From contig JAKCCV010000019.1 of NCBI GenBank assembly GCA_021838785.1, positions 1 through 64,000 of the forward strand: a DNA stretch of 64,000 bases. The letters run 5' to 3'. The notes below the pieces were generated by a model that was given only the letters and a program-made list of their open reading frames with translations, had not been told where the DNA came from and searched no databases. Source of the DNA: Acidobacteriota bacterium. GTDB taxonomy: Bacteria; Acidobacteriota; Terriglobia; UBA7540. Positions 1 through 64,000 of the stretch are shown here, piece by piece (the stretch's first letter is position 1; every line of letters begins with the position of its first letter). The translations under genes and the position numbers were made by a program.

Positions 1-329
1 AGCGAACAACGGCTTGCAGGCTCGCTCGCTCCCGAGCTTGCAAGCGCAACGGCTTTGTAGAAGTGAACATGAGTCCTTATACCATCCATCGGCTCATGTG
101 TCACTTATTTATGTAACATGACACTAGGGCCTTGAAATAGGGTGAGGATGGCCCTCGAGCTTTTTCCTTATCCGAAACTGAAATCAGAATCCGCATTGGG
201 CGTTCAACGGGCACTCATGCGCCGATGGCCAAAAATGCGAGCCAGCCATCAGCCGGTAACATGCCCGACAGGCTGAGTATGACATCCCGACACCTGTGTC
301 TTCAACCGGAGAGCCGACAGAGGCGAATG
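1..329. other. Window edge and lpxD 3' flank, no supported gene
   Basis: No gene can be supported here. The plus frame starting at base 1 stays open for 19 codons to a TAG at 58-60, so the first 60 bases could be the 3' end of a gene that starts outside the window, but 19 residues are too few to judge. From 61 to 329 I see no coding signal or clear terminator. Confidence 0.3.
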
Positions 330-1340
330 TTACTCCAGAGAAAGTTTTCTCTCCAGCTTGCGCAAGCGGGCGTAGATTTCCGGCAGGCGCACAAAGGCGG
401 CCATACACTTGAGCCACCGGGCATTGTCAATGGCCGGCGAGCCCGAGATGATGCGGTTCGGCTCGACATCGCGTGGGATACCCGATTGCGCCGTCGCAAT
501 GACGTTATCCCCAATGGACAGATGTCCGGCCACGCCAACCTGGCCCGTCAGAAGGACGCTTCTGCCAATTTTGCACGTTCCCGCCAGCCCCACCTGACCG
601 CAAAGCAAAGAATTCTCTCCGATGTCGCACGAGTGGCCGATTTGAACCAAATTATCCACCTTGACGCCGCGTCGCAGGCGGGTTGCGCCAAGCGTCGCGC
701 GGTCCACGCACGTGTTCGCCTGGATTTCAACGCCGTCCTCCAGAATCACTGTCCCCGCCGGAACGATTTTGTAATAAGACCCGTCAGCCTGTTTCGCAAA
801 TCCAAAACCATCGCCGCCCACAATCACTCCGTTCTGGAGGATCACGTCATCGCCGATGGTCACGTGCTCACGGACGACGGCATGGGCATGAGCAAAAAAG
901 CGATGGCCGATCTTGGCCCCTTCATAAATCACCACGTGTCCCTTCAGGACGCAGTCATCACCAATCTCGACGTTTTCCTCAATGATGGCGTAAGGGCCGA
1001 TGGAGGCCCGCTGCCCAAGCTTGGCAGTTGGCGCAATGACGGCCGTGGAGTGGATGCCGGGCGCGGGCCGCGCCGGAGGGTAAAAAAGCTCCATCGCCCG
1101 CGCGAAGGTCAAGTAGGGGTTGGAGGCCCGTAGGGCGGGCCGGCCCCGCGAAGGTTCCTCGGGGGTCAGAATGACGGCGCCCGCCCGCGTCGTGGCGAGT
1201 TGATTCACATATTTGGGATTGGCGAGAAACGCCAGCTCCTCCGGGCCCGCATCTTCGAGGGTATTGACGCCTCGGATTTCCAAATCGCCCGGGCCGTCAA
1301 GTGCGACGCCGAGCTTTTCCGAAAGTTCCTGAAGTTTCAT
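330..1340 (-). CDS. lpxD: UDP-3-O-acylglucosamine N-acyltransferase LpxD
   Basis: Third step of lipid A synthesis: transfers a 3-hydroxyacyl chain from acyl carrier protein to the 2-amino group of UDP-3-O-acylglucosamine in the cytoplasm. The 336 residues match the family length. An N-terminal uridine-binding domain (about 1-100) is followed by a long run of hexapeptide repeats forming the left-handed beta helix (about 100-300). The LpxD hallmark GDGFGF is at 176-181 and the conserved His of the VQIGH motif at 236. The start is supported by GGAGGAGG just upstream. It stands alone here; lpxA, lpxB and fabZ are not adjacent. Its presence implies an outer membrane with lipid A. Confidence 0.95.
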   Translation of the reverse strand: MKLQELSEKLGVALDGPGDLEIRGVNTLEDAGPEELAFLANPKYVNQLATTRAGAVILTPEEPSRGRPALRASNPYLTFARAMELFYPPARPAPGIHSTAVIAPTAKLGQRASIGPYAIIEENVEIGDDCVLKGHVVIYEGAKIGHRFFAHAHAVVREHVTIGDDVILQNGVIVGGDGFGFAKQADGSYYKIVPAGTVILEDGVEIQANTCVDRATLGATRLRRGVKVDNLVQIGHSCDIGENSLLCGQVGLAGTCKIGRSVLLTGQVGVAGHLSIGDNVIATAQSGIPRDVEPNRIISGSPAIDNARWLKCMAAFVRLPEIYARLRKLERKLSLE

Positions 1341-1783
1341 AACGCCTCCTCCACCTGGCCAGGTTCGCTGAAGCCGGTTCGCTTATCCCTCCGAGGTTCG
1401 GTCGGGTGGGGCAGCGCGATTCAACTCGGCCAAACACCGACCGGATAAGTACTAAAGTACCATTACGTGTGTACTCTTGGCGTGGGGCAGGCGCGCGCGC
1501 AAAATGTTGTCAATGGAAGTAGGACGCGCAAGGCGGATATTTCGGCCTCTACCCGAAAACGCCCCGCGGAGTGAGAAGGAGAATGAACCCGACGGCGTTC
1601 GATCCGATGGGTTACCAAGCAGACGGAGCGGGGAATTGGCAGGTCGTCGTTCCCAGGAAGGCCAAGCCCCGCTTTCCGCTCCGATCATGGCGATTCCCCT
1701 ATGCGTTACCAAGTCGTCAAGACCCTTGTTCTGTAGGCCGAAACCGGTTAAAGTGATAGTGGTGTTAGGCGGTAGGCACTGAG
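1341..1783. other. Divergent intergenic region, lpxD / PilZ gene
   Basis: About 440 bases between two divergently transcribed genes. Open frames exist on both strands, but none has a recognisable protein or a convincing ribosome binding site. It should hold the promoters of lpxD and of the PilZ gene; I could not pick a convincing -35/-10 pair. No cyclic-di-GMP riboswitch core was recognised ahead of the PilZ gene. Confidence 0.4.
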
Positions 1784-2119
1784 ATGAGCAATTACACGAA
1801 CGGCATTCGCGCTGGGGTACGAATTCCCGTCAAGTTGCCCGTGCTGGTGCAGTGGAAAACCCAAGGCGGGACGCTACGGGAGGCGTGGGGTAAAACCGGC
1901 AACATCAGCGCCAACGGCCTGTTCATCCAAGCTCCGGTGCGATTGCCGCACGATACAAGAATCACGTTTGTGGTGGAGCTGCCGACCCATATCACAAAGA
2001 GTCCGGTTCAACTCCACGGACAAGGGCGAGTGGTACGTCAACCCTTGGGGCGTTTGGCGGGTGGCATCGGGGCCATCATTGACCAATACGAGCTGCGGAG
2101 CCCCGGGGGACATGCGTAG
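1784..2119 (+). CDS. PilZ domain protein
   Basis: A 111-residue single-domain PilZ protein. Both halves of the cyclic-di-GMP signature are visible: RxxxR at residues 9-13 and the (D/N)xSxxG motif as NISANG around 40-46, followed by the family's beta barrel. It probably acts as a small cytoplasmic cyclic-di-GMP receptor that passes the signal to a partner; nothing in the sequence names that partner. It reads toward the response regulator gene about 180 bases downstream, which may or may not be co-transcribed. The PilZ fold is clear; ligand binding is inferred from the two motifs. Confidence 0.85.
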   Translation: MSNYTNGIRAGVRIPVKLPVLVQWKTQGGTLREAWGKTGNISANGLFIQAPVRLPHDTRITFVVELPTHITKSPVQLHGQGRVVRQPLGRLAGGIGAIIDQYELRSPGGHA

Positions 2120-2300
2120 CGCTAGGGGTCCAGAGCTTCAGCGATAGAAAACCTAGGTGCCGGCTGGAAGGCCCTTTGCATCTCCGAGGGGGGCGCAACG
2201 GCCCGTCCCGCTGACGACCGGAGGATGGCCTCGAAAGTTTCAGTAAGCCCCCCAAGCACCCGACCCTTGAGCGAAAGTTGGAATCTCTCCCTGCTCTGAC

Positions 2301-2984
2301 ATGCGCCGACCATCTCACGGTCATCACCGAATTGCCATCTTAATCGCGGATCAAGGCGGAGTGTTTCGCCTGGGGTTAAAAAGGCTGCTGAGTCTAGAGG
2401 ATGATCTAAGGGTTGTGGCGCAGGCAGAAAATCCCCCCCAAATCCTCGCGGCCGTTCGATCCTTTCATCCGGATATTGCGTTTGTGCAGTCCGAGTTGGC
2501 GGGCGAAGAAGTGCTCGATGGGGTGAAGAGCCAAGCTCCCCAGTGCAAGGTGGTGGTGATGGCCTCTTCGAGTCTGGAGGAAGAAACACCCCGTTTTCTG
2601 GAGATGGGCGCCTCGGGAATAATTTCCAAGTCCGTTGAGCCGGAAATGTTTGTCAAGTGCGCGCGGAAGGTGTATGTCGGCGAGGTGTGGGCTCCCAAGG
2701 CTCAAATGGCGCGCCTTTCCGGTGTGGGTCAAGCCGGCCATCGCCGAACTCGGCCGGCGGACACGCTGACGCAGCGGGAAAAAACCATTATCAGTTATCT
2801 CACCCAGGGATGGAGGAACCGAGAAATCGCGCGACAGCTCTCCATCACCGAGCAAACGGTCAAGAACCACCTTCGCTCGATCTATGACAAGGTCGGTGTC
2901 TCCGACCGGTTGGAGCTCGTTCTCTACGCGATCCATCGCCGGCTTGATTTGCCCCCCATCGAACCCCTCGAGCGCTCGGCGTAG
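2301..2984 (+). CDS. NarL/LuxR-type response regulator, atypical receiver
   Basis: A 227-residue protein with an N-terminal receiver-like domain (about 11-130) and a C-terminal LuxR helix-turn-helix (about 152-216, starting LTQREKTI and containing the recognition helix region TEQTVKNHL). In NarL-family receivers the phosphoacceptor Asp follows a P-D-x-x-x-x stretch; here that position is Gln63 (PDIAFVQSE). The usual acidic pair is reduced to Asp17 followed by Gln, while the conserved Lys (110) is kept. It is therefore probably regulated by something other than phosphotransfer. No histidine kinase is adjacent. The start is the first in-frame ATG; the ribosome binding site is weak, so a nearby start is possible. 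Confidence 0.85.
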   Translation: MRRPSHGHHRIAILIADQGGVFRLGLKRLLSLEDDLRVVAQAENPPQILAAVRSFHPDIAFVQSELAGEEVLDGVKSQAPQCKVVVMASSSLEEETPRFLEMGASGIISKSVEPEMFVKCARKVYVGEVWAPKAQMARLSGVGQAGHRRTRPADTLTQREKTIISYLTQGWRNREIARQLSITEQTVKNHLRSIYDKVGVSDRLELVLYAIHRRLDLPPIEPLERSA

Positions 2985-3281
2985 GCCGAACCCATCCACG
3001 AGGCCTGGGAGTCTTTCCCTCCAAACGGTGCCCCGTTTTTCTATTGCCGAAGGCCGGAAGATTGAAATTTGTATGCCCCGAAACGATTGTGGTAAGATAC
3101 GCCGCGTTTCGGTCCGGCCGATGCGGTCCAGTCGGAAGGCAGACAGGAACCCTCGGCCGAGCAACCCGGAATCCTTGAGACCAGTTTTGGGGGGCGCTCG
3201 CCCGCTTAGCGGAAGCATGGCGGGGCGTGTCGGACGCTCACATGTCTGGAACGTTGAAACTTTAAGTCCCAGGCAGGCACG

Positions 3282-4277
3282 ATGGCTCAAACCCATCATC
3301 ACGAGGGCGTCTTGGGCACCCGCCAAGACACCAAAGAAAGTTCAGGGGGCGCTCGCGCGGAGAACCACCACGCTTCGCAAGCTCCTGCCGAGTGGGCGGC
3401 CGATCTCCTGGAATTTCTGGATTATATCCGGGTGGAGAAAGGCCTGGCTCCTAACACCATTGCGGCCTATCGCCGCGACCTCGGCGAGTTCTTTGCCTAT
3501 ATGGACCGACTCAGGCGTGATGACACAAAGGCCAGCCGTGAGGACCTGCGAAAGTTTTTCGAACACTTGTACGAGCGGGGCCTGAGCGGGCGGTCGGTGG
3601 CGCGGCATTTGGCAGCGCTGCGTCATTTCTACGCCTACCTCAACAAGGAAGGCCGCATTGGCTCGAACCCGGCTCGGGAACTCGATTCGCCGAGGATTGG
3701 GCAAACTCTGCCGAAATACCTGAGCTACGGGGACGTGGAAGCCTTGCTGTCGCAGCCGAACCCTGCCACCCCGCTCGGGTTGCGCGACCGCGCTTTGTTG
3801 GAGCTGCTCTATGCAACCGGCATGAGAGTTTCCGAACTGCTTCACGTGTGCTGGGCTGACTTTGAGCCGAATCTGGGCGTCATTCGCTGTCGGGGCAAGG
3901 GAGGCAAGGAACGATTGATTCCAGTGGGCAAATCGGCTCTTCAGGCCATTGCCGCGTATCTACGCGCGGGCCGTCCCCAATTGCTCCGGCGGCCGGATGT
4001 GCCGTATTTGTTTCTGAATCGGCGAGGGCGAGCGCTCACGAGAGTCGGCTTTTGGAAGGTGTTGAGAGGGTATGCCCGGGCGGCGGGCATTCGCACCCCG
4101 CTCAGTCCGCACACCCTTCGGCACTCTTTTGCCACCCACTTGCTCGAGCGGGGCGCCGACCTTCGCTCGATTCAAATCATGCTGGGGCACAGCAACATCT
4201 CGACGACCCAACTCTATACGAATGTCATAAAGGAGCGTTTGCGGCAGGTCTATCAAGCCCATCATCCGCGCGCTTGA
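3282..4277 (+). CDS. xerD: Tyrosine recombinase XerC/XerD
   Basis: A 331-residue tyrosine recombinase of the size and layout of the chromosome-dimer resolvases. The N-terminal SAM-like core-binding domain covers about 38-125 and the catalytic domain about 150-325. All active-site residues are visible: Arg182 (ATGMRVSELL), Lys206/209 (GKGGKER), His277 and Arg280 (HTLRHSFATH), His303 (LGHSN) and the nucleophile Tyr312. The first 35 residues are a poorly conserved His-rich extension, so translation may begin later. The stop lies 3 bases before the next gene (CCA-adding enzyme), suggesting one transcript. XerC and XerD cannot be separated by eye, so the symbol is approximate. Location outside any element and full catalytic set favour a housekeeping role. 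Confidence 0.88.
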   Translation: MAQTHHHEGVLGTRQDTKESSGGARAENHHASQAPAEWAADLLEFLDYIRVEKGLAPNTIAAYRRDLGEFFAYMDRLRRDDTKASREDLRKFFEHLYERGLSGRSVARHLAALRHFYAYLNKEGRIGSNPARELDSPRIGQTLPKYLSYGDVEALLSQPNPATPLGLRDRALLELLYATGMRVSELLHVCWADFEPNLGVIRCRGKGGKERLIPVGKSALQAIAAYLRAGRPQLLRRPDVPYLFLNRRGRALTRVGFWKVLRGYARAAGIRTPLSPHTLRHSFATHLLERGADLRSIQIMLGHSNISTTQLYTNVIKERLRQVYQAHHPRA

Positions 4278-4280
4278 GCC

Positions 4281-5810
4281 ATGAGCGACTATAACTTTTT
4301 GATGGAAAGCAAATTATCCCCCCGCCAGTTCCGGGTGGTCAACCTTTTGGCCCAGGCCGCAAGCGCCGAGGGGCTCAATTTTTATCTTGTGGGCGGCGCG
4401 GTTCGTGACCTGACCTACGGACAGCCGATTATTCGCGATTTGGATTTTGCCGTGGAGGGTCATCCTGAGAAGATTCTCCGTCACCTCCAAACTCCTCGCC
4501 CTGCCGTGCGGCGGCGCGGCGAGCCCGGCCCCGTCCCGTCCCATGAAGACGAAGTGTGGTTGGAGGAGGCGCGATATGACGCGCGGTGGGTTTCGGCCGA
4601 AATATACTTTTCGAGCGGCGTCCGCGCGGAGGTCAGCCAGTGCCGGCGAGAAGATTACTCGCAGCCCGGCAAACCACCGGAAATCGTGCCGGCGACCATC
4701 TTTGAGGATCTGCGGCGGCGAGATTTTGCCCTCAATGCAATGGCCGTCTCGCTGCACCCGAATTCGCGGGGGCTGCTTTTGGACCCGACCAACGGCGGCG
4801 GGGACATTGAGCGGAAAGAAATTCGCGCCCTGCACAGCCGTAGTTTTATAGATGATCCGTCGCGCATTTTTCGACTGGTCCGCCTGGCTCAGCGACTCGG
4901 TTTTAAACCCGAGGAGAAGACGGAAAATTGGCTGCGCTCCGCTCTGGCCCAGCAGTTGCAGAACCGCCTCACGCCAGAGCAACAAGGCCGGGAACTGGAA
5001 GCCATCCTTCGCGAAGAAAATCCCGCTCGAACGCTCAAATTGCTTGCCGATCGAGGCTGGTTGACGGCACTGGATCGGAATCTGGCGCGGGTCCGCTACG
5101 AGCGCCTTCAGAAGATTCATGCGTTGGCGCAAAAATTCCCCGAGGATGACCTGTTTTTGTTGAACTTTGACGCACTCGTCGCCGGTTTAAGTACAGGACA
5201 ACGGGTGCGCTTGGCCAAAAAAATCATCCGATTTCCCGGCATGCTCAAATTGGCGCTGCACCTTGAACGCGAGGCTAAGAAGCTATCTAAGCACCTTCTC
5301 AGCTCTCGAGCCGCTTCGCCCAGCCAGGTTTGGAAGTTGTTAAGTCCGCAGCCCAGAATTTTGTTGCTCTACCTGCTTGCCTACGCCAGCCAATCTGGAG
5401 TTCAGAATCGAATCAAACACTACCTTTTCAAGGTGCCGCAAATTCAAGCGCGATTGCCCCGGCTGGAACTCCAGGCCTTGGGAGTGAATCCCGGCCCCAA
5501 GATGGAGGAGATTTTAGGCCGTCTGTTTTTTGACCAGCTCGATGGCAAGATCAAGACCTCACAGCAACTGAGCAAAGCGATGAGGTCCTTGGCAGGAATT
5601 CGAGAACCGACTCCCCTTCCGCCGACTCGCCCACGCGCTAAGCCTAAGAAATCGGCGCCCGCCACTCCGGCCAACCCGAGCGACCAACACGAAACGGACC
5701 AAGCCGACGCGCGTCCCACCAGTCGCGCGAGCCAGAAGCCGGGCCGCCCGCCGGGCACGCGACCGCACGCAGCGACTCCGCGCCGAAAGAAATCTCCCTC
5801 GGCTCGATAA
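4281..5810 (+). CDS. CCA-adding tRNA nucleotidyltransferase / poly(A) polymerase family
   Basis: Class II nucleotidyltransferase of the tRNA-maturation family. The GGxVRD motif is at residues 38-43 and the two catalytic aspartates at 53 and 55 (RDLDF). The nucleotide-recognition segments RRRDFALNAMA and DDPSRIFRLVRL follow, then a helical body. Expected reaction: adding CCA, or part of it, to tRNA 3' ends; an A-adding specialisation or poly(A) polymerase cannot be excluded by eye. At 509 residues it is longer than usual, because the last 65 or so residues form a low-complexity tail rich in Pro, Ala, Lys and Arg that may bind RNA. It starts 3 bases after the Xer gene and is probably co-transcribed with it. 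Confidence 0.88.
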   Translation: MSDYNFLMESKLSPRQFRVVNLLAQAASAEGLNFYLVGGAVRDLTYGQPIIRDLDFAVEGHPEKILRHLQTPRPAVRRRGEPGPVPSHEDEVWLEEARYDARWVSAEIYFSSGVRAEVSQCRREDYSQPGKPPEIVPATIFEDLRRRDFALNAMAVSLHPNSRGLLLDPTNGGGDIERKEIRALHSRSFIDDPSRIFRLVRLAQRLGFKPEEKTENWLRSALAQQLQNRLTPEQQGRELEAILREENPARTLKLLADRGWLTALDRNLARVRYERLQKIHALAQKFPEDDLFLLNFDALVAGLSTGQRVRLAKKIIRFPGMLKLALHLEREAKKLSKHLLSSRAASPSQVWKLLSPQPRILLLYLLAYASQSGVQNRIKHYLFKVPQIQARLPRLELQALGVNPGPKMEEILGRLFFDQLDGKIKTSQQLSKAMRSLAGIREPTPLPPTRPRAKPKKSAPATPANPSDQHETDQADARPTSRASQKPGRPPGTRPHAATPRRKKSPSAR

Positions 5811-5892
5811 CAGGTTCCTGGGCGACGGCGAGGGCTCCCCAACGCCTCAAAGCCACGGCAGAACGCCCGCCCACGTGATAAAATGTCGGGCG

Positions 5893-8800
5893 ATGGATTC
5901 CGCGAACTTCGTTCACCTGCACCTTCATACGGATTACAGTTTGCTGGATGGCGCCTGTGCCATTTCTCGGCTGATGGAGCGGGCTGCCGAGCTCAAAATG
6001 CCGGCCGTCGCCCTGACCGATCACGGCAACCTGTTTGGGGCCGTGAAATTCCATAAAGCAGCCATTCAGCATGGCTTGAAACCCATCATTGGTTGCGAGG
6101 TGTACGTCGCCGGCACGAACCGCTTTGACCGCTCCCCCGAATCGGAGCGTCCCTATCACCTCGTTCTCCTTTGCGAAAACGATCGGGGCTATCGCAATCT
6201 TATCAAGCTGGCTTCGGCCGCCTATCTGGAAGGCTACTATTACCGGCCGCGAATTGATAAGGATCTCCTGGCACGTCATTCCGAGGGGTTGATCGCTCTT
6301 TCCGCCTGCCTGCGAGGCGAAGTCGCCAATGCGCTCCTCCTGGAGCGGTACGACGCCGCCCGTCAGGCTGCGTACGACCTGCAAGATATCTTCCACAAGG
6401 GTAATTTCTATCTTGAGATCCAAAACCAGGGATTGCCCGAAGAGCAAAAAATCAACCCGCAGCTCGTCCAGCTTTCGCGGGAGACGGGCATTCCTTTGGT
6501 GGCCACCAACGATTGCCATTATTTGACCCAAGCCGATGCGCGAGCCCAGGAAGTACTGGTGTGCATTCAAACCGGCAAGACGCTCTCCGACACCAACCGC
6601 ATGAGGTTTCCTACCGATCAGTTCTATTTCAAATCTTTCGAAGAGATGCGGGCAGTTTTTGCGGAGATTCAGGAGGCGATAGGCCGGACGGTTGAAATTG
6701 CCGAGCGGTGCAACGTTCATCTGGACAAAGAGCAACATGTTTTCCCTCACTTTGAGGTGCCGGCAGGAGAAACGCTGGACAGCTATTTTGAAAAGGTCGC
6801 CCGCCAAGGATTTGAGCAGCGTCGCCAACGGTTGGGGCAACAGCAAGCCGAAGGCAGGCTGCGTCATCCTCTGAAGGCCTACGAGGAACGGCTGGAGCAG
6901 GAAATCAGCCTGATTCAGCGGATGCGCTTCGCGGGCTACTTCTTGATTGTCTGGGATTTTATCCGTTTTGCCCGGGAGGCCGGCATTCCGGTGGGACCGG
7001 GGCGTGGCTCGGCAGCAGGCAGTTTGGTTTCCTACGCGCTCGGCATCACGGACATTGACCCGCTCCAGCACGGCTTGTTGTTTGAGCGGTTCCTCAATCC
7101 GGAACGCATTAGCTTCCCGGACATTGACATTGATTTCTGCATGCGCCGTCGGAACGAAGTGATTGACTATGTGACCGACAAATATGGACGGGAGAACGTC
7201 AGCCAAATTATCACCTTCGGCACGATGGGCGCGAAGGCCGTCGTGCGCGACGCCGGCCGAGTGCTGGGCATGCCTTTCGCCGAGGTGGACCGAATCGCCA
7301 AACTAATTCCGAACACCTTGAACATCACGCTCGAAGAGGCCCTTCAACAGACGCCGGAACTTCGGCAGTTGCAACAAGGCGATCCTCGCATCGCTGATTT
7401 GCTTCAGATTTCCATGCAATTGGAAGGGCTGGCGCGCCACGCCTCCACGCACGCCGCCGGGGTGGTTATTTCACCCCAGCCTCTTCAGGAAATCGTTCCC
7501 CTGTTCAAGAGCAATAAGAACGAAATTACGACCCAGTATGCGATGGACGATCTGGAGAAAATTGGCCTGCTCAAGATGGACTTTTTGGGCCTCACCACCT
7601 TAACGGTCTTAGACGATGCCCTGCGCTTAATCCATACGACGCGGGGAGAGAAGCTGGAATTGGACGCTATCCCCACAGACGATGCGGCGACTTATGAGCT
7701 GCTCGGTAAAGGGCTGACGGCCGGCATCTTTCAATTTGAGAGTCGCGGCATGACGGATATTCTGCGCCGCGCCCACCCCAGTCGGCTGAGCGACTTGACG
7801 GCGTTGAACGCGCTCTATCGCCCCGGCCCCATCCAAGGTGGGATGATTGATGACTTTGTCGCCCGCAAAAGCGGCAAAAAGCAGGTTGCCTATGACCTGC
7901 CCGAACTCCAAGAAATCTTGGAAGAGACTTACGGCGTCATTGTTTATCAGGAGCAAGTGATGCAGATCGCCGCCCGCGTGGCGGGTTTCAGCCTCGGCGA
8001 AGCGGATGTGTTGCGCCGCGCCATGGGCAAAAAGAAACCCGAGGAAATGGCCGCCATGCGCGAAAAGTTCTTGGCTGGGGCGAAGCAGCGCCGCGTGCCC
8101 CCGAAAAAGGCGGAAAAACTTTTTGACCTGATGGCCCAATTTGCCGGCTACGGATTTAACAAATCGCATTCGGCCGCCTATGCCCTGATTGCTTATCAGA
8201 CGGCCTTTTTGAAGGCGCATTATCCGGTGGAATTTATGGCCGCGTTGCTCACCTCGGAAATCGGCAACACCGAAAAGCTGACGTTTTATCTGAGCGAGTG
8301 CCGGGATATGGGCATCGGCATTTTGCCCCCGGATGCCAACTCCTCCGACATGGACTTTACCCCCCAGGGCAACCAGATACGCTTCGGGTTAATGGCCATC
8401 AAGAATGCGGGGGAAGCCGCCATTTGTTCGGTGCTGGAGGCAAGAAAGACGCTCGGGCGGTTCGACAACTTCTATCAGTTCTGCGAGCATGTGGATTTGC
8501 GCCTGCTGAACAAGCGGGTGATGGAGAGTTTGATTAAGGCGGGGGCGCTCGATTCGTTGGGGGCGCGGCGCGCTCAAATGATGGCGGCGCTTGATGCGGC
8601 GATGGAGCACGGCGCACGGCGGCAGCGCGAGGCGCAGAGCGGCCAGCATGGGTTATTTATGAATGGCCGCGAGGCCGTCACCGTCCTCCAGCCAGAGTTG
8701 CCGAACGCTCCCGAGCTGTCCGAGGCTGACCGCCTGGCCGGTGAGAAGGAGGTGTTGGGCGTTTATGTGACCGGCCATCCGCTCGATAAGTATCGGAGCC

Positions 8801-9381
8801 AGTTGGCGGCCCTGACGCACTACGATAGTTCGTCCGTCGAAGAGTTGTCCCATGACGCGCCGGTAACCCTAGGTGGGATTCTGAGCAGCCTTCGTATCCG
8901 ACCGAGTCGCAAGGGTGACTTGTGGGCCGCCGGCGTGCTCGAAGATTGGCGAGGCACGGTGGAATTGTTGGTGTTTCCCCAGGCGTACCAACAACTGAAG
9001 GACGTCCTCAAGCCGGATGTGGCCGTGTTCGTTAAAGGTCGGGTTCGGCTGGAGGAGAATTCTCGCCCCAAAGTCGTGGTGAGCGAAGCTAAACTTCTGG
9101 AGCAGGCGGTGAATGGAAACGGCAAAGGTCTTCGCTTGCGGGTGAATTTGGATCACGCGGATGGAGGCTTGATGGACCGCCTGGAAGCCCTGCTGCGCGA
9201 ATGCCCCGGTCAGGATCGTGTCATCTTTGAAGTGGAGCGGACGGGTAGCTTTCGCGCTCTCTTGCAGCCGTGGCCGAAGTTGGGCGTCCGTGACGGAGAA
9301 GAGTTCCGAGCGCGGGCGGCAGCGTTGCTCGGCGAAGACGCCGTCATTCAGGAGACGGAGAAGCCGATGGTTGCCAAGTGA
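5893..9381 (+). CDS. dnaE: DNA polymerase III subunit alpha
   Basis: Replicative polymerase of about 1162 residues. An N-terminal PHP domain opens with HLHTDYSLLDGA and continues with LTDHGNLFGA. The family C palm carries the catalytic carboxylates in PDIDIDF (Asp410, 412, 414). Fingers, a helix-hairpin-helix region (KNAGEAA) and a C-terminal OB-fold (about 980-1060) follow. I chose the ATG at 5893 rather than the in-frame codon at 5875, because the preceding six residues are not conserved and the PHP domain starts at once after this Met. It is the standard DnaE1 layout, not the shorter DnaE2. accA follows about 40 bases downstream, an arrangement also seen in other bacteria, so the two may share a transcript. 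Confidence 0.96.
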   Translation: MDSANFVHLHLHTDYSLLDGACAISRLMERAAELKMPAVALTDHGNLFGAVKFHKAAIQHGLKPIIGCEVYVAGTNRFDRSPESERPYHLVLLCENDRGYRNLIKLASAAYLEGYYYRPRIDKDLLARHSEGLIALSACLRGEVANALLLERYDAARQAAYDLQDIFHKGNFYLEIQNQGLPEEQKINPQLVQLSRETGIPLVATNDCHYLTQADARAQEVLVCIQTGKTLSDTNRMRFPTDQFYFKSFEEMRAVFAEIQEAIGRTVEIAERCNVHLDKEQHVFPHFEVPAGETLDSYFEKVARQGFEQRRQRLGQQQAEGRLRHPLKAYEERLEQEISLIQRMRFAGYFLIVWDFIRFAREAGIPVGPGRGSAAGSLVSYALGITDIDPLQHGLLFERFLNPERISFPDIDIDFCMRRRNEVIDYVTDKYGRENVSQIITFGTMGAKAVVRDAGRVLGMPFAEVDRIAKLIPNTLNITLEEALQQTPELRQLQQGDPRIADLLQISMQLEGLARHASTHAAGVVISPQPLQEIVPLFKSNKNEITTQYAMDDLEKIGLLKMDFLGLTTLTVLDDALRLIHTTRGEKLELDAIPTDDAATYELLGKGLTAGIFQFESRGMTDILRRAHPSRLSDLTALNALYRPGPIQGGMIDDFVARKSGKKQVAYDLPELQEILEETYGVIVYQEQVMQIAARVAGFSLGEADVLRRAMGKKKPEEMAAMREKFLAGAKQRRVPPKKAEKLFDLMAQFAGYGFNKSHSAAYALIAYQTAFLKAHYPVEFMAALLTSEIGNTEKLTFYLSECRDMGIGILPPDANSSDMDFTPQGNQIRFGLMAIKNAGEAAICSVLEARKTLGRFDNFYQFCEHVDLRLLNKRVMESLIKAGALDSLGARRAQMMAALDAAMEHGARRQREAQSGQHGLFMNGREAVTVLQPELPNAPELSEADRLAGEKEVLGVYVTGHPLDKYRSQLAALTHYDSSSVEELSHDAPVTLGGILSSLRIRPSRKGDLWAAGVLEDWRGTVELLVFPQAYQQLKDVLKPDVAVFVKGRVRLEENSRPKVVVSEAKLLEQAVNGNGKGLRLRVNLDHADGGLMDRLEALLRECPGQDRVIFEVERTGSFRALLQPWPKLGVRDGEEFRARAAALLGEDAVIQETEKPMVAK

Positions 9382-9423
9382 GCCGCGCTCGACGGCCCTC
9401 GGCTGGAGAGGAACAGACGATTT

Positions 9424-10383
9424 ATGCCAACCCGCGAGCAACAACTCGCCATGGTGGAAGAACTCGAAAAACAGATTGCCGAATTGCAAAGCTCAACTCC
9501 TCCATCGGAAGCTGCGCAAGAGGAGATCGAGCGTCTCCGTGAACAGATCGCCAGCCTTCGCAAGGAGGCTCCGGGTTCCGCGCATGACGCTTGGGAACGA
9601 GTGTTACTGGCGCGCCATCCTCAGCGCCCTTACACGCTTGACTTTATCCACATGCTCTGCACTGATTTCACGGAGATCCACGGCGATCGCCGTTTTGCCG
9701 ATGATCCGGCCATGGTCGCGGGCTTGGCTCGGTTTGAGGGGCGGCCCGTCGTGGTCGTCGGACACCAGAAAGGACGGGATACCAAACAGAAATTGCTCCG
9801 CAACTTCGGCATGCCCAACCCGGAGGGCTACCGCAAGGCGCTGCGGGTTATGCAACTGGGAGCCAAGTTTAACCTGCCGATCCTCTCCCTGGTGGATACG
9901 CCCGGCGCCTATCCCGGCATCGGAGCCGAAGAACGCGGTCAAGCCGAAGCCATCGCCCATAATCTTAAGGAAATACCCAGGCTTGCTGTGCCCATCGTCG
10001 TGGTCATTCATGGCGAGGGCGGCAGCGGCGGAGCTTTGGCCATCGCTGTGGGCGATAAGGCTTTGATGCTCGAAAATGCCATCTACTCCGTCATCTCGCC
10101 CGAGAGTTGTTCCTCCATTTTGTGGCGTGATTGGAACCATAAGGAAGAGGCGGCGCGCATCTTGAAATTGACGGCCACAGATTTGCACGGCTTTGGCATT
10201 GTGGATGAAATCGTCCCCGAGCCGCCTGGCGGGGCCCATGCGGATCCAGAACGCGCCGGGGCGTTGCTCCGCTCCGCTATTCGGGAGTCGCTGCGGGTTT
10301 TGGGGTCGCTCTCCACCGCCGAGCTGATGGAGCGTCGCCACGAAAGGCTTCGGCAGCTCGCCACGTTAATCCGCGAGACGTAA
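9424..10383 (+). CDS. accA: Acetyl-CoA carboxylase carboxyltransferase subunit alpha
   Basis: Alpha subunit of the carboxyltransferase that moves CO2 from biotin to acetyl-CoA, giving malonyl-CoA for fatty acid synthesis. The 319 residues match the family. A coiled-coil N-terminus (about 5-50) precedes the crotonase-fold core, with the acyl-CoA/biotin site segments [25 protein letters not shown] and [10 protein letters not shown]. The start has a good GGAGAGG ribosome binding site. accD, the required partner, is not in the window. It lies directly downstream of dnaE. Confidence 0.96.
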
Positions 10384-10464
10384 GCGGCCTCGGCTCAGCT
10401 CGGTCCATAGAAGACCAACTGATTCAATGACAACGGTATCGCTGACGCTGGCCCAAGGAGCGCG

Positions 10465-11172
10465 ATGGTAAGCGTCATTATCCCTACTTACAATGAGGCC
10501 TCTTGCCTGGGGCACCTGCTGGCCTGCTTGGCACAGAGTCACGGCGATTTTGAGGTCCTGGTGACCGATGGGGAGAGTACGGATAATACCGCTGGCATTG
10601 TGACCGGCTGGGTTGGACACTTTCCCCATCCCCTGCGCCTCCTCGTGGGTTCGCGTCCGCGCGCTTTGCAATTGAATCGGGCCGCCGAGCGGGCACGGGG
10701 CGATGTCCTGCTGTTTCTTCACGCGGACGTCGACTTGCCGGATCGGGGGCTGCTGAACCTCGAGACGGCGCTCAAAGACTCGGAGGTTGTGGGCGGCAAC
10801 TTTCGGGTCCGTTTCAACGGCACTTCTTCGGCGGACAGACTCTTTTCGACCGTCTATCACCTGCGGCGAAGATTTGGGGTTTACTACGGCGATTCCGGGA
10901 TTTTTGTCCGCCGGAGGACCTTTGAGCAACTGGGCGGGTTTAAGCCCATTCCTATCATGGAAGACTACGAATTTGTGCGTTGTCTGGAACGAGCCGGGAG
11001 GACCACCTGCCTGGAGCCGGAACTCCAAGTTTCCGACCGGCGATGGCGCGAGCAGGGCGTTTGGTCCGCCGTGGCTCGTTGGGTTTGGATCGAAACCCTA
11101 TTTTGCCTCGGCTTTTCTCCCCACCGCTTGGCGCGCTTCTACGGGCCCGTCCGTGAAAATTCTCACGCTTAA
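10465..11172 (+). CDS. Family 2 glycosyltransferase (TIGR04283-like)
   Basis: A 235-residue GT-A fold glycosyltransferase. It opens with the family 2 signature VSVIIPTYNEA; a nucleotide-binding Asp follows in VTDGESTDNT and the DxD-like motif is LHADVDLP (about 90). The later segment PIMEDYEF matches the acceptor-site ED motif. A C-terminal WxxTLF-like helix (VWIETLFCLGFSP) resembles the TIGR04283 group, some members of which sit in arsenosugar clusters. No arsenic genes are nearby, so donor and acceptor remain unknown. It has no clear membrane segment apart from the moderately hydrophobic C-terminus. Confidence 0.85.
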   Translation: MVSVIIPTYNEASCLGHLLACLAQSHGDFEVLVTDGESTDNTAGIVTGWVGHFPHPLRLLVGSRPRALQLNRAAERARGDVLLFLHADVDLPDRGLLNLETALKDSEVVGGNFRVRFNGTSSADRLFSTVYHLRRRFGVYYGDSGIFVRRRTFEQLGGFKPIPIMEDYEFVRCLERAGRTTCLEPELQVSDRRWREQGVWSAVARWVWIETLFCLGFSPHRLARFYGPVRENSHA

Positions 11173-11233
11173 GCCCGAACGAAGTAATATAAACAGGTTA
11201 TAAAAATTTCACATTTGCGTAAGCGTTTTCCTC

Positions 11234-11262
11234 TTGACAAGCTATTTTCCTTATGGTTTCAT
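11234..11262 (+). promoter_or_regulatory. Candidate promoter for the first TonB receptor gene
   Basis: A consensus TTGACA lies at 11234-11239 in an AT-rich patch about 130 bases before the receptor start. The best matching -10 region, around 11257-11263 (TTTCATA), is weak, so only the -35 is convincing. Confidence 0.3.
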
Positions 11263-11371
11263 AGTTCCGCTTAGCTGGAATCTTGCTAGTCTTTCTATTG
11301 AGCGTTGGTCTTCAGGTCGTCAGAGAATCCAAAGAATGCCTCACTATGAAGGCTTGGGGAGGGAACAGAGT

Positions 11372-14300
11372 ATGACGAACAGAGAGACGGTATCGCGCCA
11401 CGCTGGCCTAAGGGCGAGGTGGGCGTTGTTGGGGTTGGTTGCCGTTTTCGCGGCATCCATGGCGTACGCGGCCAGCAGCGGGCGACTCTCCGGAACCGTG
11501 CGCGACCCGTCGGGCGCTGTAATCCCCGGTGCCGCGGTGGTATTGCGAAATGTCGCGACGGGCACTGCGCTGCGCACCACCACGGACGCGAGTGGGTTTT
11601 ACAATTTCAGTTATATTGTTCCGGCAACTTACACCTTGACCGTATCGAGCAAAGGTTTCAAGACCTACGTTCGAACCAACGTTGTGGTGACGCCCGGCGC
11701 GGTGATGTCTGCCGATGCCACCCTTGTCGTGGGCACAACGGTGCAGACAGTCCAGGTGAGGGCTTCTGCGGTCAACCTGATTCCTACTTCCACGGGGTCA
11801 GAGACGCGCACCATCGGTGAAAACGAAATTCAGAATCTCTCGACCGTGGGTAGAAACGCCATGGAACTGCTCACCTTGCTTCCCGGCGTGGTGAGCGGAA
11901 CGGGGATTCCCGGCGTTCCCGGCGGCTTTACGCCGACAACCGGGTCCAGCTTCGATCAGGGCGTGGGCTCGTTCAACGTCAACGGTCTGCGCAATGACCA
12001 AAACATGCTCCGTCTTGATAATGCGGACATCATTGACCCCGGCTCGAACGGTGGCTTTATCATCGAGCCGAACATGGACATGATCAAGGAGTTCTCGGTC
12101 AAGCAGTCGAGCTTCCAAGCCAGCCAAGGCCAGAGCGGTTTAATCATTGAGGCGGTTTCAAAATCAGGTGGCAGCAAGGTGCATGGCGAAGGCTACTGGT
12201 ACGTCCGCAACTCGATCTTTAACGCCAATGACTGGTCCAACAATCAGGCCGGGCTGCCCAAGCCCAACAGCAAGTTTAATTATCCTGGGTTTAATATCGG
12301 AGGGCCGGTTCGCATTCCTGGGACGGACTTCAACAAAAAGAATGACAAAATGTTCTTCTTTGTTGGGGTCGAATGGCAGCGTCAGCTTGCCGATCCGGGA
12401 ACGGAGCTGGCCGTTGTGCCCACGGCGGAGCAGCGGCAAGGCAATTTTAGCGAGCTCCTCAACACCAAGTTTTGCACCACAAATGGCGCCGGCCAGGTGA
12501 CCGGTGGGCGCTATCTGAACCAACCCTGCATCCTTAAAAATCCCACCACCGGGGCGTGGGGCGGAGAGCCCCCGTTGCCGGGAAACATCATCCCGCAGTC
12601 CATGTTGAGTAAAGAAGGGCAGGCCTTTTTGAATGGTAATTTCCCGGAGTTGCCGAATTACGTGGATCCGAACGGCAATTACAACTTCGCCGGTCGGCCG
12701 ATCTATCCGGAGAATCGCAGCGAGGAGACCATTCGGGTTGACTACGACCTCACCCAAAACACCCGCGCCTATGTTCGCTTGGCGCACAACCAGGAACATC
12801 ATTACTATCCCTATGGACTTTGGTCAGGTGAGAACAGCGGTTGGACGTCGAACATCCCTGAGCCCAGCCCGACGCTCGGCATTGATAGCGGTTCTTCAGC
12901 CACATTGAATGTTGTCAGTGTGGTCGATCCGACCCTGACCAACGAGGTTGAATTCAGCGCCAGCGGCCTGTGGTTGCCCAACCACTACGCAAACCCTTCG
13001 AAACTGAGCAGCAGCGCCCTAGGGTTCAATTTCTCGGGATTCAATTGGCTGCAGGGATCTGGAGGTACCGCTGTTTCAAGGACGAATGCGCTACCGCAGA
13101 TTACTGACGGCTATATATATTCTCCAACCAGTGGCGAACCGGCTGCTGGACGTTGGGGTGAGGGCGACATTTACGACGGGGTCTTCGCCGACAAGACTTT
13201 GTTCGAACTGCGGGATAACGTCACCAAGGTTGCCGGGACCCACACCTTCCAATTCGGGACCACCATTGACCGCACCCGCAACGATCAGAACGGCGACGGG
13301 TTCTCAAGCATTCCGGAGGGCGGGGTCGTCACGGCGGCCTGGAGCGAGTTTACCACTGGAAACGAGTTTGGGGATCTCTTGACTCAGAATTTTGCGCAGT
13401 GGGGCCAAGCCACCGCGAACCCGGACGGGCTCTGGCGGTTCTGGAATTTTGAGTGGTACGCTCAGGATTCCTGGAAGGCCACGCGTCGGCTGACCCTGAA
13501 CTACGGGGCGCGCTTCGCTTACATGCCCCCGTGGTCTGAGGCGCGGGGGAACGTGAGCACGTTCGATCCGCACCTGTGGACGGCGGCTAATTCCGGCAGC
13601 GTTCTGGACGGGATTATCACGGCATCGGGCGGCAAGGCGGCGGCAAACTCGCCGTTTATTCCGCCCAGCTTCCGCGGCCAGATCGCCACAGGGTTGCCGA
13701 ATGGCGTGTTTCCCAATCCGGGGATATTCATCCAGCCTCGTCTTGGCTTTGCGTACGACGTCTTCGGGAACGGAAGAACGGTTTTGCGTGGCGGCGGTGG
13801 AATCTACGTAACGCGCGACCAAGGGAATATCGCGTTTTTCGGTGCCGACAACATTCCGTTCGTGTTCTCGTCCACTTCATCCGGACCGAGTGGGGGAGGG
13901 TTCGTGGGCTTCAACCAAGTGCCCACGCTCAACCCATATGGCGCTCTCGGGAATCTTGCTTTGACGGCTGATAACATGTTCGATAATAAAGACCCCGAGA
14001 CCTACGAGTGGAGTTTAACCCTTGACCAGGACATCGGCTTCAAGACCATCATGGACATCGCCTACGTGGCCAACGTGAGCCGGCATTTGACCAACCAAAC
14101 CGACATGAATGCCGTGCCGTTAGGGGCAATGTGGATACCCGGAACGGAGGTGCTGTCCACCGCCAACTCTCAGGGGTTCCGGCACTACCAACCCTTCGGG
14201 AACATATGGCTGACGCAACACACGCAGACTGCCAATTACAACTCTTTACAGGTGACGGCGCGGCGTAATGTGACTCAAGGTCTCACACTACTCGCCTCGT

Positions 14301-15064
14301 ACACGTGGTCGAAAACCTTGGGTTACTCCACGGCGTTTAACGGCCACATTGATCCGTTCAACTCGCGGCTCGACTACGGTCTGCTAGGCTACGACCGGCC
14401 GCAAAACCTGAGCCTGTCGTATATCTACCAGTTGCCGAGCTTGGGGGCCAAGTACTTCCGGGGGAATCGTGTGGCAGGCGGAATTCTGGATAACTGGCAG
14501 ATTTCTGGAATCGCCAACTTCCAGAGCGGCTCCCCACAGCGAGTAGGGGTGAGCAGCATTGGTTGCGTGCCATCGAGCAATCCTCTTTGCGGCGGTGGCT
14601 TTTTTACCGGCGACGGCAGAACCTGGTATGGAACGGACAACAGCGACCGCGGGATTGCCTCGCTGCTCACTTTCAATCCTCAGGACGGCGCTGCTTTCAA
14701 GGGGGTGAATTCGCCGTGGCTGAATGCGGGCGCGGTCTCGCTCCCGACTATCAATCAACTGGGCACCGAAGAAGAGCCGCAAATTTTAGGGCCTGGATCG
14801 AATAACTGGGACATGACCTTGTTCAAGAGCTTCAATCTCGGCGAGGATCGGCGCCTGGAGTTCCGCTGGGCTGCCTTCGATGTCTTCAACCGGGCGCAGC
14901 TCGATAATCCACAGACGGGAGCGACTTTTGACTGGGTTTTGCCGCCCGGCGCTACCAGCTTGAACCAAGGGCACGCCGTGCTGACGAATCCGAACAACTT
15001 CGGATACATTCTTGACAAGCACGGTCACCGCGAAATGGAGTTTGCCATCAAGCTCTTTTTCTAG
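11372..15064 (+). CDS. TonB-dependent receptor, Oar-like, with carboxypeptidase-like N-terminal domain
   Basis: Large outer-membrane protein of about 1230 residues. A signal peptide (about 12-34, ending SMAYAAS) is followed by a carboxypeptidase regulatory-like Ig fold (GRLSGTVRDPSGAVIPGA onward, about 35-115). A plug domain comes next, then a very long beta barrel ending in an aromatic C-terminus (FAIKLFF), as expected for BamA-dependent assembly. Such Oar-like receptors are expanded in Acidobacteria; substrates are mostly unknown, with oligosaccharide or protein export proposed. I chose the ATG at 11372 because GGGAGGG lies just upstream and the signal peptide follows; earlier in-frame codons give a non-conserved 46-residue leader. 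A strong terminator closes the gene. Confidence 0.92.
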   Translation: MTNRETVSRHAGLRARWALLGLVAVFAASMAYAASSGRLSGTVRDPSGAVIPGAAVVLRNVATGTALRTTTDASGFYNFSYIVPATYTLTVSSKGFKTYVRTNVVVTPGAVMSADATLVVGTTVQTVQVRASAVNLIPTSTGSETRTIGENEIQNLSTVGRNAMELLTLLPGVVSGTGIPGVPGGFTPTTGSSFDQGVGSFNVNGLRNDQNMLRLDNADIIDPGSNGGFIIEPNMDMIKEFSVKQSSFQASQGQSGLIIEAVSKSGGSKVHGEGYWYVRNSIFNANDWSNNQAGLPKPNSKFNYPGFNIGGPVRIPGTDFNKKNDKMFFFVGVEWQRQLADPGTELAVVPTAEQRQGNFSELLNTKFCTTNGAGQVTGGRYLNQPCILKNPTTGAWGGEPPLPGNIIPQSMLSKEGQAFLNGNFPELPNYVDPNGNYNFAGRPIYPENRSEETIRVDYDLTQNTRAYVRLAHNQEHHYYPYGLWSGENSGWTSNIPEPSPTLGIDSGSSATLNVVSVVDPTLTNEVEFSASGLWLPNHYANPSKLSSSALGFNFSGFNWLQGSGGTAVSRTNALPQITDGYIYSPTSGEPAAGRWGEGDIYDGVFADKTLFELRDNVTKVAGTHTFQFGTTIDRTRNDQNGDGFSSIPEGGVVTAAWSEFTTGNEFGDLLTQNFAQWGQATANPDGLWRFWNFEWYAQDSWKATRRLTLNYGARFAYMPPWSEARGNVSTFDPHLWTAANSGSVLDGIITASGGKAAANSPFIPPSFRGQIATGLPNGVFPNPGIFIQPRLGFAYDVFGNGRTVLRGGGGIYVTRDQGNIAFFGADNIPFVFSSTSSGPSGGGFVGFNQVPTLNPYGALGNLALTADNMFDNKDPETYEWSLTLDQDIGFKTIMDIAYVANVSRHLTNQTDMNAVPLGAMWIPGTEVLSTANSQGFRHYQPFGNIWLTQHTQTANYNSLQVTARRNVTQGLTLLASYTWSKTLGYSTAFNGHIDPFNSRLDYGLLGYDRPQNLSLSYIYQLPSLGAKYFRGNRVAGGILDNWQISGIANFQSGSPQRVGVSSIGCVPSSNPLCGGGFFTGDGRTWYGTDNSDRGIASLLTFNPQDGAAFKGVNSPWLNAGAVSLPTINQLGTEEEPQILGPGSNNWDMTLFKSFNLGEDRRLEFRWAAFDVFNRAQLDNPQTGATFDWVLPPGATSLNQGHAVLTNPNNFGYILDKHGHREMEFAIKLFF

Positions 15065-15105
15065 GGGCGGTGGCACGCTCGTTGGCATGGATCGAGTGAA
15101 GGCTG

Positions 15106-15137
15106 GGGGCGAGTGAACAACTCGCCCCTTTTTGTTT
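15106..15137 (+). terminator. Rho-independent terminator after the first TonB receptor
   Basis: A perfect 9-bp stem (GGGGCGAGT with ACTCGCCCC, 15106-15114 and 15120-15128) with a 5-base loop, followed by TTTTTGTTTT. It lies 42 bases after the receptor stop and 78 bases before the first TPR gene, so the receptor is largely a separate transcript. Confidence 0.92.
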
Positions 15138-15214
15138 TGGTGTCGTGAAGCAAGCCATGCGCCTTCGTAGAGCGATCTGCGCGGTGCGAGGGCGATTTCG
15201 TGTAAAATAGACCC

Positions 15215-16393
15215 ATGAAAACGTGCCGAAAAGTGGGGTTGGCGGCCTTGGGATTCGTGGTGGTTGTCGGGGCGACGGCCGCGACGCCCAAAGAGCCGGC
15301 GGCTTGTATCCTGGGGGACCAGGCGGTCGCTCAAAAGCAACCGCAATTAGCTATCGTCGAGTACGACAAATGCCTCGCACGGCACGCGCCCACCTTTGAA
15401 GTTTTGTCCAACCTGGGCATTGCTTACGCACAGCTCAAGAAATTTCCGGAGGCCATTCGGAACTACGTGCAGGCGCTGGCTCTGGACCGTGACAGCGCCC
15501 CCGTGCATCTCAACCTCGGGCTGGCCTATCTCAAAACCGGCCATCCTAAGCAAGCCGAGCGGCAATTCGCCCGCGCGCTCATGTCGGACCCGCACGATCC
15601 CAAGGCGCTTGAGCTGTTGGCCTATACCCATTTTCAGTTGGGTGATTTCGCGCTGGCGGCGTATGAGGCGGGCCTTGTTCACAAGGCCATGCCGGAGGAG
15701 CCGTCGGCGGCGTTCTTGCTGGGATCGTCGTACCTTCGCCTCGGGATGTACCATCGCGCCATTCCTCTCATTTACTATTCCGTCTCTCACAGCCAATCTC
15801 CGGATGCTTACTTGGTTCTGGGGGAGGCGTTTCTTGGGGTGAGAGCCTACCGGCAAGCCCTCGAGGTCTTTCAGAAGGCGGTCAGTTTGAATCCCAAGCT
15901 GCCGAACATTTATTCGGATTTGGCGTTGGCCTACGACGGCGTGGGGGAACCGGGCAAAGCCAGCGCGGCGCTCAAGAAGGAGCTTGCCGAAGACCCAAAT
16001 AACTTTGAGGCCAACTACCTCATGGGCCGTACCGACCGCATCAATGACGACGACGCGGACGCGGTGAAGTATCTCGACAAGGCCAACGAGCTTCAACCCG
16101 GTGACGCCGCTGTGGCCTATGAATTCGCCGTGTTGGCCATGCAACATCACCACTACGCCAAGGCGGAATCCATTCTACGGGGCATCTTGCAGAAGTTGCC
16201 GAGTTACACGGACGCTCATGTTCTCTTGGCAGAGGTCTATTTTCGTCTTCACAAGACTCAAGAGGGCCTTAGGGAAAAGGCCATCGTGGCTGCTTTGAAG
16301 CAGGCTCAGCATGACCGCGTGGTGGCTGAGGGGAAAGCGCTGATGAAGCAAGCGGGCCCAAATGGGGCGGCACCTACAGGCCAAGACCCATGA
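15215..16393 (+). CDS. Secreted TPR protein (first of three)
   Basis: A 392-residue tetratricopeptide protein. A hydrophobic signal segment (residues 1-25, with a likely cleavage after ATAAT) is followed by about nine 34-residue TPR units running from about 40 to 370, recognisable by the repeated W/L-G-Y-A-P spacing (for example SNLGIAYAQL and LNLGLAYLKTG). It probably acts in the periplasm or at the membrane as a protein-binding scaffold. Its stop overlaps the next start in an ATGA, so the two are translationally coupled. Clusters of TPR genes beside ASPIC/UnbV genes and Oar-like receptors recur in Acidobacteria, but their job is unknown. Confidence 0.85.
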   Translation: MKTCRKVGLAALGFVVVVGATAATPKEPAACILGDQAVAQKQPQLAIVEYDKCLARHAPTFEVLSNLGIAYAQLKKFPEAIRNYVQALALDRDSAPVHLNLGLAYLKTGHPKQAERQFARALMSDPHDPKALELLAYTHFQLGDFALAAYEAGLVHKAMPEEPSAAFLLGSSYLRLGMYHRAIPLIYYSVSHSQSPDAYLVLGEAFLGVRAYRQALEVFQKAVSLNPKLPNIYSDLALAYDGVGEPGKASAALKKELAEDPNNFEANYLMGRTDRINDDDADAVKYLDKANELQPGDAAVAYEFAVLAMQHHHYAKAESILRGILQKLPSYTDAHVLLAEVYFRLHKTQEGLREKAIVAALKQAQHDRVVAEGKALMKQAGPNGAAPTGQDP

Positions 16394-18354
16394 ACGCCTC
16401 CTGGAGAAGCGATCAGCTCAATCATCGAGAGCGGATGCGTGGGTGGTTGGGCCGAGCGGCGGTGGCCATCGCCGGCGCAATGGTCTATCTCGGCCTGGCA
16501 GCGTGGCTCGCAGCAGCTCTGGCGCCTCCAAGTTCGTCGGTCGCGCCATCGCACGGCGTGGCGTCCAACCGCAATGAAAGTGCGCAATACCGCGCCGCGG
16601 AGAAGCAATACCTTACTCTTCTCCGAACACATCCCCATTCCGCCCGGCTCTGGAGCAACCTGGGAGCGGTTCGAGCCATGATGGGCGAATGCCCGGCGTC
16701 GCTCCGCGACCTGGCGCGAGCCCGCTCGCTCAATCCAAAGCTCATTGCACCGTGGTATTACAGCGGTTATTGTCACCTCGTGCTTCATCATGACCGCTTG
16801 GCTCTGAAGGAGCTGGAACATGCCACTTCGCTCAACCCGAGGGACGCCAACGTGTGGCTTCTGGAGGCCGAGGTGGCCGCCGAGCTGAACCGACCGCGAC
16901 GCTCCTTCCAAGCCGTAGTCCACTCGCTGGCGCTTCAGCCCAATCGGCCCGAGGGCTATTACTTGGCTGGGGAAGATGGCTTAACCCTGGCGAAGCAAGA
17001 ATATTCGCTGGTCATGGCGAACCCCTCGAGCGTGATTGCGCTTCGCCTGCGCGCGGAGCGAAACCTTGGCCAAGGAGTTCCGGCTGCTGCCGCCGCGGAT
17101 TACCGAAAGGCCTTAACGCTTTCGCCGGGCGCGCCCGACCTCTTGTTTGGGCTGGGCAGCGCAGATCTTGCGCAAGGCCTTGGCGCAGAGGCCGAGCAGG
17201 CCTTCCGCCGTTGCCTACTGTTGGTTCCCGATGCGCCGTGGGCACGGCTTCGGCTCGCCCTGGCCCTCATTCCGCAGTCGAAGGATCAACAAGCTGCACA
17301 CGTTTTATCCTCCGTTCAATCCTCGGAGTTGGTATCTCCGTATGAATGGGAAGATTTGATCGCTGGTGAATATCTGTTAGGGCACCCGGACGTGGCCGAG
17401 CAATTGCTGGATGAAGCGGAATCTCGGTTTCCCGATTTTTCCGCTTGGGATCGTTGGATTGAGCGTATTGCGGCTCAGAAAGCCAGGCCCGACGCGCCAG
17501 CGCGGTCTTCCTTCCGATTCCTGCGCTCCTCGAGCATCGCGCTTTCAATCACCTTCTCACTCACCGGGCATGGAGATTTGGAGAGCTTCGTTCATCCTCT
17601 GTTGAGCGGTTCCGGAAATTTTCAGGCTTTTCGCACGGCTTTTTTGGCACGCCAGGATGTCGAGGCCGCGGATTACGTAGCGAGGTCATTGCGCCGCATG
17701 CCTTCCGATCCAGCCGCCGCGTTTGCTTACGGTGAAGTTGTTCACAGGCTCTCCTTGGATTTTTTCCAAGTGCTTGACCTGCGATATCCAACTTCCGAGG
17801 CGGCCATGGTTCTGTCGGCTCAGAACTATTCCGCTGCGGGAAATCAGGCAGAAGCAATTGAAATTTACAAAACGCTTCTTGAGAAATATGGGCCCTCGGC
17901 CGATGTGTTGAGGGGTCTGGCGCGGGTGTACTATAAACAGAACGACTGGAACAAAGCCCTTGCGGTTCTCCTTCGGCTTGCCAAAATAGACCCCCACGAC
18001 GCTAGCATCTTCGTGAATCTGGGGCGCATCTACTCATACCAGCAAAAGTTTGGGGAGGCGGAGTGGAATTTTCGGCAAGCTGTTCGGATTCAACCTGGTG
18101 ACTACGAGGCGCGTCTGGGGCTGGGGGAAATATTGGAGATGGAGGGCGAAGAGCAGAAGGCTGTTCCCGAGTTGGAGGCGGCCATGCGGGTGGACCCCTC
18201 TAATCCAAGGCCGCACTACCTCCTTTCCCAGATCTATGCGAGGCTGGGGGAGAAAGGGCTTGCAGCCAGGGAGATGAAAGAATTTGAGCGGCTTCAACCT
18301 CATACTTCTACCGAATCCGCCCACCCGGGCCATGGCTTGGTCTCGCAGGAGTAA
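16390..18354 (+). CDS. Membrane-anchored TPR protein (second of three)
   Basis: A 654-residue protein with an N-terminal hydrophobic segment at about 19-47 (an uncleaved signal anchor or signal peptide) and two blocks of TPR repeats, at about 60-310 and 440-640. Between them lies a region of about 100 residues with no motif I recognise. The start overlaps the previous stop (ATGA), placing it firmly in the same operon. The C-terminal block, with repeated LGRIYSYQQKFGEAEWNF-like units, has the clearest repeats. No catalytic domain is visible. It is best viewed as a partner or scaffold of the neighbouring exported proteins; any more precise function would be a guess. Confidence 0.82.
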   Translation: MNASWRSDQLNHRERMRGWLGRAAVAIAGAMVYLGLAAWLAAALAPPSSSVAPSHGVASNRNESAQYRAAEKQYLTLLRTHPHSARLWSNLGAVRAMMGECPASLRDLARARSLNPKLIAPWYYSGYCHLVLHHDRLALKELEHATSLNPRDANVWLLEAEVAAELNRPRRSFQAVVHSLALQPNRPEGYYLAGEDGLTLAKQEYSLVMANPSSVIALRLRAERNLGQGVPAAAAADYRKALTLSPGAPDLLFGLGSADLAQGLGAEAEQAFRRCLLLVPDAPWARLRLALALIPQSKDQQAAHVLSSVQSSELVSPYEWEDLIAGEYLLGHPDVAEQLLDEAESRFPDFSAWDRWIERIAAQKARPDAPARSSFRFLRSSSIALSITFSLTGHGDLESFVHPLLSGSGNFQAFRTAFLARQDVEAADYVARSLRRMPSDPAAAFAYGEVVHRLSLDFFQVLDLRYPTSEAAMVLSAQNYSAAGNQAEAIEIYKTLLEKYGPSADVLRGLARVYYKQNDWNKALAVLLRLAKIDPHDASIFVNLGRIYSYQQKFGEAEWNFRQAVRIQPGDYEARLGLGEILEMEGEEQKAVPELEAAMRVDPSNPRPHYLLSQIYARLGEKGLAAREMKEFERLQPHTSTESAHPGHGLVSQE

Positions 18355-19645
18355 ACGCTTGGCTACTTTATGCCACCGCCTTGGCTCCATAGCGGGCGCA
18401 AGGCTACTCGCTTCGGGTTTATGCCTCCTGGTGGCGGCAGCGATATTGGCCACGCCGAGGCCGGCGCTTAGCGTGGCTCAGCATCCGCCGACGAAGGTGG
18501 CCTCGGGCTCGGCGGAGTTTCGGGCGGTGGCCAAACGAGCCTCGCAAGCCCGCCAGGCCAATCAACTCACCCAAGCTATTGTGCTCTATCGGCAAGCCCT
18601 CCACTTGAACCCGCGCTGGGCTGAAGGTTGGTGGTATCTGGGGACACTCTATTACGACACCAATCAATACCCGCAGGGGGTCAGCGCGTTTCGTAGCTTA
18701 GTGGAACTCGACCCCAATTACGGACCGGGCTGGGCGATGCTCGGGCTTTGCGAGTTTGAAACCCATGATTACAAAAATTCCCTCTTCCATCTTCAAACCT
18801 CGCTCGTAAAGGGGCTCGGCGGGAATGTGGAGTTGCTCAACGCTGTAAATTACCATCGGGCCTTGATTGAAAACATGCGGGGCGATTTTGAAGATGCCGA
18901 GAAGACGCTTGCTGTGCTGGTCACCAAGGGGGTCCTTTCTGACGTCGTTCGCTTTGCGATGGGTATGTCGCTGCTGCGAGTCCCCCTCTTGCCCAGTCAA
19001 GTGAACCCCAGCAAGGATGCTCTGATCAATCAAGCGGGCGAGGTAGGCGAACTCATCGCTCTGGAAGATTACGATCAGGCGGAAACGGCCTTCCAGCGGC
19101 TGGTGAAGGATTACCCGACCACACCCTTTGTCCATTACGCGTACGGGTCCCTGCTGGCAGACTTGGCACGCTACGATGAAGCGAAGCAGCAGTTCAAGGA
19201 AGAAATCAAAGTGAACCCGCAAAGCGCAATGGCCTACATGCGGCTCGCATTTGTGGATTTGCGGCTGAACGAACCGAAACGCGCTCTGCCGCTGGCTGAG
19301 AAATCGGCGCAACTCGCGCCGGAATCTTTTATCGCCCACTATTTGCTCGGTCGAGCGCTCTTGGGAGCGGGACAGGTGCAGGAGGCCGTCAAAGAACTTG
19401 AGATCGCTCGGCGCCTGGCCCCCTTCAGCCCCGAGGTCCATTACAGCTTAGCCCAGGCGCTGGCGCGCGACAACCGCCCCAAGGAGGCTGCCCGCGAGCG
19501 GGCTGAATTTGTGCGCCTGAACGCGCTGCTGGAAAAGTCTCGCCAACAGCAGGGCGCCGCCGGACAGTCCTACAGGATGTCGAATTCGCGAGGCAATCTG
19601 AATCTGCATGAGGTGCAGGAATCCGCTCGGAACTCCGCAAACTAA
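18332..19645 (+). CDS. Secreted TPR protein (third of three)
   Basis: About 437 residues. The ATG at 18332 gives a basic N-terminus (WSRRSKR) and a hydrophobic signal segment (about 20-45), followed by TPR repeats over about 60-400 (for example EGWWYLGTLYYDTNQYPQG and VHYSLAQALARDN). An earlier TTG at 18284 is in frame but adds a non-conserved stretch. The gene overlaps the end of the preceding TPR gene by 23 bases, so the three TPR genes form one unit. About 90 bases downstream starts the ASPIC/UnbV protein. All four proteins appear to be exported, which suggests a shared periplasmic or cell-surface process. The molecular role is not known. Confidence 0.82.
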   Translation: MAWSRRSKRLATLCHRLGSIAGARLLASGLCLLVAAAILATPRPALSVAQHPPTKVASGSAEFRAVAKRASQARQANQLTQAIVLYRQALHLNPRWAEGWWYLGTLYYDTNQYPQGVSAFRSLVELDPNYGPGWAMLGLCEFETHDYKNSLFHLQTSLVKGLGGNVELLNAVNYHRALIENMRGDFEDAEKTLAVLVTKGVLSDVVRFAMGMSLLRVPLLPSQVNPSKDALINQAGEVGELIALEDYDQAETAFQRLVKDYPTTPFVHYAYGSLLADLARYDEAKQQFKEEIKVNPQSAMAYMRLAFVDLRLNEPKRALPLAEKSAQLAPESFIAHYLLGRALLGAGQVQEAVKELEIARRLAPFSPEVHYSLAQALARDNRPKEAARERAEFVRLNALLEKSRQQQGAAGQSYRMSNSRGNLNLHEVQESARNSAN

Positions 19646-19732
19646 TTAGCATTGTCAGCGTGCAAATACACGTCAATCGGGTCGGGGAGTGGGTACAGAT
19701 ATTATTTGGGAATCGGGGAGGGTAGGTGAGGA

Positions 19733-21499
19733 ATGAGTTCTAAGGGAAAATCAAAAAGGAGTGCCAAGTCACGGCGCGATTTTTTGAAGACGGTGAGCTT
19801 GGCTGGGCTTGCGAGCTACGGCCTGTCAGGGAAGATTGTTACTCTGCGCGGCGCCGCCGCCCCAGTCCCGGTGCCACCCAATGGTTTGCCGGTTTTTCAA
19901 GTAGTGCCCAGCACACGCACGGGCATTAACTTTATTCATATCAACGCGCGTTCCCCGGAATACTATTTGCCAGAAACGCTGGGCGGCGGGGGCGGTTTCA
20001 TAGACTACGACAACGACGGTTGGATGGACATCTATTTCGTCAACAGCGGCAAATGCGACTTTTATGACCCCCATCCTCCATTGCGCAACGCGCTCTACCA
20101 CAACAATCGCGACGGCACGTTCACGGACGTCACCGAGAAGGCGGGGGTCCAAGGTGGCGGCTTTGGCATGGGCGCGGCGGTGGGTGATTATGACGGTGAC
20201 GGTTGGCCCGACCTTTTCGTCACCCAATATGAACGCTGCATTCTTTACCATAATAACGGGAACGGCACGTTTACCGATGTCACCGAAAAAGCGGGGGTGA
20301 GCGCTCCCGGATGGAGTGCCAGCGCTGTCTGGTTTGATTACGATAATGACGGCCGCCTGGACCTTTTTGTTTGCCGGTCAGTGGATTTTCACAAATCCAA
20401 CAACAAATTTTGCGGAAACCTTGAAACCGGTGAGCGCTATTACTGTATTCCCAGCGTCTATAATCCCATGCCCAGCTATCTGTTCCACAACAACGGCGAT
20501 GGCACCTTCACGGATGTCAGCAAGGAATCCGGCATTGCGTCCTCGCTCGGCATCGCCTGGGGCGTGGTGGCGACCGATATCAATAACGACGGTTTTATGG
20601 ACCTCTTCGTGGCCAATGACACGGTGGCCAATTTCCTGTTTGCCAATCAAGGCAACGGGAAATTCAAAGAGATTGGCTTGCAATCCGGGGTCGGCTATAG
20701 CGCCGACGGCCGAGCGCGCTCCGGTATGGGCGTGGACTCAGCCGATTACGACCAGGACGGTTGGATGGATTTGTTCTTGACGGACGTGGATGAGGAAATG
20801 TTTTCCCTCTACCACAATAATCACGACGAGACTTTTAATGACGAATCCATGTCCAACGGCATTGGCATGACGGTGCGGTTTATGAGCGGCTGGGGGGTGA
20901 AGTTTTTGGACTACGATAACGACGGCAACGTGGATATTTTCATCGTCTCGGGCCATCCCGACAACAAAGTTTCGCAACGCTATAAGATGGTGCGCTACCG
21001 GGAAAATCCGCTCCTGTGGCGCAACCTGGACACCGGAAATTACCGGCACACCTATGCCGACGTCAGTGATCAGAGCGGGCCTGTATTTCGCGAGCGTTTC
21101 GCTGGGCGAGGCCTTGCCATCGGCGATTTCAATAATGACGGTGGCGTGGACGTGCTGATGATTCTTAACCAGGGAGCGCCGGTCTTGCTACGCAACAATG
21201 TTGGCAAGCTCAACCACTGGCTGGGGGTTTTGCTGAAAGGCAAGACCGCCAACCCGGACGCCGTCGGTGCCACCATCACCTGGCAGGCCGGAGACTTGAA
21301 CCGGCACGTCTATAAGGTCGCGGGCGGCGGTTACTTATCTTGCCACGACCCTCGATTGGTCTTGGGCATCGGCCCGCGGACCAAAATGGATTGGATTGAA
21401 GTTAAATGGCCCGCCCCGAGCTCCAGGGTGGATCGCTTTACAAGCCTTCCCATTGACCGCTACATTACGATTGTCGAGGGCGAAGGAATCAAGACCTAG
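19733..21499 (+). CDS. CRTAC1-type protein: FG-GAP/VCBS repeats with ASPIC/UnbV domain, Tat signal
   Basis: A 588-residue exported protein. The N-terminus has a twin-arginine signal ([13 protein letters not shown], about 13-26). The body is a beta propeller of FG-GAP/VCBS repeats, each with a calcium-binding DxDxDG-like loop: [67 protein letters not shown] and [11 protein letters not shown]. The C-terminal 90 residues are the ASPIC/UnbV domain (ending [12 protein letters not shown] and a short strand). Related proteins are abundant in Acidobacteria and Planctomycetes, often beside TPR proteins as here. Surface binding or a structural role is usual for the fold; no enzymatic activity is visible. 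Confidence 0.92.
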
Positions 21500-21822
21500 C
21501 TCCGGCCCCACTCCTCGGTGAAAAATGGCCGACGCGCGCCCCGTGCTCGCGTGCAAAATCCTCGTCGCCGAAGGGATGCAGATTATGGATTTGTCCGATG
21601 AGCTGAAGTGGACGCTCGCTGGCATGCTTCGCGGCGGCGGCCCCGACCCCGCCACTGAGCCCTCGCCCGGCGAGCTCGAGGAATTTTAGCCGCGATCCAT
21701 AAACCGCCCCGGCGCAACGCTGCCCGTAGCTCGGTCGGATGCTTTTGCGGTCCGCGGCCCTTCGGTGAGCGTCCAGGGCAGACCGCGCATCCCGCAGCGC
21801 GGGAGGGTCTTCGCCGCCCGCG
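21500..21822. other. Convergent intergenic region, no supported gene
   Basis: This lies between the ASPIC/UnbV gene (+) and the last BMC pentamer gene (-). A 54-codon plus-strand frame at 21525-21689 and a longer minus-strand frame are open, but neither resembles a known protein. A small GC hairpin is visible near 21795, without a T tract. This is where aldehyde dehydrogenase or phosphotransacylase genes might be expected next to a microcompartment locus; none is present. Confidence 0.4.
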
Positions 21823-22095
21823 TTACTCATCCACGTTCACCGAATCAATGACCCCAAGAACGGCCATGTCAATCGGCGATTGCGGCCGCTCGACGGCGGT
21901 CATCGCGCTCCAGCCTTCGGTCACAACCAGCACGCGATCGCCCACGCCCGCGTCCACGGCATCGAGCGCCAAGAGCGCCTCGCCCCGCTCCGTGCCGTCC
22001 AGGTTGAGCGGCTGAACCATGAGGATCTTCCGCCCTTCATGGCTCGGCGCCTTCTGCGTCGCAACAATATCGCCAATCACTCGGCCGATGAGCAT
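21823..22095 (-). CDS. Microcompartment pentameric vertex protein (BMC-P, EutN/CcmL family), copy 3
   Basis: A 90-residue single-domain EutN/CcmL protein. It starts MLIGRVIGDIVATQK, continues with the conserved LMVQPLNLDG strand and the ALDAVDAGVGDRVLVVTEG core, and ends IDMAVLGVIDSVNV. Such proteins form pentamers that cap the vertices of a protein shell. It is the last gene of the minus-strand microcompartment series; its start lies inside, or 4 bases after, the preceding DUF2283 frame, depending on how that gene is read. Three different pentamer proteins in one locus is typical of PVM-like shells. Confidence 0.93.
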   Translation of the reverse strand: MLIGRVIGDIVATQKAPSHEGRKILMVQPLNLDGTERGEALLALDAVDAGVGDRVLVVTEGWSAMTAVERPQSPIDMAVLGVIDSVNVDE

Positions 22096-22280
22096 GTTAT
22101 CAATTGTAAATCACGAAATCGGGGAGCTCCTGAGCAGGCACGCTCGTCAAACCGCACGATCCCGCCGTCGAACCCGAAGTCCGCAATGACGCCGGGGCGG
22201 ACTTCGTCGCTTTCCTTGATGCGCTCGTCGCGAAGGGTGATCGTCATTGTATCGGTTTGCCGATCGTAGGTTACTTTCAT
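22077..22280 (-). CDS. DUF2283 family protein, possibly frameshifted at its C-terminus
   Basis: A small (67-residue) protein whose first 40 residues match DUF2283: MKVTYDRQTDTMTITL, then ESDEVRPGVIADFGFDGGIV. The start at 22280 has a GGGGGG ribosome binding site. After GGIVRFD the frame no longer looks like the family; a one-base shift near 22155-22160 would give ...QELPDFVIYN and stop at 22100, four bases before the next BMC-P gene. I infer a small frame defect, real or from sequencing. DUF2283 has no known function, and its place between two pentamer genes of a microcompartment is unusual. Confidence 0.6.
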   Translation of the reverse strand: MKVTYDRQTDTMTITLRDERIKESDEVRPGVIADFGFDGGIVRFDERACSGAPRFRDLQLITCSSAE

Positions 22281-22308
22281 TGCGCGCCCCCCTTCGTATA
22301 TTTTTCTA

Positions 22309-22587
22309 TCATGGTTCATGATTGCCGACGTTGACGCGATCCACAATCGCCACGATGCTGGTTTCCGTCGGCACTTCGCCCGGTAGCCAAGGGAAGCTGG
22401 CTTCGCGGCCGCGGCAGCAATAGACGGTTTCGCCGGCGCCCGCGCCGACGCTATCGAGCGCCAGCAGCTTTTCGCCTCGCGCCTCGCCGTTTTGGTTGAC
22501 GGGCTGGACGATCAAAATTTTCTTTCCCGCAAGCGCGGGATCCTTGATCGTTGCCACCACGTTGCCGACCACTTTGGCCAGGAACAT
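22309..22587 (-). CDS. Microcompartment pentameric vertex protein (BMC-P, EutN/CcmL family), copy 2
   Basis: A 92-residue EutN/CcmL protein: MFLAKVVGNVVATIKD at the N-terminus, the ILIVQPVNQNGEARG segment, the LALDSVGAGAGETVYCC core and the closing TSIVAIVDRVNV. It differs from its two paralogues by an insert around residues 60-75 (REASFPWLPGE) that would lie on the exposed face of the pentamer, where partner or cargo contacts may differ. It sits between the other BMC-P gene and the DUF2283 gene on the same strand. Confidence 0.93.
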   Translation of the reverse strand: MFLAKVVGNVVATIKDPALAGKKILIVQPVNQNGEARGEKLLALDSVGAGAGETVYCCRGREASFPWLPGEVPTETSIVAIVDRVNVGNHEP

Positions 22588-22770
22588 ACGGCCTATCTCC
22601 CCGCTACCTCAGTTCACCGTCTCGGTAACTGCCGTCGCGTCGCTCGGAGCCTGCGCTGATGGAGCAACGAAGTGGCGCAAACTTCGACGTCATGTACCCC
22701 GTCCTGAAATGTCCGCCTGATGGTTTGCTGCTCGGCCGCTGCGGTGACTTCGCCCCACGCCGGTGGGGAC

Positions 22771-23076
22771 TCAGCCCCTCGGCGAGTCGAGTTTCACCGT
22801 GTCCACGATGCCAACAATGGCTGTATCCACGGGCGTATCTTTGCAGCCGCTGGCCATGCGGGCGGAACTTCCTTGCACGATGATCACGGTTTCTCGATAG
22901 CCCGCGTCCACTGTATCTACAGCTACCAGGTAGGAAGCTCGGCCCGCCTTCGCCTCGCGTTTTCCGCTTTCGACCTCCTCTGGCGTGAGGGGGGCGACGA
23001 CCAACAATTTTTTCCCTTCCAGCCGCGCGTCCTTTCGCGTGGCGACCACGGTCCCGATGACTCGGGCTAATTGCAT
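22771..23076 (-). CDS. Microcompartment pentameric vertex protein (BMC-P, EutN/CcmL family), copy 1
   Basis: Starting at the ATG at 23076 it has 101 residues: MQLARVIGTVVATRKDARL, then LLVVAPLTPEE, the YLVAVDTVDAGYRETVII core and IVGIVDTVKLD. An in-frame codon at 23166 would add an unrelated Arg-rich leader, so I reject it. Compared with copies 2 and 3 it carries a longer loop (EVESGKREAKAGRA, about 36-49). About 180 bases without a gene separate it from copy 2. Function: vertex cap of a bacterial microcompartment shell, inferred from the family. Confidence 0.93.
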   Translation of the reverse strand: MQLARVIGTVVATRKDARLEGKKLLVVAPLTPEEVESGKREAKAGRASYLVAVDTVDAGYRETVIIVQGSSARMASGCKDTPVDTAIVGIVDTVKLDSPRG

Positions 23077-23214
23077 AGATTCACCCGGTTTGGCACGGGG
23101 CGGCTCAGCATCGGCGGGCCTTCGTCGCCGCGTTGTTTGAACTCGGCGGCAGGCCTGTGTTGCCATCGTCTGCCGAGAACCGCCGGCTCCAGAACGACCT
23201 CAAACCCCTGACTT

Positions 23215-23508
23215 CTACTCGGCCGCCGAATCGGCTTTACCAATAGGCAGCGTGCCCTCCAGGCTCGGATGGGGCCGCGGAATGACGTGCACTGCCACCA
23301 GCTCACCCACTCGCCGTGCCGCCGCAGCTCCGGCGTCGGTGGCCGCTTTGACCGCGGCTACGTCGCCTCGCACCAGCGCCGTAACGTATCCCGAACCGAT
23401 TTTTTCCCATCCCACCAGCGTGACCTTGGCGGCTTTGACCATCGCGTCCGATGCCTCAATCATCGCCACCAAGCCGCGAGTTTCGATCATCCCTAACGCT
23501 TCACCCAT
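23215..23508 (-). CDS. Microcompartment hexameric shell protein (BMC-H)
   Basis: A 97-residue single BMC-domain protein of the PduA/CcmK type. It begins [22 protein letters not shown] and carries [25 protein letters not shown], the canonical core, with the pore-lining loop at KIGSG (about 36-40). After the BMC domain comes a short Pro-rich tail. Hexamers of such proteins tile the flat facets of the shell, with the pore passing small metabolites. It is the only BMC-H gene in the window and there is no BMC-T gene. It lies directly after the class II aldolase gene on the same strand, which points to a shell built around aldolase chemistry. Confidence 0.95.
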
Positions 23509-23574
23509 TCCGTGCCTCCCTTTCGAAATGCCAAATGACGGCTCCTGCCTTCGCCTTACACGCTAGGTCCAAGG

Positions 23575-24393
23575 CTAATCCTTGATTTTGCGGGCAGCTT
23601 CCGCAACCAGGGTCGCTAATTCCTGTGTGCTCACACGGAATCTCTCAGGTTCCGTGGGTGGCGAACCGGCCACGGGGCAGCTCTCGGAGCGAGCCAGATT
23701 GCGGGCGCTTGCGCCAAAATATTTCTGCCGTGCCGCCACGAGTTTATCCACATCGCTTTCGGAGAGCAAGACCTGCCGTCCCAACAGTTCGGTCACCAAG
23801 GAAATCTTGGCAAAGTGCTCCACCGTTTCCATGCGGAAGTACGCTTGCATCAAATCCGCGCCGCAGGTGACCACGCCATGATTGGCCATCAGGATGGCGT
23901 CATAAGAGCTCACCAGGGGCGCGAGGGCTTCGGTCAGCTCCGGCGTGCCCGGCGTTCCGTAAGCCGCCAGCGGAATGCATCCGAGGGAGAGCACCACCTC
24001 CGAGATCAGCGCCTTGTTGAGCGACAAGCCCGCCGCCGCGTAGCCGGTGGCCGTCGGCGGATGGGCATGCACCACCGCCTGGACGTCCGGCCGCCGCCGA
24101 TAGATGAGCAGATGCATGGCAATTTCGCTGGTGACGTTGCGCCGCCCGGAAATTTTTCTGCCCTCCTCATCCACCACCACCAAGTCGTCAATCGCCATCA
24201 TGCCTTTGCTGATCGTTGTGGGGGTGGAAAGAATGCGGTGGTTGTCGAGCCGCGCTGAAATGTTGCCGTCGTAGGCCGCCACGAATCCGAGGCGATGAAT
24301 CCACCGCCCGATTTCCACGATCTGTTCTCGCAATTGGTCTTCTGTGTGGATCATTGCACTGACGTGAGCGGTCGGCCGCACCATCAACCGCAT
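23575..24393 (-). CDS. Class II aldolase (L-fuculose/rhamnulose-phosphate aldolase type), probable microcompartment cargo
   Basis: A 272-residue class II aldolase/adducin-family protein. Residues about 14-220 form the catalytic domain. The zinc-binding HAHPP motif is near 109-113, another metal His lies in MANHGVV (about 170), and the phosphate-binding GNIS segment near 43. These enzymes split fuculose-1-phosphate or rhamnulose-1-phosphate into DHAP and lactaldehyde. After a Pro/Ser-rich linker (about 230-252) the last 18 or so residues form an amphipathic helix, the usual look of an encapsulation peptide. Codons at 24393 and 24354 are both possible starts; the first has GAGG upstream. It is followed by the shell genes, so I infer a PVM-like lactaldehyde-handling compartment. 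Confidence 0.88.
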   Translation of the reverse strand: MRLMVRPTAHVSAMIHTEDQLREQIVEIGRWIHRLGFVAAYDGNISARLDNHRILSTPTTISKGMMAIDDLVVVDEEGRKISGRRNVTSEIAMHLLIYRRRPDVQAVVHAHPPTATGYAAAGLSLNKALISEVVLSLGCIPLAAYGTPGTPELTEALAPLVSSYDAILMANHGVVTCGADLMQAYFRMETVEHFAKISLVTELLGRQVLLSESDVDKLVAARQKYFGASARNLARSESCPVAGSPPTEPERFRVSTQELATLVAEAARKIKD

Positions 24394-24507
24394 GGCGCCT
24401 CAAACCGAATCGCACCTCACGTTACTGGAGGCCAATCCGTTTGTCAAGCTAGGCGAATCCCCGCGGCTGCCGCGGGTTGGGCCCGGAAAGGCACTCCGCG
24501 GCGATGC

Positions 24508-25134
24508 TCACGGGGCCTTCAAAATCACGACTTCGCGTCGGCCGGAGCGGGTTAAAAACGTCTTGGCGCTCGTGCCCGACGCGAGCTGTTCCACCTCTCG
24601 ATTACTCACGGCGGGATAAGGAAAGTTGCGTTGGCCGTGGCCGCCCATGCTGAGCGTTTGAAGGGTTTCAAACCACCAATAGGTATCCACGCCTGCCGCG
24701 AGCGAAGGTTCGCGGAGCAAGCAAAAAAATACGCCGCCTGGCTGGAGCAGACCGAAAAGCTTCTCCACGAGTTTGCCTCGAGACTCTCGCGGCAGCAAAT
24801 CGAGCAAGTGCCAGGCACAGATCACCGTCAAGGAGGCCGGCGGAATGCGAGGCAACCGCTCCATGAAAGCTTGCGGATCAAAAACCAGTTTTTTCCCTTC
24901 AGGCTTCCAAAGCGCGGGATCGCCTCGTTGCAAAGGCGCAATGGCGTCAGCCACATAAAGCTTGGCGCGGCGTTGGAGCAGGACGCGAACCGTGGAGGCG
25001 GACACCGGGCCACAATCAAGGAAGCGCGGGCGCGGTGTGTCGCGGAGGTACTTCCAAAGCCATTCCAAAGCAGGGCTTGCCGTCGTCGGCGTGGCGGCAG
25101 GTTTTCGGGTTGTCTCCGCCTTCGATGGAGACAT
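24508..25134 (-). CDS. SAM-dependent methyltransferase-like protein
   Basis: A 208-residue protein with a weak class I methyltransferase pattern: a FLDCGPVSAS segment in place of motif I, an acidic residue after the second strand (LYVADAIAP), a hydrophobic strand LTVICAWHLLDLLP as motif IV, and GLLQPGGVFFCLL as the later strand. The glycine-rich motif I is degenerate, so SAM binding is uncertain. It lies between the bactofilin gene upstream and the aldolase gene downstream on the same strand. Nothing links it clearly to either, and its substrate is unknown. Confidence 0.65.
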   Translation of the reverse strand: MSPSKAETTRKPAATPTTASPALEWLWKYLRDTPRPRFLDCGPVSASTVRVLLQRRAKLYVADAIAPLQRGDPALWKPEGKKLVFDPQAFMERLPRIPPASLTVICAWHLLDLLPRESRGKLVEKLFGLLQPGGVFFCLLREPSLAAGVDTYWWFETLQTLSMGGHGQRNFPYPAVSNREVEQLASGTSAKTFLTRSGRREVVILKAP

Positions 25135-25246
25135 GAGGTGACGCTTGGATCAAGCAAGCTCGCCTTTTGGCGAGAGGAAAGTTCTCCCTGGAGTTTGGCG
25201 GGCGGGTGAGCTCGGTCGCCGGCGACCCTCACGGGGGCAAGCGCCG

Positions 25247-25756
25247 TCAGTCGTTATCGTAGGCACTTGCAGCCGTGGTGATCCGCGACTCTTCTCCCTT
25301 GCCTTCGCGGAGGATGTCAATGCTGCCCTTAAAGTACGCGCCTTCCTCAATCGAAACGCTCGCCGCGGTCAAGTCGCCTATTACGTTCCCGCTCCTGCGC
25401 ACTTCAATCTTTTCCCGCGCGTTCACATTTCCGTTGACGGAGCCCAGAATCACGACCTGCCGGGCGTGAATCTCTGCTTTCACCTTGCCGTTGGCTCCGA
25501 CTGTTAGACAATGATCCTGAAGGTTGACCGTGCCCTCGAATTGCCCCTCGATCAACAAATCCTCGTTGGCCGAGAGTTCGCCTTTGAGCACGATGGACCG
25601 CCCAATCACCGCCTGCACCGGCGAGGCTGAGCTGGAAGTTGGTTCTCTGCGGATGGTTTCGGGCATGGGAGTTTCCACCTTTGTTATAAGAGGAGGAGTT
25701 ACCGGGGTGGGTCGGGGATTAGGTAAGTCGGATTGGGGCTTCTTTTCCCACCACAT
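25247..25756 (-). CDS. Bactofilin family cytoskeletal protein
   Basis: A 169-residue bactofilin starting at 25756 with a good GGGAGGAT ribosome binding site. A Pro/Thr-rich flexible N-terminus (about 1-50) precedes the right-handed beta-helix core (about 55-150) of short hydrophobic repeats: VLKGELSANEDLLIEGQFEG, then TVGANGKVKAEI, VVILGSVNGNV and VIGDLTAASV. Bactofilins polymerise without nucleotides at the inner membrane and serve as scaffolds for cell shape, stalk or wall enzymes. Here it sits downstream of a coiled-coil exported protein and a PEGA-domain kinase, suggesting a cell-envelope role. No M23 peptidase gene, a common partner, is adjacent. Confidence 0.9.
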   Translation of the reverse strand: MWWEKKPQSDLPNPRPTPVTPPLITKVETPMPETIRREPTSSSASPVQAVIGRSIVLKGELSANEDLLIEGQFEGTVNLQDHCLTVGANGKVKAEIHARQVVILGSVNGNVNAREKIEVRRSGNVIGDLTAASVSIEEGAYFKGSIDILREGKGEESRITTAASAYDND

Positions 25757-25980
25757 GGCATCCTCCCGCCCCCTCCGGCAGCAGCGGAGGACGGCTGGCC
25801 ACCCACCGCTGCCCAAAACGAGAACCAGAATCTTACCGCGCCTTCATGGCCAGCGCAACCCCTTAATGGCTCAGGCTGGGCCACCCTGCGAGAAGCGGTC
25901 AAATGCCCTTATAGCTTCCTTCTCCCGAGCTGGCTGGGACGTCCGTCGGGTTTGCCATACCGTAACTTCCGTGGCGGATT

Positions 25981-26688
25981 TCACTCCGGGCGCACAATAT
26001 CAGAAAATCGCGGCTTCGATCCGGAGACTGATTTCACGTTGGCGTCGCCGGCATCCAACACTTGCGTGACCTCTAAAACGCCGACCGGGGTGGTAGGGTC
26101 GCTGGCTCGATACAAGTCCAGCCGGGAGCCTTTTTGGAGTCCTGCCGACGACCCCAGGTCAATGGTGATCGTGTCGCCGGAGACGACGGTCACGTAGCCC
26201 TGCACGGGAGCCGCCGCGGCAGAGCTTGCCGAGCTTGCGCCGGCCGCGCCGGACGATGGCGTGGCCGAACTGGAGGAAGCAGAAGCTTGTTGCGCCGCCT
26301 GCAATTGCGCCACCGCCTTTTGTAGGCTAGCGAACGAGGCTTGCTCTCCAGAACTCACGCGGGAGAGCGCCGAACTGACGTTTGCGAATCCTTCCACCTG
26401 GCCCAGTTGCATCGTCAGCAAGGATTGCTTCAGCCCTTGGAGGCGCTGCCGTTCGCTTACGAGTGCCGTCTGGAGCGCTGTCTGCTGCTGCTGCAAGGCT
26501 ACCACCGCCTTCTGCAGGCCAACCAATTGGGCGGACAACGCTTTAAGTCGGGTTTCTAGTGATGAGAATTCCTCATCAAAGTAGGCCTTCTTCTGCTTGC
26601 TCAGCTTGCCGCTTCGGATCAGCGCGCCCCAACCGGGCGCGGCAGTGAACGTCAACAGGACCATCGCCACCATCATGCGGTTTTTCAT
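25981..26688 (-). CDS. Exported coiled-coil protein of unknown function
   Basis: A 235-residue protein with a signal peptide (residues 1-21, ending PGWGA). A long coiled coil follows over about 35-135, rich in Leu, Gln, Ala and Lys heptads (SSLETRLKALSAQLVGLQK and onward), then an Ala/Ser-rich linker (about 136-165). The C-terminal domain of about 70 residues has strands GYVTVVSGDTITIDLGS and LDLYRASD, reminiscent of a small beta-barrel fold. It likely resides in the periplasm. It is adjacent to the PEGA kinase gene (45 bases) and ahead of the bactofilin gene. I do not recognise the family. Confidence 0.75.
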   Translation of the reverse strand: MKNRMMVAMVLLTFTAAPGWGALIRSGKLSKQKKAYFDEEFSSLETRLKALSAQLVGLQKAVVALQQQQTALQTALVSERQRLQGLKQSLLTMQLGQVEGFANVSSALSRVSSGEQASFASLQKAVAQLQAAQQASASSSSATPSSGAAGASSASSAAAAPVQGYVTVVSGDTITIDLGSSAGLQKGSRLDLYRASDPTTPVGVLEVTQVLDAGDANVKSVSGSKPRFSDIVRPE

Positions 26689-26733
26689 AGTCTCCCTCCG
26701 TTCGGCGGGCTTGGTTTGGCCTTGCGCTGGGCT

Positions 26734-28725
26734 CTACGGGGCCAGACCTCTCAGTAGAACCTCCACAGGAACCGATTGCCCCCGCTGGATGTCAACCTCG
26801 TCTCGAAACGGCTGGTAGCCCGCCTTCGACACGATCAAAATATGTGGCCCGACGCGCAGCGTGATGCGGGTCGGCGTCAGGCGGCCCATAGCCATCCCGT
26901 CCACGATGATCGTGGCGCCGGGCGGAATGGTTCGAATGCTCACCGTGCCGGTGGCGGCCCGCGCCCGGGTCAACGAAACCGTTTGCGTCACATAACTGCC
27001 GGAGCGGATGACAAATTCGCGCGTCGGCGAGGTGATGCGTCCTTGCCTCAGCACGTAGGTATGTCGTCCGGCCGGAAGCACCGCCCGCACCGGACTTGGT
27101 CCGTAATCTTTTCCGTCAATCCTCACGTCGGCGCCGGGCGGATTCGTCATTAGCTTGAACGCGCCCGTCGGCGTGGTAAGGCTCAAATTTAGGGTGTGGC
27201 TCTGCCCAGCAACGACGGTGATCCGGCGTGCCACACCCTCGTAACCGTCTTTAGCCACCATCACGTCGTGGCTTCCGGGCGCCAGATTGGTGAAGGTGTA
27301 TGGCGTTACCCATTCCGGCCGAGTCTGGTCGTCCAAAGTGATGCTAGCCCCGATGACGTTGCTGGTCACTCTCAGCGTTCCCACGTCGGCGGGTTTTATG
27401 GTCTCCGAAGCCCGCTCTGCGAGCCGATGAGTCCGCTCCGGTTTCATTTTCGCCGCTGGAGCAACGGCCGCGGGCGCCTGGGATGTGGGGGATTTTGCGG
27501 TCGAGCTTGCGCTGCTCGGCGAGGCGGGCGGGGGAGTGATGACGGGTGCCGCCGGCATCGTGGGCCGTGCCGACACCGCCCGCGAGGCCCGAACTGCTAC
27601 CGGGCGGGATGTTGAATGGCCCATCCCCAGCGCCGCCATCCAAGGCCGCAATTTCGGCCCCAGATAATACGCCCCCGCTCCGAAGACACAGATCAACAGC
27701 AGTGCCACGAGCACGGACAAGCTCCGCGAGGTATGACGCTCGGGGCTCGGTGCCATAACCGGCCGGGGCGTGAGAGGCACATCGAGCGGCGGTTTCGGTG
27801 GACTGGTTGGCGGCGTCTCCAACGGGGGCTTCGGCGTCCCGGCGGCGACCGCTGCGGGAACGCTTATCGGTACCGTCGCAAAGGCCGGCACGGAAGAACC
27901 CAAGGTTCGGAAGTGCCTCAGCTCTTCCATCAATTCCAGGCAATTCGCGTAGCGTTCCGCGGGGTTTTTGTTCAGCGCCTTGCTGATGATCCGCGCCACG
28001 CCGGGATGGATGGAGGCGTCGAGTTCGCGCGGTGGAACGGGATTCTCATGCACAATCCGATAGATAACCGTGGTAATGTTGTCGCCGCCGAACGGCTTCG
28101 TGCCCGTGACCACCTCGTACAGAATCACACCCAGCGAAAAGATATCGGCCCGCCCATCCACCGGCCTGCCCGTCACCTGCTCCGGCGACATATAATTCGG
28201 CGTGCCCAGAATCCCGCCTGTTTGCGTCATCCCGCCCGACATGATTTTGGCAATGCCGAAGTCGGTCACTTTGACCACTCGATTTTCCAGCACCATGATG
28301 TTAGCCGGCTTAATGTCTCGATGAATGATGTGGCGGGAATGAGCATAGTGGAGCGCGCTCGTAATCTGCTCGAACATCGGTAGGATGGAATCCATGGCGA
28401 AGATGGGTTGCTCTTCCATCAGATCATGCAGCGTCCGGCCCTCCAGAAATTCCATCGTGAGGTAAAGCACGCCTTCGTCTTCGCCAAAGTCATAGACGGT
28501 CACAATGTTGGGGTGGGCTAAAACGCCCGCGCTCTGCGCTTCGCGCTGGAATCGCGCTTTGTATTCTTGGAAGTCTTCCGGCCTCAGAGCGTCCGTCAGC
28601 ATGGTCTTGATGGCTACTTTACGGCCGATCACGGGGTCGAAACCCGCGTACACGACACCCATGGATCCCCGCCCAATTTCGTGGAGAATTTGGTAACGGC
28701 CGGCTTTGGTGAGGATTCTAGCCAC
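26734..28725 (-). CDS. Membrane serine/threonine protein kinase with PEGA repeats
   Basis: A 663-residue PknB-type kinase. The catalytic domain covers about 10-275, with the Gly loop GRGSMGVVY, Lys40 (VAIK), HRDIKPAN at 135-142, DFG at 155-157 and SPEQ at 180-183. A Pro-rich linker and one transmembrane helix (about 331-352) lead to an exported part with three PEGA-like repeats from about 445 (GTLRVTSNVIGASI, GAFKLMTNPPGADV, GTVSIRTIPPGATI). The start is GTG at 28725. Eukaryote-like kinases with extracellular sensors are common in Acidobacteria. The PEGA part probably senses or binds an envelope ligand. All key catalytic residues are present, so it should be active. Confidence 0.94.
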   Translation of the reverse strand: MARILTKAGRYQILHEIGRGSMGVVYAGFDPVIGRKVAIKTMLTDALRPEDFQEYKARFQREAQSAGVLAHPNIVTVYDFGEDEGVLYLTMEFLEGRTLHDLMEEQPIFAMDSILPMFEQITSALHYAHSRHIIHRDIKPANIMVLENRVVKVTDFGIAKIMSGGMTQTGGILGTPNYMSPEQVTGRPVDGRADIFSLGVILYEVVTGTKPFGGDNITTVIYRIVHENPVPPRELDASIHPGVARIISKALNKNPAERYANCLELMEELRHFRTLGSSVPAFATVPISVPAAVAAGTPKPPLETPPTSPPKPPLDVPLTPRPVMAPSPERHTSRSLSVLVALLLICVFGAGAYYLGPKLRPWMAALGMGHSTSRPVAVRASRAVSARPTMPAAPVITPPPASPSSASSTAKSPTSQAPAAVAPAAKMKPERTHRLAERASETIKPADVGTLRVTSNVIGASITLDDQTRPEWVTPYTFTNLAPGSHDVMVAKDGYEGVARRITVVAGQSHTLNLSLTTPTGAFKLMTNPPGADVRIDGKDYGPSPVRAVLPAGRHTYVLRQGRITSPTREFVIRSGSYVTQTVSLTRARAATGTVSIRTIPPGATIIVDGMAMGRLTPTRITLRVGPHILIVSKAGYQPFRDEVDIQRGQSVPVEVLLRGLAP

Positions 28726-29400
28726 CCACGGTCAAGCTGCGGCTTTGCGCTCCACAGGATGCCGGGAGATCATTCCTCGCGCCCTTCACTCGCCGGACAC
28801 GAAGGATTGCAGCAGCGGACATGCCGCGGGCATCCAACGTCCCAGCAGCGGCAAAGGACACTCTTTCCCCTATCCTGCTCGCTAGTTCATCATTCACCGC
28901 ACGCCCCTCCTTGCCATGCGGAAACCCCTGGTTGCCTCTTGCTGGCTCTGTGCCTGAACTTCGTGCCAAGACTACCGCAGGATATTCCCCAAGTCAAGCA
29001 TCCGACTGTTCGGCATTGCCTCCAGAATCCCCGTTGGCATCCGTGTGCATCGTCTCGCTGTCCTGCGGAGGGGTTGGGTGCAAGCGGAGTTCATAAAAAA
29101 TACGATCCGAGGGAAAATGGATGATGAACAATCTGTCAGGTTCAACAGACAGGCTACACTTCGTTCAGTGCCTGGCGCGAGAACGTCATGGGCAGGTCAG
29201 GCAATCCCTCGACCGGGCCACTCCCGGCGGCGGAGGTCCACTACATCATTTGTTTGATTTTATCGGGTTAAGCTATGCTAGCGTTGTGCGTCTAACGGTT
29301 CTTTCGAAGGCAGCGACCTTGCGCTGGCGCCTCGCCCGTGCCGGAAGTGCTACGCTGTCAGCCTATCTGACGCACCATACTACCTTGGGAGACCGTTAGG
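28726..29400. other. Divergent intergenic region, kinase / queF
   Basis: About 675 bases without a supported gene. Several short frames are open on both strands, but none looks like a protein. It must contain the kinase promoter on the minus strand and the queF promoter on the plus strand (see the candidate at 29250). I looked for a preQ1 riboswitch before queF and found no convincing aptamer. Confidence 0.4.
29250..29279 (+). promoter_or_regulatory. Candidate promoter for queF
   Basis: TTGTTT at 29250-29255 and TATGCT at 29274-29279 are separated by 18 bases in an AT-rich patch, about 120 bases before queF. Hexamer matches are partial, so this is tentative. Confidence 0.3.
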
Positions 29401-29799
29401 ATGCGTCAAAAGCCGACCTATACCGCCGAACACGCCGCCTCTGGAGTCCGTGCTTCTTTGCCGGCCATTGAGACGTGGCCGAATCAGTACCGGGGCTATG
29501 AAATCACGATTTCCATCCCGGAGTACACCTCCATTTGCCCGCGCACCGGCCTGCCCGATTTCGGAACGATCACGCTGCATTACCTGCCGGACAAGAAGTG
29601 CCTGGAGTTGAAATCGCTGAAGTATTACCTTTTGGCCTATCGCAACTTGGGCATCTTTTATGAGAACGCCGTGAACCGCATTCTGGAAGATGTGGTGCGA
29701 GCTTGCCGGCCCAAATGGGCGGTGGTGCGAGGCGAGTTTGCGACGCGCGGCGGGATGCGAACCACGGTCGAGGCGCGCTACCCGCAGAGCCGCCGTTAA
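29401..29799 (+). CDS. queF: NADPH-dependent 7-cyano-7-deazaguanine reductase QueF (type I)
   Basis: Reduces the nitrile preQ0 to the amine preQ1 with NADPH, a step of queuosine synthesis in the cytoplasm. The 132 residues fit the short, unimodular type I form. The catalytic Cys is in YTSICPRTGLPDFG (about residue 45) with the conserved Asp seven residues later, and the QueF NADPH motif appears as ELKSLKYYL (about 64-72). A late catalytic Glu/His pair is less obvious by eye. The other queuosine genes (queC, queD, queE, tgt) are not in the window. It appears to be a single-gene transcript. Confidence 0.93.
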   Translation: MRQKPTYTAEHAASGVRASLPAIETWPNQYRGYEITISIPEYTSICPRTGLPDFGTITLHYLPDKKCLELKSLKYYLLAYRNLGIFYENAVNRILEDVVRACRPKWAVVRGEFATRGGMRTTVEARYPQSRR

Positions 29800-29868
29800 G
29801 TCTCCCGAACATGCCGGCCTCACGCCGCCGCGTACGACGAATTTCAGCAAATGATATGATAATACGCA

Positions 29869-29874
29869 TATAAT
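29869..29874 (+). promoter_or_regulatory. Candidate -10 element ahead of the second TonB receptor
   Basis: A perfect TATAAT lies in a very AT-rich patch (29851-29895) about 85 bases before the receptor start. There is no good -35 at the standard distance, so only the -10 is proposed. Confidence 0.35.
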
Positions 29875-29959
29875 CGTATCTAATAATTCTACAAGTTGAC
29901 TCATATCGAGGGACTCGGTACGATGGCGGTCAGCGCTGCTTGCGCCCCAGGAGTGACTT

Positions 29960-32900
29960 ATGCCCTCGAAATTGGACAACGCAGCACGGCGATGCCTGTG
30001 CACCTGCTTCGGTGTTCGAGGCAGGCGGCTATCGCTTGCGATGCTGTTGATTGCGGCTGCGGGCTTGCCGGCTCAGGCTCAAGTGACGGCGACGATTTCA
30101 GGTCGCGTCACGGACCCGGCGGGCCGTCCCGTCGTTCGGGCCACGGTTCAAGCGCGTAATCTCCAAACGGGCCTGCTTCGTTCGACCGTCACCGATGGGC
30201 AGGGCTTCTATGGCTTGGTGGCGCTTCCGGCGGGACGCTATCGGCTCCGGGTGATGAAGGAGGGTTTTCAGCCGGTGGTTCGGAACACGGTCGAACTCGG
30301 CGCGGCGGAGCACGCAGTGAGCAACTTTGCCCTTTCTATCGGCGAATTGCAGCAATCGTTGACCGTGAAAGCGCGTGCTCCGTTAATGAATCTCTCGACC
30401 ACGCCGAGCGGAGGCATGGTGCGGGGAAAGGAAATCAGAAACCTCCCCCTCAACGGGCGAAGCTACGACCAATTGCTTGTGCTCGACCCGGGCGTGGTGG
30501 ATTACACCTCTGAAAAAGCGGGTGGGGTTGGCGTCTCGAACTCGGCGGTGGGAAACATGTTTGCAGTGCTGGGGCGCCGGCCGCAGGAAAATCTCTTTCT
30601 GCTGAACGGCATTGAATATACCGGCGCGGCAGAAATCAACATGCAACCGGCGGGAACCAGCGGGCAGCTTTTGGGCGTGGATGCGGTTCGGGAATTCAAC
30701 GTGGTGACCGCGCCCTATGGGGCCTCTTACGGCAAGAGACCGGGCGCGCAAATCAGCATCATCACGGCTTCGGGAACCAACCGCTGGCACGGCTCGGCAT
30801 TTGAATTTATTCGCAACGGCGCGCTCGATGCCCGAAATTTTTTTGACCGTGGCGCGCCGCCTCCTTTCCAGCGCAACCAATTTGGCGGCTCGCTGGGCGG
30901 ACCGCTCAAAAGGAACCGAACGTTTATCTTTGCCAATTACGAAGGCTACCGCCAGCATTTGCGGTTGAGCAATGTGGCTCTGGTGCCGGACGCGGCAGCG
31001 CGCCAGGGCGATCTGCCCGGACCGAACGGAACCGTGGAAGCGGTGGGCCTGGCACCGGGCGTCAAGCCGCTTTTCTCGCTCTGGCCGGAGCCGAACGGCC
31101 CCGATCTCGGCGGCGGCATTGCGGAGGCGTTCAGCCACCCTCTGCAAACGGTCCGGGAAGATTTTGGAACAGCGCGGCTGGACCAGCAATTTTCCGAGCG
31201 CGACGCTTTGAGCGGGGTTTACACACTCGACCGCAGCGCGGATTTCACCCCCAGCGTCAATCCGCTCAGCCTGGACCTGGAAAATCTAACGGAGCAGGTT
31301 GCGAGCCTGGCGGAGACCCACGTTTTTTCTCCCACGGCGTTGAATGTGGCGCGCATCGGCTTCTCACGCGCAGCGTATTTTTTTACGGGAGCCTCGGCGG
31401 TGGCTTTGCCGGGTTTTATTCGCGGCCTGCCGATCGGTGCCGTGGTGATTGGCGGAGGCGCCTCTCCCAACGCCGCCGCCCAAATCAGCCTGGCCGGAAG
31501 CAATATCGGCAGCCATCTGTTTATCCACCGCAATCTTTTTACTTATGAAGACCACGTCGCGATTCACCGCGGGCGTCAACAATGGAGCGTGGGCGTGTGG
31601 GTGCAACAGATTCAATCGAATGACCGGCTGGCGCTTTCGCAGTACGGCCAAGCCTCGTTCGCGAGCCTGGAAGATTTTTTGCAAGGCAATGTTTCCACGT
31701 TCGTTGCCGTCCCGGCGGCGACCGCCATGGAGTGGCGGTCGCTCGAAGGCGCCTGGTACGCGCAGGACAGCTTGTCGTTGCGGCCTAACCTGATGCTCAC
31801 CCTCGGTTTCCGCGACGAATTCACCAACGGCTGGAACGAAGCCAGAAACCGGGCAGCGAATTACATCTTCAACCGGCAAGGGATTATGGAAACGGAGCCT
31901 CGGGTGGCGTCTTCCGTCTTCACCGTCAACAAGGCGCGGTTCTTGCCGCAACCCCGCCTGGGGCTCGCCTGGAATCCGTTGGGCAACGGCCAAACGGTGA
32001 TCCGTGCTGGGTTCGGTTTATACGCCGATTTGCAAGACGCCTTGAGTTACCGCTTGGATCAGAACGCTCCGTTCAACACCACAATTCACCTGAAAAACGT
32101 GCCGTTGTCCTTCTTTCCGCTGAATCCGAAGAATGGCTTGCCGGCCGGCGCCCTGATCGAGCCGGCGGGCGTGCAGCCCAGTCTCGAAACGCCCATGGTG
32201 GCTGCTTACCGTTTGGGGATCGAGCGCGCGCTCGGGGTCAACACGGTCGCCGAAGTGAGCTACGTTGGCTCTCACGGTTACCACGAAATAGTCAGCCTGG
32301 ACGCCAACGCCCCCGCGCCCGTGGTTTGTCCGGCGGCACCGTGTCCGAGCGGACTGGCAAGAGGAACACTCTACATCGCGCCGGGAACGCCCCTGCCCAA
32401 TCCCAAGCTGGCCAACAGTTGGTCGTGGTTTTCCGAGGGTGTCAGCTCCTATAACGCCCTTCAGGCGGAATTGAGGCGGCGCTTCAGCGGCGGTTTGGGT
32501 TTGCGCGCGGCTTACACTTGGTCGAAGAGCCTCGACAACGGCGATACGCTCAATCCGAGCGCCGCCACCAACGCGCCTGGGTTGGTTATGGACCCGTCGA
32601 ACCTTTCTCTGGACTACGGCCTGTCCACCTTCGATGTGAGGAGCGTCGCCGTTTTTAGCGGAACTTACGACCTGCCTTTTGGAGAGGGGAAGCGATTCTT
32701 CACAAACCCCGAGGGCTGGACTCAAAAGATTGCCGGCGGCTGGCAACTCAACGCCATCGAAGAGTTGCGTTCCGGTTTTCCTTTCACGCCCCAGTTGAGC
32801 TTCAATCCTTCGAATAATGGCGATAGTCGCAACTCGGTGCGGCCGTCTTGGAACCCGGCTTTTCACGGCCCGATCGTGCTGGGCGGCCCCAACCAATACT

Positions 32901-33205
32901 TCAACCCGCGCGCCTTCATTGTCCCTCCGAACGGCACCTTTGGGAACGTCGGGCGGGACACGCTCATCGGCCCCGGTCTCGCCGATCTCGACCTTTCGGT
33001 TCTGAAAAATACGCCCCTCAGCGAACGGGTCAGGCTGGAGTTGCGGGCGGAGTTCTTCAACCTGCTCAACCACACCAACTTCAACACCCCGAACTTGATC
33101 GTCTTCACTCAGCCGGCAGGCCCTCCTTCGCCCAGCGCCGGCGTTATCACGAGCACTTCTACGAGCGCGCGGGAGATTCAGTTTGGAATGAAATTGATTT
33201 GGTGA
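29960..33205 (+). CDS. TonB-dependent receptor, Oar-like (second copy)
   Basis: Outer-membrane protein of 1081 residues. The start at 29960 has AGGAGT upstream. A signal peptide (about 20-41, ending PAQAQ) precedes a carboxypeptidase-like domain (ISGRVTDPAGRPVVRATV onward, about 45-125). The plug contains IRNLPLNGRSYDQL, and the barrel ends REIQFGMKLIW with a terminal Trp. It is shorter than the first receptor and only distantly similar in the barrel. The plug and barrel carry the usual family segments such as GGSLGGPLKRNRTF and LRAAYTWSKSLDNG. Its gene stands alone between queF and the convergent lutB gene. Substrate unknown. Confidence 0.92.
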   Translation: MPSKLDNAARRCLCTCFGVRGRRLSLAMLLIAAAGLPAQAQVTATISGRVTDPAGRPVVRATVQARNLQTGLLRSTVTDGQGFYGLVALPAGRYRLRVMKEGFQPVVRNTVELGAAEHAVSNFALSIGELQQSLTVKARAPLMNLSTTPSGGMVRGKEIRNLPLNGRSYDQLLVLDPGVVDYTSEKAGGVGVSNSAVGNMFAVLGRRPQENLFLLNGIEYTGAAEINMQPAGTSGQLLGVDAVREFNVVTAPYGASYGKRPGAQISIITASGTNRWHGSAFEFIRNGALDARNFFDRGAPPPFQRNQFGGSLGGPLKRNRTFIFANYEGYRQHLRLSNVALVPDAAARQGDLPGPNGTVEAVGLAPGVKPLFSLWPEPNGPDLGGGIAEAFSHPLQTVREDFGTARLDQQFSERDALSGVYTLDRSADFTPSVNPLSLDLENLTEQVASLAETHVFSPTALNVARIGFSRAAYFFTGASAVALPGFIRGLPIGAVVIGGGASPNAAAQISLAGSNIGSHLFIHRNLFTYEDHVAIHRGRQQWSVGVWVQQIQSNDRLALSQYGQASFASLEDFLQGNVSTFVAVPAATAMEWRSLEGAWYAQDSLSLRPNLMLTLGFRDEFTNGWNEARNRAANYIFNRQGIMETEPRVASSVFTVNKARFLPQPRLGLAWNPLGNGQTVIRAGFGLYADLQDALSYRLDQNAPFNTTIHLKNVPLSFFPLNPKNGLPAGALIEPAGVQPSLETPMVAAYRLGIERALGVNTVAEVSYVGSHGYHEIVSLDANAPAPVVCPAAPCPSGLARGTLYIAPGTPLPNPKLANSWSWFSEGVSSYNALQAELRRRFSGGLGLRAAYTWSKSLDNGDTLNPSAATNAPGLVMDPSNLSLDYGLSTFDVRSVAVFSGTYDLPFGEGKRFFTNPEGWTQKIAGGWQLNAIEELRSGFPFTPQLSFNPSNNGDSRNSVRPSWNPAFHGPIVLGGPNQYFNPRAFIVPPNGTFGNVGRDTLIGPGLADLDLSVLKNTPLSERVRLELRAEFFNLLNHTNFNTPNLIVFTQPAGPPSPSAGVITSTSTSAREIQFGMKLIW

Positions 33206-33323
33206 GGATGCTTGTGCTGAGCCCCCGGTTGGCGCCGCTCTGAGGGGCGGCCGTAGGGAAGCGCCTCGCGCCGGAGGGATCAGGCTCGCGGCAAAGGGGC
33301 GAGGCGTTCAAAAAACGGGCGCG

Positions 33324-34757
33324 TTACTTCCATCGTTTTCTGAAGGGTTGCGGCGCGGGAGCGGGCAAATCGCGGCCCTCGGTCCAACTCGAGAGCGGAA
33401 ACCACCCAAACCGGTGGATCCATTGCCGAGGCGAGTCCCATCGCCCGAGCGTCTTCAGGCCCGCGCGCATCAGCCAACCGCCCATCGCGTAGGCCCACGG
33501 CCGCTGCATCGCCCAAGCCCACAGCCGCATTGAGGCGCGCTCCGACAGCGGCGAGGCTTTGGGTCGCGGGGCGGGTGTTGTTTGCTGAGCCTTCGAGCGC
33601 AGGTGCAACAGCAAATCCGGAATGTTGATCTTCACGGGGCAGACTTCGCGGCAAGCTCCGCACAGCGAGGAAGCAAACGGCAATTCGCGCGCCTGGCCGA
33701 TGCCCACAAACTGCGGCGTAATCAGCGCACCGATTGGGCCGCTGTAAACCCATCCGTAAGCCTGGCCGCCGATCTTGCGATAGACGGGACAAGCGTTCAG
33801 GCAAGCGCCGCAACGAATGCAATAGAGCGCCTCCCGCATCTTCACGTCCGCCAGCGCGCCCACGCGGCCATTATCCACCAGCACCACGTGCATTTCTCGC
33901 GGCCCGTCTTCGCCGGCGCGGCGCGGCCCGGTGAGGATGGAGGTGTAGCTGGTCAGTTTTTGCCCAGTTCCCGAGCGCGCCAGCAGGCGCAAAAACACGG
34001 CTAGGTCGGCGAAGCGCGGAATCAATTTTTCAATTCCCACCAGCGCCACATGGACCGGCGGAGTCGTAGTTGCCAGTCGGATGTTTCCTTCGTTTTCAAT
34101 CACCACAAGGCTGCCGGTTTCGGCGACGGCGAAATTAGCCCCGCTCAATCCCACGCCGGCACGCGCAAACACTTCGCGCAGTGCCCGGCGGGCGATGGCG
34201 GTCAAACGTTCCGGCTCCTCGGTGCGTTCGGCGTTAAGTTTTTGGGCGAACAGGTCGGCCACATCCTGGCGCGTTTTGTGGATAGCGGGCGCCACAATGT
34301 GGGCGGGCCGCTCGCCGGCGAGTTGCAAAATCAGCTCGCCCAAGTCGCCCTCGACGGGGCGAATGCCCGCCCGCTCCAGCGCTTCATTCAGCTCAATCTC
34401 TTCGCCGACCATGCTTTTGGCTTTGACCACTTCGCGCGCTCCGGCCTTTTGGCAGATTTCGACCACCGTGGCCGAGGCTTGCTCGGCCGTCTCCGCCCAA
34501 TGCACCACGCCGCCCGCGCGCTCCACGTTGCGGGCGAATTGGTCGAGGTAAAAGTCCAAGTGCTCGATGACCTCGCGCTTTAGCTCCCGTGCCTGCTCCC
34601 GCAGCCGCTCGAAGTCGGTCAGCTCCTGGGTAGCTTTCAGCCGGTGCGTGTAGAGCCGCAGCGTTGAGGAACGATAGGCTTCCTGCAAATGGGAGTCGGC
34701 AAGCGCCGCCTTCAGCCGCTCATGAATCTCTGAGCTGTGAACTCCCGTCTCGCTCAT
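33324..34757 (-). CDS. lutB: LutB/LldF-type iron-sulfur protein of L-lactate oxidation
   Basis: A 477-residue LutB-type protein. Residues about 60-290 form the LUD domain. Two ferredoxin-like clusters follow: C313-x2-C316-x2-C319-x3-C323 (CIRCGACLNACP) and C366-x2-C369-x3-C373 (CGACREVCP). The C-terminal domain is shorter and Pro-rich. In the LutABC system this subunit passes electrons during oxidation of L-lactate to pyruvate at the inner membrane. lutA and lutC are not adjacent on either side, so partners must be encoded elsewhere or the protein serves another dehydrogenase. It converges on the second TonB receptor gene. Confidence 0.9.
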   Translation of the reverse strand: MSETGVHSSEIHERLKAALADSHLQEAYRSSTLRLYTHRLKATQELTDFERLREQARELKREVIEHLDFYLDQFARNVERAGGVVHWAETAEQASATVVEICQKAGAREVVKAKSMVGEEIELNEALERAGIRPVEGDLGELILQLAGERPAHIVAPAIHKTRQDVADLFAQKLNAERTEEPERLTAIARRALREVFARAGVGLSGANFAVAETGSLVVIENEGNIRLATTTPPVHVALVGIEKLIPRFADLAVFLRLLARSGTGQKLTSYTSILTGPRRAGEDGPREMHVVLVDNGRVGALADVKMREALYCIRCGACLNACPVYRKIGGQAYGWVYSGPIGALITPQFVGIGQARELPFASSLCGACREVCPVKINIPDLLLHLRSKAQQTTPAPRPKASPLSERASMRLWAWAMQRPWAYAMGGWLMRAGLKTLGRWDSPRQWIHRFGWFPLSSWTEGRDLPAPAPQPFRKRWK

Positions 34758-34966
34758 GTTTTCCTTTCCCCCGCCGGGGCTTTGGTTGATCGCCTTCCGC
34801 AGCGCCGGGTTCCTCTAACTGTGGTTCCGGGAAGCAACCGAGTCAAGGATAAGTTTACCGGTCCCCCAGCAACCGTCGTTGAGCCTGGGGAGTTCGGCGC
34901 GTGGTGCCCAAGGGCGCCTTGCCGGACCGGCCTGCGGCGAGCGTTCCGCGGCAACTCATCGAGCGG

Positions 34967-36514
34967 TCATTCGGAGCCAAATGGATGCTGGAGACCCTCC
35001 TGGACGGCGCGCAGGGCTTGCGGGTAAGCGGCGGCCGTGACCGAAGCGGCGCGGTATTGAGCTAGAGCTTCTTTGCGATTTCCGTTGAGGTCGGCGATGC
35101 GGCCCAGGTAGATGTGAGACCAGGTGACCAACCGCGGGTCGCGCGCCGAGGCGAGCGTCATTTTGAAGTATTTTTCCGCCAGGTCCGGCTTGCCAAGGCT
35201 GCTCTCGGCCACGGCCAGGCCAAACAAGGCGTGGGCGCTCTTCGCGTCAATCTGCTTCAATACTTGGGTGAAAACGGTGAGGGCTTGCTGGTATTGACCG
35301 TCGTAAATGTCATTGTCGCCGCGATCCAGCAGGCGCGTCTTCTCGGAAAGGTGGGCCGTGGGAGGGAGAGCGGGGCGCGGAGCGGGCGCGAATTTGATTT
35401 GAGCCAGCTCGGCGGTTTCTTGCCGCAGGTTGATGCCGCGAATCATGCTGGGGTAGAAGACATCCATCGAGGCGTCCTGGTTCTGAAATTCTCCCAGCGC
35501 TTTGTAAAAGTAAGGGGTCAAGATCAGCCCTTGCGAAGCCAGCCGCGACACTTCCTTCTGAGCCTGCGCGGGAGGAGTGCGATCCATCCGCAACTCGATC
35601 GCGTGAATCAAACACTCCGTCAGGAGCAGCGAGAAATCGTTTTTATAATCGCTGCCGAGGGCTGGGGCCTTGCGGCCAATGGCGGCGAGCGGAGAGAGTT
35701 TCTGAATTTGTGGAGCATACTTGACCGCCAGCGGGTCGAGCAGGAAATGGAGGTATTGATACCGGATTTCGCGCAGCTTGAGCCGGCGCGACGGCATGAT
35801 GACCAAATAGTAGTGATCCCGATAGATGCGCCCTTGCACCTGATGGGCGGCGCCGAGAAAGTCCAAGTAGATGGTGTAGGTGCGGCCCAAATAAGCGCCC
35901 GTGGCGAAGCGCAAATAGGCGTCGGTGAGAGCGATGGTGCGGCGCACAGGGGTGCTGTAGCGGGCGATGGCTTCCCGCCGATGCGGTTGCAGCCGCGCCC
36001 AAAGGTCCGCCAAATCCGCTTGGCGGTAAAACTGGCGCAGCAAGGGAACCATCCCGGCCACGCCGGCCGCGTCGGGCGGCAAATCCTGGCGGGCAATCTT
36101 AAAATGGAAATCCGGCGGCGGGCCTAACAGCAAGGCCAAGGAAACGTACTGCGCCAAATTCTGCGCGGCGCTCAGACCGATGCGGTGGGTGGCGTAAAAA
36201 TCCCGGAGCTTGGGAAGAACGGGGATATTTTCTCGCGCCAAGATGGCTCGAACGGCCTCGCGGGTGCGGCGGCCGGCATGTGCTCCCAGCCCGGCGTTGT
36301 AACCGGCGGCGTTGATCGCCGCGAGTACCGCAAACAATTGTGGGCTGGTCTTGAGCACCACGCTGCCTTCGCCGAGTTGAGCGAAGGCCGAGGGCGAACA
36401 CGCTAGGATTCCGGCCATGAGAATGGCGGCAAGGAAAGGCGATGGCCCGAGCCGGAAACGGCGGGACACCTTCCGCGAACGGGTGCGCTGCGAACTCATC
36501 ATCCTCAAGCGCAA
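34967..36514 (-). CDS. Exported protein with C-terminal TPR repeats
   Basis: A 515-residue protein with a signal peptide (about 25-46, ending SAFAQ). A long N-terminal domain (about 50-395) follows that I do not recognise; it is helical and begins with KTSPQLFAVLAAINAAGYN. The C-terminal 115 residues contain two or three TPR units (LLDRGDNDIYDGQYQQALTVF and HALFGLAVAESSLGK). The start is either the codon at 36514 or the ATG at 36499. It begins 4 bases after the anti-sigma gene stop, so it is the third gene of the sigma/anti-sigma operon and a likely participant in that stress or envelope response. Confidence 0.78.
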   Translation of the reverse strand: MRLRMMSSQRTRSRKVSRRFRLGPSPFLAAILMAGILACSPSAFAQLGEGSVVLKTSPQLFAVLAAINAAGYNAGLGAHAGRRTREAVRAILARENIPVLPKLRDFYATHRIGLSAAQNLAQYVSLALLLGPPPDFHFKIARQDLPPDAAGVAGMVPLLRQFYRQADLADLWARLQPHRREAIARYSTPVRRTIALTDAYLRFATGAYLGRTYTIYLDFLGAAHQVQGRIYRDHYYLVIMPSRRLKLREIRYQYLHFLLDPLAVKYAPQIQKLSPLAAIGRKAPALGSDYKNDFSLLLTECLIHAIELRMDRTPPAQAQKEVSRLASQGLILTPYFYKALGEFQNQDASMDVFYPSMIRGINLRQETAELAQIKFAPAPRPALPPTAHLSEKTRLLDRGDNDIYDGQYQQALTVFTQVLKQIDAKSAHALFGLAVAESSLGKPDLAEKYFKMTLASARDPRLVTWSHIYLGRIADLNGNRKEALAQYRAASVTAAAYPQALRAVQEGLQHPFGSE

Positions 36515-36518
36515 GCTG

Positions 36519-37169
36519 CTAACCTCGGACGGTAATCTGCCGGAAGGAAAGAATCACCTCGCCCTTTGTGGGTTCGCCGAAGACCCTGGCGGGCCGGAAC
36601 AGGCTGAAATACACCAGACGGTCGAGCTGATTCATAAGTTGAGGGGAACGCTGACCGGAAAGGATTTTGTAGCCCGTCGCGTAACCGTTCGCGTTGACGT
36701 AAGTCACCACGACCAACGGTTGATTGCCGGTGTTGAACTCGACGGGCGCAAGCTGCCAGACGCGCGCCGGCGTGACCAACTCCAACGGGACGTCCGGCTG
36801 ATGGGAAACGGGCGGAATACCTTGACACAGGACCAGGCCGACAAAAATCACCGCCGTCACCACTCCCGCGACCGACGGCACGAGCAAGGGGCGCACCGCG
36901 TTGTCCCACCATAGGGCCCAGCGCTCCCACAGATGGCGGTGTCGCGCCTGCGATACGCGCACCCGCAAGCGCAAAGCGACGTCCGGCGGGACTTGCGCGC
37001 GAGGCAGGGTTCGGAGCTCTTCCTGCACCCTTTGCCATTGCGCGTAGTCGGCGCTGCACCGGGGACACGCCACGAGGTGGGAGCGCACCGCGCGTCCGAC
37101 CTCCGGCCCACACACCCCATCCAGATAATCGGAAAATTGAGCGACGATTTCTCGGCAGCTTTTTGACAT
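36519..37169 (-). CDS. Anti-sigma factor, zinc-finger type, with TonB-C-like extracytoplasmic domain
   Basis: From the ATG at 37169 the product has 216 residues. The N-terminal zinc-binding anti-sigma domain (residues 1-50) shows the Cys/His pattern C5...H29-x3-C33-x2-C36 (HLVACPRC). A single transmembrane helix lies around 95-120. The periplasmic part ends in a TonB-C-like fold (about 140-210: VVVTYVNANGYATGYKILSG and VILSFRQITV). The gene starts 4 bases after the sigma factor stop, so sigma and anti-sigma are translationally linked. It probably holds the sigma factor at the membrane until an envelope signal triggers release. Confidence 0.88.
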   Translation of the reverse strand: MSKSCREIVAQFSDYLDGVCGPEVGRAVRSHLVACPRCSADYAQWQRVQEELRTLPRAQVPPDVALRLRVRVSQARHRHLWERWALWWDNAVRPLLVPSVAGVVTAVIFVGLVLCQGIPPVSHQPDVPLELVTPARVWQLAPVEFNTGNQPLVVVTYVNANGYATGYKILSGQRSPQLMNQLDRLVYFSLFRPARVFGEPTKGEVILSFRQITVRG

Positions 37170-37173
37170 CGCT

Positions 37174-37800
37174 TTAAGCCTTCCGACGGAGCTGTCCTTC
37201 CAATTTGCGTCGCAGCAGGTCACGGCCTCGTCTCAGACGCGACTTCACCGTTCCCTGGGCGACGCCGAGCACTTGAGCAATCTCTTCGTAGCTAAGATTC
37301 TCAATTTCCCGCAAGATGAGGGCCGCGCGATAAGGCTCGGCAATGGTCGCCAGAGCACGGCGCACCACCGCCTGCCGCTCGGCCTGCTCCACCAAAAGAT
37401 AGGGGCTTTCCGAGGAGTTACCCCAACCTTTCCCCTCGGCTGACAGGTTATCTTCCACCGACACCGGCTCGTGAGAAAGGCGACGGTGAAACCGACGCCG
37501 CTCGTTTAAGGCTTCCCGCAACGCGATTTGATAAATCCAGGTCCGGAGGCTGCTTTTCTGATGAAACTGGCGAATGCCGCGGAAGATCTTGACAAAGACA
37601 TCCTGCAGGACGTCGGCCGCCTCCGCTTGATTCCCCAACATGTGGAAGATGAGGTTGTAGATGGGGTTCTGATAAATTCCCACGAGGTAAGCGAAGGCGC
37701 GCTCGGAACCCGCTTGCAGCTCAGCCACCAGAGCGGCTTCGTCGCTGACGGCCTCTTGCGCCCGATCGAGCGCAACGTCCACGGATCGCGGCATCCCCAT
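37174..37800 (-). CDS. ECF RNA polymerase sigma factor
   Basis: A sigma-70 family factor of 208 residues with the two ECF domains: region 2 at about 40-105 (LQDVFVKIFRGIRQF and TWIYQIALREALNE) and region 4 at about 140-195 (YRAALILREIENLSYEEIAQ and VKSRLRRGRDLLRRKL). The ATG at 37800 has AGGA 7 bases upstream; a GTG at 37803 is one codon earlier and less well spaced. It heads a three-gene operon with its anti-sigma factor and an exported TPR protein. The target promoters cannot be read from this window; the 195-base region shared with the divergent DUF58 gene may hold an autoregulated promoter. Confidence 0.93.
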   Translation of the reverse strand: MGMPRSVDVALDRAQEAVSDEAALVAELQAGSERAFAYLVGIYQNPIYNLIFHMLGNQAEAADVLQDVFVKIFRGIRQFHQKSSLRTWIYQIALREALNERRRFHRRLSHEPVSVEDNLSAEGKGWGNSSESPYLLVEQAERQAVVRRALATIAEPYRAALILREIENLSYEEIAQVLGVAQGTVKSRLRRGRDLLRRKLEGQLRRKA

Positions 37801-37995
37801 CACAATTCCTATGATAGCGGTTCAGCCGCGCTGCTACAAGAGCCTAGCCAGACGCCGGCCGAGCCCCAGGTCTGGCGACTGAAAGACTCCCCTTCTCCCC
37901 GCTTTTCGGCCGTTTGGGACGGCGCGAAAATCTGTTGGCCGGAAAAACCAGAGAATCCGTTTCGCGGCCCGCGAAGTCGCGGGTAAAATGCCTGC

Positions 37996-39375
37996 ATGGC
38001 AAATCTTGTGGGTGCCGAAGCGGCGCGCAGCTCCGGGAGGTCGGTCGCCACGGGGCGCAGCGCCTGGCGCCGATTCTTTCTGGCGCTTTTTACCCTGGTT
38101 TTTTCCCTGTTGATGGCCCTTTACGCGACCGACGTGCGAGAATCCGGCCACTACCTGCTCGGTGCGGCGCTGGCGCTCGTGGCGCTCGTGTTGACCGCGG
38201 CGGTGGCGATCCAGATTGTTCCTCGCCTGGTGCGCCGCACGGCGCTCGAACATTGGATGGGGAAGATCGAGTATGAAATCACGCGCGAAGGCGTGGTCTA
38301 TATCGTTCTCGTCCTCGCCATTGGAATCGCGGCGCTCAACACCGGCAACAATCTTCTCTTTATCGTCCTGGCCAGTCTGCTGGCCGGCATCTTGGCTTCG
38401 GGCGTGTTGTCACGGCTGGTGCTGAAGGGTCTCGAGTTGGAGCTGACCCTGCCGGATCATCTGTTCGCGGAACGGGCCGTGGCGGCTCGTCTGGCGTTGT
38501 CCAATCGCAAACGCGTCTTCCCGTCGTTTTCCATCACCATTTCCGGCCGCACCCCGAAAAAACGGGAAAACGTGTCCGCCGCGGCCGCTGCGCGACGCAT
38601 TCTCCATCAGGCCGTTTATATTCCGTATCTTCCTCATCGCGCCACGGTCAGCCAAAGCGTGGAAATTATTTTCCCCCACCGCGGCCGTTACACGCAGGAC
38701 GGCTTTCGCGTCAGCACAAAATTTCCGTTTGGTCTGTTGCGCAAAGGGCACGAACTCGCCAACCATCAAGAGGTGATTGTTTTGCCCAACGTTGAGCCGA
38801 CGGGCGAGCTGATGCAGATGCTCTCCCTGTTGGGCAGCGAGGCGGAGAGTCCCTGGAAGGGGCACGGACACGACCTCTATGCGATCCGCGATTATCAGGA
38901 AACCGACGCCGCCCGCCATGTGGACTGGAAAGCTTCCGCCAAAGCCCAAGCCTTGAAGGTGCGCGAATTTACCCGCGAGGACGAGCGCCGCTTCAGCTTG
39001 ATTTTTGACCGGTTCGCGCCCCAGCTCGCCTCCCCCACCGTCGAGCAGTTTGAGAGGGCCGTACGGTTCTGTGCCAGCCTGTCGTGGCGCTTTTACGAGA
39101 TGGAAGCGCAGATGGAGTTCCTGACGGAGGATTTCACAACACCCATGGCCTCCGCCTCCGAGGTCATTTTCCCCGCGCTCGAGAAGCTGGCACTTGTCGA
39201 GCTTGCGGCCACGGACGGCCCGGCGTTTTGGGCATCGCTCGGCCCGGCGCTCGAAGGGTTTCGGGTGATTTTCACCGCTCGGCCGCGCCACCTGATTCCT
39301 CCGGGCGATTGGGCGGGGACACAATTCGTTTTCATGGAGGATCTCGGCAGCGTGGCCGCTTCGGACCCGCCATGA
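37996..39375 (+). CDS. DUF58 membrane protein (von Willebrand-like domain family)
   Basis: A 459-residue DUF58 protein. Two transmembrane helices near the N-terminus (about 27-48 and 52-72) and another hydrophobic pair (about 90-135) precede the conserved DUF58 motif, here YQETDAARHVDWKASAK (about 305-321). DUF58 proteins usually sit in operons with a MoxR ATPase and a transglutaminase-like protein; neither is present here. The gene diverges from the ECF sigma operon. The family is thought to assist folding or activation of partner proteins; the substrate is unknown. Confidence 0.88.
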   Translation: MANLVGAEAARSSGRSVATGRSAWRRFFLALFTLVFSLLMALYATDVRESGHYLLGAALALVALVLTAAVAIQIVPRLVRRTALEHWMGKIEYEITREGVVYIVLVLAIGIAALNTGNNLLFIVLASLLAGILASGVLSRLVLKGLELELTLPDHLFAERAVAARLALSNRKRVFPSFSITISGRTPKKRENVSAAAAARRILHQAVYIPYLPHRATVSQSVEIIFPHRGRYTQDGFRVSTKFPFGLLRKGHELANHQEVIVLPNVEPTGELMQMLSLLGSEAESPWKGHGHDLYAIRDYQETDAARHVDWKASAKAQALKVREFTREDERRFSLIFDRFAPQLASPTVEQFERAVRFCASLSWRFYEMEAQMEFLTEDFTTPMASASEVIFPALEKLALVELAATDGPAFWASLGPALEGFRVIFTARPRHLIPPGDWAGTQFVFMEDLGSVAASDPP

Positions 39376-39465
39376 ACCTCTGGCGCGGAGCCTCGGCCGC
39401 TCAACCCATAACCGACCGCCGCCGGGACGTGTTGTTCCGTTTCTCCTCCAGGTGGCGCTCTGCGG

Positions 39466-40449
39466 CTATACCTTCAGCCTTTCACGCGCTAATACCACCG
39501 CGCCCAAAGGGCCTGCGTCGTCGCCAAGCTGGCCCGGCAGAATCTTAATGCCCTGCGCTCGCGCGGGGTGGAGGAAGTACTCGTAAGCGGTTTGGCGAAT
39601 CGGCTTCACGAAGTCTTCCTGGAGGCGCGCGGCGATGCCGCCGCCGATCACGATGCGTTCGGGGTCGAGCAGATTGACGGCGTTGGCCGCCAGGATGCCC
39701 AGGTAATACTGCGCTCGCTTGAAAACCTCCTCCATCACGCGATCGCGCTTTTTCAGCGCCGCCTGAATGATGCTGCTGGTCATGCGGGTGTGGCCTTTCT
39801 TCTTCATAATTTTCAGCACAACGCTCTTGCGACCCGAGGCGATGGCGGCGCGAACGTCGCGCTCCATCGCCGTGCGGCTCGCCAAGGCTTCGGCGCAGCC
39901 ACGATGGCCGCAGTGGCACAAAGGGCCTTGCACCATGAGCACGGTGTGGCCAATTTCTCCGGCACTACCGCAGGCGCCTTCGTAAAGCTTTCCTTGCAGC
40001 ACCAACGCGCCGCCAATGCCCGTCCCGACAAAGATGCCCACCAGATTTTGTGCCCCTTGGCCCGCGCCCAGCCTATACTCGCCCATCATGCCGACATTCA
40101 CATCATTCTCCACGCGCACCGGCAGGCGCAGGCGCTGGCGCAACTCCTTGGCCAACGGCACTTCGGTCCAGCCGAGGTTGGGGGCTTGCTCCACCACGCC
40201 GCGTCGCGCGTCAATGGTGCCGGGCGCGCCCACGCTCACCGCTCCCAAGTCGGCTCGCCGCACCCCGGCCGTTTTGAGCGCCGCCTCAATCACTTCTTCC
40301 ATTTTGGCTATCGTCACCCGTGGCTTGGCGGGCACCGGCGTGCGAACCTTCTGCGAGCCGAGAATGCGGTAGCTTCCATCCACTACCATGGCCCGCAAAC
40401 TGGTCCCGCCCAAATCCACACCCACGTAATACGGCTTGTGCTTCGCCAT
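39466..40449 (-). CDS. ROK family sugar kinase (glucokinase-like)
   Basis: A 327-residue ROK protein. The N-terminal phosphate-binding loop is GVDLGGTSLRAMVVDG (about 9-24). A second glycine-rich stretch is VGIFVGTGIGGALVL (about 135), with the catalytic Asp in ENDVNVG. The ROK zinc-binding motif is EIGHTV followed by CHCGHRGCAEA (about 165-190), typical of ROK kinases rather than repressors, and no N-terminal HTH is present. It most likely phosphorylates glucose or a related hexose with ATP in the cytoplasm. The neighbours give no pathway hint. Confidence 0.92.
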   Translation of the reverse strand: MAKHKPYYVGVDLGGTSLRAMVVDGSYRILGSQKVRTPVPAKPRVTIAKMEEVIEAALKTAGVRRADLGAVSVGAPGTIDARRGVVEQAPNLGWTEVPLAKELRQRLRLPVRVENDVNVGMMGEYRLGAGQGAQNLVGIFVGTGIGGALVLQGKLYEGACGSAGEIGHTVLMVQGPLCHCGHRGCAEALASRTAMERDVRAAIASGRKSVVLKIMKKKGHTRMTSSIIQAALKKRDRVMEEVFKRAQYYLGILAANAVNLLDPERIVIGGGIAARLQEDFVKPIRQTAYEYFLHPARAQGIKILPGQLGDDAGPLGAVVLARERLKV

Positions 40450-40762
40450 CTTTTCCCTCCGCGATGTCCTTCGCTGCGCCAGTGTACCGCAGTCGTCGGA
40501 ACAGGCAAGCAGAAAGAAATTTTGCCCGGGGGTTCGGACCTGCCGTTTGAGCGTTGGGCGCGGTTACAGGCAGGTCCCGGAAAATCAGGGGCTGCACCAC
40601 AGCCGGGGCTCGGTTTTTGGCGCCTCATGCAACGCTCCGAAAATTTCAGAAATCCTACTTATAAGGATCGGGAATGAGGGAACCATCAGCGCCAAGGCGA
40701 AAGGCCGAGCGTGGGTTCTACGTCGTCATCTCGATGCCAGGTTAGTTGAAGGAGGAACGAAA
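40450..40762. other. Divergent intergenic region, ROK kinase / beta-barrel protein
   Basis: 313 bases with promoters expected in both directions. A TATAAG hexamer at 40660-40665, inside a CTTATAAG palindrome, is the only AT-rich feature; no good -35 accompanies it. The long frame that runs through the region into the barrel gene is rejected as an upstream extension, because a signal peptide and a ribosome binding site lie at 40763. Confidence 0.35.
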
Positions 40763-41416
40763 ATGAGACGAAATTATTGGCGCGAGTATCTGGCAGCAGC
40801 ATTTCTTAGTGCCGTTTGGGTGGCCGCGGCGAGGGCGCAATCGCCGAACTTCCACCGCTGGAGCTTCGAGGTTGGGGCTGGAGTCACGCCCACGCTGGGG
40901 CACACCTCCGATGAACTGGGTACCGGTTGGAACGTCACCGGAGGCGCAGGTTACAATTTCAACTCTCGATTCGGGGCCGATCTTCAGGTGATGTACGACC
41001 GCCTCGGCGTTAACTCCTCGGTGCTTAAGGAGTTCTCGGTTCCGGGCGCAAACGCCCACCTTTGGGGCTTCACGCTGGACCCCATCGTTCGTTTTCGGAC
41101 GGATGATCGCCTGGGGTTCTACATCACGGGAGGAGGCGGCTATTACCGTCGAATTGTGAATTTCACCCGACCGACGACGGCGATTATTGACGTGTTCGAC
41201 CCCTTCTTCGGTATCATTCAGCCCATCGTGGTGCCCGCCAACCAGACCATCGGAACCATCACCCGCGTGGGCTGGGGCGAAAATATCGGCGGTGGCTTCA
41301 CGTATAAACTAGGCGACGGACACGAGAAATTCTTCGTGGAAGCGCGATACCACCACATTGAGACTCGACCGAGGTCAACCGATATTCTGCCCATCACCGT
41401 GGGTATTCGCTGGTAG
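40763..41416 (+). CDS. Small outer-membrane beta-barrel protein
   Basis: From the ATG at 40763, preceded by GGAGGAACG, the product has 217 residues. A signal peptide (about 1-25, ending AARAQ) is followed by alternating amphipathic strands such as WSFEVGAGVTPTL, GAGYNFNSRFGADLQVMYD and GFYITGGGGYYRR. It ends with RYHHIETRP and an aromatic C-terminus (GIRW). This is the pattern of an OmpA/OmpW-like eight-stranded barrel, with no OmpA peptidoglycan-binding domain. Ligand and role are unknown. It appears to be a single-gene transcript. Confidence 0.82.
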   Translation: MRRNYWREYLAAAFLSAVWVAAARAQSPNFHRWSFEVGAGVTPTLGHTSDELGTGWNVTGGAGYNFNSRFGADLQVMYDRLGVNSSVLKEFSVPGANAHLWGFTLDPIVRFRTDDRLGFYITGGGGYYRRIVNFTRPTTAIIDVFDPFFGIIQPIVVPANQTIGTITRVGWGENIGGGFTYKLGDGHEKFFVEARYHHIETRPRSTDILPITVGIRW

Positions 41417-41506
41417 GTTGACTGGTCTGACCTAGGAACTCCCGTGGACGGGTGGCAGCCCGACCGTGGAGCCCTTGTATCCTGAAGGAGGGGCTTAGCA
41501 CACCGG

Positions 41507-42967
41507 TTAGCCGGCCGGGCGTTGGGATAAGCGGGGCGCAGGCCGTGGCATCACGGGGCGCGAACGACGGAACGCGGTGGGCGGGCGAGGCGGCGCGCCG
41601 GGAACGTAACAGCCATCCTCAGCCTGCACCGAAAAGCCCGCGTGCCGGAGCAGTTCGACTCGCACCCGATGGTAACTGCCGTTAGCCAGGTAGCGCGGAA
41701 TCTCGAAGGTGAGAATATAGAGCGAGCGGGGCAAGCGAGCGGCCATCGGAAAAGCAAATTCCGGATCGTAGGTATTGGGAACAAAATTCCCGCCCGTCCC
41801 CGCAGCCAATTGCATGACTACTTCCGTGGCCATGGAGGCTTCACCCACCTTCATTCGGTAGCGCGCCGCAGCCAGCGCCACCCTCTGAGCCTGCGCGGCG
41901 GAAAAGCCCGCCGTGTCAAAGGAGGGCTGCGTCAACTGCGGGCGGATGTCAATGGTGCTCACGGTGATGTTCAGTTGAGTGGCGCGGCGCACCAGGTCAT
42001 CCACTTGCGGCCCGAAGGCGGGGGTTAAAAAGCCGGGTGAAATCACAATAATCCTTCGCGGATCGGGCAATTGCGCCACGGTGTGAATGAGGGAATCCAG
42101 GTGATCCAGGAATTGGGCTGAGCGCCGCTCTTCGGCCGCCAAGACCCGGCGTGCCTGGACATCGGCCTGCCGCGCCGCGCGACGCAAAACCGCCACCGGC
42201 GCGCGATGCGCCGGGTCAGTTTCCAGGTGAAGACACTGAAGCGCCTGCTCGATGGCCACTTCCCGCGCCAAGGCTTGGTGAATGTCCACCACCAGGTAGC
42301 CTTCAAAGTCATTCATGGGCGGGCAGCCATTCACAATAGACTTCGGCAGCGGATGGGCGTGAATGGTCATGAGGGTGTTGTGCAGCGCCAGGAGGTTATG
42401 GGTGAAGGGCAAGGTGTTTTCACCGGAGGCGGTAAAGATTCCTACTCGATCCCACGTTCCGAGGCGGTGAGCAAAATAGCCGTCCGCGCCATCGGTGGCC
42501 CGAATGATCTCCGTGGAGTTCATGTGGAGATCGTCAAAATAAAGCGCGATGTAGCGCAGCGTGGTCACGGCGTGGGGCGAGGTCGGCGCGGGCGGAATGA
42601 TGTTCTCCGCAAAATCGGAAATGACATGAAACCGACCGTCCACCAACAGTCGGAAGTCTTGCCGGCGCAGCCCGCCGACGGAATGCCCATCGGGATCCCG
42701 AACCACCACTGGAATATGAATCGCCACTTCCGGCGGCCGTTTGCGTCGCAGAGGGTAGGCGGCGGGCGTTTTGATGGGATGTCCAAGCGACGCCGCTTGG
42801 GCGCGGGCGGGAATCCAGAGCATAATCCCTGCCAAGAGCCACGCGGCCGTCCGCCAGCGGCTCGTGTCGCGCCAGCGACCCAGGCTGGAGAAGCTCCGGC
42901 TCCTCTTGGCCACGGCCCACAGCCCTCCGAGGCATCGTTGAAGATTCGGTCGTTCCTTGACGTCCAT
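41507..42967 (-). CDS. Acidobacterial VWFA-related domain protein
   Basis: From the ATG at 42967 the product has 486 residues. A signal/anchor segment lies near 40-58 and is followed by a short beta domain (VVVRDPDGHSVGGLRRQDF), which in this family precedes the VWFA-like domain. The A domain begins YIALYFDDLHMNSTE (about 130), with a variant metal site (D-D-x-H-M-N-S), and contains ARRIIVISPGFLTPAF-like strands later. It ends with a Pro/Arg-rich tail. This matches the VWFA-related family that is strongly expanded in Acidobacteria. It is exported, and its binding partners are unknown. Confidence 0.85.
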   Translation of the reverse strand: MDVKERPNLQRCLGGLWAVAKRSRSFSSLGRWRDTSRWRTAAWLLAGIMLWIPARAQAASLGHPIKTPAAYPLRRKRPPEVAIHIPVVVRDPDGHSVGGLRRQDFRLLVDGRFHVISDFAENIIPPAPTSPHAVTTLRYIALYFDDLHMNSTEIIRATDGADGYFAHRLGTWDRVGIFTASGENTLPFTHNLLALHNTLMTIHAHPLPKSIVNGCPPMNDFEGYLVVDIHQALAREVAIEQALQCLHLETDPAHRAPVAVLRRAARQADVQARRVLAAEERRSAQFLDHLDSLIHTVAQLPDPRRIIVISPGFLTPAFGPQVDDLVRRATQLNITVSTIDIRPQLTQPSFDTAGFSAAQAQRVALAAARYRMKVGEASMATEVVMQLAAGTGGNFVPNTYDPEFAFPMAARLPRSLYILTFEIPRYLANGSYHRVRVELLRHAGFSVQAEDGCYVPGAPPRPPTAFRRSRPVMPRPAPRLSQRPAG

Positions 42968-43058
42968 CCCGGCGACAACCTCAGTATCAGCGCGAGCGAG
43001 GAAAATTGTCAACGTTCCGTAAGCGGTTGTCGCGCGCTGGCCCCAGGTCGCGTCCGTG

Positions 43059-43547
43059 CTATCGGTTGGCCTGAACTTCCGCCATCGGGCCAATGAAGGG
43101 CAGTTGGAATTTTTCGTTCTGGTAAGCCTTCGCCACAAGTATCACCCACAGCACCAAGCCTGCCAGGGAGATCCCAGCGTGCAAAAACGCCAGGAGCGTC
43201 CATCCAATCACCGGCACGAGGGCAACGAGCATTCCAACAATCGCCGCCGCAATCCAGAAAACGATCCAGACGAAGCAAAAGAATAGCGACTGAAAGGCGT
43301 GGAAGCGCACAAACCGGTCTTTGTTGTAAGGTTCGATGAGAAGAAAAAGAATCGCCGGAATGAAGGTGAAATAGGCCAGCATTCCCGCCACATTCGGCGT
43401 CAAATCGGCGTTTGCGGCCGGCGGCCTGCTCGCCGGCCCGGAAGGCGTCGGCGTCGGAGGCGCTGGTGCGGCCACCGGCGCTCCACACGAAGCGCAAAAA
43501 GCCGCGCCTTCCTCGAGTTTTGCCCCACATTTTGTGCAAAAGGCCAT
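43059..43547 (-). CDS. Zinc-ribbon DUF4870 membrane protein
   Basis: A 162-residue protein. The N-terminus is a zinc ribbon (CTKCG...CASCG, residues 4-22), followed by a Pro/Ala linker and a membrane domain with three or four helices (about 52-150) matching DUF4870. The motif DRFVRFHAFQSLFF lies between the first and second helices. The zinc ribbon would be cytoplasmic. The family has no assigned function. The gene diverges from the RadA-like/polymerase operon and shares its 360-base upstream region. Confidence 0.85.
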   Translation of the reverse strand: MAFCTKCGAKLEEGAAFCASCGAPVAAPAPPTPTPSGPASRPPAANADLTPNVAGMLAYFTFIPAILFLLIEPYNKDRFVRFHAFQSLFFCFVWIVFWIAAAIVGMLVALVPVIGWTLLAFLHAGISLAGLVLWVILVAKAYQNEKFQLPFIGPMAEVQANR

Positions 43548-43908
43548 GTTCGCGCTCCCTTCGAGTTAGAGTGAATCGCCCGGCTTCAGCTTTTGCCGTC
43601 GGCCAAGGTGCGTGGGCGCTGAAGCGTAGGCTCGTGGGCCGTCTGCCGAAAGCCGACTTATACTAACCTCCCGCTGGTTATAGTGCAATGGCGGAGGCAA
43701 CGGTTCTCTATGTTTCGACAGGCGGCGGATAGAATGGCGGCCGTCGCCGGAACGACGAGCTCTCCTGTTCCCTGAAAAGTTGCAGGGCGGGTTTGGAAGC
43801 GCTTGACTTTCGCTTTTTTTTCGCCTATCCTTCTTACCTGGGGCTGGAAAAGCGGCCGCGTGATGAAAATTGCGGCGCCACGGCCAAGAAGGTGCCCGGA
43901 GGTCCACC
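43548..43908. other. Divergent regulatory region upstream of the PolB operon
   Basis: About 360 bases between the DUF4870 gene (-) and the RadA-like gene (+). It holds the promoter at 43803 and, 32 bases before its -35, an imperfectly spaced inverted pair GGAAC/GTTCC at 43749-43753 and 43767-43771. No coding frame is supported. Confidence 0.5.
43803..43831 (+). promoter_or_regulatory. Sigma-70-type promoter of the RadA-like/PolB operon
   Basis: TTGACT at 43803-43808 and TATCCT at 43826-43831 with exactly 17 bases between them. The predicted transcript start is near 43838, about 70 bases before the first gene. It is one of the best promoter matches in the window. Confidence 0.6.
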
Positions 43909-44592
43909 ATGTTCTCCAACGAGTCACAAGCGATGCCCAGGCCGATGCGTGCAGGGTCTGGTGGGTGCGCGGTGTCGGCGACGGCTCCTTCTGCTCCGGT
44001 GCGCCGCGCCCCGTGGACGTTGCCGACGCAGGGTCTGGCGGTTTTCCACGGGGCGTGCGACACGGCGCGGCTGAGCCACTATTTTTTGCCGCGACTGATT
44101 TTGTCGGGCCAGCGCGTGCTGGTACTCGACGGAGCCAACTCAGCCGACCCGCGATTGATGGCGCGGCTGGCGCGCGAGCGCGGCATGACGTTTGATGCTT
44201 TCAGTCGTCAAATCCAAATTGCGCGCGCCTTCACCTGCTTTCAGCTCACCGAGCTCACGGCGCGGCTGCCGCGCTGGGTGGCGGAGTTTCCGGCGAAGGT
44301 CTTAATCGTCACGGCGCTGCCCGAGCTTTACTTCGACGAAGACGTACGAGATGGCGATGCGCACGCGGCGTTCGAGCAAGCGCTCCGCCATCTGCGACGC
44401 TGGGCGACGGAGCAAGGCGCGGTGGCCGTCTTTTCTTCCGCTGTGAACTTTGCGCCTTCGGCGGGGCGGCGGAGCTTTTTCCCGCGCCTGGCCGCGGCGG
44501 CGAACGAAGCCTGGGAATTCCAGGTGGATGAAAACGGCCGCATGACGCCGGGGCCGCTGCCGCGGGGGAGCTTTCCATCCCTTGCCCAATAA
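43909..44592 (+). CDS. Rad51/RadA-like protein without ATPase motifs, PolB operon gene 1
   Basis: From the ATG at 43909 (GGAGG upstream) the product has 227 residues. The order of segments follows a RecA/Rad51 core. The P-loop position reads VFHGACDTARLSHY (45-58) and lacks GxxxxGK(T/S). The second strand is RVLVLDGANSADP (69-81). QIQIARAFTCFQL (101-113) resembles the Rad51/RadA ARAxN-x-DHQ segment. The Walker B strand is VLIVTALPELYF (131-142), with Thr where the Asp should be. ATP hydrolysis is therefore unlikely. By position before a specialised polymerase it recalls ImuA in the ImuA-ImuB-DnaE2 system. A structural or loading role for the polymerase is inference. Confidence 0.7.
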   Translation: MFSNESQAMPRPMRAGSGGCAVSATAPSAPVRRAPWTLPTQGLAVFHGACDTARLSHYFLPRLILSGQRVLVLDGANSADPRLMARLARERGMTFDAFSRQIQIARAFTCFQLTELTARLPRWVAEFPAKVLIVTALPELYFDEDVRDGDAHAAFEQALRHLRRWATEQGAVAVFSSAVNFAPSAGRRSFFPRLAAAANEAWEFQVDENGRMTPGPLPRGSFPSLAQ

Positions 44593-44598
44593 AATGCC

Positions 44599-44952
44599 AT
44601 GGGCCGAACCCTCGCCACATTTCGCGACTTGATTGAGCAAGAGATGCAGAACTGGGAGCGTGTCTTTGGGCGGGCGCTGCGGCGGGAAGAGCGCGTGCAC
44701 TTTGAGGCCATGTTCCAACGGGTGCGCCTCTATGTGCAGGCCTGTACGCATCAATCCTCCGTGCACGCCATGGACGCCATCAACGTGGCCATCGGCTTGG
44801 ACCACGAAATTCGGCTGCGCGCGATTGAAGCGCGTTTAGGAATCAACCTTGCGACTCAGTGGATGGATTCTCGACCTTTACCCGTCCGCGGAGGGGATGA
44901 CGCTGTGGCTGATCCCGCAGAACGGCAATCCCCAACGCCGTCGGCTGATTGA
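44599..44952 (+). CDS. Small helical protein, PolB operon gene 2, unknown function
   Basis: A 117-residue frame starting 6 bases after the RadA-like gene. Residues 5-85 look like a compact helical domain (TFRDLIEQEMQNWERVFGRA, then HFEAMFQRVRLYVQACTHQ) rich in Glu, Arg, Met and aromatic residues. The last 35 or so residues are encoded within the first 104 bases of the polymerase gene in another frame and look like non-specific coding. No family is recognised. There is no strong ribosome binding site, so translation probably depends on coupling to the gene upstream. It may be a small subunit of the polymerase complex. Confidence 0.6.
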   Translation: MGRTLATFRDLIEQEMQNWERVFGRALRREERVHFEAMFQRVRLYVQACTHQSSVHAMDAINVAIGLDHEIRLRAIEARLGINLATQWMDSRPLPVRGGDDAVADPAERQSPTPSAD

Positions 44953-47143
44953 TCCCTCCTTTCACCCGCGCTTCTACGCGCGCGGTCCGCAGGCGGCGCT
45001 GGAGCGGCTGGCGGCGGAATTGGCACGGCGCGCTCCGGTAAGGTGCGCCTTCACCGAGAAGCAGGACCTCTGGGAAGGCCCGGTCACGGTGCTGGAAGTT
45101 ACGGTACATTGTCCCGCGCAGTTCGCGGCGCTCGCGCGCCTGGCTCGCCGCGCCCCAAGTTCGCTTCGCCTCTATAACACCGACCTGATGCTGGCAGCGG
45201 TCTATAGTTGGGAGAAAAAGGTTTTCCCACTGGCTCAGGTGGAAGCGGAGGTGGAAGGAGACCGCCTCCGCGCCCTGGCTGGCCGCGACGATCCTTGGCG
45301 CGTAGATTACGAATTGCCGCCGCTCGGCGTGATGCAGGCGCGCCTGGAGGGTCTGGACCGCGTGGACCCGCAGCACGGGCGACGCGGGGCGCTCGAAGTC
45401 GCGCATGAGGGCGAGTGGCAAATTTTGGATGACGCCGATGAGCCGGTGGCGGCGGGCTTTGAGCGCCTCTTGCGCACTTGGGACCCCGACCTCATCGTCA
45501 CCGAATGGGGCGATGCCACGCTGCTGCCCGGACTGATGCGGCAGGCGCGGCGGTGCGGGTTCGAGCTTTCGCTCAACCGCGACCACGCTCCGGCCGAACG
45601 CCATCGCGCCCGCAGCTACACGAGCTACGGCCGCGTGCTCTTCAAGGCCAGCGCTACCACGCTGCGGGGGCGCCTGCACGTGGATATTCGCAATTCCTTC
45701 ATCGCCCATGCGTGCGAGCTGGACGGCCTATGGGAGCTGGCGCGCGTCACCAAGCTGCCCGTGCAATATTGCGCCCGCACCAGCACGGGCACCGGCATTT
45801 CCTATCTCCAGATGGAACTGGCCTGGCGTGATGGACTGCTGATTCCGGAGCAGAAGGCCGAGCCGGAATCACCCAAGCACCCGGACGAATTGCTACGAGC
45901 CGATCGCGGCGGGCTGGTGTTTCCGCCGCGCTTGGGATTTTTCTCGAATGTGGCCGAACTCGATTTTGTGAGCGAGTTTCCCAGCATCATGGCGCGCTTC
46001 AACGTCTCTCCAGAAACGGTCAACTGCCGCTGCTGTCCGGACGCTCCGCGCGTGCCGGAGCTGGGTTATCGCATCTGTCAGAAGCGCCGTGGCCTGACCG
46101 GCCGCGTGGTGGAGCGACTGATTGCCAAGCGCGGAGAATACAAGCGGCGCATGATCCTGGCGCCGGACGGCTCGAACTCGGCTTCGCCCGGGCGGTTCCT
46201 TTCGCCCGTTGAGTGGAACTCCTACGCGCAGCGGCGTTCGGCCCTCAAGTGGCTGCTGGTCTGCTGTTTCGGTTACACCGGCTACAAGAACGCGCGCTTT
46301 GGCAAGATTGAGGCGCATGAGGCCATCAACGCCCTGGCGCGAGAAAAACTGCTTGCGGCCAAGGAAGCCGCGGAGGCGCGCGGCTACCGCGTGCTGCACG
46401 CGCTGGTAGATTCGCTCTACGTCGAGCGCGAAGGTGCGACGCGCGCGGACTACGAATGCCTGGCGAGGGAGATCGAGCGGCTCACCGGTTTGCCGCTGGC
46501 TCTGGAGGCGGTTTACCGTTACGTGATTTTTCTGCCCTCGAAACAGAACCCGGAAATTCCCGTGCCCAACCGCTTCTTCGCCGTCGCGGAAGACGGCACG
46601 CTGAAGGTTCGCGGCCTGGAGTGCCGCCGGCATGACACGCCGCCGCTGGTAGCGCGAATGCAGGAAAAGGTTTTGGAGATTCTGGCGGAGGCGCGCGACC
46701 AGGAGACTTATGCGCAGAAGCTTGAAGAAGCGCGGCGAGTGCTCGAACGGTATCTTGAGCGCATCGAAGCCGGCAGCGTGCCGGCGGAGGAGTTGGTCAT
46801 CAGCAAGCGGCTTTCACGCCTGCCCTCGAACTACCGCCAAGCCAGCCAGGTGGCCATCGCGGCTCAGCAACTCGACCGCTCCGGCGTGCGCCTGCGAGCC
46901 GGCGAGACCATCGAATACATTCTCACTTGTGCTGGCGCCAAGCTGGCTGACGATCGCGTGCGCGCCTACACGTTGTGGGAAGGCTGGCGAGGCTATGATG
47001 CCGCCGCTTACCGTGCCGCGCTGCTCGACGCTTTTCAGCCGTTCGAGTTTTTCGCGCCAACGCCGGACCACGGGGCGAGCGCCGCACCGCACCCTCAGAC
47101 CTGCACCGCGACGCTGGTTTCCGTGCGGATGACCGGACGATAG
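44849..47143 (+). CDS. Family B DNA polymerase, PolB2/Dpo2-like, exonuclease-degraded and with altered motif C
   Basis: A 764-residue family B polymerase starting at TTG 44849 with AGGA seven bases upstream; the N-terminus GWILDLYPSAEG looks native. Motif A is intact (DFVSEFPSI, Asp372). Motif B is KWLLVCCFGYTGY (Lys467, Gly475, Tyr476). Motif C is HALVDS at 517-522, so the usual DTD is L519-V520-D521, with only the second Asp kept. The KKRY thumb motif is reduced to NRFF, but GLECRRHD (589-596) is present. In the exonuclease domain Exo I reads ARLE, Exo II keeps one Asp (EWGD), and Exo III is not recognisable. This fits the archaeal PolB2/Dpo2 group and its few bacterial relatives. Residual, non-proofreading synthesis (translesion) or a structural role are both possible. 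Confidence 0.85.
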   Translation: MRLSGWILDLYPSAEGMTLWLIPQNGNPQRRRLIDPSFHPRFYARGPQAALERLAAELARRAPVRCAFTEKQDLWEGPVTVLEVTVHCPAQFAALARLARRAPSSLRLYNTDLMLAAVYSWEKKVFPLAQVEAEVEGDRLRALAGRDDPWRVDYELPPLGVMQARLEGLDRVDPQHGRRGALEVAHEGEWQILDDADEPVAAGFERLLRTWDPDLIVTEWGDATLLPGLMRQARRCGFELSLNRDHAPAERHRARSYTSYGRVLFKASATTLRGRLHVDIRNSFIAHACELDGLWELARVTKLPVQYCARTSTGTGISYLQMELAWRDGLLIPEQKAEPESPKHPDELLRADRGGLVFPPRLGFFSNVAELDFVSEFPSIMARFNVSPETVNCRCCPDAPRVPELGYRICQKRRGLTGRVVERLIAKRGEYKRRMILAPDGSNSASPGRFLSPVEWNSYAQRRSALKWLLVCCFGYTGYKNARFGKIEAHEAINALAREKLLAAKEAAEARGYRVLHALVDSLYVEREGATRADYECLAREIERLTGLPLALEAVYRYVIFLPSKQNPEIPVPNRFFAVAEDGTLKVRGLECRRHDTPPLVARMQEKVLEILAEARDQETYAQKLEEARRVLERYLERIEAGSVPAEELVISKRLSRLPSNYRQASQVAIAAQQLDRSGVRLRAGETIEYILTCAGAKLADDRVRAYTLWEGWRGYDAAAYRAALLDAFQPFEFFAPTPDHGASAAPHPQTCTATLVSVRMTGR

Positions 47144-48237
47144 AGCGTATCGCGCTCCATGGGCTCAAGCCCGGCCTCATGGATGAGCCGGATGATTTGC
47201 TGGCGGGTCATGGTCTGCGGAGTCTTGGCGCCGGCATCGTGGTAAATCTTTTCCTCGACGACCGTGCCGTCCAAATCATTTGCGCCGAAGCGCAACGCCA
47301 CCTGGGCCACGCGCGGCGTCATCATAATCCAATACGCTTTGATATGCGGGAAATTGTCGAGCAGTAGCCGCGCCACGGCGATGTTTTTTAAATCCATGAA
47401 GCCGGTAGTTTCCGGCCAGGGCACGCGCCGGCCCAGCTCCGTGTTGGCGGGATGAAACGCCAGCGGAATGAAGGTGCGAAAGCCGCCCGTCTCATCTTGC
47501 AAAGCGCGCAACTGCAACAGATGATCCACGCGATCTTCCGCCGACTCAATGTGACCGTAAAGCATGGTCGCGGTCGAGGCCAGGCCCATTTCGTGGGCGA
47601 TGCGATGCACCTTCAACCAGGTGTACGCCCCGATTTTGTGGTCGCAGATCACGCGCCGCACCGCCGGAGCAAAAATCTCCGCTCCGCCGCCCGGCAGCGA
47701 ATCGAGGCCGGCGGCCTTTAACCGCTCCAGAATTTCACGAATCGAAAGCTGCGTGATGTGCGAGTAATAGGCAATCTCGACGGCCGTGAAGGCTTTGAGA
47801 TGAACCTGGGGAAAGCGCTCCTTCAACCCTCGCAACAAGTCCACGTAATATTGAAACGGCAGGTCCGGATGCAGACCGCCCACAATGTGGAACTCGGTCA
47901 CCGCCTCTGACCAATTCTCTCCCGCCACGCGAAAGGCTTCCTCCAGCGCCATCGTGTAGGCGCCCGGAGCGTCCGGCTTCCGCCCAAACGCGCATAGCTT
48001 GCAACTGGCCACGCACACGTTGGTCGGATTGAGGTGCCGGTTGACGTTGAAGTAGGTCCGGTCTCCGTGCCGTTTGTGGCGGACATAGTGCGCCAGCCAG
48101 CCGAGGGCCAGCAAGTCATGGGAGCGATATAAGCCGACGCCGTCTTCAAAGCTCAGGCGCTCACCCGCTCTTACCTTTTCGGCGATTGGTCGCAGCGCGG
48201 CGTCTTCAATGCCAGGATCCTTCATCGGCTCAGCCAT
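47095..48237 (-). CDS. mqnE: Aminofutalosine synthase MqnE
   Basis: A radical SAM enzyme of 380 residues that joins 3-[(1-carboxyvinyl)oxy]benzoate with S-adenosylmethionine to give 6-amino-6-deoxyfutalosine, in the futalosine route to menaquinone. The [4Fe-4S] motif is C75-x3-C79-x2-C82 (CVASCKLCAF). Typical MqnE segments follow: VGGLHPDLPFQYY, LPGGGAEIF, TATMLYGHIE and FIPLAFHPANTELG. It could be confused with MqnC or CofH relatives, but GGLHPDLP and the length favour MqnE. Its last 49 bases overlap the 3' end of the polymerase gene on the other strand. Other mqn genes are not in the window. Confidence 0.92.
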   Translation of the reverse strand: MAEPMKDPGIEDAALRPIAEKVRAGERLSFEDGVGLYRSHDLLALGWLAHYVRHKRHGDRTYFNVNRHLNPTNVCVASCKLCAFGRKPDAPGAYTMALEEAFRVAGENWSEAVTEFHIVGGLHPDLPFQYYVDLLRGLKERFPQVHLKAFTAVEIAYYSHITQLSIREILERLKAAGLDSLPGGGAEIFAPAVRRVICDHKIGAYTWLKVHRIAHEMGLASTATMLYGHIESAEDRVDHLLQLRALQDETGGFRTFIPLAFHPANTELGRRVPWPETTGFMDLKNIAVARLLLDNFPHIKAYWIMMTPRVAQVALRFGANDLDGTVVEEKIYHDAGAKTPQTMTRQQIIRLIHEAGLEPMERDTLYRPVIRTETSVAVQV

Positions 48238-48424
48238 GCCTCCATCTCAAAACCCTTATTGTACGCTGCCTGAAGGCCAGCATTCAATAAGTTAGGCTGG
48301 GCCGATTTTCTTGTTTCGGCGAGCGCGGAAATGATAGCATGCCTCTTGCGCCTGGAAAGCGGCGACGCGACCGGCCGGGTTGAACGCATAATTCAGGCGC
48401 CAGCCCCAGCCAGCGAGGAACGAA

Positions 48425-49105
48425 ATGCGCAAATCTTCGAAAGTGAGAACTTCCCAACCGAACGACGGGGCCGGGCGACGGTTGAGCCGACGGGCGATGG
48501 TTCAGCAGCTTCTGGTGGGCGCGAGCGTTGGCTACGCCGCTCCAGCGCTGGCCGGGCCGGATCCAGGCGCGGCACGCCCAAAGCCGGCAACCCGGACATC
48601 GCCGGCGAGTGAGACCCCCTGGAAGCCGCTGTTCTTGGACCCGCATCAGGCGGAAACCCTCGGGGTGCTGGCGGAGCGCATCGTCCCTGGCTCAACGGAA
48701 GCTCAGGTCAATCGCTTTATTGACCTGCTGCTGAGCGTGGATACGCAGGAAAATCAACGGAAATTCATTGATTCGCTTTCCGCCTTTGAGGCGGAGGCTA
48801 TTCAGCGTTACGGCCAACCGTTTTTGAGCCTCACCCAGGTGGAGCAAAATCAGATTTTGACGGCGGCCTCGGCGGGCGAGTCGGGCGCAATGCGTCCGAA
48901 GGAACCGCAATCCCACCGGCGCGGGCTTCACGAGCTGGGCACGGCCTTTCCGCCACAAGGCCGCCCGGCCACGCTCTTCGATCACTTTGTCAATTTGAAA
49001 ACCTGGATTGTGGGCGCCTACTATTCCTCCGAGGTGGGCATGAAAGACCTCGGCTGGACCGGCCAGGTGTTCTTCACGTCGTATCCGGGCTGCGGGCAGT
49101 CTTAA
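48425..49105 (+). CDS. Gluconate 2-dehydrogenase subunit 3 family protein
   Basis: A 226-residue exported protein. An Arg-rich N-terminus with a twin-arginine-like signal (GRRLSRRAMVQQLLVGA, about 17-33) precedes the subunit 3 domain (about 65-220: LFLDPHQAETLGVLAERIVPG and GAYYSSEVGMKDLGWTG). In known systems this small subunit accompanies a large GMC-type flavoprotein and helps its export and assembly. The large-subunit gene normally follows directly; here the next 4 kb is an accessory patch with transposase remnants, so the partner is missing or elsewhere. It is complete as far as can be seen. Confidence 0.85.
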   Translation: MRKSSKVRTSQPNDGAGRRLSRRAMVQQLLVGASVGYAAPALAGPDPGAARPKPATRTSPASETPWKPLFLDPHQAETLGVLAERIVPGSTEAQVNRFIDLLLSVDTQENQRKFIDSLSAFEAEAIQRYGQPFLSLTQVEQNQILTAASAGESGAMRPKEPQSHRRGLHELGTAFPPQGRPATLFDHFVNLKTWIVGAYYSSEVGMKDLGWTGQVFFTSYPGCGQS

Positions 49106-49142
49106 GCCACTTCGTCCTTTAACCCAACATCGGTGAGTAAAT

Positions 49143-49343
49143 TCAAGGCGTGATTTGGTTTGCGTCGGAGCTACACCGCTCTGTCGAGGGCACATTGCTG
49201 TTCAGCAGCCGGGTCGCGTACCTCCGGTGATACCCGGTGTGGGCGCAGAATTCGTTCCAAATCACGCGCTTCAACTTCCGATCCGCTTGGCGATAGCGCG
49301 CGTCAATGGCGCGGAGATATTCCCATCGCGGTCGGTGACTTAT
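49143..49343 (-). pseudogene. Transposase N-terminal fragment
   Basis: The minus strand encodes, without interruption, about 66 residues resembling the N-terminal region of an integrase-type transposase common in soil bacteria: WEYLRAIDARYRQADRKLK, then FCAHTGYHRRYATRLLN. It ends at a TGA at 49143-49145, shortly after the conserved part, with no catalytic domain. I regard it as a decayed fragment. Confidence 0.55.
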
Positions 49344-49457
49344 GGCAACCCTCTTCCAGACTCTGGAATCGGGTTACATTCTTAAATGTCTCGACGGCCT
49401 CTCATCAGTTTCATTTAACACGTCTCGATACGCTCACTGTGTTCGCTCAGAATGATT

Positions 49458-50022
49458 GGTGACACCTTTGGTAGAGTGTCACCATGCAGATCAAAGGTTT
49501 AGGATGGCCCCCCCGCTCCAGGTACCTGGAGCGGGGCGCGGCGGAGTTGAGCCGCGAAGCTCGCACTCGGCTGGCCTGGTTCGATTACTATGAGTCGCGC
49601 GGGCGGAAGGTGGCTTCGACCTGTCGCCATTTTGGGATCAGCCGGCAGACGTTTTATCGCTGGCAGCGGCGCTACGACCCGCAAGACTTGTGTACCTTGG
49701 AGGATCGCTCGCATCGCCCGCAGCATCGGCGTCGTCCCACCTGAACGGGGGAGCAGGCCGCGCAGGTTCGTCGCCTGCGAGAGCAGTACCCGCGCTGGGG
49801 CAAGGATAAGTTGGCCGTGCTGTTGCGGCGGGAGGGCTGGGCCGTGTCGGTTTCGAGGGTGGGAAGGATTCTGACTTCCCTTCGCCAGAGGGGAGTTCTG
49901 AGAGAGCCTGTGCGGTTCCGGGTGAAGCGGCGGCGGGGAACCCAGAACCGGCCCTGGGCACTGCGCAAGCCCAAGGATTATGCGGTGGAAAGGCCGGGGG
50001 ACCTGGTCCTGCGCGAACGCGG
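49458..50022 (+). mobile_element. Truncated IS481/IS3-like insertion sequence remnant
   Basis: A perfect inverted pair GGTGACAC/GTGTCACC (49458-49465 and 49476-49483) lies directly before an ATG at 49484, likely part of the left end. The transposase frame codes for a helix-turn-helix (residues about 24-65: FDYYESRGRKVASTCRHFG, SRQTFYRWQRRY), meets an in-frame TGA at 49742-49744, and continues in the same frame (QVRRLREQYPRWGKDKLAVLL...ERPGDLV) to about 50022. The similarity then stops, before the DDE catalytic domain. No right end is visible. It is clearly inactive. Confidence 0.75.
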
Positions 50023-50219
50023 TATCCTGCACCTTGAGCGGCGGCGAGTTTGGGAGCGGCCAAGGAGAGTTGTCCTCGGGCAGCGTCTCCGTCTCGCCCA
50101 CGACCAATACGACCTACACCCTTTCCTGTAACGGCTCCGGCTCCGGCCCAACGAATACCGTTACCTCTCAAACAACCGTGACCACGCAGGGGCCGAGCGT
50201 GCGGGAGATCAATCCGTAG
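50023..50219 (+). pseudogene. 3' fragment of an Ig-like domain protein gene
   Basis: Immediately after the transposase similarity ends, the frame that stops at 50217-50219 codes for a Ser/Thr/Gly-rich strand pattern (GSVSVSPTTNTTYTLSCNG, then NTVTSQTTVTTQG). This is typical of the end of a bacterial Ig-like repeat. There is no start or upstream part, so it is a fragment, perhaps left when the insertion sequence cut the gene. Confidence 0.5.
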
Positions 50220-50246
50220 CAGAAGGAGGAAGGGTACGAAAAGAAC

Positions 50247-50276
50247 AGCCCCGCCGGGATAAATCCCGACAGGGCT
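50247..50276. terminator. Bidirectional hairpin terminator
   Basis: AGCCC...CGGGAT and ATCCCG...GGGCT pair in two blocks with a 3-base internal mismatch and a 2-base loop. T-rich runs follow on both sides (CGTTCGTTTT on plus, TGTTCTTTTC on minus). It can end the lipoprotein gene on the minus strand and the Ig-like fragment on the plus strand. Confidence 0.7.
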
Positions 50277-50296
50277 GCGTTCGTTTTGCTGGTTGA

Positions 50297-52178
50297 TTAC
50301 TGATTGAGTTCGAAGTCGGCCTTCCCCTCCACAAAGACAGCGATGTGGCTGCCGTCATTCGTGACGAGGAACCCGGCTCCGGGAACAAGAGTTGAAGTGG
50401 ACTGGAGGAGGACGGTATTCCCCGTGTCCACGTAGATCCGCTCGAACCGCGTGACGGGCGGAGATACCGTGAAATCCGGATACTCCGCGACGATCGCGTT
50501 GTTAGTCGGATCAGGTGTGATGTGGATGGTTCCTGCCGGAAGGTCCACGGACTGGATGAGGGATTGGTTCGTGTCGTTGACGAGGGCGAGCTTTTGGCTC
50601 ACGGTCCCGTCAGAGTTCACGACCTGCCCCATCACCCCAAGCGTGGAGCCCACTTGCACGAGGTCCCAGCCACCCGTCGCGGGGTACGTTTTCCAGTAGT
50701 TCGCGTCGGTTGGCGCAAACTCAGAAAGTTGCAACGTTCCCGCGGCCGTCGCCGTGGTCCCCGAGATCGTGTACCACCGCAGGGTCTGGTCGCCCCGGCC
50801 GTAGAACACGATATGCGAGGAGTCGAGAACCCGGATTGCGGTTGGCTGGCTGCCGGACAGGATGCCTGGAATGGTGAACGTCCCGCCGCTGTCGTTGCAG
50901 TCCACCGCATCCGTGCTGTTCGGTGAGCCACCGCCCGTCGGGATGGTGACGCAGACGAGTCCATTTTTTGCATCAATGGCAAGCGGTTCGCCGTTGGTGA
51001 GCGAGATGACGTTAGATACCGCACCGGTGCTCGCGTTGAAAACGTCGATAGCGTTATCGGTCGAAGAGATTGGGGCTGGTGACGTTAGGAAAATGAGCTG
51101 GTTGTCGAACGCAATTGCTTCGTCTCCGGAACCAGTCCCATTCGTGTAACTACCACCTGCTGTCCCGTCGGGCTTGAATTTCATGATCGCGCCCGACCCG
51201 TCGGAGCCGTTGCCGGCGGAGTAATAGTAGATCTCCCCGGACGACGGATCCTGCACGGCCACGTTCTGGCTCCCGTCAAAGGTGAGCCAGAGCGTGTTGG
51301 ACTTCGCTCCATCGGTGCCCATGACCCACATCTCAGTTGGACGAGGCACATATGTATATCCGGTGGAGTTGATCCCTTCTGACCATGGAACGCCGGCATA
51401 AGGGTCGGTGTAGGTGTAAATGCCCGGCTCGGAAACCGTGAGCGCGTCTCCCGTCTCGCACCCGGCGGTACAGTCGATTGTTATTACGAGCACCGTTCCG
51501 AAATCAGAGTAGTACTCGTTATTTGGAAGCGGCTGCGGGAAACTGATCGTGATCACCCGTTCCACCGTGACCGTTACGGTTCCCGTCGCGGAGCCGGTCG
51601 AATCCGTCGCGGTTGCGGTGATCGTGACCGTGGTGGATGCGGTAACGGTCGCGGGGGGGCAGGTAGGTTGCGGTGAGCGGGCCAGTGGATGAAACGCTGC
51701 CCGTGGAAGGGCTTACGCTCCACGTCACCGTTGCGTTCCCTGCCCCACCCGTGAGGGTTGCGGCAAGGGCGGCGCCGGTCGTGTCGCCCGCGTTCACCGT
51801 GGCAGGAGTCGCGGAAACGGATACCGCAAGAGGAAAAACGACCGTTACCGTGGCGGTTCCCGACTTGGTCGGGTCCTGCGATGAAGTCGCCGTTACGGTC
51901 ACGGTCCCCGCGGCGCTTGGCGCCGTGAGGACGCCGGACGAGCTGATCGTTCCGGCGCTCGCGGTCCAGGTGACTGAGGAACTGTAGTTCCCCGTTCCCG
52001 TGACGCTTGCGGTGAATGTCGCCGTCTTGCCCGTCACGACCGTAGCCGTCGCGGGCGCGATGGTGACCGAAGTGATCGTGGGCGGCAGAGTGATGGACCC
52101 TCCGCCGCTGCCGCCGCAGGCCGAGAGCCCCGCGACGACGGAAAAAACAAACACGAGTAGAGTCATGCGCTGTTTCAC
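50297..52178 (-). CDS. Ig-like repeat lipoprotein, frame broken at a C7 tract
   Basis: One gene in two frames. GTG at 52178 with AAGGAG upstream starts a lipoprotein signal peptide with lipobox LSAC (about residue 22). Two Ig-like repeats follow (VTIAPATATVVTGKTATFTA and VSVSATPATVNAGD). The frame breaks at seven C on the minus strand (51653-51659). With six C the reading continues smoothly (TYLPP then ATVTASTTVTI) into a second half of about 430 residues. That half is rich in Thr, Gly and Asp and may form a beta propeller; it stops at 50297. The restored product would have 626 residues. It is probably surface-exposed. The break may be decay, phase variation or a sequencing error. Confidence 0.75.
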
Positions 52179-52248
52179 GGCATTTTCTCCTTTCTGTTGT
52201 CTTGGGAATTGAGTTGTCGCAGGGCTTGGGATCCTGCAGCTGTCACTA

Positions 52249-52277
52249 AGTCTACTATATGTTATCTGATTAGTCAA
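52249..52277 (-). promoter_or_regulatory. Promoter of the Ig-like lipoprotein gene
   Basis: On the minus strand, TTGACT (52272-52277) and TAGACT (52249-52254) are 17 bases apart in an AT-rich patch, giving a transcript start about 65 bases before the GTG at 52178. Confidence 0.5.
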
Positions 52278-52435
52278 TACCTCGGGTGGCCGCCAGGGCA
52301 CACGCGGTCCTGGATCAAGCCCGTGTGGCTCGCCTCGTATGTCTTCTCCTTTGGCCGCCGTGTTTATTCTTGGCGGCGTAACGAGAGTTCGCGCCACCCT
52401 CCCCTCCATCGGGCCTCCCGTAGCCTTCAGGCGTG

Positions 52436-52463
52436 CTGGTTATAACCAGTATGGTTATAACCA
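52436..52463. promoter_or_regulatory. Tandem palindromes, probable operator of the XRE regulator
   Basis: CTGGTTATAACCAG (52436-52449, perfect 14-base palindrome) and TGGTTATAACCA (52452-52463) share the core GGTTATAACC, repeated with a 15-base period. They end 22 bases before the GTG of the HTH gene. This is the usual arrangement for autoregulation by an XRE-type repressor. Confidence 0.6.
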
Positions 52464-52485
52464 GCCTACGCGGAAACTATCTCTT

Positions 52486-52674
52486 GTGCAAGACATTCAG
52501 AATGAGATCGGCCGCACGGTGAGGACCTTCCGGCTTAGGAGAAAATGGACCCAGGCCGTTTTTGCGGAGCGGGCAGGACTCAATCGCGCGCACGTGGGGG
52601 AAATCGAGCGCGGGGAGTGCAACGTGACCATCCAGACGCTCAAGATGATGGCCGATACCTTGGGGGATTGCTAA
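52486..52674 (+). CDS. XRE family helix-turn-helix regulator
   Basis: A 62-residue XRE protein from a GTG at 52486: IQNEIGRTVRTFRLRRKWTQ, then FAERAGLNRAHVGEIERGE with the recognition helix, and TIQTLKMMADTLGD. The domain ends abruptly after ADTLGDC, a little short of the family (usually about 70-80 residues). A GGGGG run lies just before the stop at 52664-52668, and one base less would keep the frame open. It probably represses its own promoter through the palindromes upstream. A longer start at an ATG at 52339 would run through the operators and is rejected. Confidence 0.75.
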   Translation: MQDIQNEIGRTVRTFRLRRKWTQAVFAERAGLNRAHVGEIERGECNVTIQTLKMMADTLGDC

Positions 52675-52798
52675 CTTTGCGAAGCACGGGGGGTTCCTTG
52701 ACCGTACTCAAGTGATAGCGGGATGTGGAACGGGTCAATTGCCATGAGGAAATGGCGTCAGTGGCCTTTGATTTGGTTGGTTCCCTGAAGAGGTAAAT

Positions 52799-53224
52799 AT
52801 GGGACGATTTGCCGGGCCTGAAGAAGAAACGCAGGGCGAGACACGGGGGAATCACTCCACGGAACGGTTGGCGCCAGCGGTGGCCACCTCCAAAGGTGAC
52901 GGCAACTTCAGCGACACGCCCCACGGAATTGAAGTCCTCCTCACCAGCAGGGAAGCACCCCAGGTTCTAAAAATTCATCCGAAAGTGCTCGAACGGATGG
53001 CAAAGCGGGGCGAGGTACCGGCTCTGAAAGTTGGGAAGTATTGGCGGTATCGCGCTACAAGGGGTGTTCAAAGCGCGGCTATCGTGCTAGAATGCCTGCG
53101 TTGGGCCACGAAGGGAGAGCGGAGGAAAACCGGCAGAGGCAAGTGGGGCGAACCGGCATGCCGCCAGGTCGTGCGAGGCAAAAGAGAAGGGCCTGTAGCT
53201 CAGGTGGCTAGAGCGCACCCCTGA
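52799..53224 (+). CDS. Excisionase-type HTH protein, probably frameshifted
   Basis: A 141-residue frame, start supported by AAGAGG upstream. Residues about 45-85 form a MerR/excisionase-like DNA-binding domain: LLTSREAPQVLKIHPKVLE, then MAKRGEVPALKVGKYWRYRA. Beyond that the frame is Arg-rich and unlike the family, and it runs 36 bases into the tRNA-Ile gene. If the GGGG at 53061-53064 were GGG, the frame would read RVFKARLSC and stop at 53090, a more usual end. Such small proteins often accompany integrated elements or restriction systems; none is intact nearby. Confidence 0.6.
   Translation: MGRFAGPEEETQGETRGNHSTERLAPAVATSKGDGNFSDTPHGIEVLLTSREAPQVLKIHPKVLERMAKRGEVPALKVGKYWRYRATRGVQSAAIVLECLRWATKGERRKTGRGKWGEPACRQVVRGKREGPVAQVARAHP
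53065..53093 (+). promoter_or_regulatory. Candidate promoter of tRNA-Ile
   Basis: An extended -10 (TGCTAGAAT, hexamer 53088-53093) with a weak -35 (TGTTCA, 53065-53070) 17 bases upstream. It precedes the tRNA by about 95 bases. Confidence 0.35.
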
Positions 53225-53265
53225 TAAGGGTGAGGTCGGTAGTTCAACTCTACCCAGGCCCACCA
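53189..53265 (+). tRNA. tRNA-Ile (anticodon GAT)
   Basis: A complete 77-base tRNA. The acceptor stem GGGCCTG pairs with CAGGCCC, followed by A and an encoded CCA. The D arm contains AGCTCAGGTGG, the anticodon stem CACCC/GGGTG closes the loop CTGATAA (anticodon GAT), and the T arm carries GGTTCAA-like AGTTCAA. It is a single gene, not in an rRNA operon. Accessory DNA ends just before its 5' side. Confidence 0.97.
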
Positions 53266-53460
53266 TTTGCTGTCTGCTCCGTGACGGGTAGGATTTTAAA
53301 TTCCCGGGGTCCAAAGCGCCGCCGGCCAATGCGACGGGCACGGCAATCAGCCCCACCGGGGTGGAAGGATGGGGCGACCGAATGCCAGAGCTTGGGCAGC
53401 GTAGGCCGGGACCTTCACCGGGAGCAAACGGAGAGCGACCCTCAACGATCGCAGGGCCCC

Positions 53461-54210
53461 GTGAGTAGCGAGATTCCCGAAGCCCGCCTGCTAGCCCAAA
53501 TCCATCCCGAACGGCTTCCCAAGCATGTGGCCATCATCATGGATGGAAACGGCCGCTGGGCCAGGAAACGCCGGCTGCCGCGCATCGCCGGCCATCGCGC
53601 CGGCATGAACGCCGTCCGACGGGTCATTGAAGCCTGCGCGGAGCTGCGCATCCCCTACCTGACCTTGTACGCTTTCTCGGTAGAAAATTGGAAGAGGCCG
53701 CGGCGCGAAGTCGAATTGCTGATGCAGCTATTGAAAGAATATCTGAAAAAAGGGGTCGCGGATCTCGACCGACATAACATTCGTCTAGGGGTAATCGGGC
53801 GAATCGCTGAACTTCCGGCCAGCGTTCGGCAGGGGCTTCGTGCAGCGGTTGGAAAGACTCAATCTAACACCGGTTTGCGCCTGACCTTGGCCCTGAACTA
53901 CGGCGGGCGGGCCGAATTGGTGGACGCTTTTCGCTCCCTCATGTCGGAGCACGCCTCGGCTGCGGGAGCCGCGCCACCCCCGGACGAAGAGGCCATTCGC
54001 CGCCACTTATACACAAGTGATCTGCCTGACCCGGATCTGCTCATTCGCACCAGCGGGGAAATGCGGCTGAGCAATTTTTTGCTGTGGCAAGTGGCCTACG
54101 CGGAAATCTGGGTGACGGAAACGCTCTGGCCCGATTTCGGCAAGAAGGATTTGCTCGAGGCGCTGCTCGATTACCAAAAGCGCGAACGACGTTATGGAGG
54201 GTTAGGATAG
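53461..54210 (+). CDS. uppS: Isoprenyl transferase (undecaprenyl diphosphate synthase)
   Basis: Cis-prenyltransferase that extends farnesyl diphosphate with isopentenyl diphosphate to the C55 lipid carrier for cell-wall and LPS sugars. From the GTG at 53461 it has 249 residues, the family length. The catalytic Asp28 is in HVAIIMDGNGRWA; RIAGHRAGM, TLYAFSVENWKRP and the C-terminal PDLLIRTSGEMRLSNFLLWQ are the classic conserved regions. The frame is open upstream to the tRNA, but that 77-codon extension is not conserved. It heads the uppS-cdsA-dxr-rseP-ispG operon. Confidence 0.95.
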   Translation: MSSEIPEARLLAQIHPERLPKHVAIIMDGNGRWARKRRLPRIAGHRAGMNAVRRVIEACAELRIPYLTLYAFSVENWKRPRREVELLMQLLKEYLKKGVADLDRHNIRLGVIGRIAELPASVRQGLRAAVGKTQSNTGLRLTLALNYGGRAELVDAFRSLMSEHASAAGAAPPPDEEAIRRHLYTSDLPDPDLLIRTSGEMRLSNFLLWQVAYAEIWVTETLWPDFGKKDLLEALLDYQKRERRYGGLG

Positions 54211-54264
54211 CTGGGAAGGCCGCGGCCGCCGGAAAGAAAGTGGGCGACGCCGCATGGAAGTCGC

Positions 54265-55077
54265 ATGAAACGTCGCATCTTCACGGCGGTGCCCTTGGCG
54301 GCGCTGGTCGCCTATCTTGTGCTCCAGAGCCGGCCGTGGGTGTTTGTGGTGGCGGTCACTTTGACGGCGGAAATCTGCCTCATCGAATACTTTGGCATCA
54401 GCCGCAAATGCGGCCTCGGTGGATTGCCGAAGGTCGCTTACTTTGCCACGGCGGCGCTCTGCGGAGCGCAATGGGCGGCGCTTCGCGGTTTGCAAGGCGC
54501 CGTGTCCGCGACATTGTTGTTGACGGTGATCCTGGTTCCGATTGTCGCTCTCGGCGTGCGCCGCGAATTGAGGGAATATTTGGGGACGGTTGCCTCCACG
54601 CTATTTGGCATCTTGTATATTGGCTTGGGGCTTTCCTGGCTGGTTCGGACACGGTTCGATAGCCCCACGATGGGCCGAGCCATGACCGGCCTGTTGCTGC
54701 TCATGGTTTGGACGGGCGATATTGCGGCGTTTGTCGTAGGGCGAGGCGTGGGTCGAAGGCCGCTGGCGCCGCGAATCTCACCCAAGAAGACTTGGGAAGG
54801 AGCGGCGGCGGGGCTGGCCGCCAGCGTCGCCGTGGCGTGGGGATTTATGCGATATTTTGCGAAGATGCCGGGGTGGGAGGCGGTTCTGTGGGTGTCACTG
54901 CCCGTGGCGGTGGCAAGCCAACTCGGCGACCTGATTGAGTCCGCACTCAAGCGCGGCGCTGACATGAAGGATTCGGGGCGGCTGTTGCCGGGCCACGGAG
55001 GGATGTTCGACCGTGTGGATAGCCTTATCCTGAGCGCTCCGGTGTTCTGGATGGTAGGGCAATTATGGCATCGGTAA
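54265..55077 (+). CDS. cdsA: Phosphatidate cytidylyltransferase
   Basis: An integral membrane enzyme of 270 residues that makes CDP-diacylglycerol from phosphatidate and CTP for phospholipid synthesis. About seven hydrophobic segments are visible. The CdsA signature lies at the C-terminus: ISPKKTWEGAAAGL (about 172-185) and QLGDLIESALKRGADMKDSG (about 220-240), with GHGGMFDRVDS closing the active site. It follows uppS by 54 bases and overlaps dxr by 13 bases, so it belongs to the same operon. Confidence 0.95.
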   Translation: MKRRIFTAVPLAALVAYLVLQSRPWVFVVAVTLTAEICLIEYFGISRKCGLGGLPKVAYFATAALCGAQWAALRGLQGAVSATLLLTVILVPIVALGVRRELREYLGTVASTLFGILYIGLGLSWLVRTRFDSPTMGRAMTGLLLLMVWTGDIAAFVVGRGVGRRPLAPRISPKKTWEGAAAGLAASVAVAWGFMRYFAKMPGWEAVLWVSLPVAVASQLGDLIESALKRGADMKDSGRLLPGHGGMFDRVDSLILSAPVFWMVGQLWHR

Positions 55078-56264
55078 AACGGCTCTGCATTCTCGGCTCA
55101 ACCGGCTCGATTGGCCAGAGCTGCCTGGCGGTGGTGCGAAGTTTGCCGCAGCGGTTGCGCGTCGAGGCGGTGTGCGCAGGTAAAAATCTGGAGCTTCTCG
55201 CCGAGCAAATCCGCGAATTCTCACCCTCCTTTGCCTGCGTGGCCCTGCAGGAAGATGTTGAGCGGCTGCGGGCGCGGCTGCGTGAGAGCGGCTACCGCGG
55301 CTCGATCCGCCTGGCAGCGGGCACCGAAGGCCAAATCGAAGCGGCCACCCTGCCCACGGCAGATTACGTAGTCTCCGGCTCGCACGGCATCATAGGGCTT
55401 GAGGCCAGCTTTGCCGCCCTCGAAGCAGGCAAGTCCGTGGGGCTGGCGAACAAAGAGGTTCTGGTGGCGGCCGGTGAACTCTTTATGGCCAAGGCCCGAC
55501 ACCATCGGGCGAACGTCGTGCCGATTGACAGCGAACACTGCGCCTTGCATCAGTGCCTGCGAGCAGGAACGGGGGTCGAAGTGCAGCGTGTCATCCTGAC
55601 CGGCTCGGGAGGCCCTTTTCTGAGAACGCCACCGGATCAGCTGGAATCCGTAACGCCGCAAATGGCGCTCAATCACCCCGTTTGGAAGATGGGCGACCGG
55701 ATCACGGTAGATTCGGCAACTCTAATGAACAAAGGGTTTGAAATCATCGAGGCGAGGTGGCTGTTTGGATTGCCTCCGGAGCGCATTGAGACGCTGATTC
55801 ATCCGGAATCGCTGGTGCATTCCATGGTAGAATTCAAGGATGGGTCTGTAATCGCCCAGCTTGCGATTCCGGATATGCGCCTGCCCATCCAATACGCCCT
55901 GAGCTATCCGGAGCGTATGGAGCCCGAGATGCCGCTGCCGAGGCTGGACCTGGTGGGCCGCACGCTGCACTTTGAAAAGCCCGATACGTCGCGCTTTCCG
56001 TGCCTGGCGTTGGCGCGCGAGGCTTTGGAAGCCGGCGGGGCACAAACCTGCCACCTGAATGCCGCGGATGAGATTGCCGTGGCCGCTTTTTTAAGTAAGC
56101 GGCTGAAATTCACGGATATTCCGCGGGTGATTGAAAAAGTGTTACGCGCCTGCCCTCCGCATCATCTGAACAGTGTGGAGGATGTTCTTGAGTGTGACCG
56201 CGAGGCGCGCCGCCATGCGCAGGAGGCGGTAGAAGCCCTGGCCCAAAGCTCCGTGGTGGCATAA
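55065..56264 (+). CDS. dxr: 1-deoxy-D-xylulose 5-phosphate reductoisomerase
   Basis: Second step of the MEP pathway: DXP is rearranged and reduced with NADPH to MEP. The 399 residues match the family. The NADPH-binding loop GSTGSIG is at 11-17, metal and substrate residues lie in PIDSEHCALHQC (about 150), and the flexible loop with His and the second metal Glu follows in HPVWKMGDRITVDSATLMNKG and EIIEARWLF. The product feeds the isoprenoid chain used by UppS, and ispG lies further along, so two MEP enzymes share the operon. It overlaps cdsA. Confidence 0.97.
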   Translation: MASVKRLCILGSTGSIGQSCLAVVRSLPQRLRVEAVCAGKNLELLAEQIREFSPSFACVALQEDVERLRARLRESGYRGSIRLAAGTEGQIEAATLPTADYVVSGSHGIIGLEASFAALEAGKSVGLANKEVLVAAGELFMAKARHHRANVVPIDSEHCALHQCLRAGTGVEVQRVILTGSGGPFLRTPPDQLESVTPQMALNHPVWKMGDRITVDSATLMNKGFEIIEARWLFGLPPERIETLIHPESLVHSMVEFKDGSVIAQLAIPDMRLPIQYALSYPERMEPEMPLPRLDLVGRTLHFEKPDTSRFPCLALAREALEAGGAQTCHLNAADEIAVAAFLSKRLKFTDIPRVIEKVLRACPPHHLNSVEDVLECDREARRHAQEAVEALAQSSVVA

Positions 56265-56283
56265 AGGGGTCAATCGAGTCAGC

Positions 56284-57651
56284 ATGGTCTCTTCATTTTT
56301 GACGGATGTGACGGTGGTGGGCATCGTGCTGGGCGGCATGGTGTTCATCCACGAACTGGGCCACTTTCTGGCGGCTAAGGCGTTTGGCGTTCGGGTGGTC
56401 ACTTTCTCCCTCGGGTTTGGGCAGAGGTTGTTGGGCATTCATGCCGGGCGGCTGAGCTTGGGCGCGCTCAAAGACCCTGACCCAATGCACACCGATTATC
56501 GCTTAAGTCTGCTGCCGCTTGGCGGCTGGGTCAAAATGGCGGGCGATGACCCCACCGAAACACACCACACCGATCCCGATGAATATCTCTCCCGACCACG
56601 CTGGCAACGATTCGTGATCGTGCTGATGGGACCGACCATGAACGCCTTGCTGGCGGTGGGCCTGCTGACCGGACTCTACCGATTTCACTTCGAGAAGCCA
56701 GCTTATGAAGAGCAGCCGGTCGTCATCGGCGCCATCGTTCCGCACTCTCCGGCGGCAGAGGCGGGGCTTCAGGTGGGCGACACGGTGGCGCGCTTTGGAA
56801 CACTCCAGCATCCGCGGTGGCAGGACGTTGAGTTCCGCGTGCTCACCGACGCCGGGCAAAGCATTCCTTTGGTGGTGGAACACGACGGCAAGCAGTTTCA
56901 GACGACGCTCGTGCCGAGGGCGGAAGGAAGAGACCAAGTGGGAAGCGCAGGATGGTATCCGTGCGTCCCCTTGGTGATTGATCAGGTGTCGCCCGGCTCG
57001 CCCGCGAACCGCGTCGGCCTGCGGCCAGGAGACGAAATTATCGGCATCAACGGCCGGAAGATTCTTTTTGAGCCGCTCATCGTGGAAAAGCTCCGCGAAA
57101 GTGACGGACACCGAGTCCAGTTGACCATTGAGCGAGATGGTAAAACCTTCCCAGTGAGCGTGCGGCCGGTTTATTCCGAGGTGCAAGGGCAAAAATTCTG
57201 GCGGATCGGTGTGACGCTGCGGAACACGCTTTTTGTCGTGCGGGAGCTGCCGCTCGGACTCGCTTTTGAACGTTCGCTGCGCGACAACTTCCGCAGCCTG
57301 CTGGCCACTTTTGACGTGCTGGGCAAGATTGTGACCCGTCAGATGTCCACCCGGTCCCTCTCGGGCCCCATCGGCATTGCCCAGGCCTCGGGCCAAGCCT
57401 ACCGTGAAGGTTTGCCCGACCTGCTGACGCTGGCGGCGTTTATCAGCCTCCAATTGGCCCTCATCAACTTGTTCCCCATTCCAATTCTCGATGGCGGGGC
57501 CATCCTGCTCTTGGCGATTGAAGGGGTGCTTCGCCGCGACCTGAGTGTGGAACTCAAGGAACGCTTCTTGCAGGTAGGAATGGTTTTCCTGCTTTTGCTC
57601 GTCGTTTTTGTGACGTATAACGATATTGTCAAGACGGTTCACCCTTCGTAA
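56284..57651 (+). CDS. rseP: Site-2 metalloprotease RseP
   Basis: Intramembrane zinc protease of 455 residues. The zinc motif H23-E24-L-G-H27 sits in the first transmembrane helix, and the third zinc ligand is in NLFPIPILDGG (about 395) near the C-terminus. Between them are two PDZ domains (about 130-205 and 215-300: VDQVSPGSPANRVGLRPGDEI). It trims membrane-anchored anti-sigma factors and leftover signal peptides. The zinc-finger anti-sigma factor elsewhere in the window is a conceivable substrate, but nothing shows that. It starts 20 bases after dxr. Confidence 0.96.
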   Translation: MVSSFLTDVTVVGIVLGGMVFIHELGHFLAAKAFGVRVVTFSLGFGQRLLGIHAGRLSLGALKDPDPMHTDYRLSLLPLGGWVKMAGDDPTETHHTDPDEYLSRPRWQRFVIVLMGPTMNALLAVGLLTGLYRFHFEKPAYEEQPVVIGAIVPHSPAAEAGLQVGDTVARFGTLQHPRWQDVEFRVLTDAGQSIPLVVEHDGKQFQTTLVPRAEGRDQVGSAGWYPCVPLVIDQVSPGSPANRVGLRPGDEIIGINGRKILFEPLIVEKLRESDGHRVQLTIERDGKTFPVSVRPVYSEVQGQKFWRIGVTLRNTLFVVRELPLGLAFERSLRDNFRSLLATFDVLGKIVTRQMSTRSLSGPIGIAQASGQAYREGLPDLLTLAAFISLQLALINLFPIPILDGGAILLLAIEGVLRRDLSVELKERFLQVGMVFLLLLVVFVTYNDIVKTVHPS

Positions 57652-57748
57652 AACTGGCGGGAAGTTGTAAAATAGTCTCTCGCAGGTGAGCCCAAACGAT
57701 GCGGGAGAGAACCGAATTTTTCGGCGGCGGACATAAGGAAGGACTGCG

Positions 57749-58918
57749 GTGAATTTCAGCGACCAAGAACATTTTCCTCCGCGACGCAAGACGCGCCCGG
57801 TAAAGGTGGGGCGGCTGACGATCGGCGGTGATGCGCCCATCGTTGTCCAATCCATGACCAAGACGGATACGCGCGATGTGGAAAAGACGGTCGAGCAAAT
57901 CCAACAGATGGAAGCGGCCGGCTGCGAGATTGTCCGGCTGGCGGTTCCTGACCTAGAGGCCGCCAAAGCCTTGGCAGAAATTCGCAAGCGCTGCCCCGAT
58001 TCGGTGGTGGTTTCCGACATTCATTTTCAGTACAAGTTCGCCCTGATGGCCCTCGACGCGGGCATTGATAAGCTGCGCATCAATCCGGGGAACATCGGCG
58101 ACGCGGAAAAAGTGCGCGAGGTGGTGCGGCGCGCGCAGCAGCAGAAGGTGCCCATCCGCATTGGGGTGAACGCCGGCTCGCTGGAGCGGCGCCTGCTTGA
58201 GAAATACGGGTATCCGACCCCCGAGGCGATGGTCGAAAGCGCCGAATATCACCTCCGCATCTTGGAGGATTTGGGATTCCGAGATACGGTCATCTCGCTA
58301 AAATCCTCCAACGTCAAGCTGACCGTGGCGGCGTATCGCCTGTTGGCCCAACGCTGCGATTATCCTTTTCACCTGGGCGTGACGGAGGCGGGCACGCAAT
58401 TTTCGGGCACCGTGAAATCCTGCGTTGGCATGGGGATTTTGCTGGCAGAAGGCATTGGAGACACCATTCGTGTTTCGTTGGCCACCGATCCGGTGGAGGA
58501 AGTGCGCGTGGCTTATGAATTGTTGAAATCGCTGGAGCTGCGCAGTCGCGGCCCGGTGGTGATTGCCTGCCCCACCTGCGGCCGGTTAGAGGTGGATTTG
58601 TTCAAAATTGCTCAAGAAATCGAGCAAGCGACTTCCAAAATCAAAACGCCCCTGACCGTGGCCGTGATGGGTTGCGCCGTGAACGGCCCGGGAGAGGCCC
58701 GCGAGGCCGATTTGGGCGTGGCGGCCGGTCGCGGCAACGGCATGATCTATCGCCAAGGCAAAGCCATTCGGCGGGTCGCCGAAAGCGAAATTGTTCCGGC
58801 CCTACTGGAAGAGATAGAACGCTTTGTTGCCGATCAAGCCTCCGGCTTGACCGAGCCGGCCGCGGCCATTCCGGAGCCGAAAGAGCAACTCTCCAGCCGT
58901 CTGGTGACGATTTCCTAA
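57749..58918 (+). CDS. ispG: 4-hydroxy-3-methylbut-2-enyl diphosphate synthase (ferredoxin/flavodoxin)
   Basis: Penultimate MEP enzyme, reducing MEcPP to HMBPP through a [4Fe-4S] cluster. The 389 residues match the bacterial form, with an N-terminal TIM barrel (VGRLTIGGDAPIVVQSM, then RLAVPD and INPGNIGD). The C-terminal cluster domain carries the cysteines in IACPTCGR (about 272-279) and MGCAVNGPGEA (about 310). It follows rseP by about 100 bases in the same direction. A short Pro/Glu-rich tail is added at the end. The start codon is a GTG. Confidence 0.97.
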   Translation: MNFSDQEHFPPRRKTRPVKVGRLTIGGDAPIVVQSMTKTDTRDVEKTVEQIQQMEAAGCEIVRLAVPDLEAAKALAEIRKRCPDSVVVSDIHFQYKFALMALDAGIDKLRINPGNIGDAEKVREVVRRAQQQKVPIRIGVNAGSLERRLLEKYGYPTPEAMVESAEYHLRILEDLGFRDTVISLKSSNVKLTVAAYRLLAQRCDYPFHLGVTEAGTQFSGTVKSCVGMGILLAEGIGDTIRVSLATDPVEEVRVAYELLKSLELRSRGPVVIACPTCGRLEVDLFKIAQEIEQATSKIKTPLTVAVMGCAVNGPGEAREADLGVAAGRGNGMIYRQGKAIRRVAESEIVPALLEEIERFVADQASGLTEPAAAIPEPKEQLSSRLVTIS

Positions 58919-58922
58919 CCCC

Positions 58923-59894
58923 TCACGATTTTCCTACCGAACGTGCAGCCATCCGTGCGGAGAAGAACTGCTGCCAGTGAAAGTAGCGGCGCGTCCGACG
59001 AATATCTTTTCCGATTTGTGCCTTCAGGGCTTCGGAGGTGGGAAAGGCCCTCTCCTCCCGCAGGCGGTAGAGGAATTGAATGCGCAGACGGTTCTCCTCG
59101 CCCTGCGGAGGGTCTTCCAGCAAATAGGTTTCAATGGAAAGAGGATGCGGGCCAAAGGTTGGCTTCGTGCCGACGTTGGTCACCGATTCAAACCTTCGCT
59201 CACCGAGCAGGGTGCCGGTTACATAGACGCCGGTTCGAGGAAGCTGCTGTTGCGGCGTGGCCAGGTTAAGCGTGGGCACGGTTAAGCGACGGCCGCGGCC
59301 TTCACCCGGCTCGACCAACCCCGCCAACTCATAGGCCCGGCCCAGCAGCCGATTGGCCAGGGAAATTTTCCCTTCATCGAGCAGCGCCCGGACGCGGCTG
59401 CTCGAAACCGGCTCGCCCCGCATCATCCGCAGCGGAAGCACGTGAACCGCAAACCCTTCAGTTTCCCCCAACTGTCTGAGCCGATCCACGGTTCCTTGGC
59501 GGTTCCGGCCGAAGCAGAAATTCGCGCCCACATGAATCTGCCGCGCCCCTAAAGCCCGAACCAGCGCCTGCTCGACAAATTCCTCCGGAGAGAGCTGCGC
59601 CAGGGCGTGGGTGAAGGGAAGAATCCACACGATATCCACGCCCTGCTCGGCAATGAGCCTGAGCTTGAGACTGAGCTGGGTCAACGTCTTAGGCACACGC
59701 TCGGGCGCCAGGATTTGAGCTGGATGAGGATCGAACGTCAGCACGACGGCCGGGACGCCCAAGCTCCGGGCCGCTTGCACAACGCTTCCGAACAGCTCCT
59801 GATGCGCGCAGTGGACGCCATCAAAGTTGCCGATGGTCACCACGCTCGCCGCAAGTGATTCGGCTGGGGGCAGCGACTGGCGCAGCACTCGCAT
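58923..59894 (-). CDS. ribF: Bifunctional riboflavin kinase / FAD synthetase
   Basis: Makes FMN and then FAD. The 323 residues contain the N-terminal nucleotidyltransferase domain with VVTIGNFDGVHCAHQ (about 19-33) and TFDPHPAQIL, the KISL-like SSRVRALLDEGKI region (about 165), and the C-terminal riboflavin kinase barrel (about 185-310: GRAYELAGLVEPGEGRGRRL and PTLNLA). The start is at 59894 with weak upstream AGAATG context. It is convergent with ispG, with only 4 bases between the stops. Confidence 0.95.
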   Translation of the reverse strand: MRVLRQSLPPAESLAASVVTIGNFDGVHCAHQELFGSVVQAARSLGVPAVVLTFDPHPAQILAPERVPKTLTQLSLKLRLIAEQGVDIVWILPFTHALAQLSPEEFVEQALVRALGARQIHVGANFCFGRNRQGTVDRLRQLGETEGFAVHVLPLRMMRGEPVSSSRVRALLDEGKISLANRLLGRAYELAGLVEPGEGRGRRLTVPTLNLATPQQQLPRTGVYVTGTLLGERRFESVTNVGTKPTFGPHPLSIETYLLEDPPQGEENRLRIQFLYRLREERAFPTSEALKAQIGKDIRRTRRYFHWQQFFSARMAARSVGKS

Positions 59895-59903
59895 AGAATG
59901 AAT

Positions 59904-60662
59904 TCAAACCTCGACCTTCAGGCCGTCGTAAGCCAACCGCACGTGCGGAGGAAGCAGGGCGTTGGTGCTTTCGTGCCCCATTTCATGCGCAATATGCGTG
60001 AACAGGGCTCGCGCCGGCTTTAAGCGCTCGACCAACGCCAGGGATTGGTCCAAACTCGAGTGCGTGGGGTGCGGCTCCCGCCGCAGGGAATCAAGAATCA
60101 ATAAATCCAAACCTTCCAGCATGGCCAGCGTCGGCTCGGGAATTACGCTGAAATCGGTGACGTAGGCGGCGCGCCGAAACCGGAAACCTAGTACCGGCAA
60201 CTGACCGTGAACAACAGGCAAGGGCGTCATCCGCTCGCCCCACAGCTCAAAGGGCGCCGCAATCAAGCGCGGTTCAATGCGAAGAATTCCGCCGTAAGGA
60301 TAGTCGTGGTTGAAGATGTAGGGAAACATTCTCTCCAGATCCCTCATACAGCGCTCGTCGGCATAAAGCGGAATCGGCTGTCGCTGCTTAAAATAATACG
60401 GGCGCACGTCGTCCAAGCCGAGCACGTGGTCGGCGTGCGCGTGCGTAAAAACGAGCGCATCCACCCTTTCAATCTGCTCCCGCAAGGCCTGGAAACGAAA
60501 ATCCGGCGCCGTGTCAATCACGACGACACGGCCCTCGAATTCCAACAGCAGAGAAGGTCGCGTGCGCTTGTCGTGAGAATCCGGAGACAGGCAAACAGGG
60601 CAACGGCAGCCAAGAATCGGAACGCCGGTTGAGGTGCCGGTGCCCAGGAAGGTGAGTTTCAT
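59904..60662 (-). CDS. MBL-fold metallohydrolase (PhnP/RNase Z-like)
   Basis: A 252-residue metallo-beta-lactamase-fold protein. The zinc motif HAHADHVLGLDD is at about 74-85, an earlier strand is VVVIDTAPDF, and the later His is in VVHGQ (about 149). The N-terminal GTGTSTGVP and cysteines in GCRCPVC (about 17-23) resemble the PhnP-like group, which binds a structural zinc there. Substrates in that group are cyclic phosphodiesters, but the role here is unknown. It overlaps the DUF1844 gene by 4 bases (ATGA) and precedes ribF by 9 bases: a three-gene operon. Confidence 0.9.
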   Translation of the reverse strand: MKLTFLGTGTSTGVPILGCRCPVCLSPDSHDKRTRPSLLLEFEGRVVVIDTAPDFRFQALREQIERVDALVFTHAHADHVLGLDDVRPYYFKQRQPIPLYADERCMRDLERMFPYIFNHDYPYGGILRIEPRLIAAPFELWGERMTPLPVVHGQLPVLGFRFRRAAYVTDFSVIPEPTLAMLEGLDLLILDSLRREPHPTHSSLDQSLALVERLKPARALFTHIAHEMGHESTNALLPPHVRLAYDGLKVEV

Positions 60663-61090
60663 CGGCGCTTGGAGAGAAGCCGCTTTTCAACCTCGAGGTA
60701 ACTGGCTCGCAATTCGTACAGCACCTCGTCGAGCAACCGCATTTCTTCGGCGGTGAGGTTGCCGCGCGTTTTTTTCTGCAGAACCTCCAGCAGATCAATC
60801 GTGCGACGGGCGTTGACGGGGTCGGGCGGCATTCGCTCGCCGTCCGGCCCCGGCAGGAGCGACAGTTGATACATGGCCGTCGTGCTTAGGTAGGAAACTA
60901 AGGTTTCAAACTCCGGCATGGCTTCCGGAGCAGGTTGGGAGGACGGCGCGGCGGTCGGCTCGGGGCGAGACGCGGGCGGAGGCGTCGAATTCACTGTTTC
61001 GGTCTCGGTCCCCAAACGGGTGCCGTCGGCCGCAAAGCCTCGACGATCCACAACCTTAAAGCCCGTTGGCTGGTCATTTTCCTCGGCCAT
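60659..61090 (-). CDS. DUF1844 protein
   Basis: A 143-residue protein with a Pro/Ser-rich first half (about 1-55) and a conserved helical DUF1844 domain (about 57-130: FETLVSYLSTTAMYQLSLLPG, then DLLEVLQKKTRGNLTAEE and LLDEVLYELRASYLEVEK). The family is small and typical of Acidobacteria and Deltaproteobacteria, with no known function. It is the first gene of the operon with the MBL hydrolase and ribF. It faces the thioredoxin gene across a 215-base region. Confidence 0.85.
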   Translation of the reverse strand: MAEENDQPTGFKVVDRRGFAADGTRLGTETETVNSTPPPASRPEPTAAPSSQPAPEAMPEFETLVSYLSTTAMYQLSLLPGPDGERMPPDPVNARRTIDLLEVLQKKTRGNLTAEEMRLLDEVLYELRASYLEVEKRLLSKRR

Positions 61091-61305
61091 CAGATTCCTC
61101 CCGGGTGGTCGCCGCCGTCAGAGTGCAGGTCTCCCGATAATGTGCAAACTTTAGTGTATCAATTTGTTCCAATCGCCACAAGGTTTGAAGCCTGAACGTA
61201 GGGCGAAACTGGAACTGCAAGAGAGACGAAGCCGCCTGCGCGAATCTTTCCGTGCGGTCGCGCATCAAATAGGCGAGTGAATGCAAATAAACAGGAGAAA
61301 ACGGA

Positions 61306-61644
61306 GTGAATAATATCTATACCGTGCAAGGCCCGGATTGGGAAAGCCTACAAACTTCTTCCGAACCGGTTTTAGTGGATTTTTGGGCAGCTTGGTGCGC
61401 GCCCTGCCGAATGCTGGCGCCAACGTTTGGAAAGTTGGCGGAAAAGTTTACTCCCGGCATCCGGTTCGCGAAGCTCGACGTGGATGCACTCCCGGAACTG
61501 GCCGCTCGATACAACGTTCGGTCCATTCCAACTTTATTGCTCCTTAAAGGAGGGCAGGAAGTAGAGCGATGGATTGGCGTCCGCTCTTACCAGGAGCTCG
61601 AGAAAAAGCTCGCGGCCCACGTCGCCGTTCCCGCCAAGAACTGA
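61306..61644 (+). CDS. Thioredoxin
   Basis: A 112-residue thioredoxin without a signal peptide, starting at GTG 61306 with AGGAGA upstream. The redox site is WCAPC at 30-34, inside LVDFWAAWCAPCR, and the cis-Pro is in RSIPTLLL (about 76). The Cys-Ala-Pro-Cys site differs from the classic Gly-Pro of E. coli thioredoxin 1 but is common. It should reduce disulfides of cytoplasmic proteins with electrons from thioredoxin reductase. Confidence 0.94.
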   Translation: MNNIYTVQGPDWESLQTSSEPVLVDFWAAWCAPCRMLAPTFGKLAEKFTPGIRFAKLDVDALPELAARYNVRSIPTLLLLKGGQEVERWIGVRSYQELEKKLAAHVAVPAKN

Positions 61645-61765
61645 GCGCCCGGTCGGTGGCCGCGTTGCGAGCCTGCCGCGGGCGAAGCGCAGCGAGGCTA
61701 GCCCTCGAGAGAAGCCGGCCAACCTCTTGGCCGCACGTCATGTTTTTGGTTAAGCTAAACAAACC

Positions 61766-63250
61766 ATGAGCCGATACGTGTTGGCGCTCGATCAAGGGAC
61801 CACCAGCTCGCGGGCCATTCTTTTTGATCACGAGGGCAACGTGCGCGCCTCGGCCAGCATGGAATTCCGGCAGCATTATCCGCGGCCGGGCTGGGTGGAG
61901 CACGATGCCGAAGAGATTTGGCGGTCGCAGATCGCAACGGCGGAAAAGGTTCTGGCCACCGGGCAAGCCTCGGCCGATGACGTTGTGGCCATCGGCATCA
62001 CCAATCAGCGGGAAACCGTGGTGTTGTGGGATCGGGCCACGGGCAAACCGGTGCATCGCGCTATCGTCTGGCAGTGCCGCCGCACGGCGGAAGCCTGCGA
62101 CCGCATTCGTCAGCAGGGCTTTGACCGCACGCTCCGCGAAAAGACGGGGCTGGTAACGGACGCCTATTTTTCCGGAACCAAAATCGCCTGGCTGTTGGAG
62201 AACGTGCCCGGCCTACGCGAGCGGGCTGAACGCGGCGAACTGGCCGCCGGCACCATAGATTCCTGGCTCATCTGGAACTTGACGGCGGGGCGCGCACATG
62301 TCACCGACGTCTCCAACGCCTCGCGCACCATGCTGTTCAACCTCCACACCCTGCAATGGGACGAGGAGATTCTGCGCTACTTTAAGATTCCCCCTTCGCT
62401 ATTGCCCACGGTCCAGGCCTCGAGCGGCGTGTTGGGCGAGACGCGGCTGTGGGGCAAAAGCATTCCGATTGCCGGCGTCGCCGGCGACCAACAGGCCTCG
62501 CTGTTCGGCCATCAGTGCTTTGAGCCGGGCAGCGCCAAGAACACGTATGGCACGGGGCTGTTCCTGTTGATGAATGCCGGGGAGGAAATTCCGCGCTCGG
62601 ATTCCGGTTTGATTGCCACGGCGGCTTGGCAACGCAACGGCCGAACCGTTTACGCCCTGGAAGGAAGCGTTTTTATAGCTGGCGCGGCCATTCAATGGCT
62701 GCGCGACGGGCTGAGGTTGATTGAGAGCGCCGAAGAAAGTGAGGCCCTGGCCCGCACTGTGCCGGACACCGGCGGCGTCTATCTGGTCCCAGCGTTTGTG
62801 GGGCTGGGTGCACCGCATTGGGACCCTTATGCACGCGGCGTGGTGGTCGGGTTGACGCGCGGCACCGAGCGCGCCCATCTGGTACGGGCCGCGCTCGAGG
62901 CGATGACCTTCCAGACCCGCGAGGTGTTGGAGGCGATGGCCCAAGACGCGGGTCACCCGCCGGAACGCCTGCGCGTGGATGGTGGCGCGGCGCGCAACGA
63001 TTTCCTCTGCCAGTTTCAGGCCGATATCCTCGGCCTGCCGGTGGAACGCCCTGCCACGACGGAGGCGACGGCGCTCGGCGCAGCCTATTTGGCGGGGTTG
63101 GGCGTGGGCTTTTGGAAAGACGAGCGCGAACTGGCCTCGCAGCTTCGCATGGCTCGCCGCTTTGAGCCGCAAATGAGCCCCGCTCGCCGCGACGAACTCT
63201 TTGCCGGTTGGCGGCGCGCCGTCGGGCGCGCGAAGGGATGGGCCCATTAA
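61766..63250 (+). CDS. glpK: Glycerol kinase
   Basis: Phosphorylates glycerol with ATP to glycerol 3-phosphate. The 494 residues match the FGGY family. The ATP-binding start is [12 protein letters not shown] (about 6-17), a substrate Arg/Glu pair lies in [12 protein letters not shown] (about 75-86), with W103-x-C-R (IVWQCRRT) after it. The C-terminal domain has [18 protein letters not shown] (about 406) and the FGGY signature. glpF and glpD are not adjacent, so uptake and oxidation genes lie elsewhere. It begins about 120 bases after the thioredoxin gene. Confidence 0.96.
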
Positions 63251-63336
63251 CACGCCGAGGAGAAAGGCTTTAAGTTGCCCGCCCCTCGCTCCCATTTTAC
63301 GCTTTGGATTCCCATGAATAACCCCGAGGTGCAACG

Positions 63337-63486
63337 ATGAAGGTGAGAGACCCGGTTTGCAAGATGGAGATTGATGCGGAAAAGGCCGCGGCCACGAGCG
63401 AGTACCAAGGAAAGAAGTTTTATTTTTGCGCGCCCGGCTGTAAGGCGGCCTTTGACAAGGACCCAGCCCGTTACGTCGGGCAATAA
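63337..63486 (+). CDS. YHS domain mini-protein
   Basis: A 49-residue protein covering exactly one YHS domain: VRDPVCKMEID at residues 3-13, YQGKKFYFCAPGCK at about 28-41, and FDKDPARYVG at the end. The three cysteines (8, 35, 39) fit a metal-binding TRASH/YHS pattern. The family is linked to metal handling, often with P-type ATPases; no transporter is nearby. It starts 87 bases after glpK, and the stop is 12 bases from the convergent molybdopterin gene. Confidence 0.85.
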   Translation: MKVRDPVCKMEIDAEKAAATSEYQGKKFYFCAPGCKAAFDKDPARYVGQ

Positions 63487-63497
63487 GTTGCCAGCCG

Positions 63498-64000
63498 TTA
63501 AATGACGTGAACCGTGACCACTTGTTGGCCGGTTGCGCCGCGAGGGAAGGTGCTCGTGGGACCGCGCCCCTCGATGCGGCCATGGCCGTCAATAGCCCGC
63601 AGGCGAATCTTGTACTTTCCCGGCTTGGGGTTCGCCCAAGTGTACTTCCAAAAGGTCCAGACGATCGGGGAAGGATTGCTAAAGATCGTGGTAGGCTCCC
63701 ACGTCTTGCCATTATCAAAGCTGATCTCGACCGACCGAATGCCATCCAGGTTCCCAATCGCGTAACCGGCGAACTGCAAGTTCTTTCCGCGCAACTTGGC
63801 TCCGTCCCGCAGGTCCGTGAAGCGAGCCTGCGCCCAGCGCTCGCAGTTGTCCGACCAGCCGCGCGATTCCCAATAGCCGAGGTAGTGCTTTTTGCGTAAC
63901 TCAATGCGGGTCACCCACTTGGGCTGCTTCATGCCGAACTTGCCCGGAATAAAAACCCGGGCGGGATACCCGTGAATGGGCGGCAAATCCACGCCGTTCA
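63498..64000 (-). CDS. Molybdopterin oxidoreductase of the sulfite oxidase family, C-terminal part
   Basis: Partial: the gene enters from the right edge of the window on the minus strand. The 167 or so visible residues begin inside the molybdopterin-binding domain (DLPPIHGYPARVFIPGKFG) and continue into the Mo-co dimerisation Ig-like domain, with VEISFDNGKTWEP and WTFWKYTW as its hallmark strands. This matches sulfite oxidase/SorA-like enzymes; substrate and any signal peptide cannot be judged. Confidence 0.85.
   Translation of the reverse strand, partial: NGVDLPPIHGYPARVFIPGKFGMKQPKWVTRIELRKKHYLGYWESRGWSDNCERWAQARFTDLRDGAKLRGKNLQFAGYAIGNLDGIRSVEISFDNGKTWEPTTIFSNPSPIVWTFWKYTWANPKPGKYKIRLRAIDGHGRIEGRGPTSTFPRGATGQQVVTVHVI

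Follow-up and report, generated by a model that had tools for sequence, protein, structure and literature searches.

A probable SOS-controlled iRadA-PPB2-PolB2 operon in Acidobacteriota that largely excludes ImuB

The iRadA-PPB2-PolB2 operon was first reported in 2014 (PMC4104785), and its products were modeled as a PolB2 mutasome in 2025 (PMC11791011). It encodes a little-studied three-protein machine of archaeal origin that is thought to copy past DNA damage. According to the available portions of these two papers, PolB2, iRadA, and a small helical protein make up a translesion mutasome that occurs in bacteria as well, with lexA nearby, so that the general idea of such a complex is not new. 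The available text of PMC11791011 also reports that the archaeal operon is induced by DNA damage, that archaeal PolB2 is active and serves as an extender, and that the modeled complex is a heteropentamer of PolB2, iRadA, and three PPB2 molecules, PPB2 being trimeric. In bacteria, the role of PolB2 has so far been argued from gene neighborhood, models, and archaeal data. Two other systems are similar in design. ImuA-ImuB-DnaE2 is likewise a three-gene SOS-type cassette with a RecA-family protein first, but its polymerase belongs to the C family and its hub is a dead Y-family protein. Pol V (UmuD'2C-RecA) also combines a polymerase, a RecA-family partner, and a small subunit whose N-terminal arm lies close to the active site (PMC11791011, available text), whereas its polymerase is of the Y family, its RecA is active, its UmuD is processed, and its small subunits are different.

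We analyzed a window, i.e., the whole stretch of 64,000 nucleotides from an Acidobacteriota genome (assembly GCA_021838785.1, contig JAKCCV010000019.1), in which a first-pass annotation had described a three-gene polymerase cassette behind a promoter. All of its open reading frames were confirmed in the sequence, and the -35 box TTGACT begins at 43803, the point from which the cassette had been counted. The features are as follows.

43803-43831, + strand: sigma-70-like promoter (TTGACT at 43803-43808, 17-base spacer, TATCCT at 43826-43831)
43809-43827, + strand: putative LexA/SOS operator, a direct repeat TTCGC-N6-TTCGC with an 11-base phase that fills the promoter spacer
43898-43902, + strand: Shine-Dalgarno sequence of iRadA, ggagg
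43909-44592, + strand: iRadA, inactive RadA/Rad51 homologue of 227 amino acids, without Walker A and without the N-terminal helical domain
44599-44952, + strand: PPB2, partner of PolB2, 117 amino acids, N terminus MGRT
44838-44841, + strand: Shine-Dalgarno sequence of PolB2, agga, within the PPB2 reading frame
44849-47143, + strand: PolB2, family B polymerase of 764 amino acids with a TTG start (Pfam DNA_pol_B, 94.8 bits, and alignments)

The cassette is a bacterial member of the known iRadA-PPB2-PolB2 operon, and we consider it very probably a complete operon for a PolB2 mutasome, controlled by the SOS response (LexA) and an alternative to ImuA-ImuB-DnaE2. With the archaeal Dpo2 operon and its bacterial homologues it shares the three protein families, the MGRT arm, the D(K/R) motif, the loss of the first aspartate of motif C, and an apparently inactive exonuclease, and the gene order is that of the bacterial operons reported. 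It differs from them in having a putative LexA box, common to lexA and imuA, in the promoter, in the overlap of PPB2 with PolB2, and in a host without a detected Y-family polymerase. The iRadA stop (44592) and the PPB2 start (44599) are separated by 6 bases, while PPB2 and PolB2 overlap by 104 bases; overlaps of 68 to 104 bases were found in 20 of 23 operons examined. Relatives whose PolB2 also starts with TTG have a similar context (aggaatcaacc-TTG).

This arrangement is conserved in the class. Among 250 genomes sampled, 39 were PolB2 positive, and 35 of these carried iRadA and PPB2 upstream of PolB2, in this order and within about 3 kb. In all 36 operons with enough contig (35 genomes), the three genes lie on one strand in the same order, although up to 1.6 kb separates genes in five of them. 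As for the exceptions, the contig ends inside polB2 in G020 and G056, G184 appears to be cut likewise, and G155 retains an 83-residue remnant with a stop. The operon arrangement is beyond chance. The prospect that the polymerase might be found mostly without the RadA-like gene was not borne out, since that gene stands beside PolB2 wherever the contig suffices.

The best start of iRadA is the ATG at 43909, with ggagg ahead of it. An AF2 model of the product (pLDDT 79.4, pTM 0.74) matched Rad51/RadA 1pzn_B best, with a Z score of 20.1 and an rmsd of 2.4 for 178 residues, over residues 32 to 220; most residues before 32 had a pLDDT below 50. A profile match to RadA was also obtained (E value, 3.4e-8), and the Pfam Rad51 score of 16.9 bits was below the cut-off of 22. 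The predicted fold is clearly that of RadA, and the RecA fold on which the earlier reading of this gene depended was thus found in the model. That reading had also denied the protein both Walker motifs. For Walker A this held, as the pattern GxxxxGK[ST] is absent and the protein has one lysine; the absence of Walker B was judged by eye, from VLIVTAL at the place where an Asp-ending strand is expected. An NCBIfam search returned no match for either iRadA or PPB2. The MGRT N terminus of PPB2 was invariant in 22 of 22 aligned sequences, and PPB2 matches the family description, including the MGRT start, in the available text of PMC11791011.

In PolB2, D372 (45962-45964) is the aspartate of motif A, and motif C reads LVD at residues 519 to 521, in which the second aspartate, D521 (46409-46411), is kept and the first is replaced by L519. 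D352-R353 forms the D(K/R) motif, which precedes the palm and appeared as ADRG, IDKG, SDRG, or TDRG in 35 of 35 aligned PolB2 rows. In the register given by alignment to P. abyssi Pol, both Exo I acids are Arg in the window protein (the profile consensus there is a weak e and r) and the Exo II Asp is Leu; judged from this alignment, the exonuclease active site is lost at Exo I and Exo II. The predicted PolB2 structure had a mean pLDDT of 46.2 and was left unused. The exonuclease losses, and a first motif C aspartate replaced in every one of the 35 rows, would suit a complex that is a dead scaffold or a regulator, for example, in replication restart, rather than a catalytic bypass polymerase; indeed, the available part of PMC4104785 proposed inactivation, with control of replication as a possible role. 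However, D372, K467, and D521 are kept in all 35 rows, a pattern that decay would not produce. Besides, Sulfolobus PolB2, in which the first Asp is likewise missing (Ile), is nevertheless active (PMC11791011, available text). We regard a dead complex as very unlikely and favor a bypass polymerase.

The promoter block was near-invariant in 23 of 24 loci compared. The TTCGC-N6-TTCGC box lies upstream of iRadA, at 0 to 2 mismatches, in 37 of 38 loci, against 0.01 expected from mononucleotide shuffles; in the single exception, the G006 operon, it was not recognizable. In total, 130 sites were found in 61 genomes, compared with 3 for the reversed pattern, and a chance resemblance of promoters was rejected on both counts. 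The reversed pattern resembles the true site in part and itself matches 5 of the 38 iRadA loci at up to 2 mismatches, which makes it a weak control for individual loci; the shuffle figure is preferable there. The box precedes lexA at 27 of 126 sites, more than any other gene class, and imuA-like, radical SAM, and helicase genes, as well as one gene taken for recA by eye, share it. In the window genome, lexA (contig C9; LexA_DNA_bind and Peptidase_S24 domains confirmed) has a box with 1 mismatch to TTCGCTTTTTNTTCGCNTA and none to the looser TTGNNNTTCGCNTTTNNTTCGNNTA. The looser pattern gave 3 matches in this genome and 3 for the reversed control, and the third site (C17:88355) is therefore not claimed as SOS. 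In the window's family, all 8 Imu cassette regions carried the box with no more than 2 mismatches; outside this family, it was present at that threshold in 3 of 8 fetched regions (G045, G046, and G049) and absent from 5 (G039, G043, G050, G053, and G054).

Because it also stands ahead of imuA and lexA, including the lexA of the window genome, the sequence is probably a LexA box, and its position before lexA suggests that LexA binds it. Another damage regulator's site, or an unusual core-promoter spacer with the operon regulated otherwise, would suit the position of the box inside the promoter spacer, the five Imu regions that lack it, and its form, a direct repeat where the classical LexA sites are palindromes. 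Yet lexA is the commonest gene class behind the box, and the other genes sharing it, from imuA-like to the putative recA, also speak for an SOS regulon. Mazon et al. in 2006 reportedly described the LexA box of Acidobacterium capsulatum, which we take to be GTTC-N7-GTTC. Alphaproteobacteria have a LexA box of the direct-repeat type, GTTC-N7-GTTC (PMC3323433, available part). A non-LexA site therefore seems quite unlikely, and we retain the LexA box as the preferred reading.

PolB2 and ImuB were largely mutually exclusive in the class. ImuB was present in 136 of the 250 genomes, and only 3 carried both, against 21.2 expected (Fisher P = 3.7e-11, in a test that treats these related genomes as independent); at the genus level, 4 genera were shared against 12.7 expected. 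Within the window's family, a closed set of 37 genomes (G000 to G036) comprised 18 with PolB2, 8 with ImuB, and none with both (P = 0.002). Within family f6, avoidance reaches significance only when genomes lacking both systems are few (P = 2e-5 at N = 28 and 0.05 at N = 40), and each family total in the draw of 250 is a minimum. PolB2 looked intact in two of the three genomes with both (G137 and G193). Shared ancestry alone, with genes that never competed, would account for a PolB2 tree that tracks families fairly closely (5 label changes, minimum 4) and for families f5 and f10, which have ImuB but never PolB2 among the matches listed. Against this, genera g1, g41, and g46 contain both states with no genome having both, again among the matches listed, and two ImuB-positive genomes hold a lone iRadA with the box (G024) and the PolB2 remnant (G155), which look like leftovers of a swap. 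We find ancestry alone somewhat unlikely and prefer replacement of one cassette by the other. Thus, the parallel with ImuA-ImuB-DnaE2 drawn in the first-pass annotation goes further than proposed, as the two cassettes share a box in the window's family and largely exclude each other in the class.

By domain and profile searches, the window genome (98.45% complete) has no IMS domain or Y-family polymerase and no ImuB, and it has no DnaE2 over the cut-off, its sole DnaE match scoring 723.9 against 939 bits; assignment of the window cassette to ImuA-ImuB-DnaE2 was rejected on these grounds. PolB2 is perhaps the sole dedicated bypass polymerase of this genome. This statement covers the window genome and G001 (90% complete), its nearest relative, rather than the genus or group, because an IMS match, mostly DinB-type, occurs in 20 of 25 PolB2-matching near relatives, and G003, of the same genus, has IMS matches and ImuB. 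G041 and G056 each have a second strong IMS match, both missed by the ImuB profile and left out of the ImuB count; that of G041 is Pol IV-like and adjoins a DnaE below the DnaE2 cut-off.

These observations are consistent with the following course. In the undamaged cell, LexA on the box would block transcription. RecA on single-stranded DNA would trigger LexA self-cleavage, and iRadA, PPB2, and PolB2 would be produced together. PolB2, with two active-site aspartates and no proofreading, would be expected to elongate distorted primer termini beyond lesions, with the MGRT arm of PPB2 pushed toward its active site and iRadA, a RadA fold without ATPase, docked on it in place of a filament neighbor. 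Such a complex, presumably mutagenic, would replace ImuA-ImuB-DnaE2 in role in Acidobacteriota and would probably be the only dedicated bypass polymerase of the window genome. The proposal of a bacterial translesion complex built on PolB2, made in the first-pass annotation, is thus supported, though already published (available portions of PMC4104785 and PMC11791011).

We lean cautiously toward a stronger reading, in which the acidobacterial PolB2 complex, archaeal in type, is the SOS mutasome itself, sharing its LexA box with ImuA-ImuB-DnaE2, with several mutual replacements, and is the last dedicated translesion polymerase in the window genome and G001. If this is true, damage-induced mutation in these two genomes would depend on a family B enzyme. 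The box common to lexA and imuA, together with near-exclusion with ImuB, gives bacterial PolB2 a testable role as an interchangeable SOS mutasome, and in organisms without a Y-family polymerase and DnaE2 its mutagenic contribution could be measured free of background. The mutasome itself is known; this analysis adds the box at PolB2 operons, lexA, and imuA, the avoidance between PolB2 and ImuB, and a window genome in which Y-family polymerase, ImuB, and DnaE2 were not detected. None of these three was found stated in the literature searched, most subscription papers being outside its scope, and the available text of PMC12926913 contains neither "mutually exclusive" nor "Acidobacteri". A sliding-clamp motif occurs in part of the PolB2 mutasome family; a simple pattern applied to the last 60 residues, which weak motifs could escape, detected none in the window iRadA or PolB2, and in the distant relatives G052 and G059, iRadA ends with QLRLF.

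The best reading of the cassette is an SOS-induced PolB2 lesion-bypass mutasome that would stand in the place of ImuA-ImuB-DnaE2. The first-pass annotation had proposed a bacterial translesion complex of a RadA-like protein (iRadA), a small helical protein (PPB2) and a PolB2-like polymerase, and this interpretation was right: the features match those of the published PolB2 mutasome, with bypass itself being predicted. Its three ORFs and the promoter ahead of them were found where it had placed them.

43803: first base of the annotated feature and of the -35 box of the promoter, TTGACT-N17-TATCCT
43809-43827: putative LexA operator (hereafter the box), direct repeat TTCGC-N6-TTCGC in the promoter spacer
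43898-43902: ggagg ahead of iRadA
43909-44592, forward strand: iRadA, 227 aa, start ATG 43909 (best reading)
44599-44952, forward strand: PPB2
44849-47143, forward strand: PolB2, start TTG 44849, with agga ahead of it within the PPB2 frame

As also claimed, iRadA and PPB2 were 6 bases apart and PPB2 and PolB2 overlapped, by 104 bases. These bases (44849-44952) are read in two frames, as the tail of PPB2 and the head of PolB2. Among 23 operons examined, 20 had an overlap of 68-104 bases (G042, G052, and G059 had none), and the PolB2 start codon, taking the nearest one, was TTG in 15 and ATG in 8. We infer that a weak TTG start may hold the amount of PolB2 under that of PPB2, which would fit the published 1:3 stoichiometry.

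PolB2 matched Pfam DNA_pol_B with 94.8 bits. Aligned to P. abyssi Pol, it retained the motif A Asp (ELDF) and the motif B Lys, and its motif C was LVD where P. abyssi Pol has DTD, the first Asp being gone. In the same register, Arg replaced the two Exo I acids and Leu the Exo II Asp of the exonuclease site; in the profile consensus, one of the two Exo I positions was weakly acidic. D372, K467, and D521 were invariant in 35/35 PolB2 proteins (that of the window plus 34 more, omitting G176, which lies on two contigs, and four cut or remnant copies), all of which had the first Asp of motif C replaced and carried a D(K/R) motif. The PPB2 N terminus was MGRT in 22/22 aligned proteins. Although iRadA matched Pfam Rad51 below threshold, its predicted model (pLDDT 79.4, pTM 0.74) aligned with Rad51/RadA 1pzn_B (Z 20.1, rmsd 2.4 over 178 residues), its profile retrieved RadA by sequence (E 3.4e-8), and a pattern scan found no P-loop in the window protein. 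The description of a RadA-like protein without Walker motifs therefore held as regards Walker A, with the fold assigned by model. At the C terminus of iRadA in G052 and G059 (loci L063 and L064) stood QLRLF (in one of them with a further Q), which looks like a canonical beta-clamp motif; none was found in the window iRadA.

The cassette thus has the traits by which Makarova and co-workers (2014; PMC4104785) and Timinskas and co-workers (2025; PMC11791011) characterized the PolB2 mutasome, a system already in print; both papers report bacterial operons with the order iRadA-PPB2-PolB2 and lexA as a frequent neighbor. Among 61 near relatives, PolB2 was matched in 25 (in G032 and G036 as short C-terminal pieces only), PPB2 in 21, and iRadA in 23. 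Among 250 genomes drawn from the class, 39 had PolB2 at E <= 1e-20, and the proposed co-occurrence was borne out in 35 of them (36 operons), with iRadA and PPB2 upstream in order. Of the other four, contig ends truncate polB2 in G020 and G056 and, it seems, in G184 (not fetched), and G155 has an 83-residue remnant with a stop. Imperfect iRadA copies were seen in G022 (split over two contigs), G134 (stop in frame), and G137 (cut by the contig start), and up to ~1.6 kb lay between genes of the operon in G042, G052, G059, G122, and G140. iRadA without PolB2 occurred in G024 (57-kb contig), G035 (near a contig end), and G044, whose second, diverged copy (L069, 2527-3341) has an exact box; the 6 kb fetched there matched neither PPB2 nor PolB2. 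The PolB2 tree tracked families fairly closely; G025 (family f1) was on a long branch outside the other f1 rows, and G044 (f9), placed inside f1, is likely a transfer.

The promoter block was near-identical in 23 of the first 24 loci, even at only 42% PolB2 identity. The box, at 0-2 mismatches, was present in 37/38 iRadA loci against 0.01 expected from shuffles, the exception being G006; these are 39 loci minus one whose contig starts inside the gene, and take in the lone iRadA genes in G024 and G044 as well as the copy at a contig end in G035. Allowing <=1 mismatch, the core TTCGCTTTTTNTTCGCNTA had 130 sites over the 61 genomes (48 with a site), and the reversed pattern had 3 (summed by hand). 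Since it is a direct repeat with an 11-base phase, as is the LexA box of alphaproteobacteria and, reportedly, that of Acidobacterium capsulatum (described in 2006 and presumably GTTC-N7-GTTC), the box most likely serves as LexA operator in this group, TTCGC being its half-site. The alphaproteobacterial LexA box, GTTC-N7-GTTC (PMC3323433), has the same architecture, a direct repeat with an 11-base phase.

In the window genome, clear box sites preceded the PolB2 operon and lexA (Pfam LexA_DNA_bind and Peptidase_S24). Clustering of neighbor genes at 126 distinct sites gave, downstream, lexA 27, iRadA 23 (a share biased by the inclusion of loci fetched for PolB2), and DinB-family 9, and, on the other side, radical SAM 21, DEAD-box helicase 8, ImuA-like 5, and DUF72 5, the remaining neighbors forming small clusters or none; classes other than lexA were confirmed by Pfam on one representative each. 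At loci L071-L190, the box stood ahead of these radical SAM, DEAD-box helicase, DinB-family, and DUF72 genes. This box-preceded set is a candidate SOS regulon for the group, in which the radical SAM gene presumably resembles spore photoproduct lyase. DUF72 is reported among polB2 neighbors in PMC11791011. In G025 (L057), a DUF72-cluster gene and iRadA diverge from one shared box, so that one operator may control both.

PolB2 and ImuB tended to exclude each other. The ImuB profile matched 136/250 class genomes (E <= 1e-45), and only 3 had both against 21.2 expected (Fisher p 3.7e-11, with genomes not independent): G137, G155 (the PolB2 remnant), and G193, which has two box-bearing PolB2 operons (L216 and L217; 2 and 1 mismatches). 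Because of this nonindependence, counts were also made by genus and family. By genus, PolB2 and ImuB were both present in 4, where 12.7 would be expected (p 1.4e-5). In the window's family, taken as a closed set of 37 genomes, 18 had PolB2, 8 had ImuB, and none had both (p 0.002); of its 18 genera seen, 1 was shared (p 0.013). Counts in family f6 (PolB2 13, ImuB 18, both 3) are significant only if few f6 genomes lack both. Both states occurred side by side inside genera g1, g41, and g46. In the ImuB-positive G024, iRadA and its box were present with neither PPB2 nor PolB2; this gene and the PolB2 stub of G155 look like leftovers of replacement.

We propose that SOS would induce the PolB2 mutasome for use in lesion bypass, in which PolB2 would probably extend distorted primer ends, as PMC11791011 reports for Sulfolobus, and that it would take the place that ImuA-ImuB-DnaE2 has in sister lineages. 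Literature searches found no published report of the box at the PolB2 operon or of the PolB2/ImuB exclusion, which together make the role of bacterial PolB2 directly testable.

An IMS (Y-family polymerase) domain was matched in 52/61 near relatives and not found in 9 (G000, the window genome, and G001, G002, G020, G021, G028, G032, G033, and G035); several of these 9 genomes are incomplete. Most matches were strong and DinB-like, and a second, weaker match marks ImuB. ImuA-ImuB-DnaE2 order was read in several of 18 regions fetched around second matches; the third gene in G013 scored 1095.3 bits against the DnaE2 cut-off of 939. The box (<=2 mismatches) was present in the Imu cassette region of 8/8 ImuB-positive genomes of the window's family; in other families it was present in 3/8 and absent in 5/8. 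Since no Y-family polymerase, ImuB, or DnaE2 was found in the window genome, PolB2 may be its only dedicated bypass polymerase, although at 98.45% completeness a gene may have been missed. This reading fails for the genus and for most PolB2 carriers, because G003, of the window's genus, has IMS matches and ImuB, and 20/25 near relatives that matched PolB2 also matched the IMS domain. With the DnaE2 model, a single DnaE match came up in the genome, at 5875-9381 of the window; it scored below the DnaE2 cut-off and is therefore probably of the replicative type.

Follow-up and report, generated by a model that had tools for sequence, protein, structure and literature searches.

The product of the gene at 43909-44592 is very likely iRadA, the inactive RadA subunit found in bacterial PolB2 mutasomes, which are translesion polymerases of family B built from several subunits. 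The gene opens a tight operon in the window (the whole 64,000-nucleotide stretch of DNA analysed here), followed on the same strand by the genes for PPB2 and PolB2. The iRadA-PPB2-PolB2 operon was described in 2014 by Makarova (PMC4104785), for example as LFML04_0990-0993 of Leptospirillum ferriphilum; the PolB2 mutasome was modelled in 2025 by Timinskas, and the arrangement seen here is the only gene order known in bacteria (PMC11791011). The family is thus already known and is not a new kind. Most of the defining features that could be checked are present in the window: the order of the three genes, a PPB2 that begins MGRT, and a polymerase that has lost its exonuclease motifs and keeps only the second Asp of motif C. 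What this analysis adds is an operator box in the promoter and an either-or distribution with ImuA-ImuB-DnaE2. A sequence-only reading of the gene had proposed a Rad51/RadA paralogue without Walker A and Walker B, a proposal that the results below confirm; the known family, the third gene (PPB2) and the LexA-type operator go beyond it.

Table 1. Coordinates of the iRadA operon and its promoter within the window
Feature	Position	Strand	Description
-35 element TTGACT	43803..43808	+	Read directly
Putative LexA operator TTCGCTTTTTTTTCGCCTA	43809..43827	+	Direct repeat TTCGC-N6-TTCGC, period 11; fills the 17-bp -35/-10 spacer
-10 element TATCCT	43826..43831	+	Read directly; 17 bp from the -35 element
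Ribosome binding site GGAGG	43898..43902	+	Read directly; 6 nt before the iRadA ATG
iRadA	43909..44592	+	227 aa; ATG start; first gene of the operon; inactivated RadA/Rad51-fold protein
PPB2	44599..44952	+	117 aa; small helical protein; starts MGRT, with R3 and R9
PolB2	44849..47143	+	B-family DNA polymerase; TTG start; 104-nt overlap with ppb2

A Pfam scan of iRadA returned Rad51 as its sole match (E 0.0041, under the Pfam cut-off), and the same model was matched by 11 of 12 family relatives, with a best E of 6e-4. When a profile of the 12 relatives was compared with all PDB sequences, significant E values were obtained solely for RadA, Rad51 and Dmc1, the best being 5.9e-5 for RadA. An AlphaFold2 model of iRadA (mean pLDDT 89) showed a RecA-type fold that aligned with RadA (5qum, 1pzn) over 178 residues at 2.5 A with a Z of 20.0, and Foldseek matched the model to RadA with an E of 6e-11. 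The profile, Z and Foldseek matches place the likeness to RadA well beyond chance. The best family match was Rad51/RadA; origins from ImuA, RecA or SulA were also considered and gave no family matches (no RecA Pfam match at E 10 or better).

The predicted fold is RadA-like, with the ATPase centre gone. As the sequence-only reading had pointed out, the P-loop position holds GACDTARL (G48-ACDTA-R54-L55) and T135 occupies the position of the Walker B Asp. The catalytic Glu of RadA (ID-T-E-N) has disappeared as well, the iRadA segment being D74-G-A-N77 with Ala in place of Glu. iRadA thus lacks the intact Walker A and Walker B motifs of an active RadA/Rad51 recombinase, and from the loss of these residues we infer that it does not hydrolyse ATP. 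Residues 101-113 (QIQIARAFTCFQL) had been likened to an ARAxN-DHQ segment of Rad51/RadA; in an ungapped alignment this holds for the ARAF part, which is the only strict match, and fails for the HQ part, where Q112 falls on the His. iRadA is also predicted to be without the N-terminal helical oligomerisation domain of RadA: residues 1-30 of the model are of low confidence, and there is no secondary structure before a strand at 42. Several positions are nearly invariant, with R106, T109 and Q112 found in 66/66 sequences that have a letter there, C110 in 61/66, N77 in 65/66 and D143 in 66/68, which marks iRadA, at the level of sequence, as a conserved protein rather than a decaying one. Reuse of an archaeal-type RadA relative as a non-hydrolysing polymerase partner, as originally suggested from the letters, is well supported and coincides with the published reading of iRadA (PMC4104785, PMC11791011).

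The operon is common across Acidobacteria, Nitrospirota and Chloroflexota and also occurs in Armatimonadetes and others; within the acidobacterial family of the window's genome, iRadA has an open frame in 11 of 18 genera. Among 80 PolB2 loci from named genomes, iRadA was found nearby in 69 and PPB2 in 72, and the loci without them were mostly cut by a contig end. The earlier reading had asked for a phylogeny together with the polymerase; the distances of iRadA and PolB2 co-vary with a rho of 0.66 overall and 0.89 within Acidobacteria, against a best of 0.13 and 0.34, respectively, in 500 permutations. The published account has the operon transferred from archaea (PMC11791011); the iRadA/PolB2 sequence set used here is bacterial only. 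The linkage of the three genes bears on a different reading, in which iRadA would be an independent Rad51 paralogue comparable to those of eukaryotes, one that modulates RecA filaments or recombination once DNA is damaged and is only co-transcribed with PolB2. Such a role would fit the presence of Rad51-paralogue complexes among the top structural matches of the iRadA model, and one family genome (G029) carries a boxed iRadA with neither PPB2 nor PolB2 in the stretch that was read. However, the three genes are tightly linked across several phyla and diverge in step, iRadA-PPB2 fusions exist and high-confidence complex models have been obtained for 40 species (PMC11791011), and the G029 copy, with its odd C-terminal extension, may be a relic. 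We consider an independent paralogue improbable and retain iRadA as a subunit of the PolB2 complex.

The second gene product, PPB2, begins MGRTLATFR, and among its relatives G2 and T4 were found in 72/72 sequences and R3 in 71/72. Its AlphaFold2 model contains three helices (8-26, 29-50 and 57-80), and a fold search against the PDB gave weak helical matches with a best Z of 4.0. A PPB2 is expected to resemble the N-terminal domain of a sigma factor in fold; a SigE N-terminal domain appeared at Z 3.3 amid unrelated helical matches. The overlap of ppb2 with polB2 spans 44849-44952, and the part of PPB2 encoded there has a low-confidence prediction, suggestive of disorder. Many acidobacterial relatives keep a ppb2-polB2 start-to-start distance of about 250 nt and an overlap of 68-104 nt, which is smaller or absent in other phyla.

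The third gene product matches Pfam DNA_pol_B (E 6.7e-27), and its profile found archaeal PolB as the best PDB match (E 3e-58), with E. coli Pol II far behind (4e-9). Its 3'-5' exonuclease appears to be inactivated, the Exo I Asp-x-Glu being absent at the expected place (PPLGVMQARLEG). In the palm, motif A Asp372 is kept, the D(K/R) motif is D352-R353, and motif C is L519-V520-D521, in which the first Asp of DxD is replaced by Leu and the second is kept. Across 79 sequences D372 and D521 are invariant, D352 is present in 78, and the first motif C Asp is present in none. The Leu at this position is the argument for regarding the operon as non-catalytic, with PolB2 as an inactive scaffold and the operon serving stalled forks in a structural or regulatory way; it was on this basis that the family was earlier called inactivated (PMC4104785). 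Yet PolB2 of Sulfolobus islandicus, with Ile at the same place (PMC11791011), polymerises DNA robustly and acts as an extender (PMC8764526), and in the bacterial set Lys467, F474 and G475 are as invariant as Asp372 and Asp521. We therefore think a non-catalytic operon unlikely, with no better prospects than the independent paralogue. Homologues from archaea are active although they too lack the first motif C Asp, and on this ground acidobacterial PolB2 is expected to be a working polymerase. At its far end polB2 overlaps tail-to-tail (47095-47143) with a convergent radical-SAM-like gene on the reverse strand (47095-48237). Past residue ~735 the PolB2 tail shows little conservation in any relative, and the PolB2 match of a same-genus genome (G022, locus L003) has one in-frame TGA near this variable C-terminal end.

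Beta-clamp motifs occur in iRadA or PolB2 in a fraction of PolB2 mutasomes. A motif scan covered the relatives, and the window's own proteins were inspected by eye; no strict QxxLF-like motif was seen near the C-terminus of its iRadA or PolB2. iRadA proteins of Chloroflexota (L092, L096, L100-L102, L106, L114) end in QPRLF, QPSLF or QLKLF, classic beta-clamp motifs that form the very last residues of the protein.

The promoter of the operon contains a direct repeat that lies between its -35 and -10 elements (Table 1). Both lexA and recA are present in the genome, and the lexA promoter (TTGAAA-17-TAGAAT) has the box in the same position within its spacer. Perfect copies of the 19-bp box occur exactly twice in the 3.42-Mb genome, before the iRadA operon and before lexA, and no other site was found at up to two mismatches; at three mismatches there are three further sites, about as many as with the reversed control. 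Ahead of recA, the stretch that was read showed no evident box. Since the perfect copies are limited to this operon and lexA, the operon is very probably SOS-controlled, and the promoter architecture common to the two suggests that LexA would bind the box. Conservation extends to other genomes: most acidobacterial loci have the box upstream of iRadA at no more than three mismatches (the best shuffled sites typically had 7 to 8), and it is found at no more than one mismatch in 36 of 39 family genomes, with the reversed control almost empty. Both lexA and iRadA recur among the genes behind the box in the family. The box also precedes a conserved protein of about 170 aa (NEALLxEFDxEMANTRKTLERVPDDK; L128, L136, L141, L159, L173) that by eye resembles the DinB/YfiT damage-inducible superfamily. 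No published LexA box of the TTCGC-N6-TTCGC type was found in the open literature searched. In 2006 Mazon reportedly described the LexA box of Acidobacterium capsulatum, that is, a LexA operator in Acidobacteria. The alphaproteobacterial LexA box, GTTC-N7-GTTC, is likewise a direct repeat (PMC3323433) and has the same period of 11 as the box here, which reads TTCGC-N6-TTCGC-CTA.

The window's genome (assembly ~98% complete) gave no match to a Y-family polymerase, and the sole match to the DnaE2 model, at 5902-9093 of the window, fell below the cut-off and is read as a replicative-type dnaE, not DnaE2. Because the genome shows neither a Y-family polymerase nor DnaE2, it probably has no SOS translesion polymerase other than the PolB2 complex. 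A phylum-wide search of 297 genomes for PolB2 yielded, beyond this genome, only weaker partial matches that are read as other B-family polymerases, and the exclusion test was therefore confined to the family. Among its 39 genomes a PolB2 match was present in 21, two of them (G004, G007) as short fragments, and a second, weak IMS (PF00817) match of ImuB type was present in eight. The two were never found together: the ImuB-type match occurs in 0/21 genomes with PolB2 vs 8/18 without it (Fisher p 0.0007, falling to 4e-5 when genomes under 80% completeness are set aside; these statistics ignore kinship). The neighbourhoods of all eight ImuB-type genes were read, some of them cut by contig ends. 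ImuA-ImuB-DnaE2 cassettes could be read in several of the eight genomes, most with the box nearby at 0 to 3 mismatches, and two cassettes were confirmed by Pfam. In G029 such a cassette coexists with the orphan iRadA mentioned above (box at 1 mismatch; L031, L184, L186), whose C-terminal extension looks unrelated.

The G029 case looks as if one mutasome had been replaced by the other. We tentatively propose, at a little under an even chance, that the LexA regulon of this family has one exchangeable mutasome slot, filled behind the same TTCGC-N6-TTCGC operator by either the archaeal-type PolB2 or ImuA-ImuB-DnaE2 and never by both, and that in the window's genus PolB2 is the sole SOS translesion polymerase, the archaeal-derived complex having fully taken over SOS mutagenesis. 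No published exclusion of PolB2 and ImuB was found in the open literature searched. The apparent either-or pattern suggests that two unrelated mutasomes may serve one and the same role, a direct prediction that can be tested, and a lineage with LexA control in which neither a Y-family polymerase nor DnaE2 can be detected would be a clean setting for asking about the function of bacterial PolB2.

A further reading would make iRadA itself a divergent ImuA, or another RecA-derived mutasome partner, that merely resembles RadA. The type of job would be the same, with a protein of the RecA family assisting a LexA-controlled damage polymerase; the same box accompanies the ImuA-ImuB-DnaE2 cassettes of sister genomes, and ImuA1 and ImuA2 are also without Walker motifs (PMC12926913). 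The proteins themselves differ, however. ImuA-like proteins of the family match Pfam RecA with E values of 4e-20 to 3e-19, whereas iRadA has no such match and its Pfam and PDB profile matches are to Rad51/RadA only; one ImuA-like protein scanned matched NCBIfam ImuA below the cut-off, and iRadA had no NCBIfam match. An hhalign comparison of the iRadA profile with the genome's own RecA gave a match probability of 0.3%, and iRadA sits beside PolB2 and PPB2 instead of ImuB and DnaE2. A RecA-derived partner is accordingly most improbable. That iRadA is a decaying recombinase pseudogene, as its lost ATPase residues might suggest, can be practically dismissed given its open frame in 11 of the family's 18 genera and in other phyla, its near-invariant RAFTCxQ and DE segments, its own ribosome site and its conserved operator.

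Taken as the inactive RadA subunit of a PolB2 mutasome, iRadA very probably forms, by analogy with the modelled complexes, an error-tolerant DNA-damage polymerase complex with PPB2 and PolB2. The sequence itself shows the operon, the loss of ATPase and proofreading residues, conservation of the docking motifs and the operator held in common with lexA. According to the proposed mechanism, LexA on the box would block RNA polymerase until DNA damage leads to RecA-stimulated LexA cleavage and frees the promoter. PolB2 would then dock onto iRadA via a Rad51-like oligomerisation motif, as one Rad51 protomer binds another, and one MGRT arm of a PPB2 trimer would enter the cleft between PolB2 and iRadA (PMC11791011). 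Here iRadA would act as an ATP-independent scaffold that replaces a recombinase protomer, allowing the complex to extend distorted primer ends past lesions without proofreading. Lesion-bypass primer extension without proofreading has been measured for isolated Sulfolobus PolB2 (PMC8764526); for bacterial PolB2 operons, no biochemistry or genetics was found in the literature searched.

Compared with the bacterial PolB2 mutasome operon as published (PMC11791011, PMC4104785), the locus has the same three genes in the same order and one orientation, what is probably the same link to LexA, and the same peculiarities of its products, namely iRadA without ATPase residues, the MGRT start of PPB2, and PolB2 without exonuclease motifs or the first motif C Asp. 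It differs in that lexA lies elsewhere in the genome rather than adjacent, the putative operator being shared instead, in the 104-nt ppb2/polB2 overlap, and in that a strict beta-clamp motif was not seen. With Sulfolobus islandicus PolB2/Dpo2 (PMC8764526, PMC11791011) it shares an extender-type B-family polymerase in which the first Asp of motif C has given way to a hydrophobic residue, as well as iRadA and PPB2 as partners; the archaeal operon, in contrast, responds to damage via Orc1/Cdc6 homologues and not LexA, and archaeal complexes carry PCNA motifs instead of beta-clamp motifs (PMC11791011). ImuA-ImuB-DnaE2 is similarly a LexA-controlled operon, with the same operator type in sister genomes, that joins an error-prone polymerase to a RecA-family protein, but it uses a C-family polymerase plus an inactive Y polymerase, and its partner is derived from RecA rather than RadA. 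E. coli Pol V (UmuD'2-UmuC-RecA) also docks its polymerase on a protein of the recombinase family through an oligomerisation motif, together with a small subunit that inserts an N-terminal arm (PMC11791011), whereas its recombinase is RecA itself, ATP is used, and the catalytic subunit belongs to the Y family.
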